Under the pieces are notes generated by a model, which saw nothing but the letters and a program-made list of their open reading frames with translations, was not told where the DNA came from and searched no databases. Below, one piece after another: positions 1-32,727 of a DNA stretch of 32,727 nucleotides (position 1 is the first letter of the stretch; each line of letters opens with the position of its first letter). The stretch is from Bacteroidota bacterium. Lineage in GTDB: Bacteria; Bacteroidota; Bacteroidia; Chitinophagales; JADIYW01. The translations under genes and the position numbers were made by a program. The DNA is taken from positions 1 through 32,727 of the forward strand of contig JAGQYE010000014.1 of the NCBI GenBank assembly GCA_020436225.1, given 5' to 3'.

Positions 1-439
1 GAGTGATGAAATCTGTTAGTAATGTAATTGTTCCTTCATCGTTGAGTTTTTCTGCTATAGGCAGAATTTTTCTTTCAAGCACAACAATAGTTTGAAGGCT
101 GTCAACAATTAACCCAACAGCAACTTTAGCATCGCTGATGTTTTTACCTTCTTTAATACTACTGTTTTTTACATAATCTGAAAACGTGTGCAATGGTGTA
201 AATCCTAAAGTTAGAATACGTTCTGCAATCAGGTCTATTTTTTCTTGCGCATCGGTATATATTTCTTCAAATTTTACATGCAATTCAAAAAAGTGTTTTC
301 CTTTAATATTCCAATGTAATCCGCGTGTATTTTGATAATATGTTTGATAGTTTGAAAGCAATACATTTAATTGCTCTGCCAAATCCTTAGATAAAATACT
401 GTCTAATCCAATTGCCGTTAATGTATTTACTTTACTCAT
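1..439 (-). CDS. dps: Dps-family ferritin-like DNA-protection protein, C-terminus cut by window edge
   Basis: Reading down from an ATG at 439 gives 146 residues open to the window edge. The first third holds the Dps signature: a Q-x-Y-Y-Q-N-T-R-G-L-H-W-N-I-K-G-K-H-F-F segment followed by E-L-H-x-K-F-E-E-I-Y-x-D, then A-E-R-I-x-x-L-G. The His and Asp/Glu positions in these segments form the inter-subunit ferroxidase centre in known Dps proteins. The family forms a 12-subunit shell that oxidises Fe(II) with H2O2 and shields DNA in the cytoplasm. Usual length is about 155-165 residues, so roughly the last 10-20 are missing. It diverges from oxyR, a frequent Bacteroidota arrangement, which suggests peroxide-inducible expression. 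A -7 box TAACTTTG lies just upstream (see 460-467). Confidence 0.93.
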   Translation of the reverse strand, partial: MSKVNTLTAIGLDSILSKDLAEQLNVLLSNYQTYYQNTRGLHWNIKGKHFFELHVKFEEIYTDAQEKIDLIAERILTLGFTPLHTFSDYVKNSSIKEGKNISDAKVAVGLIVDSLQTIVVLERKILPIAEKLNDEGTITLLTDFIT

Positions 440-459
440 GATATTTCTTTTTCTTTCCA

Positions 460-477
460 CAAAGTTATGTATATTTG
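460..477. promoter_or_regulatory. Back-to-back -7 boxes of the divergent dps and oxyR promoters
   Basis: The Bacteroidota -7 consensus TAnnTTTG occurs on both strands almost touching: TAACTTTG on the minus strand (467 to 460, towards dps) and TATATTTG on the plus strand (470 to 477, towards oxyR), with two bases between. This gives about a 20-base leader for dps and about 45 bases for oxyR. A perfect inverted repeat TTGAT-N7-ATCAA (479-495) sits upstream of the dps box and could be an OxyR/LysR-type site. No strong -33 TTTG at ideal spacing is visible for either promoter, as would fit activator dependence. Confidence 0.6.
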
Positions 478-524
478 TTTGATAATAAAAATCAATTAAT
501 TTTATAGTTCAATAAAAATAATTT

Positions 525-1463
525 ATGAATATTTCTTTAACGCAATTAGAGTATGTTTTGGCAATAGATAATTACAGACATTTTGCTAAAGCAGCAGAAG
601 CTTGTTTAGTAACACAACCTACGTTGAGTATGCAACTCAAAAAATTAGAAGAAGAATTGAAGGTAGATATTTTTGACAGAAGCAAGCAGCCAATTATTCC
701 TACTGATGCCGGAAAAGAACTAATAGAGCAAGCTCGAATAATATTGCGCGAAGCAAAGAAATTAGAACATATTGCCAAGCATTTCGATAACACATCCGAA
801 GGTAGTTTAACGATTGGTATTATTCCAACTATTGCACCTTATTTGATGCCCTATTTTTTAGGCGATTTCTTGAAAAAATACAAGAAAATCCAATTGATCA
901 TTTATGAAATGAAAACAGAAGAAATCATCTTAAAATTGAATAAAGATGAAATTGATGTCGGCATCTTGGCAACGCCGTTGCACGAAATGAATATTATTGA
1001 AGAGCCATTATTTTATGAAGAAATAAAAGTGTATGCGCATTTTAATCATCCGTTATTAAAGAAAACAGCATTAGAGCATAAAGACATTCAACGCGAAGAT
1101 ATTTGGATGTTATCTAAAGGAAATTGTTTTAGAAACCAAGTCATTAATATTTGTACAGAACCAAAACGTATAGATGAGCAATTGCGCTATGAAAGCGGCT
1201 CACTTGAAACACTAAAAAAAATGGTGGACACAGAAGGCGGCTTTACGTTGTTGCCGGAATTAGCTGTTTTAGAATTGCCAACTAAACGATTGAATTATGT
1301 GGTTGGTTTCAAGAAACCCAAACCATTGCGTGAAATAAGCATTGTATATGCTCGTAGTGTTTCTAAAAAGAAAATAATTGATATTGTGAAGAAACAAATT
1401 ACGAGTAATGTGCCCGAATATTTATGCGATAAAAAACGAGGCACCATCGTAGAATGGAAATAA
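525..1463 (+). CDS. oxyR: OxyR, LysR-family peroxide-sensing regulator
   Basis: This 312-residue protein has a LysR-type N-terminal winged HTH (about residues 5-65, with A-K-A-A-E-A-C-x-V-T-Q-P-T-L-S-M) and a C-terminal substrate-binding-like domain (about 92-295). Two cysteines at positions 201 and 210, in a G-N-C-F-R-N-Q-V-I-N-I-C segment, match the spacing and context of the redox pair C199/C208 of E. coli OxyR, which forms a disulfide on reaction with H2O2. That pair separates OxyR from other LysR regulators. The ATG at 525 gives the expected N-terminus. The divergent dps is the obvious target. The alternative, a generic LysR regulator, is unlikely given the cysteine pair. Confidence 0.93.
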   Translation: MNISLTQLEYVLAIDNYRHFAKAAEACLVTQPTLSMQLKKLEEELKVDIFDRSKQPIIPTDAGKELIEQARIILREAKKLEHIAKHFDNTSEGSLTIGIIPTIAPYLMPYFLGDFLKKYKKIQLIIYEMKTEEIILKLNKDEIDVGILATPLHEMNIIEEPLFYEEIKVYAHFNHPLLKKTALEHKDIQREDIWMLSKGNCFRNQVINICTEPKRIDEQLRYESGSLETLKKMVDTEGGFTLLPELAVLELPTKRLNYVVGFKKPKPLREISIVYARSVSKKKIIDIVKKQITSNVPEYLCDKKRGTIVEWK

Positions 1464-1518
1464 ACTTTTACAATTATCTTTCTTCTTTTTTCTTTCAAGT
1501 TATTTATTTGAGTAAATA

Positions 1519-1556
1519 ATTCACTCTATTCTCTACTCTCTACTCTCAATTCTCAT
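1519..1556 (+). repeat. Pyrimidine-rich degenerate tandem repeat (TCTCTAC-like units)
   Basis: A short run of imperfect 7-8-base units (TCTCTAC, TCTCTAC, TCTCAAT, TCTCATT) lies between oxyR and the first envelope gene, about 15 bases before the conserved leader box at 1570. No coding role is visible. It may be a slippage-prone tract or simply low-complexity intergenic DNA. Confidence 0.4.
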
Positions 1557-1569
1557 TTCCAACAAGCTA

Positions 1570-1637
1570 AGGAAAACCCTGAATTTTTCGTTCGGCAGTT
1601 TCTGCTGAAAATAATGCTGTTGTTTTGATAGAATTTT
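1570..1637 (+). promoter_or_regulatory. Leader motif copy A (upstream box and GAATTTT box, 61-base phase)
   Basis: AGGAAAACCCTGAATTTTT starts at 1570 and AGAATTTTACATCATCAAAC has its GAATTTT at 1631, exactly 61 bases from the first box. The second arm of the upstream box, AGTTTCTGCT (1597-1606), is a degenerate inverted copy of the first. The downstream box ends about 43 bases before the ATG at 1681. The arrangement recurs at 2093 (same strand) and 7121 (minus strand). The likely reading is an activator dyad about 45-55 bases upstream of a non-consensus promoter. Confidence 0.65.
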
Positions 1638-1680
1638 ACATCATCAAACTAAACAATTATCAACCATAAAAAATAACAGT

Positions 1681-2088
1681 ATGAAAACACTTATCAAAAC
1701 AGCAGCAGTTATCAGTTTCATTGCTTTCACGTCAACAAGCATATTCGGTAAAACAAGAACAATGACAATCAATCAATTTCAATTGTACATCAACAAGATT
1801 GATAGTAGTGTTGTTGGTACTTGGGAAAAAAACTGGAACATCAACCAACAATCAAAAATCGAGTTCTGTCAATTTAATCCAAACGGAACATATATCGCCT
1901 TTCAAAAAAGAAACAATAAATATGTGGTTACAGGTAGAGGCAATTGGAATACAGAAAAAGGCACACTCACAATTATGCAAGGAAATGAAATTTCAAGTGC
2001 TTCTAAATATACATCTGACGGAAATTACTTGATGTTTGAAAATAATATTTCGTATTCAAAACCGGCAGCAGCTATTGCAAATAAATAA
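1681..2088 (+). CDS. Small secreted lipocalin-like protein (VGTW / FNPNGT type)
   Basis: The 135-residue protein begins with a signal peptide (about residues 1-23, K-rich start then a hydrophobic core) and no clear lipobox cysteine, so it is probably periplasmic or secreted. The mature part has V-G-T-W (45-48), F-N-P-N-G-T (65-70) and G-N-W (87-89), the spacing seen in small beta-barrel lipocalin-like domains of Bacteroidota. The same three landmarks in the same order occur in the next gene, so the two are probably diverged tandem paralogues; both also share a leader. The ATG at 1681 follows the conserved leader directly. The ligand and exact function are unknown; no catalytic motif is visible. 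Confidence 0.75.
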   Translation: MKTLIKTAAVISFIAFTSTSIFGKTRTMTINQFQLYINKIDSSVVGTWEKNWNINQQSKIEFCQFNPNGTYIAFQKRNNKYVVTGRGNWNTEKGTLTIMQGNEISSASKYTSDGNYLMFENNISYSKPAAAIANK

Positions 2089-2092
2089 ACAA

Positions 2093-2160
2093 AGGAAAAC
2101 CCTGAATTTTTAAATCAAAGGTTTAGCCTGAAGATAAGGAAACACAAAAGCAAGAATTTT
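2093..2160 (+). promoter_or_regulatory. Leader motif copy B (upstream box and GAATTTT box, 61-base phase)
   Basis: AGGAAAACCCTGAATTTTT at 2093 is identical to copy A over its first 19 bases, and GAATTTTACATCATCAAAC at 2154 is identical to copy A over 19 bases. The distance between them is again 61 bases, while most of the intervening sequence differs. A degenerate inverted arm GGTTTAGCCT lies at 2120-2129. It starts five bases after the preceding stop codon, so the downstream genes have their own promoter. The ATG is at 2201. Confidence 0.65.
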
Positions 2161-2200
2161 ACATCATCAAACAAATTAATAACAACAAAAAATTACAACA

Positions 2201-2611
2201 ATGAAAAAATCAATATCTATCCTCGCAACGTTAATCGCAATGTCTTTTTCAACAGCATTTGCTCAAACTAAAAACATCGACAACAATTTAGTAGGCACTT
2301 GGATGCAACAAGATATGTTGGCAAGCAGTGGTTACGGCGATTATGCATCCTACGTTTCCGTAACGTATTACCAATTTAACCAAAATGGCACAGTTTGCGT
2401 AACAGAAGGCGGTTCAGTTAGTAGTGGCAACGATTGGAGCTATAATAACAGCGGAAGCGGAAATGCTCAATGTGGAAATTGGTATGTACAAGATGGCTAC
2501 ATCTATTTTGAACAAAACGGTCAATTTTATGGCTACGTCAAATACACTTTTCACAACGGACAATTAGTATTAGGCACCAGCGGAAATTATGTATTTCTTA
2601 CCAGAGAATAA
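2201..2611 (+). CDS. Small secreted lipocalin-like protein, paralogue of the preceding gene
   Basis: This 136-residue protein has a clear signal peptide ending A-F-A-Q (cleavage near residue 21). The mature protein repeats the plan of its neighbour: V-G-T-W at 31-34, F-N-Q-N-G-T at 59-64 and G-N-W at 92-94, with alternating aromatic and polar strands rich in Tyr, Gly and Asn. Two cysteines (66 and 91) could form a disulfide in the periplasm or outside the cell. It heads an apparent operon with the next two genes (gaps of 29 and 31 bases) and has its own copy of the leader. Function is unknown; a surface-exposed or stress-related beta-barrel is the best guess from fold clues. Confidence 0.75.
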   Translation: MKKSISILATLIAMSFSTAFAQTKNIDNNLVGTWMQQDMLASSGYGDYASYVSVTYYQFNQNGTVCVTEGGSVSSGNDWSYNNSGSGNAQCGNWYVQDGYIYFEQNGQFYGYVKYTFHNGQLVLGTSGNYVFLTRE

Positions 2612-2640
2612 AATATTCATCACTAAATAAAAATAAGATT

Positions 2641-3462
2641 ATGAAAACAGTAACAAAAATTAGAAGTATAGTAGCTATTATAGTTATCTTCTTCGCAGCA
2701 TTTAGCACTTCTTGCAACAAAGCGGAAAACATTACACCAACGCCACCTACACCGCAAGGTCCACAAATTCCGGAAACACCGGCAGTGTCATTGAAACCAA
2801 GCACAATAATTACAACTGAAAATGGAGTTGCTACAAGAAAACAATTTTATCAATACGACAATCAAGGAAATTTATTAAAATATTTATCCGTTGATGTAAA
2901 TAATGGATTTGATTCTGTTTTATTAAGAAGTAACAATGTATCATTTAAAACAAGCGAAACTAACGAAATCGCTCAGTCTCTGACTTTAAACAACAGCAGA
3001 ACATTTAAGTCTTTATTTTCCGGAACAACTCAAATAGATTTTATAAACAACGGTAATAATTTATCTTCAATGCAAAGAATTAGACAAGGCAATACTCCTT
3101 TAAATGTTGGTGCTTTCACTTATTCTGGTAACAACTTGAGTGTTATCGGTGCTGAAATAAGAATTGATATTAATTACCACCAAAACCTACCTTACCAAAA
3201 AGGAATCAATGAAATACCTGTTGCATTAAAACCAATAAAATTCTATAAAATAATGGAAATGGAAAATGCAACGTCAACGTTCTTATACAATAAATTTATT
3301 CGACAAGTAATAATAGATTTCGGTAATAGAAAAGAATTACATAGTTATTCTTACACTTTTGACGAAAACAACAGAGTAACCGAGATTAGAGATGTACAAA
3401 CTATTACTACTTCGACTTCTTCTTCACAAAAAACAGTTATTAGCAATATTTCATACAATTAA
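2641..3462 (+). CDS. Lipoprotein with YD-like strand repeats (DUF4595-like)
   Basis: The 273-residue protein starts with a signal peptide and lipobox F-S-T-S-C (Cys25), then a Pro/Thr-rich linker (about 30-50) typical of lipoproteins reaching away from the membrane. The body carries Q-Y-D-N-Q-G-N-L and T-F-D-E-N-N-R-V-T-E-I segments, the short Y/F-D-x-x-G/N-R-x repeat seen in DUF4595/RHS-like Bacteroidota lipoproteins. No enzyme motif is present. The preceding gene ends 29 bases earlier and the ATG is preceded by AAGATT, as for the next gene, so co-transcription from the leader at 2093 is likely. The family assignment is by resemblance only. Confidence 0.7.
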   Translation: MKTVTKIRSIVAIIVIFFAAFSTSCNKAENITPTPPTPQGPQIPETPAVSLKPSTIITTENGVATRKQFYQYDNQGNLLKYLSVDVNNGFDSVLLRSNNVSFKTSETNEIAQSLTLNNSRTFKSLFSGTTQIDFINNGNNLSSMQRIRQGNTPLNVGAFTYSGNNLSVIGAEIRIDINYHQNLPYQKGINEIPVALKPIKFYKIMEMENATSTFLYNKFIRQVIIDFGNRKELHSYSYTFDENNRVTEIRDVQTITTSTSSSQKTVISNISYN

Positions 3463-3493
3463 AATTCATTCTTAACTATTAAACATCAAGATT

Positions 3494-3889
3494 ATGAAAA
3501 CAATTATCATTAAATCGCTCGCAACAATTTTCTCTTTTTTGTTGCTAATAGGAGCTACAAGTTGTAAAAAAGAAAACACATTTACAGATTTAACCGGACA
3601 ATGGAGCAACGTAAGAAGTGTGGGAACTTTTTTAAATGTACTAACACAATTAAAAATGGAAACCGACGGCAGTGCAACAGAAACCGTTATGAACATCACC
3701 ACCAGCACCACAACTACAGTTTCTGAAAGAGACTTAACCTGGAAAGTGGAAAATGAAAACGAATTGGTTTTGCAAGAAAGTGGTCAGTCGGAAGAACGAT
3801 TCACCTTTTCGCTCGAAGAAGAAAACAAGAAATTGGTATTGACTGCAATACCAAATGGAAGTCCTTCTGAGTATTTTAAAGACGAATAA
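3494..3889 (+). CDS. Small lipocalin-like lipoprotein
   Basis: A 131-residue protein with signal peptide and lipobox G-A-T-S-C (Cys24). The mature part opens with L-T-G-Q-W (33-37), the counterpart of V-G-T-W in the genes at 1681 and 2201, followed by strands such as L-K-M-E-T-D-G-S and L-T-W-K-V-E-N-E-N-E-L-V-L, a layout common in lipocalin-like lipoproteins of Bacteroidota. It is the last gene of the small operon and is followed by a strong terminator at 3925-3955. Function is unknown. Confidence 0.72.
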   Translation: MKTIIIKSLATIFSFLLLIGATSCKKENTFTDLTGQWSNVRSVGTFLNVLTQLKMETDGSATETVMNITTSTTTTVSERDLTWKVENENELVLQESGQSEERFTFSLEEENKKLVLTAIPNGSPSEYFKDE

Positions 3890-3924
3890 CAACAAACCAC
3901 AAAAACCATAATTTTAGTTGTTTG

Positions 3925-3955
3925 GAGTGTACAAGAATTCTTGTGCACTCTTTTT
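3925..3955 (+). terminator. Rho-independent terminator of the envelope operon
   Basis: An 11-base stem GAGTGTACAAG / CTTGTGCACTC (one G-T pair) closes on an AATT loop and is followed by TTTTT. It sits 35 bases after the lipoprotein stop codon, and its T-run overlaps the stop codon of the convergent kinase gene, so it may also help end that transcript from the other side. Confidence 0.85.
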
Positions 3956-5858
3956 ATTTAATTGGTAAGTCAATATTTATTGATGTTCCTTTGCCAACGT
4001 TAGAGTTGATATCCATAGTACCGCCAAGCAATTGAATTCGATGTTGCATGCTGTTTAATCCGATGCCGGTTTTATTTTTTAAAATGGAAACATCAAAACC
4101 AATTCCATCATCTTCAACAGTAATCGAAATAGATTTTTCATTTTTGATGAGTTGTACTAACACTTCTTTGGCATTTGCATATTTGACTATGTTGTTCAAT
4201 AATTCTTGAATAATTCTGTAGATTAATAATTCTTGTCGATGAGCTAAACGTGTTTCAAAATGGTAATGTTGAAAATCGATATCAAGATGAGCATTGTGTT
4301 GCATTTGCGTACAAAATTGCGTCAAAGCATCAATTAAACCTAAGCGTTCCAGCGCAGATGGCATCAATGCATGCGATATTTTTCGGATATCTTGAGCAGT
4401 TGTATTCAATAAATCTAAAGCCTTATTATATTCTGCATTGTGCGAAATGCTTTCATTATTTTTCTTGACGTTGGCAAATTGCAATTTCAACATACTCATC
4501 AAACCGCCGATGCCGTCGTGCAACTCGTTGGCTAAGCGCACGCGTTCTTGCTCTTCGCCATCCATAATGGCTTGCGTCAATTCCAATTGTTTTTGTTGTT
4601 CAATATTCAAAATTCGTTCTTGCAATAATTTTTGTCTTTGTTTAAAAAATAGATATAAAAATAAAGAACCGACAAGTGCAAGTAAACATAAAATGCCGAC
4701 AACCAACAAGCGAGTTGTTGCCTGTTTGGTCTTTAATTGTTGTTGTTGGATTTCAATTTTTTGCTGTGCAATTTTTGTTTCTTTCTGCGCCGTTTGATAT
4801 TTCGTTTCCAATTCATTTAACGTATTATTTCTTTTTTCAAAAAAAACACTGTCGCTGTTTTGCTGATATAACTCTACGTAATGCAAAGCACTTTTGTAAT
4901 TACCCAAAGCCGACTCAATGGCATAATATAATGCATAAATACGCTTGTTTAATTGAAAAGAAAGCAGCGTTTTGGCTTGGATTTCTGCTTTCTGAATGGC
5001 AATTTTTGCTTGTTCTTTCTTGTTTGTATGAAGATACGATTCCGCTAAATTGCAATAAGCAAAAGCAGCATCATACTTGGATGTTGTTTTTGAAATATAT
5101 TGGAGCGAGGCTTGCGCATTTTGTTGAGCTGCTTGCCAATTTTGTTTGCTTTTATAATATTCATAAAAGGCTTCATAAGCATAAGCGATAACAAAATTAT
5201 TCTGAATGGCTTTGCCATCTTGCAACGCTAATTGGGCATAATGTTGCGCACTGTCTTCTTTATTCGTTTTCGTGAAAGCAATAGAAACATCATGGGCAAT
5301 CGTAGCAATACTAAATGTGTCGTTTTTTAATTTTGCAGTTTGATAAGCCAACAAATTATAGCGCAAAGCATTGTTATATTGCTCTGTATAATTGTAAATA
5401 GAAGCAATGTTGCTATAGCAAACGGTCAATCCTTTCAAAAACTGAATGCTATCAAAAAGAACGGCTGCTTTTTGATAATGCGCAATTGCTAAATCGTAAT
5501 AACCTTGTACTTGATAAATGTTGGCGATGGAATTATAAGTAATGCCAATTTCTTTTGCATTTTTTATTTTTTGAAAGACTTGTATCGCTTGTTGGCATAA
5601 AGAAATGGATAGTTGATTTTCATTTTTATTGACAAGCAACAAAGCCTTTTCTCGCAACGATTTTGCATAAATTTCAGGATTTGTAGTAGCCAATTTTTTA
5701 TTGTCTAAAATCTGATTATAATAAAATAAGGCACTATCTGATCGAATCTTTTTTAAGAATTGTGCTTGCTTATAGATGCTATCCGGATGAAGTGCAGATG
5801 TTGGTAAACTAGTCCAACAAACCAACATCAAACAGAAATATTTTAACCCGTTTTTCAA
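3954..5858 (-). CDS. TPR-domain sensor histidine kinase (HisKA_3 / NarL-partner type)
   Basis: The 634-residue protein has an N-terminal signal-like segment (1-22), then tetratricopeptide-type helical pairs over about 25-340 placed outside the cytoplasm, a coiled coil (about 340-382), one membrane segment (384-405), and a cytoplasmic kinase. The phospho-acceptor is His447 in E-L-H-D-G-I-G-G, typical of HisKA_3 kinases paired with LuxR-type regulators. ATP-binding motifs follow: N box Q-E-L-L-N-N-I-V-K-Y (551-560), D-D-G-I-G-F-D (583-589) and G-I-G-L-N-S-M (598-604). The start is a TTG at 5858, just after an in-frame stop; the next start, ATG at 5828, would lose the basic end of the signal segment, so TTG is preferred. 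The regulator gene diverges 69 bases away and is the clear partner. Confidence 0.9.
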   Translation of the reverse strand: MKNGLKYFCLMLVCWTSLPTSALHPDSIYKQAQFLKKIRSDSALFYYNQILDNKKLATTNPEIYAKSLREKALLLVNKNENQLSISLCQQAIQVFQKIKNAKEIGITYNSIANIYQVQGYYDLAIAHYQKAAVLFDSIQFLKGLTVCYSNIASIYNYTEQYNNALRYNLLAYQTAKLKNDTFSIATIAHDVSIAFTKTNKEDSAQHYAQLALQDGKAIQNNFVIAYAYEAFYEYYKSKQNWQAAQQNAQASLQYISKTTSKYDAAFAYCNLAESYLHTNKKEQAKIAIQKAEIQAKTLLSFQLNKRIYALYYAIESALGNYKSALHYVELYQQNSDSVFFEKRNNTLNELETKYQTAQKETKIAQQKIEIQQQQLKTKQATTRLLVVGILCLLALVGSLFLYLFFKQRQKLLQERILNIEQQKQLELTQAIMDGEEQERVRLANELHDGIGGLMSMLKLQFANVKKNNESISHNAEYNKALDLLNTTAQDIRKISHALMPSALERLGLIDALTQFCTQMQHNAHLDIDFQHYHFETRLAHRQELLIYRIIQELLNNIVKYANAKEVLVQLIKNEKSISITVEDDGIGFDVSILKNKTGIGLNSMQHRIQLLGGTMDINSNVGKGTSINIDLPIK

Positions 5859-5927
5859 TTTAAAATTATTTTTTTAGCATACAGACCAACATAAAAATAT
5901 TATTTTTATTCAACATAAATCAAAAAC

Positions 5928-6566
5928 ATGACAACAATTGGCATTATTGACGACCACGGAATTGTGTTACAAGGTGTTTCTAATATTTTCTCAAGTAAAA
6001 AAGAATATAAAATTCAATTTGCAATTAATAATATAACTGAAGCAAAAACATCCTTAGAAAATACTCAACCACAAGTTCTGTTTCTCGACATCAATATAAA
6101 AGGAGATGATGGTTTGGAAGCACTGAAAGTTTTCAAGAAACAATTCCCGGAAATGAAAATTATTATGTTGACTTCTTTCGAAGAAACGGCTTTAGTGAAA
6201 ACTGCATTGCGCAATGGAGCCAATGGTTATTTATTGAAAGATGCAACAGAACAAGAATTTTTAGCTGCTGTTGAAGTTGTTTTAAATGGCGAACAATACA
6301 TTCAAAAAAGCGTACAAGAGTTGATGTTGAAAGAAGCAATGGGACAGAAAAAGGACACAACGTATATTCCAAAACTAACGCGCCGTGAGAAAGAAATTCT
6401 TCAGTTAATTGTTGACGAAAAAACAACACAAGAGATTGCCGATACCTTATTTTTAAGTGTATCGACAATCGAAACGCATCGTATGAATTTAATTAGCAAA
6501 TTGGGCGTAAAAAATGTAGCCGGTTTGGTAAAACTTACGTTAGAAAGAGGTTTGCTTAAAGAATAA
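5928..6566 (+). CDS. NarL/LuxR-type response regulator, partner of the TPR kinase
   Basis: This 212-residue protein has a receiver domain (about 1-120) with the acidic pair D8/D9, phospho-acceptor D54 in L-F-L-D-I-N, switch Thr82 and Lys104. A LuxR/GerE HTH (about 149-212) follows, with L-T-R-R-E-K-E-I-L, the recognition region S-V-S-T-I-E-T-H-R and the conserved K-L-G-V-K-N. All catalytic residues are present. It is transcribed away from the kinase gene and meets the next lipoprotein gene tail to tail. LuxR-type regulators bind short inverted repeats, so the shared dyad in the leaders at 1570, 2093 and 7121 is a natural candidate target; that link is inferred. Confidence 0.92.
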   Translation: MTTIGIIDDHGIVLQGVSNIFSSKKEYKIQFAINNITEAKTSLENTQPQVLFLDINIKGDDGLEALKVFKKQFPEMKIIMLTSFEETALVKTALRNGANGYLLKDATEQEFLAAVEVVLNGEQYIQKSVQELMLKEAMGQKKDTTYIPKLTRREKEILQLIVDEKTTQEIADTLFLSVSTIETHRMNLISKLGVKNVAGLVKLTLERGLLKE

Positions 6567-6567
6567 G

Positions 6568-7032
6568 CTAAATTTTACTAAACGTAACTCTAAATTTTAC
6601 AGTTTTATTACTTGCATTTTTTGCAAAATAACTCACTCGAAATGAAGACGCACTGCGCGATTCAATTTCCCAAATTTCATTGGTGCCATTGCCATCAACT
6701 CGAAGTGAATTGCCATTGTTTAATTCTTCAAGAATACCTTCATCTTTAATTTGTGGATCACCGGAATTACATTTTGTTGCACCTTCATCTAACTTAAATG
6801 TATTGTTCGATGCAATAAAAATCCATTCGTTGTCTTTGGCACAATCGCTTGGTGTAACCAATATATTCGGAATCGTATCGCTTGGATTTGCAGTTGTAGA
6901 ATCAACAGAAATTAAGATGCTTGTTTTCTTCCAATTGTTTTTTGATAAGTCTTCAATTAATGACGATTCATCTTCTTTAGTACAAGCAAAAAATGTTGCA
7001 ATGCATAACATCAGCATTAAATAATTCTTCAT
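6568..7032 (-). CDS. Lipocalin-like domain lipoprotein
   Basis: The 154-residue protein starts with a short signal peptide and lipobox T-F-F-A-C (Cys17). The mature domain contains L-S-K-N-N-W-K (29-35), C-A-K-D-N-E-W-I-F (64-72), F-K-L-D-E-G-A-T-K-C (79-88) and a strand-rich C-terminus. The paired Cys64 and Cys88 around the D-N-x-x-x-F ... E-G-x-x-K-C pattern are characteristic of lipocalin-like lipoproteins of Bacteroidota. Its ATG at 7032 is preceded by AAGATT, as in the genes at 2641 and 3494, and by the third copy of the leader motif, on the minus strand. It ends one base after the response-regulator stop codon. Ligand unknown. Confidence 0.78.
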   Translation of the reverse strand: MKNYLMLMLCIATFFACTKEDESSLIEDLSKNNWKKTSILISVDSTTANPSDTIPNILVTPSDCAKDNEWIFIASNNTFKLDEGATKCNSGDPQIKDEGILEELNNGNSLRVDGNGTNEIWEIESRSASSFRVSYFAKNASNKTVKFRVTFSKI

Positions 7033-7053
7033 AATCTTTAAATTTTATAAATT

Positions 7054-7121
7054 AAAATTCTTGTTTTTTGTGAATTTAAAAATAAAGGAAAACCACCAAT
7101 TTTAAAACTCAAGGTTTTCCT
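7054..7121 (-). promoter_or_regulatory. Leader motif copy C (61-base phase; upstream box a perfect dyad)
   Basis: Read on the minus strand, AGGAAAACCTTGAGTTTT begins at 7121 and GAATTTTAATTTAT begins at 7060, again 61 bases apart. Here the upstream box is a perfect inverted repeat: AGGAAAACC, an 18-base spacer, then GGTTTTCCT (plus-strand 7086-7121). In copies A and B the second arm is degraded but falls at the same 18-base spacing. The ATG at 7032 lies 22 bases beyond the GAATTTT box. Confidence 0.65.
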
Positions 7122-7126
7122 GTCTG

Positions 7127-7148
7127 CGAAAGGTGTTGTCACCTTTCG
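7127..7148. repeat. Perfect stem-loop CGAAAGGTG-TTGT-CACCTTTCG
   Basis: Nine-base arms pair perfectly around a TTGT loop. It lies five bases beyond the dyad of leader copy C, between a minus-strand lipoprotein gene and rlmN. No T-run follows on either strand, so it is a poor fit for an intrinsic terminator. It may be a dispersed intergenic repeat or an RNA-stability structure at the 3' end of the rlmN transcript. Confidence 0.6.
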
Positions 7149-7224
7149 ACTGTTGTCTGTTCATCACTTCTTCAAAAATAGTGTTTTATTTCTATTGCAT
7201 TCTTATTCATGTAGTAGGTAGTTG

Positions 7225-7242
7225 ACAGGTTACAAAACCTGT
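7225..7242. repeat. Perfect inverted repeat ACAGGTT-ACAA-AACCTGT
   Basis: Seven-base arms with a four-base loop, about 40 bases beyond the rlmN stop codon. The AACCTG/CAGGTT core resembles short palindromes often scattered in intergenic regions of Bacteroidota; I cannot count copies from one window. It lacks a T-run, so a role as the rlmN terminator is uncertain. Confidence 0.5.
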
Positions 7243-7283
7243 TACAGGCAAAGGGTTTTCTGTATTTATACCATTCAAGTTGT

Positions 7284-8354
7284 TTATTTTTTATTAGCTA
7301 ATTGACCACAAGCGGCATCTATATCTTTGCCTCTGCTTTTGCGCACGTTTGCAATTACTTTATGCTTGGATAAATAGTCGATAAATTTATCGCGCGTTTC
7401 TATAGTTGATTTATGAAAATCAGCTTGCTCAATTTTGTTGTATTCAATAACATTTACTTTTACATTGTCTAATTGTCTGCAAATGGCAATCAATTTCTTG
7501 GCATCGTCAATCGTATCGTTTACGCCATCTAACAAAATATATTCAAACGTCAATTCGCCTTTACATTTCGATTGAAAATATTTCAGCGCATCAATCAATA
7601 CTTCAATATTATTATGCTCATTAATCGGCATAATGGTATTGCGTTTTTCATCATCGGCAGCATGCAACGAAACAGCCAAATTAAATTTCACTTCATCATC
7701 GCCTAATTTTTTTATCATTTTAGCAATGCCAGCAGTTGAAACCGTAATGCGTTTTGCCGACATATTCAAACCTTCTTCCGAAGTAATTTTTTCAATAGCA
7801 TCCAAAACATTACTATAATTCAACATCGGTTCGCCCATGCCCATAAATACAATGTTCGATAAATTTCTGCCTATACTTTCTTGTGCTTGTTGGTTAATTA
7901 AAACCACTTGGTCATAAATTTCTGCCGCCGTTAAATTGCGTTCGCGTTTCAAGAAACCGGTAGCACAAAACGAACACGATAAACTGCAACCTACTTGAGA
8001 GGAAACACAAGCCGTTGCTCTGTCTTCCGTTGGAATTAAAACGCCTTCAATTAAATGTTTGTCGTGCAACTGAAAAGCCGACTTTATTGTGCCGTCGTTA
8101 GATTTTTGTTTTTTATAAGTTGAAATAGGAAGAATAGAAAAATGTGCATTTAATTTCTCGCGCAAATCTTTAGATAGGTTGGTCATTTCCTCAAAACTAA
8201 CTGCCGATTTTTTCCAAAGCCATTCATAAATTTGTTTAGCACGAAATGGTTTCTCGCCCAACTTTTCTAATTGAGTAATGAGTTGTTCTTTAGAGAGTGT
8301 TCGTATGTCTGTTTTGGGTTGCAAAGCACTGCAAAGATAGGTCTTCTTTTTCAT
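7284..8354 (-). CDS. rlmN: RlmN, dual-specificity 23S rRNA/tRNA adenine-C2 methyltransferase
   Basis: The 356-residue protein is a radical-SAM enzyme: C123-x3-C127-x2-C130 binds the 4Fe-4S cluster, and G-M-G-E-P (172-176) belongs to the SAM site. The two cysteines of the RlmN mechanism are present: Cys116 in A-T-A-C-V-S-S-Q and Cys349 in A-A-C-G-Q-L near the end, matching C118 and C355 of E. coli. It methylates A2503 of 23S rRNA and A37 of some tRNAs. From the ATG at 8354 the first 10-14 residues are not family-like. A consensus -7 box TATCTTTG lies inside that stretch (8339 to 8332, minus strand) just before an in-frame TTG at 8324, so the true start may be there. Confidence 0.95.
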   Translation of the reverse strand: MKKKTYLCSALQPKTDIRTLSKEQLITQLEKLGEKPFRAKQIYEWLWKKSAVSFEEMTNLSKDLREKLNAHFSILPISTYKKQKSNDGTIKSAFQLHDKHLIEGVLIPTEDRATACVSSQVGCSLSCSFCATGFLKRERNLTAAEIYDQVVLINQQAQESIGRNLSNIVFMGMGEPMLNYSNVLDAIEKITSEEGLNMSAKRITVSTAGIAKMIKKLGDDEVKFNLAVSLHAADDEKRNTIMPINEHNNIEVLIDALKYFQSKCKGELTFEYILLDGVNDTIDDAKKLIAICRQLDNVKVNVIEYNKIEQADFHKSTIETRDKFIDYLSKHKVIANVRKSRGKDIDAACGQLANKK

Positions 8355-8385
8355 TGTCTAAAGACAAAACACTTTTATATCTTTG
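8354..8385 (+). promoter_or_regulatory. Promoter of the amidohydrolase-coaX operon (TTG-N21-TATCTTTG)
   Basis: A TTG at 8354-8356 and a consensus TATCTTTG at 8378-8385 are separated by 21 bases, a good Bacteroidota promoter. The ATG of the next gene is at 8390, only four bases past the -7 box, so transcription would begin at or very near the start codon (leaderless or nearly so). The -33 element overlaps the annotated rlmN start codon on the opposite strand. Confidence 0.6.
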
Positions 8386-8389
8386 ACTA

Positions 8390-9574
8390 ATGACTCGTAA
8401 AATATCGGCACATAAAATTTATCCAGTAACTTCTGCTCCATTAGAAAACGCTGTTATTGTGTTGGATGATGAAGGGAAAATTCTTGCCATAGATGATATT
8501 CAACACCACGATAAAACAGAAATTGAATTTTTTAATGGCATTATTGTGCCGGGATTTATCAATGCACACTGCCATTTAGAATTATCGCATTTAAAAGGCA
8601 TTGCACAAACCGGAACCGGCTTAATTGATTTCATTTCGCAAGTCATAAAAAATAGAAATCACGCACAAGAAATTATACAAAACGCCATAGTACAAGAAGA
8701 AGTGAATATGCAGACTTCAGGCATTGTTGCCGTTGGCGATATCTCTAATACTACGGATACATTTCTTCAAAAACAAAAACAGCATTTACACTATTATTCG
8801 TTCGTTGAATATTTCGATTTGTTTCAAGAAAATAATACAGAAAATATCATCAAGCAATACAATGCCGTTTTTGATGCATTAACAGAAACTAAAAAATTAA
8901 AAAAATCTAAAGTGCCACATGCACCATATTCGGTTTCTAAGAAATTGTTTGAATATCTTTCTACTAATCAGCAAACACCAATAACTATTTCCATTCACAA
9001 CCAAGAAACACCACCGGAAAACGAACTTTTTTTATCTAAAACCGGTGATTTTATTTCTTTTTACGATAGAATAAATTGTACAACAAATGCAATTCCAAAA
9101 CTTGGAAAACCTTCTATTTATTATGCATTAGAATTTTTAAAGAAAGAAAATCGAAATTTGTTTGTGCACAATACTTTAACTACAAAAGAAGATATTTTGG
9201 CAACACATCAAACATTAGGAAATGAAAATACTTTTTGGTGTACTTGCCCGAATGCCAATCTTTATATAGAAAATCAAATGCCGAATTATAGAAATTTCTT
9301 GGATACAAATGCGCAAGTTTGTATTGGTACAGATAGTTTAACTTCGAATTGGCAATTAAATATCTTAGAAGAAATGAAAACGATTTTGAAATATCAATCG
9401 TATTTAGATCTTGAAACTATTTTAAAATGGGCAACCATCAACGGCGCCAAAGCATTAGGATTTGATACTGATTTAGGCTCCATAGAAATTGGTAAAAAAC
9501 CGGGTTTAGTGTTGATAGAAAATGTAGAAAACGGAAAATTGCAAGCAACATCAACATCAAAAAAAATAGCATAA
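8390..9574 (+). CDS. Amidohydrolase-superfamily deaminase/hydrolase (TrzA/AtzA-like)
   Basis: This 394-residue metal-dependent hydrolase has the superfamily active-site set: H60-x-H62 in N-A-H-C-H-L-E, H177 in V-P-H-A-P-Y-S, H203 with E206, H260 in F-V-H-N, and D315 in G-T-D-S-L-x-S-N. The G-T-D-S-L-x-S-N and H-A-P-Y-S forms are those of cytosolic deaminases of the TrzA/AtzA/MtaD group, including S-adenosylhomocysteine and aminofutalosine deaminases. The substrate cannot be fixed here: no other menaquinone (futalosine) genes lie in the window. It heads a plus-strand run with coaX 20 bases downstream. A close-set promoter precedes the ATG. Confidence 0.85.
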   Translation: MTRKISAHKIYPVTSAPLENAVIVLDDEGKILAIDDIQHHDKTEIEFFNGIIVPGFINAHCHLELSHLKGIAQTGTGLIDFISQVIKNRNHAQEIIQNAIVQEEVNMQTSGIVAVGDISNTTDTFLQKQKQHLHYYSFVEYFDLFQENNTENIIKQYNAVFDALTETKKLKKSKVPHAPYSVSKKLFEYLSTNQQTPITISIHNQETPPENELFLSKTGDFISFYDRINCTTNAIPKLGKPSIYYALEFLKKENRNLFVHNTLTTKEDILATHQTLGNENTFWCTCPNANLYIENQMPNYRNFLDTNAQVCIGTDSLTSNWQLNILEEMKTILKYQSYLDLETILKWATINGAKALGFDTDLGSIEIGKKPGLVLIENVENGKLQATSTSKKIA

Positions 9575-9594
9575 AAAATCGAGAATTGATAAAG

Positions 9595-10314
9595 ATGAAT
9601 TTAGCAATAGACATTGGCAATACACGAACAAAAATGGGCATTTTTGAGCAACACGAACTTAAACATGTTTTCACATTTGACAATGATACTACATTTGATT
9701 TGCCAAATATTATCCAAGAAAATGCTGTTCAGAAAATTATCATCTCTTCTACTATAACAATTCCAGATTTTATTTTGCAAACAATAAAACTTGTTTCAAA
9801 AAATCTAATTTTAGATGAACATACTCAATTGCCATTTTCTAATAAATATTCTACTCAAGATACTTTGGGAAAAGATAGATTAGCTTTAGTTGCAGCGGCA
9901 CAAGCAACGTATCCAAATCAACATAATTTGGTGATAGGTTGTGGCACGTGTATCACGTTTAATTTCATCAATAATAAAAATGAATTTTTGGGCGGAAGTA
10001 TCCATCCTGGATTAAGAATGCGCATAAAAGCGATGCATCATTTTACTGGAAAATTGCCATTGGTGGAACTTCAACAAGAAGCAACTTTAATTGGCAATAG
10101 CACTCAAACCAATATCATAAACGGCGTTTTGTATGGCACAAGCAAAGAAATAGATGGAATGATAGATGATTATTTAGTTAAATTTCCTGAAATGAATATA
10201 ATTCTTACAGGTGGAGATGCTAATTTGTTGGTTTATCAGCTTAAAAATCAGATATTTGCCATTCCTAATTTTACTTTAATAGGACTCAATCATATTTTGG
10301 AATATAATGCGTAA
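9595..10314 (+). CDS. coaX: Type III pantothenate kinase
   Basis: CoaX phosphorylates pantothenate, the first step of coenzyme A synthesis. The N-terminus M-N-L-A-I-D-I-G-N-T-R-T-K-M-G holds the ASKHA-fold phosphate-1 motif. G-K-D-R-L-A-L-V-A-A-A (pantothenate-side residues), G-T-C-I-T-F-N-F, the G-G-S-I-H-P-G-L-x-M-R segment and I-L-T-G-G-D-A near the end complete the family pattern. The ATG at 9595 matches the family N-terminus; a TTG nine bases upstream would add three residues and is unlikely. Its end overlaps the next start by eight bases, so translation is probably coupled. Confidence 0.95.
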   Translation: MNLAIDIGNTRTKMGIFEQHELKHVFTFDNDTTFDLPNIIQENAVQKIIISSTITIPDFILQTIKLVSKNLILDEHTQLPFSNKYSTQDTLGKDRLALVAAAQATYPNQHNLVIGCGTCITFNFINNKNEFLGGSIHPGLRMRIKAMHHFTGKLPLVELQQEATLIGNSTQTNIINGVLYGTSKEIDGMIDDYLVKFPEMNIILTGGDANLLVYQLKNQIFAIPNFTLIGLNHILEYNA

Positions 10315-11704
10315 TATTTTTTTACTAATCCTTCTTTTCGTTGCGTTTGTAAGTGTGAACGCTCAAGAAAACACTCCTTATTCTCGCTATGGATTAGGAA
10401 CCATTTTTGATAATAACAACGCACAATCAGCACAAATGGGTGGATTGGGTGCTGCCTTTCAATCAGGCGAAACCGTGAATTTTCTAAATCCTGCTTCGTA
10501 TGCTTCTTTACAATACACCACATTAGATGCAGGATTTTCCGGAAATTTTAGTACACGCAAAACGCAAAGTTTAAAAGCCAAGCAAAATAATTTCAGCTTA
10601 AATTATTTATCAATTTTTTTTCCTGCAAATAAATATTGGACAACAGGCGCTGCTTTGATGCCTTTTTCTACCAAGAGTTATTCTGTAGCGCAATCCACTA
10701 CTTTTGATACATCAAATATTGTTAAGTTTGAATATGAAGGTTCTGGAACATTGTATAATTTATCTTGGGGAAATGGCTTTAAGTACAAAGGTTTTTCTGT
10801 AGGATTTAATCTTGGTTATTTATTCGGCAAACTCAATAACAATACACTCGCTTACAATATCGACCAAACCGGTAGCATTGATAAAACAGCTTATACAACA
10901 TGGACATTTACCAATACAAAAGTCAGCAGTTTTATTTGGAATGCAGGTGCGCAATATAACTTAGCCATCAAAAGTAAAAAAGACAGTAATAAATTTTACA
11001 ATGTTGTCTTTGGTTTAGCCGGTTCTTCTCCAATAAAATTCAGTAAAGGAACATATTTAGATAAAGCTTTATATACTTTCTCTTCCTCATTGCTTGCTTT
11101 GAGAAATACAGATGCCGGCATAAATGACTTTATTACAGAAAGTATAGAACCAAGATCATTAACCAGCAATATCTTAGATACCTTATCTGAAAAATTTAAA
11201 GAAGCAACATCTATTCGTGTGCCGGCAACATTAAATGTTGGGATTATGGCATACAGAGGCATAAAATGGAAAGCAGGAGTTGATTTTAAATTCCAGCCTT
11301 GGAGTAAGTATAAAGGTTATGAAAGCAACGCAGCCTCTAAACTTAGTAACAGCTGGAGAATTGCTGCCGGTGGCGAGTTTTTGCCAAATGATAAAAACTT
11401 TAATAAATTCTTTTCAAGGTTAAAATATCGAGCAGGATTTAATTACACGCGCTCTAATATCACCATTAATGATATAGCTATTAAAGAGTTTGGCATAAAC
11501 TTTGGAATAGGTATTCCATTAATAATTACCACATCTAGTGATGACGGTTTATTACAGAAGGTACTCATCTACGCATTCAACATTGGGTTGGAAGCCGGAA
11601 GCCGAGGAACAACACAACATAACCTCGTTCGAGAAAACTTCTTCCGTCTTAAATTCGGCATCACGATGAATGATAAATGGTTTGTAAAACGAAGATATTA
11701 TTAA
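10307..11704 (+). CDS. Outer-membrane beta-barrel protein (FadL/PorV-like fold)
   Basis: The 465-residue protein has a signal peptide ending V-N-A-Q (about residue 20). The start of the mature part, T-P-Y-S-R-Y-G-L-G followed by M-G-G-L-G-A-A and N-F-L-N-P-A-S-Y, is the signature of a Bacteroidota outer-membrane protein family commonly found next to coaX. The rest consists of alternating amphipathic strands, and the chain ends in aromatic residues (R-R-Y-Y), as outer-membrane barrels often do. It overlaps coaX by eight bases and is followed one base later by the TPR gene, so the three are an operon. Substrate or partner is not known. Confidence 0.85.
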   Translation: MRNIFLLILLFVAFVSVNAQENTPYSRYGLGTIFDNNNAQSAQMGGLGAAFQSGETVNFLNPASYASLQYTTLDAGFSGNFSTRKTQSLKAKQNNFSLNYLSIFFPANKYWTTGAALMPFSTKSYSVAQSTTFDTSNIVKFEYEGSGTLYNLSWGNGFKYKGFSVGFNLGYLFGKLNNNTLAYNIDQTGSIDKTAYTTWTFTNTKVSSFIWNAGAQYNLAIKSKKDSNKFYNVVFGLAGSSPIKFSKGTYLDKALYTFSSSLLALRNTDAGINDFITESIEPRSLTSNILDTLSEKFKEATSIRVPATLNVGIMAYRGIKWKAGVDFKFQPWSKYKGYESNAASKLSNSWRIAAGGEFLPNDKNFNKFFSRLKYRAGFNYTRSNITINDIAIKEFGINFGIGIPLIITTSSDDGLLQKVLIYAFNIGLEAGSRGTTQHNLVRENFFRLKFGITMNDKWFVKRRYY

Positions 11705-11705
11705 G

Positions 11706-13046
11706 ATGAAAATGAAAAAATTTGTATTGATTATTGGGTTTATTGCAAGTACATCATTTCCAATGCTTGCACAAAATTGTGCTAAATTGATAGATGGAGA
11801 GATGAGCAAAACAACCGCACCGTACTCAATCTATCGTGAGTATTTCAAAAAAGGATTATATTCAGATGCGTTCCCATTCTGGAAAAAAATGTATGACCAA
11901 GCGCCTGGATTTCGTCAACAAACATTTTATGATGGCTTGACGCTTTATACCGATTATATCCAAAAAACAGAAGATAAAGACTTACGCCAAAAATATGTGG
12001 ATACGCTTTTTATGATTTATAATAAAGACATTGAATGTTTTGGCGAAAGTGAATATATTTTAGGTAAGAAAGGAATCGACTTGTTGAAATACGGCAAAAA
12101 TGCTGATATTCCTGAAGCTCGCGATGCCTTAGAAAAAACGATAGCACTTTCTAAAGGACATCCTTTTCCGTATTATGTTCAAACCTATTTTAAATTATTA
12201 GTGAATCAAGTAGGAAAAGATAGCATCACACCTCTATTAGTGAAATTGAAATACGACGAATTGAGTGCAATAGTAGATAAAAACATTGCTGATCCAAACA
12301 ATAAATATTTACAAGCATACAAAGATGTAAAAGCATTGATGGATGATTTGTTTATGGAAAATTTTGCCAACAAAAACAATCCGGAAGATTGTGCAAAATT
12401 GTTAGAAATCTATTTGAAAAAATATCAAGCTAATCCGGACGATTTAGCCACAATAGAAAATGTGTACAACAGAACTCGTGGTTGTGTAGATAGTGCCTTA
12501 AATGTAGAATTATTGAAAAAGTTAAACAAATTAGCACCTAACTATACATACGCAACGCGCTTAGCTAATATCTATGTTCAAAATAAACAATATGATAGTG
12601 CTATCGTATTATATCAAAATGCCATAGCAGTAGAAAAAGATAGCGTTAAGAAATCTGACTTGAATTTTTATATCGCATTCATGAATTATGCGAAAGAAAA
12701 TTTCCCGGCATCAAGAGATTATGCTAAAACAGCTATCAGTTTTGATTCTACAAATATCAGAGCGTATAATCTAATCGGCATTTTGTATTTGTCCAGCGGT
12801 CCCTTGTGTGGTCCTGGAACCGGTTTCCAATCACAAATTGTACTTTGGCCAGCATTCGATTATTTCAAAAAAGTTATTCAAGTTAACAATGATGCCGATG
12901 TTGTTGCAGAAGCTAAAAAATACATAAACGATTATACTCAATATTTACCAACACGCGCCGATGTTGCTGCAAAAGGCTTAAAAGTGGGTGGCACTTATAC
13001 TGTTAAATGCTGGATTAACGAAGAAACCACAGTTCAAGTAAAATAA
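11706..13046 (+). CDS. Secreted TPR-repeat protein
   Basis: A 446-residue protein with a signal peptide (about 1-22, ending M-L-A-Q). Several helical tetratricopeptide-type pairs are visible, clearest at about 280-400 (for example A-T-R-L-A-N-I-Y-V-Q-N-K-Q-Y-D-S-A-I-V-L-Y and the following A-I-S-F-D-S-T-N-I-R-A-Y-N-L-I-G). Cysteines appear in both halves (N-C-A-K-L, D-I-E-C-F, E-D-C-A-K, R-G-C-V-D), which suits disulfides in the periplasm. Either ATG at 11706 or 11712 could be used. Immediate placement after the outer-membrane protein suggests a shared envelope role, probably as a periplasmic scaffold; function is not established. Confidence 0.85.
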   Translation: MKMKKFVLIIGFIASTSFPMLAQNCAKLIDGEMSKTTAPYSIYREYFKKGLYSDAFPFWKKMYDQAPGFRQQTFYDGLTLYTDYIQKTEDKDLRQKYVDTLFMIYNKDIECFGESEYILGKKGIDLLKYGKNADIPEARDALEKTIALSKGHPFPYYVQTYFKLLVNQVGKDSITPLLVKLKYDELSAIVDKNIADPNNKYLQAYKDVKALMDDLFMENFANKNNPEDCAKLLEIYLKKYQANPDDLATIENVYNRTRGCVDSALNVELLKKLNKLAPNYTYATRLANIYVQNKQYDSAIVLYQNAIAVEKDSVKKSDLNFYIAFMNYAKENFPASRDYAKTAISFDSTNIRAYNLIGILYLSSGPLCGPGTGFQSQIVLWPAFDYFKKVIQVNNDADVVAEAKKYINDYTQYLPTRADVAAKGLKVGGTYTVKCWINEETTVQVK

Positions 13047-13072
13047 ATAAGAATTTAAAAGGATATAATATT

Positions 13073-13106
13073 GCCGGCTCGCTTTAGCGAGCCGGCTTCT
13101 TTTTTG
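13073..13106 (+). terminator. Strong rho-independent terminator after the coaX operon
   Basis: A perfect ten-base GC-rich stem GCCGGCTCGC / GCGAGCCGGC closes on TTTA and is followed by TTCTTTTTTG. It is the most stable hairpin in the window and marks the end of the run beginning at 8390. Confidence 0.95.
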
Positions 13107-13147
13107 TTTGTCTCAAATTTCTGATTCTAAATCCATAAATTTACGGC

Positions 13148-13684
13148 GTGTTTGAATACAATTATATCAAAGCCTTGCATATCATCTTTGTGGTAAATTG
13201 GTTTGCCGGTTTATTTTATATGCCACGTTTGTTTATTTATACAACAGAAGCCAACGAAAAGCCTGAACCCGAAAGATCAATTTTAATTCGTCAATTCCAA
13301 ATAATGCAGCGCAAACTCTGGCATATTATCACTTGGCCATCTTGTATTATTACCTTGATTTTGGGAACGATATTATTGCTTCAATCGGGATTTATTACCC
13401 AACCTTGGATGCATATAAAACTTACTTTTGTTTTGTTATTACTATTGTATCACTATTCCTTACATCGCATTTTCAAGCAACAACAACAAATCATTTTTCG
13501 ATATACATCAACGCAACTTCGAATATGGAATGAAGTAGCAACCATTTTTTTATTTGCTATAGTTTTTGTCGTGGTTATCAAAAAGAAATTAAGTTTATTT
13601 TACGGCATAATTAGTTTGATTATTTTGGTTATACTATTGATGCTTGGAATAAAATTGTATAAATTGCTAAGAAAAGATGAATAA
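13148..13684 (+). CDS. hemJ: HemJ-type protoporphyrinogen IX oxidase (membrane)
   Basis: The 178-residue membrane protein begins Y-I-K-A-L-H-I-I-F-V-V-N-W-F-A-G-L-F-Y-M-P-R-L-F-I-Y, the HemJ (UPF0093) signature with conserved His11 in the first helix. The later M-Q-R-K-L-W-H-I-I-T-W-P and P-W-M-H-I-K-L segments match too. HemJ oxidises protoporphyrinogen IX to protoporphyrin IX in the cytoplasmic membrane. The last 40 residues add a hydrophobic segment beyond the core. The start is a GTG at 13148; no in-frame ATG fits the family N-terminus. A near-consensus TAAATTTA lies four bases upstream of the GTG, suggesting a very short or absent leader. It overlaps the next gene by eight bases. Confidence 0.88.
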   Translation: MFEYNYIKALHIIFVVNWFAGLFYMPRLFIYTTEANEKPEPERSILIRQFQIMQRKLWHIITWPSCIITLILGTILLLQSGFITQPWMHIKLTFVLLLLLYHYSLHRIFKQQQQIIFRYTSTQLRIWNEVATIFLFAIVFVVVIKKKLSLFYGIISLIILVILLMLGIKLYKLLRKDE

Positions 13685-14222
13685 CTCAACATTAAAATAT
13701 ATACCTATAGGCATACTTATCGGCTTGATTATTGTTTATGTTTCTCGAAGTATGAGTAATTCGATTATATTTTTCCCTTTTTGGTTGAATTTACTTTTAT
13801 ATTTAATTGGCTTGCCTATTGCTTGGTATTATGTAAATAAATGGAAAATTTTTTCATCTGATAAAGAAGAAAATAAGAAAATGATATTTGGTATAAATAT
13901 TGTAATGACATTAATAATAACATTTGTAATCTTATCGTTTTTGCGTTTGCCAATAAATTTTATTATAAAGCAACAATCAAAAAATAATCCGATAATTACA
14001 CAAACTTGTCCAATTACATATTACTCTTTTAAACTTAATAATAACGACAAAAGAAATATTACATATACTTTTGAAGGTAAAAATGTTAGAATGAAAGTTC
14101 GACCAACAATAATGGCGAAAATAAAAACCTTACCTGAATCTCAAAGAAATATTACTCTAAACGTGAGAAAAAGTATTTTAGGTACATATATAATCGAAGA
14201 TTATACTGTAAAATCAGAGTAA
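13677..14222 (+). CDS. Hypothetical membrane protein with three predicted membrane helices
   Basis: I do not recognise this 181-residue protein. Three hydrophobic segments are visible (about 11-28, 32-52 and 70-95), separated by a charged loop W-K-I-F-S-S-D-K-E-E-N-K-K. A polar C-terminal domain of about 85 residues follows, with N-D-K-R-N-I-T-Y-T-F-E-G-K-N-V-R-M-K, which looks like beta strands. It overlaps hemJ by eight bases, so it is probably translated with it; whether it helps haem synthesis is unknown. Confidence 0.75.
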   Translation: MNNSTLKYIPIGILIGLIIVYVSRSMSNSIIFFPFWLNLLLYLIGLPIAWYYVNKWKIFSSDKEENKKMIFGINIVMTLIITFVILSFLRLPINFIIKQQSKNNPIITQTCPITYYSFKLNNNDKRNITYTFEGKNVRMKVRPTIMAKIKTLPESQRNITLNVRKSILGTYIIEDYTVKSE

Positions 14223-14234
14223 TTATCTACTTAT

Positions 14235-15560
14235 TTAAAAAATAGTATCATACAACATCACTCCATTTAGAATAATAATAATTGATGCTATAATCCAAGC
14301 ACAAATATTAAGTATTTTGCTGTTTACAAAAGCACCCATTTTTGTTTTGTTGCTCGTGAATTGCAACAGCGGAACAACGGCAAAACTTAATTGTACAGAT
14401 AAAATTACCTGACTTAAAACCAGCAATTCACCTGCGCCGTTTTCGCCATATAAAATAGAAACTATTAATGCCGGCACCACTGCAATTAATCGAGTAATTA
14501 ATCGACGAAGCCAAGGTTTTAATCGGATATTTAAAAATCCTTCCATTACAATTTGTCCGGCTAAAGTACCTGTTAATGTAGAGTTTTGACCACTTGCCAA
14601 TAAGGCAACTGCAAAAAATATAGATGCAAATTTTACACCTAATAATGGTTCTAATAAATAAAATGCGTCGTTGATATCTGCTACTTCTTTGTGTCCATTG
14701 TGATGAAAAACAGAAGCCGCTAAAATTAAAATGGAAGCATTAATAAAAAATGCCAACATCAAAGATAATGTTGAGTCTAAAGTGGCAAATTTAATTGCTT
14801 CTTTTTTTCCGGCATCTGTACGTTCAAAATTTCGTGTTTGTACAATGCTGGAATGTAAATACAAATTATGTGGCATCACGGTAGCACCTAAAATGCCGAT
14901 AGCAATGTACAACATATCGCCATTGGTTATAATTTCTGTTTTAGGAATCAAGCCATTAATAATGGCGGCCATTTCCGGTTGGGCGATTATCAACTCATAA
15001 GCAAAACAACAAAATATAATAAAAATTAAACCGCCAACAAAAGCTTCTAAATATCGGAAGCCTTTGTTTTGCAATAGCAACAATACTAATACATCTAAAA
15101 TAGTAATAACAATGCCGATGGTTAATGGAATTCCGAATAGTAAATTAATAGCAATTGCCGAGCCGATGACTTCTGCTAAATCGCAAGCGGCAATAGCAAT
15201 TTCGCAGAGAATCCACAAAACAATACTGACAGGTTTTGAATAGGCATCTTTACAAGCTTGTGCTAAATCTCTTCCGGTAGCAACGCCTAATTTTACACAT
15301 AGATGTTGAAGCAAGATGGCAAATAAATTAGAAATTAAAATAACAGACAAAAGTGTGTAGCCAAAACTGGAACCGCCGGCAATATCCGTTGCCCAATTGC
15401 CCGGATCCATATAGCCAACTGCTACCATTAATCCCGGTCCGGCAAAGGCAACAAATTTTCGCCAATTAGATGCATTTTTTGGGATGGAAACGGAAGAAAA
15501 CACTTCCGGCATGGTGTCGGATTTTCGTGTAAATCTCCAGTTTTTATTATTATCCCACAT
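14235..15560 (-). CDS. mntH: Nramp-family Mn(II)/divalent metal transporter MntH
   Basis: This 441-residue protein is an Nramp proton-coupled importer of Mn(II) and related ions in the cytoplasmic membrane. It has the two metal-binding motifs: D52-P-G-N55 in helix 1 ([11 protein letters not shown]) and M229-P-H-N232 in helix 6 ([13 protein letters not shown]). About eleven hydrophobic segments are visible, as usual for the family. The N-terminal 30 residues are polar and not part of the core. It is divergent from the DtxR-type regulator gene across 71 bases that contain a candidate operator. Confidence 0.95.
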
Positions 15561-15606
15561 TATTTCACAATGTTAAAAATATTTTTTATTTATTTTGAAT
15601 AATTTT

Positions 15607-15622
15607 TTTAGCTTAGCTTAAA
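15607..15622. promoter_or_regulatory. Candidate MntR/DtxR-type operator TTTAGCTTAGCTTAAA
   Basis: In the 71-base space between mntH and mntR, TTTAGCTTAGCTTAAA contains the odd-centred palindrome AGCT-T-AGCT with flanking T/A symmetry. It resembles known DtxR/IdeR/MntR boxes built on a TTAGGTTAG core. It ends ten bases before the mntR ATG and would suit repression of both genes by metal-loaded MntR. Confidence 0.5.
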
Positions 15623-15631
15623 TATTTTATT

Positions 15632-16297
15632 ATGATTACTTTAACTGCAACAGAAGAAAATTACCTGAAATACATTTATCAATTAGGAGAAGCTCAATCC
15701 GGTTTGGTAAAAACGAATGATTTAGCTTACAAATTAGAACATTCGGCAGCTTCTGTAACGGATATGCTTAAAAAGTTAGCCGATAAAAAACTGTTGACTT
15801 ATACTAAATATTATGGCGTTTCACTAACCAAAACCGGCTTACATATTGCCAAAAAAGTGTTACGCAAACACCGACTTTGGGAAACATTTTTAGCCAAGAA
15901 TTTAAAATTTACTTGGGATAAAATTCACGACATTGCCGAGCAATTAGAGCATATTCAATCAGATGAATTGACAGATAAAATGGATGAATATCTCGGCTTT
16001 CCAAAGTTTGACCCACATGGCGACCCAATTCCGGATAAACAAGGAAATATTTCTATTCCTAATGTGATTTGCTTGGCAGATGCTAAACTGAAGAAGCAAT
16101 ATATTTTACAAAATGTGAATGATGATTCTGCCATCTTTTTAAAGTATCTAAATAAAATCAAACTACAACTCAACGATAAAATAAAAATTATAGACAAAGA
16201 AGAATTTGATGAAACGATGGAAATGTTGATTAATGATAAGATGCGCATAACCATCAGCAATGACGCTGCAAAAAACATGTATGTCAAAAGCATCTGA
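15632..16297 (+). CDS. mntR: DtxR/MntR-family metal-dependent repressor
   Basis: A 221-residue regulator. The N-terminal winged HTH (about 1-65) begins L-T-A-T-E-E-N-Y-L-K-Y-I-Y and has S-A-A-S-V-T-D-M-L-K-K-L in the recognition region. A dimerisation and metal-binding domain follows (about 66-140), with K-H-R-L-W-E-T-F-L, H-D-I-A-E-Q-L-E-H-I and F-D-P-H-G-D-P-I-P, the metal-ligand region of DtxR/MntR proteins. The last 70 residues resemble a FeoA/SH3-like domain, so it is of the longer DtxR/IdeR type rather than the short Bacillus MntR. Its position opposite mntH points to Mn(II) as co-repressor. Confidence 0.9.
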   Translation: MITLTATEENYLKYIYQLGEAQSGLVKTNDLAYKLEHSAASVTDMLKKLADKKLLTYTKYYGVSLTKTGLHIAKKVLRKHRLWETFLAKNLKFTWDKIHDIAEQLEHIQSDELTDKMDEYLGFPKFDPHGDPIPDKQGNISIPNVICLADAKLKKQYILQNVNDDSAIFLKYLNKIKLQLNDKIKIIDKEEFDETMEMLINDKMRITISNDAAKNMYVKSI

Positions 16298-16346
16298 TTC
16301 ATTATTTATTGCATATTTTTATGAATATAGTTTATTTGTACGCCTA

Positions 16347-17078
16347 ATGTCGGTCAATATTTATCATACAGAAAATTTACCTGTTCCGGTTAAAATTATT
16401 GTAGAACGCAGAAGTTCTGCGCGCGTATCATTGGGGAAAAATGCCGTGATAGTTCGTTTACCAAAGCACATTTCTATGCGCGAAAAAGAAATAACGGTGC
16501 AGAAATTTCTCGTTTGGGCGAAACAACAAATCCGCGAAAAAAATTACTATGCATTTGAACAAAATCCGATTGAATTTTATCACGAAAAAGAAATAAAAAT
16601 CTGGGATACTACTTTTAAAATCGACATTGAATATTTCACGACAGGTAGAAATAAACTTAGCTTTAGAGGCTCTGAAATATTGAAGATTTATTTATTAGCA
16701 TCATTATCTGAATCAGAAAAGAAAATGGAAATCCAACGATTGCTTTTGCGTTTTACAGAACGCTATTTTTTAAAAGCAATTCAACAACGAACTTTGTTTT
16801 GGAACGATCAATATTTTAAAGAACAAATCGAGAAAATTGATTTAAAACATACGATTTCACGTTGGGGAAGTTGTTCGTCTAATCGCAAGATTTCTTTTTC
16901 TACAAAACTTTTATTGTTGCCCGAAAGTGTAATAGATTATGTGATTGTACACGAATTGGCACACTTGAAAGAGATGAATCATTCAGCAAGATTTTGGAAA
17001 CATGTAGAACGCGCCATGCCGGATTATAAAAGCCATCAAAAATGGTTGCAACAGCACGGAAATTCCGTTGATTTTTAA
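16347..17078 (+). CDS. YgjP-like metallopeptidase-fold protein (M48/DUF45 type)
   Basis: A 243-residue protein with the zinc motif H202-E-L-A-H206 and a third ligand at H212 (H-E-L-A-H-L-K-E-M-N-H), preceded by R-W-G-S-C-S-S at about 172-178. This combination defines the YgjP-like/DUF45 family (COG1451). Members have a gluzincin fold, and E. coli YgjP has been linked to UTP hydrolysis rather than proteolysis, so the substrate is open. An ATG at 16260 inside mntR would add 29 residues with no family similarity; the ATG at 16347, giving M-S-V-N-I-Y-H-T-E-N, is preferred. It follows mntR on the same strand by 49 bases and could be co-transcribed. Confidence 0.85.
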   Translation: MSVNIYHTENLPVPVKIIVERRSSARVSLGKNAVIVRLPKHISMREKEITVQKFLVWAKQQIREKNYYAFEQNPIEFYHEKEIKIWDTTFKIDIEYFTTGRNKLSFRGSEILKIYLLASLSESEKKMEIQRLLLRFTERYFLKAIQQRTLFWNDQYFKEQIEKIDLKHTISRWGSCSSNRKISFSTKLLLLPESVIDYVIVHELAHLKEMNHSARFWKHVERAMPDYKSHQKWLQQHGNSVDF

Positions 17079-17100
17079 TTTGTCTTATGATAAATTAAAA
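17073..17100. terminator. AT-only inverted repeat at a convergent gene junction
   Basis: TTTTAATTT (17073-17081) and AAATTAAAA (17092-17100) are perfect inverted arms spanning the two stop codons of convergent genes. A bidirectional terminator is possible, but the stem has no G or C and would be weak. Confidence 0.3.
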
Positions 17101-17492
17101 TGCATTTCTACACATCTTCCTCCTTCGCTAAACAAAACTTCGTCGGCTAATTTCCGCATCAAGAAAACGCCTCTTCCGTCCGGATCTTCGATATATTTTG
17201 GGCTGGTTGGGTCGGGTAAAATATCTGGATTAAATCCTTTGCCTTCATCTTTCACTGATAAACAAAAGATAGAAGACTTTCGTTGAGCATGGATAAACAC
17301 TTGCTTGCTTTCGTCTAAATTATTTCCGTGTTCAATGGCATTGGTTACGGCTTCTACGGAAGCTAACAACATATTTCCATATTGTTTTTCGTCAATTTTG
17401 AGTTGCATTCGTAAATCTTCAATTAATGATTCTACTTTGGAAATGTTTTCCAATTTTGAGGCAATAATTAAACTTGCTATTTCTTCCGTCAT
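17085..17492 (-). CDS. RsbW/SpoIIAB-like anti-sigma-type ATPase
   Basis: A 135-residue stand-alone GHKL ATP-binding domain. The N box is E-A-V-T-N-A-I-E-H-G (47-56), G1 is D-E-G-K-G-F (82-87) and G2 is G-R-G-V-F-L-M (106-112). These match HATPase_c_2 proteins such as RsbW and SpoIIAB, which bind a sigma factor or phosphorylate an anti-sigma antagonist. No sigma factor, STAS antagonist or PP2C phosphatase gene lies next to it, so its partner must be elsewhere. A good promoter (17569-17595) lies upstream, so it is probably transcribed separately from the DUF4175 gene. Confidence 0.88.
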   Translation of the reverse strand: MTEEIASLIIASKLENISKVESLIEDLRMQLKIDEKQYGNMLLASVEAVTNAIEHGNNLDESKQVFIHAQRKSSIFCLSVKDEGKGFNPDILPDPTSPKYIEDPDGRGVFLMRKLADEVLFSEGGRCVEMHFNLS

Positions 17493-17568
17493 GGAATTTT
17501 CTTTTTATGAAAAAATTAATAAAGTGTACTTTTTGAAACCATCAAGGACGTGCTGGTTTTTTAACAGA

Positions 17569-17595
17569 CAAATATATATACGTAAGTTTAATCAA
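17569..17595 (-). promoter_or_regulatory. Promoter of the RsbW-like gene (TTG-N16-TATATTTG)
   Basis: On the minus strand, TTG (17595 to 17593) is followed after 16 bases by the consensus -7 box TATATTTG (17576 to 17569), giving a leader of about 70 bases to the ATG at 17492. It lies directly after the stop codon of the DUF4175 gene. Confidence 0.5.
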
Positions 17596-20500
17596 TTAGT
17601 TAACAAGTCGCAAGTATTTTTCGACTAAATTTTTGTAAAAAGGGTTTAAACTTGGCGGAACAGCCTTATATTGTTCTAAAGTTGCCTTTCTATTTTGCAT
17701 ATATTGCTCTAATGCCGGCGGTAATTTTTTAGGAATATCAATTGCCGATTTCGATTGCCGTTGATTGTCTTCTTGCTGTTCACGTTGTGCTTTTTCAAAT
17801 TCTAACAATCGCGTTTGTATTTCTTGTTGTCGTTTTATGGCATTGTTAGAAAGTTTTTTCATGGCTAATTCTTTTTCCAAATCATCCATCTTCTTTATCA
17901 TGTCATCTACATTGCCGTTGTTGCCATCACCTTGCTTTTGTTTTTGGTTCATTTGCTCTTTCATTTGCTGAAGCGCTTCGCGAATGGCGGCTTGTTGCTG
18001 TACAGCGTTGGCAAAATCTTTGCCCATTTGTTGCGGATTTTTTCCTTCTTTAATGCCTTGTTGCATTTTTCCTAATTGCTCGCCCAATTTCTTTTGCATT
18101 TCACTTAATGATGGTCTTTCGCCTTCGCCGCCCGGATTCTTGCAAGAGCCATTGCCGGGTTTTCCTTGTTTTTTGCGTTGCATTTGTTGAATATTATCCA
18201 AGGATTCACTAAGCATTAAAGCTAAATTATTGGTGGAAGTCATGACCATTTGTTGAGCAACAGTTGCTACGTATTTTTGTCTCTCTTCTAAATTATCCAA
18301 GGATTTTTTCATTTCTCGTTGGAGCTTATACATTTCATCAGAGATAAAAGTTTGCAACTGAAATTGACGTTTACCCAAAGCCTGTAGCGAATCGCCAATC
18401 AATTGTGCATCTTCGCTTAAGTCGTGTTGTCGTTGCATGATTTGGACATATTTCGAACTTTCCAGCTCAGTTTCTTTTAATTCTTTCATCAATTTTTCTT
18501 GGTCGAATGAAAGTTTTACCAAATTTTCCAACAACTGACGGATCATTTTTATGTCTTCCGCATTTTGATTCATTTGCATTTGATTCAAAGCATTTTGCAT
18601 CTTGTTCGCCATGTTTTTCATTTTTTGTGAAGATGATTTTTGCGATTTTGATGCTTTGTCATTTTGTTGTTGTTGCAATTCGTTGCTACTTTTTTCCATT
18701 TCTTGTTTAATGTCTTCGCCTTGTTCCTTATTGTCTTTCGTGTTTAATTTTTCTTTGGCGTCTTCATTTATTTTTTCAAGTTGTTGAAGTTGTTCTTGGA
18801 TGTCGCCCATCTTTTTATTGAGTGCATCTTGTTGTTGTTGCAACTCCTTATTTGGAGCCGTTTTTTGTTGAGTTTGGTCAGCTAATTTTTCTTGTTCATC
18901 AGCAAGTTTATTGAGCTTGTCGATGATTTCTTGTGCTTTTTGTTCAAGTTGAAGTTGCTTAAACAAGTCTTTCATTTTATCTAATTCCGATTTGAGATTT
19001 TTGTTGCTCATCTCCATTTTATCCAAATTCTCAAATGTGTTTTTTTGTTCCATTTTTTGCAAGATATCTTCAATCTGCTTCATCAAATCTTTCATTTCAT
19101 CGCTCATCATATCCTTCAACATTTCTTGCAGTTTCTCTTGCTTCTCTTTTATTTCTTCATTTTCTTCTTTAAAAGCATCTTGATTTTTTAAATTCTCGTC
19201 GTACTTGTTTTTTATATTTTCTAATTGTTCTACTATTTTTTGATGCTCTTTTTGAATCTCTTGTAATTGCTTTTTATCTTCCCAGTTCAACGATTTTTTA
19301 TTCAAGATTTTCTCTTTCATTTCTTTAATTTGTGCCGATAATTGCGTTACGCTTTTTGCAGCGTCACTCAATTCTTGTTTGATGTTTTCGTTGTTTTGAA
19401 ATTCTTGTTTTTCCAATTCATTTACGCTGGGTTTATCAAATGTATATACTTGCGATTTTGTGGATTTGGCACCATTTACGCCGTCGTTGTCGAACACTTC
19501 AAAATAGTAATCCATTTTTTCTCCATTTTTTAGAGCATATTTGCTAAAGTCGATTTGAAAATTAAAATCGGCAAAAGCATTGCTATTATTGAAAGGAAGA
19601 TTTTGTTTTTTTGCAGTAATCAAATTGCCGTTTTCATCTTTTATGGTATAATGAAATTCTAATCTCGACAAACCATAATCATCGCTGAGTGCACCTAAAA
19701 AGATAGCAAAATCTTTTTGTGTAGAATCTTGAATTTTCTCTACGTTGATGCCCGGATAATTATCCGGCGTTGCTGCAATGAGATAAGAAACAGAATCACC
19801 TTTGTTTACCAATTTGTTGCTTACCCAAACCGTATAACGTGTGTCGTTTAATATCTTTTTAGAGAAAGTAAACGAATTTTTTTCATTTTGTTTCGCTGTT
19901 GCAATAGTATTATCTGTTATAACTTTCAATACATCAGCAGCCGAGGTTTCAAAATTCCATTGAATGGTAGTGCCAGCAGGAACAACCATATCGCCGGTAT
20001 TTTTTAAAGTTTCATTTTTCTTTTTGGTATAAGCCGGATAAATTAATTGAGCCGAAAAATTGGCTAACATCGGTTTTTGTAAAACGCTTACTTGGTATTC
20101 ATTGCTATTAAATCCGGCAGCAGAAAAATAGAACGAAAATGTTTGTTGCACATTGGAAAAATGATAAGCAAATTCGTTAGCAGCAATTTTTTCCATTTTA
20201 TATTGCTTTCCATTTTCATTTATGTTCACTTCATTCGGTAAAGTTTTGCCTTCTATCTTCAATTTTATGTCGAGGTCTTCGTATTGTAAAACTTTTAATT
20301 TCTTATTTTCTAACACAAATTCAAACGGAGCTTTTTTAGCATAAACAGTGTTTGGATTTAATAAGCGCGTTCCACTTTCTTTCAAGATATTAGGCGCAGC
20401 AATCAATAAAAATAATAAAATCAAAAATGGAGGCAACGCATATTTTAAATATTTTTTGTTTTCGCCAAGTTGAATAGCATTGGAAAATGGAACTAACTTA

Positions 20501-20910
20501 ATGGCTTCTGTTTTTTGCTGAATGCTTGCTTCAATTAAGCTGTTGTTGCTTTGTTGAGCTTGTTGTTTAAGTTGAAGTATGTTGAGTAATTTATCTTTCA
20601 CATCAGCAAAATGTTTACCAATGATGGTTGCTGCTTGCTCGTGTGTAATGCTCTTTCCTAAATTAAAATAATGAATTAACGGAAATGCGATAAGCTGAAT
20701 AAATGCAAAACCAATAACGCCGACAAATGCCAGCAACAATACTTTTCGAACGAAAGAAGAAAAGTAGAGTTGATATTCAAAAACAGAAATAAATAAATAA
20801 AAACCCAATAATAATCCAACAAAAATTAATACACCACGCAAGAGTTTATTCAGATAGTATTTTCTGATAAAGGCATCCAATTTTTGTATGAGCAATTCGT
20901 AGGTGTTCAT
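17596..20910 (-). CDS. DUF4175-family membrane-anchored coiled-coil protein
   Basis: This 1104-residue protein matches DUF4175 proteins of Bacteroidota in layout. Two membrane helices (about 23-43 and 57-79) are followed by a cytoplasmic stretch, a third helix (157-174), then an extracytoplasmic beta-rich region (about 180-490). A very long Gln/Lys/Glu-rich coiled coil (about 500-900) follows, with further helical segments to the end. A glycine-rich break (G-K-P-G-N-G-S-C-K-N-P-G-G-E-G-E-R) interrupts the helices in the last quarter. No catalytic motif is visible. A mechanical or scaffold role in the envelope is plausible but unproven. Family members are often near MoxR/DUF58/VWA genes, none of which are in this window. 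Confidence 0.85.
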   Translation of the reverse strand: MNTYELLIQKLDAFIRKYYLNKLLRGVLIFVGLLLGFYLFISVFEYQLYFSSFVRKVLLLAFVGVIGFAFIQLIAFPLIHYFNLGKSITHEQAATIIGKHFADVKDKLLNILQLKQQAQQSNNSLIEASIQQKTEAIKLVPFSNAIQLGENKKYLKYALPPFLILLFLLIAAPNILKESGTRLLNPNTVYAKKAPFEFVLENKKLKVLQYEDLDIKLKIEGKTLPNEVNINENGKQYKMEKIAANEFAYHFSNVQQTFSFYFSAAGFNSNEYQVSVLQKPMLANFSAQLIYPAYTKKKNETLKNTGDMVVPAGTTIQWNFETSAADVLKVITDNTIATAKQNEKNSFTFSKKILNDTRYTVWVSNKLVNKGDSVSYLIAATPDNYPGINVEKIQDSTQKDFAIFLGALSDDYGLSRLEFHYTIKDENGNLITAKKQNLPFNNSNAFADFNFQIDFSKYALKNGEKMDYYFEVFDNDGVNGAKSTKSQVYTFDKPSVNELEKQEFQNNENIKQELSDAAKSVTQLSAQIKEMKEKILNKKSLNWEDKKQLQEIQKEHQKIVEQLENIKNKYDENLKNQDAFKEENEEIKEKQEKLQEMLKDMMSDEMKDLMKQIEDILQKMEQKNTFENLDKMEMSNKNLKSELDKMKDLFKQLQLEQKAQEIIDKLNKLADEQEKLADQTQQKTAPNKELQQQQDALNKKMGDIQEQLQQLEKINEDAKEKLNTKDNKEQGEDIKQEMEKSSNELQQQQNDKASKSQKSSSQKMKNMANKMQNALNQMQMNQNAEDIKMIRQLLENLVKLSFDQEKLMKELKETELESSKYVQIMQRQHDLSEDAQLIGDSLQALGKRQFQLQTFISDEMYKLQREMKKSLDNLEERQKYVATVAQQMVMTSTNNLALMLSESLDNIQQMQRKKQGKPGNGSCKNPGGEGERPSLSEMQKKLGEQLGKMQQGIKEGKNPQQMGKDFANAVQQQAAIREALQQMKEQMNQKQKQGDGNNGNVDDMIKKMDDLEKELAMKKLSNNAIKRQQEIQTRLLEFEKAQREQQEDNQRQSKSAIDIPKKLPPALEQYMQNRKATLEQYKAVPPSLNPFYKNLVEKYLRLVN

Positions 20911-20984
20911 GCGTAAATAAATATATAGAATTGCAACATAGTTTGCACTAAAAAAATCGTTATTTTATTCTAAAAAGAATGCAA

Positions 20985-22715
20985 TTATTTTTGTTGAAAT
21001 GGCACAAAATACACTTCACTAAAATCGCGTTGTTCTGAAGCATTTTGCGGACAATTACGTACGTTAGGTTGCAATAATCTAAAATCGATATCATAATAAA
21101 TCGGCAACACAACCGCATCGTCAATTACAATTTGATCGGCTTTTGCGTACCATTTATTGCGTTCTTTCTCATCAACGATAGAAAGTGCTTTGTCGAAAAC
21201 TTCATCAAAATGTTTGTTTTTATAGCGGAAAGAATTGATGTATGTTTTGGTATTGATGTCGTCTGGCACATATTTACTATGAAATAAATTCAAGAAACTT
21301 TCCGGGTCAGGATAATCTCCAACCCAACCCAAGCGCCAAAAATCTACTTTTGCTTGTTCAATAGCTTCTGTATGTTGTGCCCAAGGTACAATGAGCAATT
21401 CGACATGAATATTCAGCGTTTCTTCCAACATTTTCTTTATAGCTTCGGCAACTTGAGCATTTCGAGAACCGCCGGAATTGAGCTGTAGCGTTATTTTCGG
21501 AAACCCTTGTCCTTTCGGATAACCGGCTTTTGACATATATTCTTTTGCCAATGCCGGATTATAAGTGTAGCCCTTTACTGCTGTATAATCATAAGTGCCG
21601 GTTCCGGGTGGAACAATGCCGTAAATTGCCGGATAGCCGGTACCTTTTAATGTGAAGTCGCAAAGTTTTTCTCTATCAATCGCATAGCAAAAAGCAATCC
21701 GCAAATCTTTGTTGTTAAAAATTTTTCCTTGATGCTGAAAACCATAATATTGAATGGCAATTTGCGGCTTATATTGCAACGTATATTTTTTATAAGCCGG
21801 TTTTAAATTCTTTTTGTAATCTACAATTTCATCAATCATTTCTAATGGAAGTCGATACACCAAATCGCTGTTACCTTTTGTAAATTCCAAGAGTTCATTT
21901 TTTTTTTCTTTGATATATGAAACACGAATGGCATTTAAGAATGGAAGCTGATTGCCGTATTCATCTTTCTTCCAATAATTTGGATTGCGCGCCAAGAAAG
22001 TAACTTGGTCAGCTCTGTTTATTTTTAAATAAAACGGACCGGAGCCAACAGGATGATTGCGAATTTCATCGCCATATTTTTCTACTGCTTCGTGTGGATA
22101 TACCTTAGCAAAAATTAAAGCCAAACGAGCCAAGAAAACGGCATAAGGTCGCTCTAATTCTATTTGAATGGTGTAATCATCTAAAACTTTTATGCCACTA
22201 ACGCCACTGTCCGGCACAATACCTTTTGCCGTTAATGAATCGTACTCGTTAGCACCTTTTACTACATCTTTAAAAATCCAAAAACCTTGATTGTTTGCCG
22301 GGTCGTGATAACAAACTCTATCCAAGCAATATTTTACATCGCGAGCAGTCAGCTCTCTGCCTTTTCCATTGGGAAAACATTTGTCATCTTGAAAATGCAC
22401 ACCTTTATGTAAGTAGAACGTGTATTTGGTAGCTGTTGGGTCGATATCCCAATGCGTAGCCAATTGTGGAACAACGGCAAGTGTACTGTCGTCGAAAGTA
22501 GTTAAGCCATCAAAAATTTGTTCGCAAATTCGGTGCGCTGTTACTTCCGTAATATTGAGTGGATATAATGTTTTAAAATATTCTTCTTCGTTGGTGCGAA
22601 ATGTGCCTCCGTAATACCTGCCGCCTTTAGCCGGTTTTAAATCAAAATCTCGTTTTTGTTCGCCGTGGCAAGCCACTAATACAATAGATATAAATAGAAT
22701 GAGATATTTTTGCAT
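20985..22715 (-). CDS. Oligopeptide-type ABC transporter substrate-binding lipoprotein (SBP_bac_5)
   Basis: A 576-residue lipoprotein with lipobox L-V-A-C (Cys16). The fold is that of family-5 solute-binding proteins (OppA/DppA type): I-C-E-Q-I-F-D-G-L-T-T-F near the start, P-Q-L-A-T-H-W-D-I-D, Y-T-F-Y-L-H-K-G-V-H-F, L-T-A-R-D-V-K-Y and H-P-V-G-S-G-P-F-Y are the usual landmarks. It would capture peptides or similar ligands for an ABC importer. No permease or ATPase gene is adjacent, so it works with components encoded elsewhere or has been adapted to another role. Four bases past its stop, a weak ATTCT/AGAAT stem may mark the transcript end. Confidence 0.9.
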   Translation of the reverse strand: MQKYLILFISIVLVACHGEQKRDFDLKPAKGGRYYGGTFRTNEEEYFKTLYPLNITEVTAHRICEQIFDGLTTFDDSTLAVVPQLATHWDIDPTATKYTFYLHKGVHFQDDKCFPNGKGRELTARDVKYCLDRVCYHDPANNQGFWIFKDVVKGANEYDSLTAKGIVPDSGVSGIKVLDDYTIQIELERPYAVFLARLALIFAKVYPHEAVEKYGDEIRNHPVGSGPFYLKINRADQVTFLARNPNYWKKDEYGNQLPFLNAIRVSYIKEKKNELLEFTKGNSDLVYRLPLEMIDEIVDYKKNLKPAYKKYTLQYKPQIAIQYYGFQHQGKIFNNKDLRIAFCYAIDREKLCDFTLKGTGYPAIYGIVPPGTGTYDYTAVKGYTYNPALAKEYMSKAGYPKGQGFPKITLQLNSGGSRNAQVAEAIKKMLEETLNIHVELLIVPWAQHTEAIEQAKVDFWRLGWVGDYPDPESFLNLFHSKYVPDDINTKTYINSFRYKNKHFDEVFDKALSIVDEKERNKWYAKADQIVIDDAVVLPIYYDIDFRLLQPNVRNCPQNASEQRDFSEVYFVPFQQK

Positions 22716-22786
22716 TGAATAAGAATGAAGTACGAAAATACGAATTATCGCCGAAATACTTTATTTTGCATAAAACAGAAGAAACG

Positions 22787-22981
22787 ATGGATACTATATT
22801 TTGGATTTGTGTAAAAATTATGCAAGTCATGAGCGATATGCTTGGAATTACGTACCAGCAACTGAATGTCATTTTGTTTGTAATCCTTCATCCTTTAATT
22901 ACACTGTTCCTGTTTTTAAAATATAGAAAGTATAAAAAACTATGGGAAGATGCACAGGTGAAATTAAATGAAAACAAATGA
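22787..22981 (+). CDS. Small membrane protein, unknown function
   Basis: The preferred start is the ATG at 22787, giving 64 residues; a TTG at 22715 would overlap the divergent lipoprotein gene and add residues with no membrane character. The protein has an N-terminal amphipathic or hydrophobic segment (D-T-I-F-W-I-C-V-K-I-M-Q), one clear membrane helix (L-N-V-I-L-F-V-I-L-H-P-L-I-T-L-F-L-F-L) and a basic C-terminus K-Y-R-K-Y-K-K. Proteins of this plan are common as short orphan genes in Bacteroidota. I do not recognise it further. Confidence 0.6.
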   Translation: MDTIFWICVKIMQVMSDMLGITYQQLNVILFVILHPLITLFLFLKYRKYKKLWEDAQVKLNENK

Positions 22982-23072
22982 GCATTTTTAAGATTTCAAA
23001 ATATTAATAAATACTGATGTTTTGTAAGATAAATTTTAAAATGAGAATAAATGAGCACAAATCGCAATTTTA

Positions 23073-23855
23073 TTAGATTTTTATTTTTAGATAAATTGGG
23101 CAATGGTCAGAGTGTTTTACATCCATAAAAATGGCAGCATCTGCTAACTGATTTTCCATTTCTTTGGTGGCAGCTTGATAGTCAATACGCCAGCCTTTAT
23201 TGTTGTTGCGCGCATTGGCACGAAAACTCCACCACGAATATTGATGTAAGGTTGTAGGATGAAATTGCCTAAACGTGTCAATAAAACCGCTATCAAAATA
23301 TTTGCTCATCCAAGTTCTTTCTTCCGGTAAAAATCCCGAACTGTCTTTATTGCCTTTCGGGTCGTGGATATCAATTTCGGTATGACAAATATTATAATCG
23401 CCGGCAACAATAATTTTTGGTTGCTCGTTTTTCAGTTGATGTATATATTGATAAAACGCATCTAAAAATTCCATTTTTACATTTTGTCGTTCGCCGCCGC
23501 TGGAGCCCGATGGAAAATACGTACTGATAATACAAACATCTTTTATGTTGAGCCGAATTAATCGACCTTCAAAGTCGAATTGCGGCACTTGCATACCTTT
23601 AACTAAGTTGCTTGTTTCTATATTGTTTTTAACAATGATGCCAACGCCGCTGTAGCCTTTCTTCTGTGCAGAAAACCAATAGGTTTGGTATCCAATTTGA
23701 TGAAATAACTCAGATGGAATATCCAACTCATTCGCTTTTATTTCTTGAAAAAGATAGACATCATAATTAGTGGATTGTATCCAATCGATTAATCCTTTGG
23801 AAATGGCAGAGCGAATACCATTCACATTATACGAAACAATTTCTAAGGTGTTCAA
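23073..23855 (-). CDS. xth: Exodeoxyribonuclease III-family AP endonuclease
   Basis: A 260-residue enzyme of the ExoIII/AP-endonuclease superfamily, which cleaves DNA at abasic sites and removes 3' blocks in base-excision repair. Motifs: S-Y-N-V-N-G-I-R-S-A at the N-terminus, metal-binding E38 in F-Q-E-I-K, G-Y-S-G-V-G-I, the catalytic G-D-Y-N-I-C-H-T-E-I-D-I region, W-W-S-F-R-A-N-A-R with G-W-R-I-D-Y, and S-D-H-C-P-I at the end. The length is normal and all key residues are present. It is a single gene, divergent from the DUF5686 gene. Confidence 0.95.
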   Translation of the reverse strand: MNTLEIVSYNVNGIRSAISKGLIDWIQSTNYDVYLFQEIKANELDIPSELFHQIGYQTYWFSAQKKGYSGVGIIVKNNIETSNLVKGMQVPQFDFEGRLIRLNIKDVCIISTYFPSGSSGGERQNVKMEFLDAFYQYIHQLKNEQPKIIVAGDYNICHTEIDIHDPKGNKDSSGFLPEERTWMSKYFDSGFIDTFRQFHPTTLHQYSWWSFRANARNNNKGWRIDYQAATKEMENQLADAAIFMDVKHSDHCPIYLKIKI

Positions 23856-23908
23856 TTTATGTTGGTTTTTTCTTTAAATAATTCTTTAACTTCACTTTTC
23901 TGAAAGCC

Positions 23909-26377
23909 GTGAGAACAAATATACTAATCCTTTTTCTTCTTTCTTTTTTTTCTGTGAAAGGTCAAACTTTTGTAGAAGGACAAGTATTTGATGCCGGCAC
24001 TAAAAATCCGATAGCTTATGCTAATATCTATTTAAAAGGCACAACCTTAGGCACAACGACGGATGATATAGGTTATTTCAAAATAAAATTAAATACATTT
24101 CATGATTCTATTACAGCAGCATTTCTTGGTTATGACGAACAAACTAAAGCGATAATTAAGCAACCCAAACAAACAATTAATTTTTATTTGTCGGCGACAC
24201 AAAGTATGTTGGCAGAAGCGGTTATAGTGGCGCGCAAAGGCACCTTGGAAAATTATTTAATCAAGCAAATTTTAGCACATAAGAAAGAAAATAATCGAAC
24301 ACATTTACAGAATTATAGCTACGAAACCTACAATAAAATAGAATTAGATGTAAAAAATATGTCGGATAAATTTATGGACAGAAAAATTCTGAAACCATTC
24401 AAATTTGTTTTTGATAATATTGATAGCACATCAGAAGAAGAACCGTTTTTGCCGTTGATGTTATCTGAAAGTATTTCTGATGTATATTATACCAACAAAC
24501 TAAACAAAAAAAGAGAAGTCATCAAAGCCTCAAAAATGTCGGGTGTTAGTGATGCCAGCTTTAATGAATTTTTGAGCGAAACTTATCAAGACATCAACAT
24601 TTACGATAATGCATATTCCATTCTCGAAAAAGATTTTATCAGTCCGATTGCCAATTCTTGCAAAACATTTTATAACTATAAAGTCATCGACACTTTGGTG
24701 TTAGATAATGTAGTGCATTATAAGATGATGTTTGAACCTAAGACGAAAGGCGACAATACATTTTTTGGTAGTTTTATTGTTTCAGAAAATAATTATGCTA
24801 TCAAGAGTATTCAAATGCGCATGGCGCCTCATGTGAATATCAACTTTGTCAGGAAATTAGAAATCGACCAAAATTTTGAATTTGTAAATCAACAATTTTG
24901 GATGCTAAAAGATGATTTTATTAAAATTGAATTTGCTCCAATAAAAAATAAACCGGCAATTGTAACGAAGAAAAATGCCGTTTACAGCAATTATAAAATC
25001 AATTCCAATTACAATGATTCAGTTATTGCTACACTAAAAGAAACGACAACGTATGCTTCAGAAAATCTAACAAAAGATCAAGCATTTTGGGATACTTCAC
25101 GACAAATTCAATTGAGTAAAAATGAAGCAGCAATTTATCATATTATTGACACGATAAAAACCATTAAAGCTTATAAAACGTATGTCGATATTCTCAATAT
25201 GGTGTTGACCGGTTATTATCCTGTTGGTCCGGTTGAGTTGGGCCCAATTGTTAGCTTGATAAGCAATAATAAATTAGAAGGTTGGCGTTTTGGATTGGGC
25301 ATTCGCACGAATGAAAAATTATGTAAATGGATGCAGGCAGAAGGTCATATTGCTTATGGTTTGCGCGATAAAAGAGTTAAAGGTGATGTTGGTATTCGAT
25401 TTTTAGCAACTAAAACTCCAAGGCAAATTTTTGAAGCTTCTTATAAACATGATGTGAGTGAATTGAGTAGAACCAGTGATTTATTAGATGCAGATAATAT
25501 TTTGAATTTAATTATAAATAGAAGAAAACCACTGCCACGATTGTTATATTTTGAATCTATAAATGTTGGTTATAATATAGAATATAAGCAAGGCTATAGT
25601 GTTGGCTTAGCTTTCCAAAATAGACGCATTGAACAAGGTTTAGTGCCGTTTAGATATATTTATCCGACTTCGGAATCCGGAATGGATACGTTTAAAACAT
25701 TGAACCAAACAGAGTTTATTTTAAATGCGCGTTTTGCTATTGGAGAAAAATTCATCAACAAAAATTCGCTTTTCAGAAGCAGCATTAATACATCCACGAT
25801 TCCGGTCATAAATTTGGAATACGTTGCCGGAATTAAAAAAATTCTTGGCAGTCAATTCAATTATCATAAACTTATAGTTTCCTATCAACAAATTATTCCG
25901 ATACGAACAATCGGAAGATTGGAAATAAAATTACAAGCCGGAAAAGTTTTTGGCGAAGTGCCGTTTTTGTTGACAGAAGTACACGACGGCAACCAAACTT
26001 TTGCCTTTAGCAATACTGCATTTAATGTAATGAATGATTACGAATTTTATTCTGATCAATATTTGCAATGGAATATTGCACATCATTTTGATGGCTTTTT
26101 TCTCAACAGAATTCCCGGCATAAGAAAACTACAATGGCGTGAAGTCATCCATACACGTGGCGTTTGGGGAAGCGTTTCTTCAAGAAATAAAACGATGAAC
26201 GAATTGAATAATTCGTTTATTCATCCATTGGGAAAAGTTCCTTATATCGAAGTGGGTTTTGGAATTGAAAATATTCTTAAATTTTTACGCTATGATGTGA
26301 TGTGGCGCGTTACACATAGAAACGAACCTCGAACTTATAATTGGATGATGACTTTCGGCTTCGACTTTAAATTTTAA
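23909..26377 (+). CDS. DUF5686 outer-membrane protein with carboxypeptidase-regulatory-like N-terminus
   Basis: The 822-residue protein has a signal peptide (about 1-18, ending V-K-G-Q), then a CarboxypepD_reg-like domain (about 20-100: V-E-G-Q-V-F-D-A-G-T-K-N-P-I-A-Y-A-N-I-Y). The rest matches DUF5686, with D-Q-A-F-W-D-T-S-R, L-T-G-Y-Y-P-V-G-P-V-E-L-G-P and R-F-G-L-G-I-R-T-N-E leading into a C-terminal barrel with aromatic strand ends (G-F-D-F-K-F). These proteins are outer-membrane components of unknown function. The start is a GTG at 23909; no ATG precedes the signal peptide in frame. Confidence 0.87.
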   Translation: MRTNILILFLLSFFSVKGQTFVEGQVFDAGTKNPIAYANIYLKGTTLGTTTDDIGYFKIKLNTFHDSITAAFLGYDEQTKAIIKQPKQTINFYLSATQSMLAEAVIVARKGTLENYLIKQILAHKKENNRTHLQNYSYETYNKIELDVKNMSDKFMDRKILKPFKFVFDNIDSTSEEEPFLPLMLSESISDVYYTNKLNKKREVIKASKMSGVSDASFNEFLSETYQDINIYDNAYSILEKDFISPIANSCKTFYNYKVIDTLVLDNVVHYKMMFEPKTKGDNTFFGSFIVSENNYAIKSIQMRMAPHVNINFVRKLEIDQNFEFVNQQFWMLKDDFIKIEFAPIKNKPAIVTKKNAVYSNYKINSNYNDSVIATLKETTTYASENLTKDQAFWDTSRQIQLSKNEAAIYHIIDTIKTIKAYKTYVDILNMVLTGYYPVGPVELGPIVSLISNNKLEGWRFGLGIRTNEKLCKWMQAEGHIAYGLRDKRVKGDVGIRFLATKTPRQIFEASYKHDVSELSRTSDLLDADNILNLIINRRKPLPRLLYFESINVGYNIEYKQGYSVGLAFQNRRIEQGLVPFRYIYPTSESGMDTFKTLNQTEFILNARFAIGEKFINKNSLFRSSINTSTIPVINLEYVAGIKKILGSQFNYHKLIVSYQQIIPIRTIGRLEIKLQAGKVFGEVPFLLTEVHDGNQTFAFSNTAFNVMNDYEFYSDQYLQWNIAHHFDGFFLNRIPGIRKLQWREVIHTRGVWGSVSSRNKTMNELNNSFIHPLGKVPYIEVGFGIENILKFLRYDVMWRVTHRNEPRTYNWMMTFGFDFKF

Positions 26378-26417
26378 AGCGAGAATTGTATTTATTTTAT
26401 ACATTTACAAAAAAAAC

Positions 26418-27077
26418 TTGTTTGCTCAAGATTGCATAGACGCTTCGTTGCCTTTTCTTCGTCCGGAAGATAGCGTTTTCAATGCTTTAGATTTAATGCA
26501 AGAATATAAAGCAACAACTTTAGCTGTTATTGAAAACGAAAAATTTCTCGGCACTATTTCAGAGAATTTTTTGTTGGAAGTTGATGAGCAACAAGCAATT
26601 GGAAATTTACATACGCATTTTCAAACCAATAAAATTACACCGGAATTGCATTTGTTTGATGTATTGAAAGCAACATCAGAATTTGCAACTTATTTTCTTC
26701 CTGTAGTTTCATTAGAAAATGATTATTTAGGCATCACATCTCCGCAAAAAATTATACAACGCTTGTCAGATAATGCTTCTTTGATAACTGTTGGCGGTGT
26801 TATTGTTTTAGAGATGGAAGCAAGAAATTATTCGTTAGCAGAAATTGCAAAAATTGTAGAATCTAACAATGCAATGATTTTACATAGTATGGTTTCTTCT
26901 ATTGATGCACAACAAAAAGTTTTTGTTTCTCTCAAAATAAATAAGGTGGATTTAAAAGATGTTCAACTTTCGTTTGAACGCTATCAATACAATGTAGTTG
27001 CAGTTTTTCATCAATCTGAATATGAAATGCAATTGAAAGAGCGATACGATAGCTTAATTCGTTATTTAGAAGTTTAA
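26418..27077 (+). CDS. CBS-domain protein
   Basis: A 219-residue protein with a CBS pair in the N-terminal 120 residues (L-R-P-E-D-S-V-F-N-A-L-D-L-M and a second D-V-L-K-A ... F-L-P-V-V-S-L-E-N-D-Y-L-G-I). A C-terminal region of about 75 residues looks ACT-like (I-T-V-G-G-V-I-V-L-E-M ... Y-S-L-A-E-I-A-K-I-V-E-S-N-N-A). This plan is common in Bacteroidota, where the gene often sits near NAD kinase; that gene is not here. CBS pairs usually sense adenylates. The start is TTG at 26418 (M-F-A-Q-D-C-I), which fits the family N-terminus; the first in-frame ATG is about 28 codons inside the CBS domain. Its end overlaps the convergent next gene by 12 bases. Confidence 0.82.
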   Translation: MFAQDCIDASLPFLRPEDSVFNALDLMQEYKATTLAVIENEKFLGTISENFLLEVDEQQAIGNLHTHFQTNKITPELHLFDVLKATSEFATYFLPVVSLENDYLGITSPQKIIQRLSDNASLITVGGVIVLEMEARNYSLAEIAKIVESNNAMILHSMVSSIDAQQKVFVSLKINKVDLKDVQLSFERYQYNVVAVFHQSEYEMQLKERYDSLIRYLEV

Positions 27078-28577
27078 TTTTGCTTTTATTTTTCCCAAAC
27101 ATTCGACAGTAAAAATCCCGGCAACTATATACATCAACGGAAAAATAGGAATTAGATATCGTGCTTCAAAATATTCAATAATAAAGATTAAATAAATTAA
27201 ATGTAAGAACAAGAAAAGAAATGCAAAGATGGTAACAGGTTTGTACTTCTTTATGAATATTAACGCAAGAAATAAGGCTGCAAATAAATAGATATTAAGT
27301 AGATATAACACTAATTTAGCTATCCATTTTACTATGTTGTTTTGATAATCATCTAGAAAAATAAGAATATAAGAATTGCTCTGTAAAATCAAACTTTTTA
27401 AGAATAACATTGGCCTAATTATATAGAATTGGAAAGGCTTGTTTTGTATAAACTTATTTCTGAGATGCTCCATTTTTTGTTGAGCGATAGCTTCTGATGA
27501 GTCGATGCTCTTTTTTGTAGAAATGCCGGATAATTTTATGTTGTAATAATCGTATAATGAGCCATAAGCATCCTTAATTTCATCACGAGAATTTGCTAAG
27601 AATGCTTGTTTTGGAAGTCGTTCCAACTCTTGTTCTATTAAAACAGATTTCGGAATAGAAGATGTCGAGTTATTTATATTTTGTAACATTTTATTGGAGA
27701 TAGCTTCGGATGTGTAGTCAGCCGGATTTATCCAGCAGGTTATCCAATAACGAAGTGCGATATTAGGCATGCCATAATCCATTGGATCGCCGTAATATTT
27801 TTCTAATAAAATAAAATCTTTAGACACACAATAATTGCGTATAACATGCGGAGCAAACAAGACCGCAGCACCAAAAAATGAAAACAAACTATATATAATA
27901 ATGTCGTTTACTTTTTTTTTGTTTTTATAGATAATCAAGAATAAAAAACTTGGTGCTAAGAAAAAGATTGCAGGACGACATAAGCAACCTAATGCAAAAA
28001 ATAAACCAGCAAAAAACCAATCTTTTTTTCGATTATAACGATAGCCTAATGAAATAAAATACAACATAAAGCACATCAATGCCGGACTAATTCCTTCAGT
28101 TATCGTATAAAATAAATAGACAACAAACAAAGGATTAAATCCAAACAGACAAGCCGCAATGATGGCTATGGATTTTTTTTGTGTAAAATGAAAAGCAGCT
28201 TGTAATAATGCAAAAGTAGCTAAAATGAAAAGCAATATTTGTGTAACACGAATGTATTTATAACTGCCATCTTCGCCAAAGGCCAAATAATGAATGCCAT
28301 AAAAAAGTGGATAAACCGGCGTTCTGCGAACATCATAATGTGCTTTATTCGGGTCGATGGTAAAACCTTTTCCGTTGATGAAATTTTTCATCTGATGAAC
28401 ATACCAATAGTTATCTACTGAGTAAATTGTGCTGTTGTACACCAAACTCTTACAGTTATCTTCAATGTTTTTCGGATTGTTTTTTTTTATGATATGTACA
28501 TTGTATAAATTAACGCACAAAATGTAAATCAACAAGACAAAGAAAAAAAGAAACCCACTTTTTTTTGATATAACCAT
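27066..28577 (-). CDS. GT-C-fold membrane glycosyltransferase (PMT/ArnT-like)
   Basis: A 503-residue membrane protein with about ten hydrophobic segments. After the first helix, a D-N-Y-W-Y-V-H ... R-R-T-P-V-Y-P-L-F-Y-G segment matches the first extracytoplasmic loop of lipid-phosphate-sugar-dependent GT-C transferases, where an acidic residue acts in catalysis. The R-x-P-x-Y-P-L motif is typical of the PMT_2 group. Such enzymes move sugars from polyprenyl phosphate to glycans or proteins on the outer face of the cytoplasmic membrane. Its position upstream of a surface-sugar operon on the opposite strand supports an envelope-glycan role. The acceptor is unknown. Confidence 0.75.
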   Translation of the reverse strand: MVISKKSGFLFFFVLLIYILCVNLYNVHIIKKNNPKNIEDNCKSLVYNSTIYSVDNYWYVHQMKNFINGKGFTIDPNKAHYDVRRTPVYPLFYGIHYLAFGEDGSYKYIRVTQILLFILATFALLQAAFHFTQKKSIAIIAACLFGFNPLFVVYLFYTITEGISPALMCFMLYFISLGYRYNRKKDWFFAGLFFALGCLCRPAIFFLAPSFLFLIIYKNKKKVNDIIIYSLFSFFGAAVLFAPHVIRNYCVSKDFILLEKYYGDPMDYGMPNIALRYWITCWINPADYTSEAISNKMLQNINNSTSSIPKSVLIEQELERLPKQAFLANSRDEIKDAYGSLYDYYNIKLSGISTKKSIDSSEAIAQQKMEHLRNKFIQNKPFQFYIIRPMLFLKSLILQSNSYILIFLDDYQNNIVKWIAKLVLYLLNIYLFAALFLALIFIKKYKPVTIFAFLFLFLHLIYLIFIIEYFEARYLIPIFPLMYIVAGIFTVECLGKIKAKLNF

Positions 28578-28712
28578 CCGTAAAGTATAGAGATGTTTTA
28601 AATTTTACTTGCTTCTATCTAGTTGCAAAACATAAAAATAAGAGAATAAATTTAATTTAAGTTTGAATTTTATTTTATCTCAAAAATTTTCTTCAAATCT
28701 TTGATAAGTCTA

Positions 28713-28720
28713 TATCTTTG
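28713..28720 (+). promoter_or_regulatory. -7 box TATCTTTG of the surface-sugar operon
   Basis: A consensus Bacteroidota -7 box TATCTTTG lies 42 bases before the ATG at 28763, in the 185-base gap between divergent genes. No -33 TTTG at ideal spacing is evident. Confidence 0.5.
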
Positions 28721-28762
28721 TATTGTTTAGAGACTTACGTTTCTTTAATTTATACTAAAAGA

Positions 28763-29767
28763 ATGGTCAATATAGCAATTATAGGTTTTGGATATTGGGG
28801 ACCCAACTTAGTACGTAATTTTTCTGCAGTAAAAAATTGTACTATCCATACAGTTGTAGATTTTAGAGAAGAGAGATTGAGAATTGTACGCCAAAATTAT
28901 CCAAACATCAGTACATCTACACAAATTGACGATGTAATGAGTAATAGTGCGATAGATGCTATCGTTATTGCTACGCCTGTTTTTACGCATTTTGAATTAG
29001 CACAAAAAGCGTTGATAAATGGTAAACATGTTTTGCTTGAAAAACCTATGACAAGTTCTGTTGCAGAAGCAGAAGCTTTGATTGAGTTAGCATCGAAACA
29101 TCAGAAAGTATTGATGGTGGACCACACATTCCTTTACACCGGAGCTGTCCAAAAAATGAAACAGATGATAGAATTAGGAGTAATTGGAAATGTTCAATAT
29201 TTCGATTCTACACGTATCAATTTAGGTTTGTTTCAGCCGGATGTAAACGTTCTTTGGGATTTAGCTCCGCACGATATTTCTATCTTAAATTATTTAAAAA
29301 AGGAGAAACCATTTAGCATTCAAGCAACCGGCATCTCGCACACTAAAAATAATATAGAAAATATCGCTTATCTCACAGTAAATTATACTTCTGATTTCAT
29401 TGCACATTTTAATTGCTCTTGGTCATCGCCGGTAAAAATTAGAATGTTGTTGGTTGGCGGCGACGAAAAAATGATTGTCTTCAACGATTTAGAACCAACA
29501 GAAAAAATAAAAGTTTACGACACCGGCTACAGCCATAAAACAGACGAAGAAAAAAATAAAATATTGGTCGATTATCGTGTTGGAGATATATATATTCCAA
29601 AGGTTGAAAGTAAAGAAGCATTAGCCGGAATGGCAAATGATTTTATCTCGGCAATTACGCAACAAACTACACCAGTTTCCAATTTTGAATCGGGCTTAGA
29701 AGTGATTCGTATTTTAGAGGCATCGCAACAATCTATTAAAGCAAACGGAAAAGAAATCAAATTATAA
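28763..29767 (+). CDS. Gfo/Idh/MocA-family sugar-nucleotide oxidoreductase (WbpB/WlbA-like)
   Basis: The preferred ATG at 28763 gives 334 residues beginning M-V-N-I-A-I-I-G-F-G-Y-W-G-P-N-L, a Rossmann NAD-binding start; a TTG at 28718 would add 15 residues lacking similarity. The family motif E-K-P-M-T (active-site Lys) follows A-T-P-V-F-T-H-F and precedes V-D-H-T-F-L-Y-T. The W-G-P-N form and the following neighbours point to the WbpB/WlbA group, which oxidises C3 of a UDP-HexNAc-uronate before amination. The next gene starts on the base after its stop codon, so the two are tightly coupled. Confidence 0.85.
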   Translation: MVNIAIIGFGYWGPNLVRNFSAVKNCTIHTVVDFREERLRIVRQNYPNISTSTQIDDVMSNSAIDAIVIATPVFTHFELAQKALINGKHVLLEKPMTSSVAEAEALIELASKHQKVLMVDHTFLYTGAVQKMKQMIELGVIGNVQYFDSTRINLGLFQPDVNVLWDLAPHDISILNYLKKEKPFSIQATGISHTKNNIENIAYLTVNYTSDFIAHFNCSWSSPVKIRMLLVGGDEKMIVFNDLEPTEKIKVYDTGYSHKTDEEKNKILVDYRVGDIYIPKVESKEALAGMANDFISAITQQTTPVSNFESGLEVIRILEASQQSIKANGKEIKL

Positions 29768-30256
29768 ATGAAGAACTTGACGATACAAACAGACAAGCAA
29801 TCGCTCAATAATGTTTCTGTAGGAGAAAATGTTAGAATATTTGATTTTGTCAATGCCTACCATTGTAGCATTGACGACAATACAAAAGTGGGCGCATTTG
29901 TGGAAATTCAAAAAGGTGCCTCAATAGGAAAAAATTGCAAAATTTCATCACATACGTTTATCTGTGAAGGTGTACACATAGAAGATAATTGCTTTATTGG
30001 TCACGGCGTAATGTTTACCAACGATTTATTTCCACGTGCTACCAATGCTGATGGTTCTCCTCAAACAGAGAAAGATTGGATACTAAAAGAGACTTTTGTA
30101 AAGAAAGGCGCCACAATTGGCAGCAATGCCACCATCTTAGGAGGAATTACTGTCGGTGAAAATGCTTTAGTTGGAGCAGGTTCTGTAGTTACCAAAGATG
30201 TTCCTGCGAATACTGTTGTTGCCGGAAATCCGGCAAAAATTATTAAAGAAATTTAA
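29768..30256 (+). CDS. Hexapeptide-repeat N-acetyltransferase (WbpD/WlbB-like)
   Basis: A 162-residue left-handed beta-helix acyltransferase with repeated [I/V]-G-x-x hexapeptides (A-S-I-G-K-N-C, G-A-T-I-G-S-N-A, I-T-V-G-E-N-A). The F-T-N-D-L-F-P-R-A segment is typical of enzymes that N-acetylate 3-amino sugar nucleotides (WbpD, WlbB, FdtC/QdtC). The C-terminal V-V-A-G-N-P-A-K-I-I-K is the usual end of the fold. It lies between the oxidoreductase and the aminotransferase, the three enzyme types that together install a 3-acetamido group. Confidence 0.88.
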   Translation: MKNLTIQTDKQSLNNVSVGENVRIFDFVNAYHCSIDDNTKVGAFVEIQKGASIGKNCKISSHTFICEGVHIEDNCFIGHGVMFTNDLFPRATNADGSPQTEKDWILKETFVKKGATIGSNATILGGITVGENALVGAGSVVTKDVPANTVVAGNPAKIIKEI

Positions 30257-30300
30257 TTCAATACCCGCTTTTAATTTTTTATATTTATCCATCAATTTTT

Positions 30301-31398
30301 ATGGAAAAAATCCCTTGCCTCGATCTTAAGCAACAGAACAAACAAGTAAAAGCTGAGATTTTCGAATTGTTTGAAAAAGTATTTGAAAATACGGCATTTT
30401 CAGGTGGCACTTTTGTTCAAGAATTTGAACAGAATTTTGCTCAATATACTTCCACTCAATATGCAATTGGAGTCAGCAACGGAACGATTGCCTTACATTT
30501 AGCTATGTTGGCATTAAATATTGGTCAAGGTGATGAAGTTATCATTCCGGCAAATACTTTTATTGCAACGGCTTGGGGCGTTTCTCATGCCGGCGCAACG
30601 CCTGTCTTTATTGATTGCACAGCAGATACTTGGGAAATAGATGCCAATAAAATCGAAGAAAAAATCACACCTAAAACGAAAGCCATTATCGGCGTGCATC
30701 TTTATGGTCAGCCTTTTGATGTAGATGCAGTAAAAGCAATTTGCGACAAACATAATCTATTTTTAATTGAAGATGCAGCACAAGCACAAGGTGCGCGTTA
30801 TAAAGGCAAGAATGTAGGTGGCTTGGCAGAGATGGCTTGTTTTAGTTTTTATCCCGGAAAAAATTTAGGTGCTTGCGGCGAAGCTGGCGGCATCACGACC
30901 AATAATGAAGACTATCTTAAACGAATACACAGCTTGAGAAATCACGGAATGACTGTTCGTTATTACCACGATGAGATTGGTTATAATTATAGAATGGGTG
31001 GCTTAGAGGGCGCATCACTAACAGTAAAATTGCGTTATTTAGAAGATTGGAACAATAGAAGACGAGCTATTGCAAAACGTTATCTCTCTGAAATAAAAAA
31101 TGAAAAAATTAAAATGCAAACTCAACCGGATTTTGCTGATTCTGTTTTTCATTTATTTGTCGTTACCACAGAAGATAAAGATGGTTTTTGTCAATACTTA
31201 AATGATAACAATATTATTCCGGCTTTTCATTATCCGGTTCCTTGTCATTTACAAAAAGCATACACACATTTAGGTTATAAAGTCGGAGATTTTCCGAACG
31301 CCGAATACTTAGCAGCACATTGTGTAAGTTTACCGATGTTTGCTGAGTTGACAGACGAACAAGTTAATTATGTGATTGAGGCAATAAATAACTATTGA
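30301..31398 (+). CDS. DegT/DnrJ/EryC1 aminotransferase (WbpE/FdtB-like)
   Basis: A 365-residue PLP enzyme with the sugar-aminotransferase signature: G-T-I-A-L-H-L-A near residue 61, P-A-N-T-F-I-A-T, D158 in E-D-A-A-Q that pairs with the PLP ring nitrogen, and the Schiff-base Lys187 in S-F-Y-P-G-K-N-L-G-A. The M-E-K-I-P-C-L-D-L-K start and G-V-H-L-Y-G-Q-P-F-D segment fit the group acting on 3-keto sugar nucleotides. Together with the preceding two genes it predicts a 3-acetamido sugar such as the UDP-2,3-diacetamido-uronate of the WbpA-B-E-D pathway or a dTDP-3-acetamido-deoxyhexose; the nucleotide is not determined here. Confidence 0.9.
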   Translation: MEKIPCLDLKQQNKQVKAEIFELFEKVFENTAFSGGTFVQEFEQNFAQYTSTQYAIGVSNGTIALHLAMLALNIGQGDEVIIPANTFIATAWGVSHAGATPVFIDCTADTWEIDANKIEEKITPKTKAIIGVHLYGQPFDVDAVKAICDKHNLFLIEDAAQAQGARYKGKNVGGLAEMACFSFYPGKNLGACGEAGGITTNNEDYLKRIHSLRNHGMTVRYYHDEIGYNYRMGGLEGASLTVKLRYLEDWNNRRRAIAKRYLSEIKNEKIKMQTQPDFADSVFHLFVVTTEDKDGFCQYLNDNNIIPAFHYPVPCHLQKAYTHLGYKVGDFPNAEYLAAHCVSLPMFAELTDEQVNYVIEAINNY

Positions 31399-31409
31399 GT
31401 ATTTAAAAA

Positions 31410-32078
31410 ATGAAAGAGGATTATTCAACCATATATATTTACGGAAGTGGAGCACAAGGTCGTGTGGCACGAGATATATTGGTTTGTGCATATCCGAAAG
31501 CTCAACTTTTTTTTGTTGATGAAAATCCTGAATTATGGAATACAAGAATTAATGATACACTTGTTATCAATGCTGAAGAATTATATAAACTATCGGAAAT
31601 TCCAAACGTGCATATTGCAATAGGAAATCCAAATACAAGAGAACGCTTGTATAATAAACTTTATCAAGCAAAAATAAATATTGTGAGTGCTGTGCATCCA
31701 AGCGCTTCTATATTGCCAACCGCAAAGTATGATGTTGGTTGTACTATAGGTGCACAAGCAGTTGTGAATACCAATGCAACAATCGGTAAATGTTGTTTGA
31801 TTAACACTGGTGCTATTATTGAACATGACACACAAATGGAGGATTTTGCAAGCGTATCACCTGGAGCAACTATTGGAGGTCGCGTTTTTCTTGGCAAGAA
31901 ATCATTTGTTGCCAGCAAAGCAGTTGTTGTTGCCCGTGCAAGAATTGGCGCTTCAGCAGTAGTAGGCATGGGCTCAGTAGTAACGAAAGATGTAAACGAT
32001 TATGAATTAGTTTATGGCGTACCGGCGAAGCTACAAAGCAAAATAGATGCTAACTTTGATTGGAGAAAATTATTTTAA
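31410..32078 (+). CDS. NeuD/PglD-family sugar O/N-acyltransferase
   Basis: The 222-residue protein has an N-terminal Rossmann-like sugar-binding half (Y-G-S-G-A-Q-G-R-V-A-R-D-I, residues 11-23; V-D-E-N-P) and a C-terminal left-handed beta helix of hexapeptide repeats. H-D in I-I-E-H-D-T-Q gives the catalytic His of the NeuD/PglD family. PglD acetylates UDP-4-amino sugars in bacillosamine synthesis and NeuD O-acetylates sialic acids. Followed 12 bases later by a second aminotransferase, the PglE/PglD-like pairing is attractive, but the substrate is inferred. Confidence 0.85.
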   Translation: MKEDYSTIYIYGSGAQGRVARDILVCAYPKAQLFFVDENPELWNTRINDTLVINAEELYKLSEIPNVHIAIGNPNTRERLYNKLYQAKINIVSAVHPSASILPTAKYDVGCTIGAQAVVNTNATIGKCCLINTGAIIEHDTQMEDFASVSPGATIGGRVFLGKKSFVASKAVVVARARIGASAVVGMGSVVTKDVNDYELVYGVPAKLQSKIDANFDWRKLF

Positions 32079-32090
32079 TATAGATACAAT

Positions 32091-32727
32091 ATGGCTAATC
32101 AACTTTTTGACAATCAAATTCCATTTATGAAACCTTGGTTAGGTGATGAAGAATGGAATAGCTTGAGAGAAATAATAAATAGCGGTTGGGTTAGTCAGGG
32201 ACCAAAAGTAAAAGAGTTTGAAGATCTGGTTGCAGATTATCTCGGCGTAAAATACGCAGTGGCTACTAATGCTTGTACATCGGCGATGCATTTGGCTTTG
32301 AGAATTGCCGGTGTAAAATATGGTGATGAAGTTATATTGTGTGATAGCACTTGTATGGCTAACGTAAATGCTGTAATTATGGCTGGTGCAATTCCTGTTT
32401 TTGTAGATGCGGATGCACGCACATTTAACATAGATCCTACATTGATTGAACAAAAAATTACTGCTAAAACCAAAGCGGTGATGAATATCGACCAGATTGG
32501 TTTACCTAATGATTTAGATGCAATACAAGAAATCTGTAATAAGCATAATTTGTTCTTATTAGATGACGCTGCAACAGCGTTTGGCGCAACTTATAAAGGA
32601 AAAAAATTAGGCGCCAATGATGTTGTCTCAACGTTTAGTTTTCATCCAAGAAAAATGATTACAACTGGCGAAGGTGGTATGTTAGTCACCAACGATGCTG
32701 ATTTCGCAGAAAAAGCTAGAATTTTAA
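32091..32727 (+). CDS. DegT/DnrJ/EryC1 aminotransferase, second copy, 3' end outside the window
   Basis: From the ATG at 32091 the frame stays open for 212 codons to the window edge. PLP-enzyme features are present: N-A-C-T-S-A-M-H-L-A-L near residue 60, D-D-A-A-T near 158, and the Schiff-base Lys188 in S-F-H-P-R-K-M-I-T-T-G-E-G-G-M, the form found in PglE/perosamine-synthase-like members. It differs from the aminotransferase at 30301 at many positions, including C-D-S-T-C-M-A-N where P-x-x-T-F-x-A is usual and N-I-D-Q-I-G-L where V-H-x-x-G is usual. It is therefore not a recent duplicate and probably acts on another position or sugar. Full length should be about 370 residues. Confidence 0.87.
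   Translation, partial: MANQLFDNQIPFMKPWLGDEEWNSLREIINSGWVSQGPKVKEFEDLVADYLGVKYAVATNACTSAMHLALRIAGVKYGDEVILCDSTCMANVNAVIMAGAIPVFVDADARTFNIDPTLIEQKITAKTKAVMNIDQIGLPNDLDAIQEICNKHNLFLLDDAATAFGATYKGKKLGANDVVSTFSFHPRKMITTGEGGMLVTNDADFAEKARIL

Follow-up and report, generated by a model that had tools for sequence, protein, structure and literature searches.

The window, by which we mean the whole stretch of 32,727 nucleotides analyzed here, contains a module of seven intact ORFs between an oxyR-like gene and rlmN. The ORF list confirms the following layout:

525..1463, + strand: oxyR-like LysR gene, left flank of the module (Pfam HTH_1 and LysR_substrate)
1681..2088, + strand: P1, secreted protein of 135 aa (VGTW); ORF with orthologues in L057 and L059, homologous to P2
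2201..2611, + strand: P2, secreted protein of 136 aa (VGTW); ORF with orthologues in G005, G006 and G007 (contig end) and a stub in G004
2641..3462, + strand: YD, lipoprotein of 273 aa with a single RHS-repeat match, starting 29 bp after P2
3494..3889, + strand: LP4, lipoprotein of 131 aa, starting 31 bp after YD
3954..5858, - strand: TPR sensor histidine kinase of 634 aa (Pfam TPRs, HisKA_3 and HATPase_c)
5928..6566, + strand: LuxR/NarL-type response regulator of 212 aa (Pfam Response_reg and GerE), divergent from the kinase
6568..7032, - strand: LP5, lipoprotein of 154 aa with a lipocalin-like model (ORF and fold match)
7284..8354, - strand: rlmN, right flank of the module

The original prediction had proposed exactly this set of five small exported proteins around an intact TPR kinase and its divergent regulator, and both parts of that proposal stand: the HisKA_3 and HATPase_c domains of the kinase and the receiver and GerE domains of the regulator all score above their Pfam cut-offs, in genes that lie side by side. 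Read from its sequence, the kinase has a signal sequence at the N terminus and, further on, one membrane helix, and its TPR_12 match (residues 66-131) lies N-terminal of the kinase domains; the signal sequence would place the TPRs on the extracytoplasmic side of the membrane. Against NCBIfam, every family among the best 25 of 29 for the kinase and the best 25 of 97 for the regulator scores below its own cut-off, as does the OxyR model with the OxyR-like protein (233 bits, cut-off 329). LP5 is convergent with the regulator, and 1 base separates their stop codons.

Of the small proteins, P1, P2, LP4 and LP5 match no Pfam family above cut-off. Profile comparison bears out the predicted paralogy of the two VGTW proteins, P1 and P2 being homologous (hhalign E 3.6e-11), while the YD-like character assigned to the third protein corresponds to one RHS_repeat stretch (25.1 bits, cut-off 22) of a kind that usually occurs in series. 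LP4 is homologous to C126, a VGKW lipoprotein encoded elsewhere in the genome of the window (G000); C126 is weakly like DUF5640 and has its N-terminal part in common with P2. No relation was detected by profile comparison between LP5 and P2, between LP5 and C126, or between LP4 and P2. The lipocalin-like nature predicted for two of the lipoproteins is upheld at medium confidence for LP5, whose model (mean pLDDT 65.0) matches solved lipocalins (Foldseek 3.5e-5 and 5.5e-4 for the two best; VIA Z 9-10) and for which Pfam lists no family, lipocalin included, up to E 1; for LP4 it comes down to homology with the weakly DUF5640-like C126. The broader claim that all the small proteins are envelope beta-barrels goes beyond what the models of the two proteins folded, LP5 and P2, show, the P2 model (mean pLDDT 47.6) being unusable for a fold search and the P2 match to Pfam Lipocalin_4 (E 0.58) lying below the cut-off. 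Among solved structures, the LP5 model aligns with Bacteroides lipocalin-like lipoproteins and Tannerella potempin E (4gzv, 4qrl and 4i95, Z 9.0-9.5; 8ehd, Z 9.2), at 7-16% identity, and such a shared fold shows no function.

The flanking oxyR and rlmN genes are found in all eight genomes of the genus, which are drafts and in some cases incomplete, and the module lies in four of them (G000, G005, G006 and G007), split over contigs in two. Related species keep its gene order and orientation, so the grouping goes beyond chance, and the gene set is conserved as a syntenic module inherited together. The oxyR-rlmN interval of G005 holds all module genes except P1, and in G006 all seven genes are found over two contigs, with the kinase in two pieces. 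The two contigs of G007 carry P1, the beginning of P2, the greater part of the kinase, the regulator and LP5, and YD has no match anywhere in this draft, which is 85% complete. G004 retains a P2 stub alone, adjoining rlmN and departing from the other sequences after residue 97. In G001, G002 and G003 none of the seven genes lies between oxyR and rlmN, which in G001 are about 10 bp apart. On a genus tree of OxyR and RlmN the presence of the module takes three changes, two of them forced by well-supported branches; module presence and absence therefore alternate and are not the mark of one clade.

Several other features of these loci may be recorded here. Beside oxyR, six of seven relatives (L056, L057, L059, L061, L062 and L063) encode a sigma-70-family factor, with regions 2 and 4, together with a membrane protein of 212 aa; the window does not. 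Between LP4 and the kinase of G005 (L056:8213-8991) two adjacent ORFs of 84 and 172 aa resemble a frame-interrupted further lipoprotein gene. The rlmN gene of G003 (L062:5253-6398) has one in-frame TGA, either a sequencing error or a sign of a pseudogene. Another TPR kinase of the genus adjoins, in several genomes, a large divergent lipoprotein-like ORF of 463-472 aa (L129, L131, L134, L138 and L139), one of which was scanned and has no Pfam match.

P2, searched in 60 relatives, was found outside its own genome in G004-G007 and as one 38% match in G051. Across 248 genomes of the order, the YD profile matches strongly in G000, G005 and G006 and weakly over part of its length in G012, G042, G054 and G210; the C126 profile, which also catches LP4 of G000 and G006, is strong only in those two genomes and weak in G063 and G218; and the LP5 profile reaches E < 1e-80 in four genomes, which are exactly the kinase-positive ones. 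Another 29 of the 248, including G002, show weak similarity to LP5 (E 4e-13 or weaker), in a search with the LP5 profile alone. P1 was followed in its own genome and the synteny loci, and LP4 in the synteny loci and through the C126 matches. In these searches P2, YD, C126 and, weak LP5-like matches aside, LP5 do not occur widely without the kinase/regulator pair; a wide occurrence of that sort would have told against the original proposal.

The DNA upstream of P1, P2, more weakly LP5, and dispersed genes for small exported proteins carries a shared element of 85 bp, in which two 12-bp boxes lie 26 bp apart and are followed by a -7-like box:

1567..1651, + strand: P1 promoter element, with box A at 1571-1582, box B at 1597-1608 and the -7-like box from 1631 (alignment columns)
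2090..2174, + strand: P2 promoter element, with box A at 2094-2105, box B at 2120-2131 and the -7-like box from 2154 (alignment)
7042..7121, - strand: weaker LP5 promoter element, with boxes at 7109-7120 and 7083-7094, 26 bp apart (E 1.8e-6 with a model not trained on it)
5891..5909, strand not assigned: A+T-rich palindrome in the kinase/regulator gap, conserved in all four species compared and unlike the three-box element

The string AAGGAAAACCCTGA is common to the upstream DNA of P1 (3 of 3 species) and P2 (4 of 5), about 95-115 bp before the start codon, the upstream DNA of the G004 P2 stub being the one that lacks it. With at most one mismatch, AGGAAAACCNTGA occurs three times in the window, before P1, P2 and LP5, versus 0.2 occurrences expected, and none of 100 shuffles reaches three. 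A 19-bp first-box pattern, allowed up to two mismatches, has 13 sites in the genus (four in G000, one in G005, five in G006 and three in G007) and none in the kinase-negative G001-G004; at three mismatches it occurs in all eight genomes, at a level like that of the reversed control. The sites outside the cluster precede the VGKW lipoprotein (G000:C126 and G006:C63), another lipoprotein (G006:C27) and a 96-aa secreted protein (G006:C187 and G007:C193). Twelve of the 13 sites, picked by box A alone and leaving out the LP5 site of G000, align gaplessly into box A GGAAAACCCTGA, box B (GG-TTT-CTGA-like) exactly 26 bp on, and then GAATTTTACATCATCAAA. Promoters of Bacteroidota have a -7 box of the form TAnnTTTG, which we take the last block of the element to resemble; on this assignment box B would lie near -42 and box A near -68. 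By a crude rule, a signal peptide begins the product of seven of the eight genes predicted to be driven by the element versus 20 of 144 control ORFs, the eighth gene (C27) counting as a miss because it was entered one codon late. The element is absent from the kinase/regulator gap throughout the genus and from the P2-YD and YD-LP4 gaps; given the lack of an element in these last two and their lengths of 29 and 31 bp, YD and LP4 are probably read from the P2 promoter. Rfam recognizes no known RNA family in the window or in 12 distant loci.

It is conceivable that the likeness of these promoters merely reflects a tandem duplication of P1/P2 together with their upstream DNA, next to which the kinase and regulator would be chance neighbors in a variable island. 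P1 and P2 are indeed paralogues with near-identical upstream blocks, and the oxyR-rlmN interval does vary within the genus; however, the same element stands before LP5 and before unrelated genes on other contigs (C27 and C187/C193), and it tracks the presence of the kinase in eight of eight genomes, so that we hold this explanation to be very improbable. The same distribution bears on the sigma-70-family factor mentioned above, whose promoter the element might be, with the two-component genes as bystanders. This factor and its membrane partner lie divergently beside P1/P2 in G005, G006, G007 and G004, and the GGAAAAC core of box A is, in our estimation, somewhat like the -35 box of ECF factors. 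Yet the sigma pair occupies that place in G002, G003 and G004, all of which lack the element, whereas G000 has the element and lacks the pair at that place (the position between oxyR and the module), and LuxR regulators adjoin distant element sites described below. Because the distributions of sigma pair and element differ, the sigma-promoter reading is disfavored, and we give it little credence.

The shared promoter signal suggests instead that the kinase/regulator pair controls the neighboring and the dispersed small exported proteins alike, and a regulon partly clustered with the kinase and regulator genes and partly dispersed is the simplest account of its sites. R1, a sequence-only model built from the 12 aligned sites, extends the pattern: it finds a match outside its training set before another lipoprotein of G006 (C307, E 2.7e-8) and, likewise untrained, the LP5 promoters of three of four species (G000, 1.8e-6; G007, 1.7e-4; G006, 0.002), missing that of G005 (E 0.4). 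Its best matches in the four kinase-negative genomes (0.0076, 0.016, 0.068 and 0.10) are at the background level of the positive ones. A weak match in G005 (L128:2176-2245, that is G005:C13:325675-325744; E 0.0019) lies just before a gene for a 446-aa exported protein, a possible second target in that genome.

With E up to 1e-3 the element is matched in 16 of the 248 genomes of the order, namely the four kinase-positive members of the genus and 12 others, and in 17 of 199 genomes of family f18. Taken together, these searches locate the element at 25 distinct places beyond the genus, a second-strand match at G166 (L152) being left out of the count; singly they are weak, most at 1e-5 to 1e-3. 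Eleven of the 25 have beside them a gene related to that of the regulator or kinase in the window, within a fetched locus of up to 1.5 kb on each side of the element, versus none of 30 control loci, which were picked for weak LP5 or YD matches and come mostly from genomes other than those of the test loci. All 11 belong to the 19 places tested first (11/19 vs 0/30; Fisher p 2.6e-6), and weak matches among the later six, a LuxR-type HTH in a membrane protein (L148) and another kinase (L150), were excluded from them. The other 14 places have no related regulator or kinase beside them, and some fall within coding sequence. When 32 offsets were compared at 21 sites outside the model, the 26-bp spacing came out best at 11.

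The layouts of these distant loci vary around the same components. The element separates the regulator from a divergent TPR gene in L195, L198, L207, L208 and L210; it stands directly 3' of a regulator-kinase pair in L193 and L196; and it separates the regulator from a LytTR gene in L212. In L209 the order is regulator, element, exported-protein gene and TPR gene, and in L211 the regulator side of the element alone is in view. Complete TPR kinases are recognized by Pfam in L193, L195, L196 and L198, and L207-L210 show the TPR part, the kinase part being cut off. In G217 (L194:9360-14181) the element has a LuxR regulator on one side and, on the other, a Pvc16_N gene that tail-sheath genes follow, so that a contractile-injection-like cluster is perhaps under such a regulator there.

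Two wider generalizations were tried and set aside. The element is not general to kinase loci of this type, as nothing better than E 0.036 was found in 37 loci (258 kb; 27 distinct places, ten having been refetched longer) drawn in by other relatives of the window's kinase. Nor do the element-associated regulators form one clade, those of the distant sites and the window needing four changes on the tree; their origin may be single. In a second family (L193, L196, L202, L203, L204, L205, L206, L207, L210 and L211) the element often precedes about 120-360 nt without a clear ORF and then a terminator-like hairpin, which occurs within 485 nt in 11 of 12 stretches examined. These short stretches are candidates for regulator-driven small RNAs or short peptides.

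The distant loci also bear on whether at least one of the small exported proteins is a ligand or modulator of the TPR sensor, closing a feedback loop, rather than all of them being outputs alone. In L198, L208 and L209 the element is separated from the TPR gene by an ORF (of 89, 133 and 255 aa, respectively) that apparently begins with a signal sequence; the kinase domain of the TPR gene can be seen in L198 only. For FimS, likewise a TPR kinase, a polypeptide was proposed as the ligand (PMC11053733). Against this, the three proteins have no visible relation to P1, P2 or LP5, and at several distant sites what the element drives is a short stretch that holds no clear ORF; we regard such a loop as unlikely.

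The explanation that we favor, and consider likely from the sequence comparisons, is that the kinase and regulator form a two-component system that governs a regulon of its own, made up of small exported proteins whose promoters the regulator binds at the paired boxes. The extracytoplasmic TPR domain of the kinase would detect a ligand, and the kinase would then phosphorylate the LuxR-type regulator. We infer that the latter would occupy the two 12-bp boxes, 26 bp apart and immediately upstream of the -7-like box, and would thereby control, most likely by activation, P1, the putative P2-YD-LP4 operon, LP5 and the dispersed genes encoding small secreted proteins and lipoproteins. The exported products would probably work as ligand-binding or protective envelope lipoproteins; envelope stress as the signal and protection as the function are conjectures drawn from where the proteins are located. 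If the regulator indeed controls the small exported proteins as a regulon, they would be its outputs; this part of the original proposal, which had also allowed that they are ligands of the sensor, gains support from the element before P1, P2, LP5 and dispersed genes, which tracks the kinase and regulator across the genus.

Among known systems the closest parallel is FimS/FimR of Porphyromonas gingivalis, which the published accounts describe as a kinase with extracytoplasmic TPRs whose partner regulator binds target promoters and controls exported proteins of the cell surface (PMC11053733, PMC1974823), the signal of FimS being stated as unknown (PMC11053733). The window's pair likewise combines a TPR sensor, presumably extracytoplasmic, with a LuxR-type partner; however, its kinase scores 63.6 bits on the NCBIfam FimS model (cut-off 600), and the targets of FimS/FimR are fimbriae, whereas those predicted here are small secreted proteins and lipoproteins with a defined paired box as the predicted site. 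The kinase also scores below the NCBIfam cut-off for the envelope-stress kinase LiaS (85.7 bits, cut-off 450). In its receiver and GerE domains the regulator resembles those of GacS/GacA and NarX/NarL, but it stays below the NCBIfam cut-offs for UvrY/SirA/GacA (113 bits, cut-off 280) and NarL (105 bits, cut-off 250), and its sensor differs from theirs in the predicted extracytoplasmic TPRs. GacA drives small RNAs, of which the short terminated stretches of the second family are reminiscent. As an idea, a TPR sensor gene beside small exported products recalls the Gram-positive RRNPP systems (Rap/Phr, ComR/ComS), where, unlike in the window, with its TPRs in a membrane histidine kinase, the TPR receptors are cytoplasmic. 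A literature search over titles and the starts of abstracts returned no description of this system, and the 12-base string of box A turns up in 5 papers, all with unrelated titles.

A more far-reaching possibility, which we think doubtful at best, is that the TPR kinase/LuxR pair represents a widespread signaling type of Bacteroidota, in which a paired-box operator drives small exported proteins, or short terminated transcripts in another family, and an exported product is the ligand of the TPRs. If true, it would correspond, on the envelope side, to the TPR-peptide sensing known from Gram-positive bacteria. The predicted operator, the compact regulon and the presence/absence pairs within one genus make the site, output and signal of a TPR kinase testable, and small lipoproteins that are otherwise anonymous gain a regulatory context.
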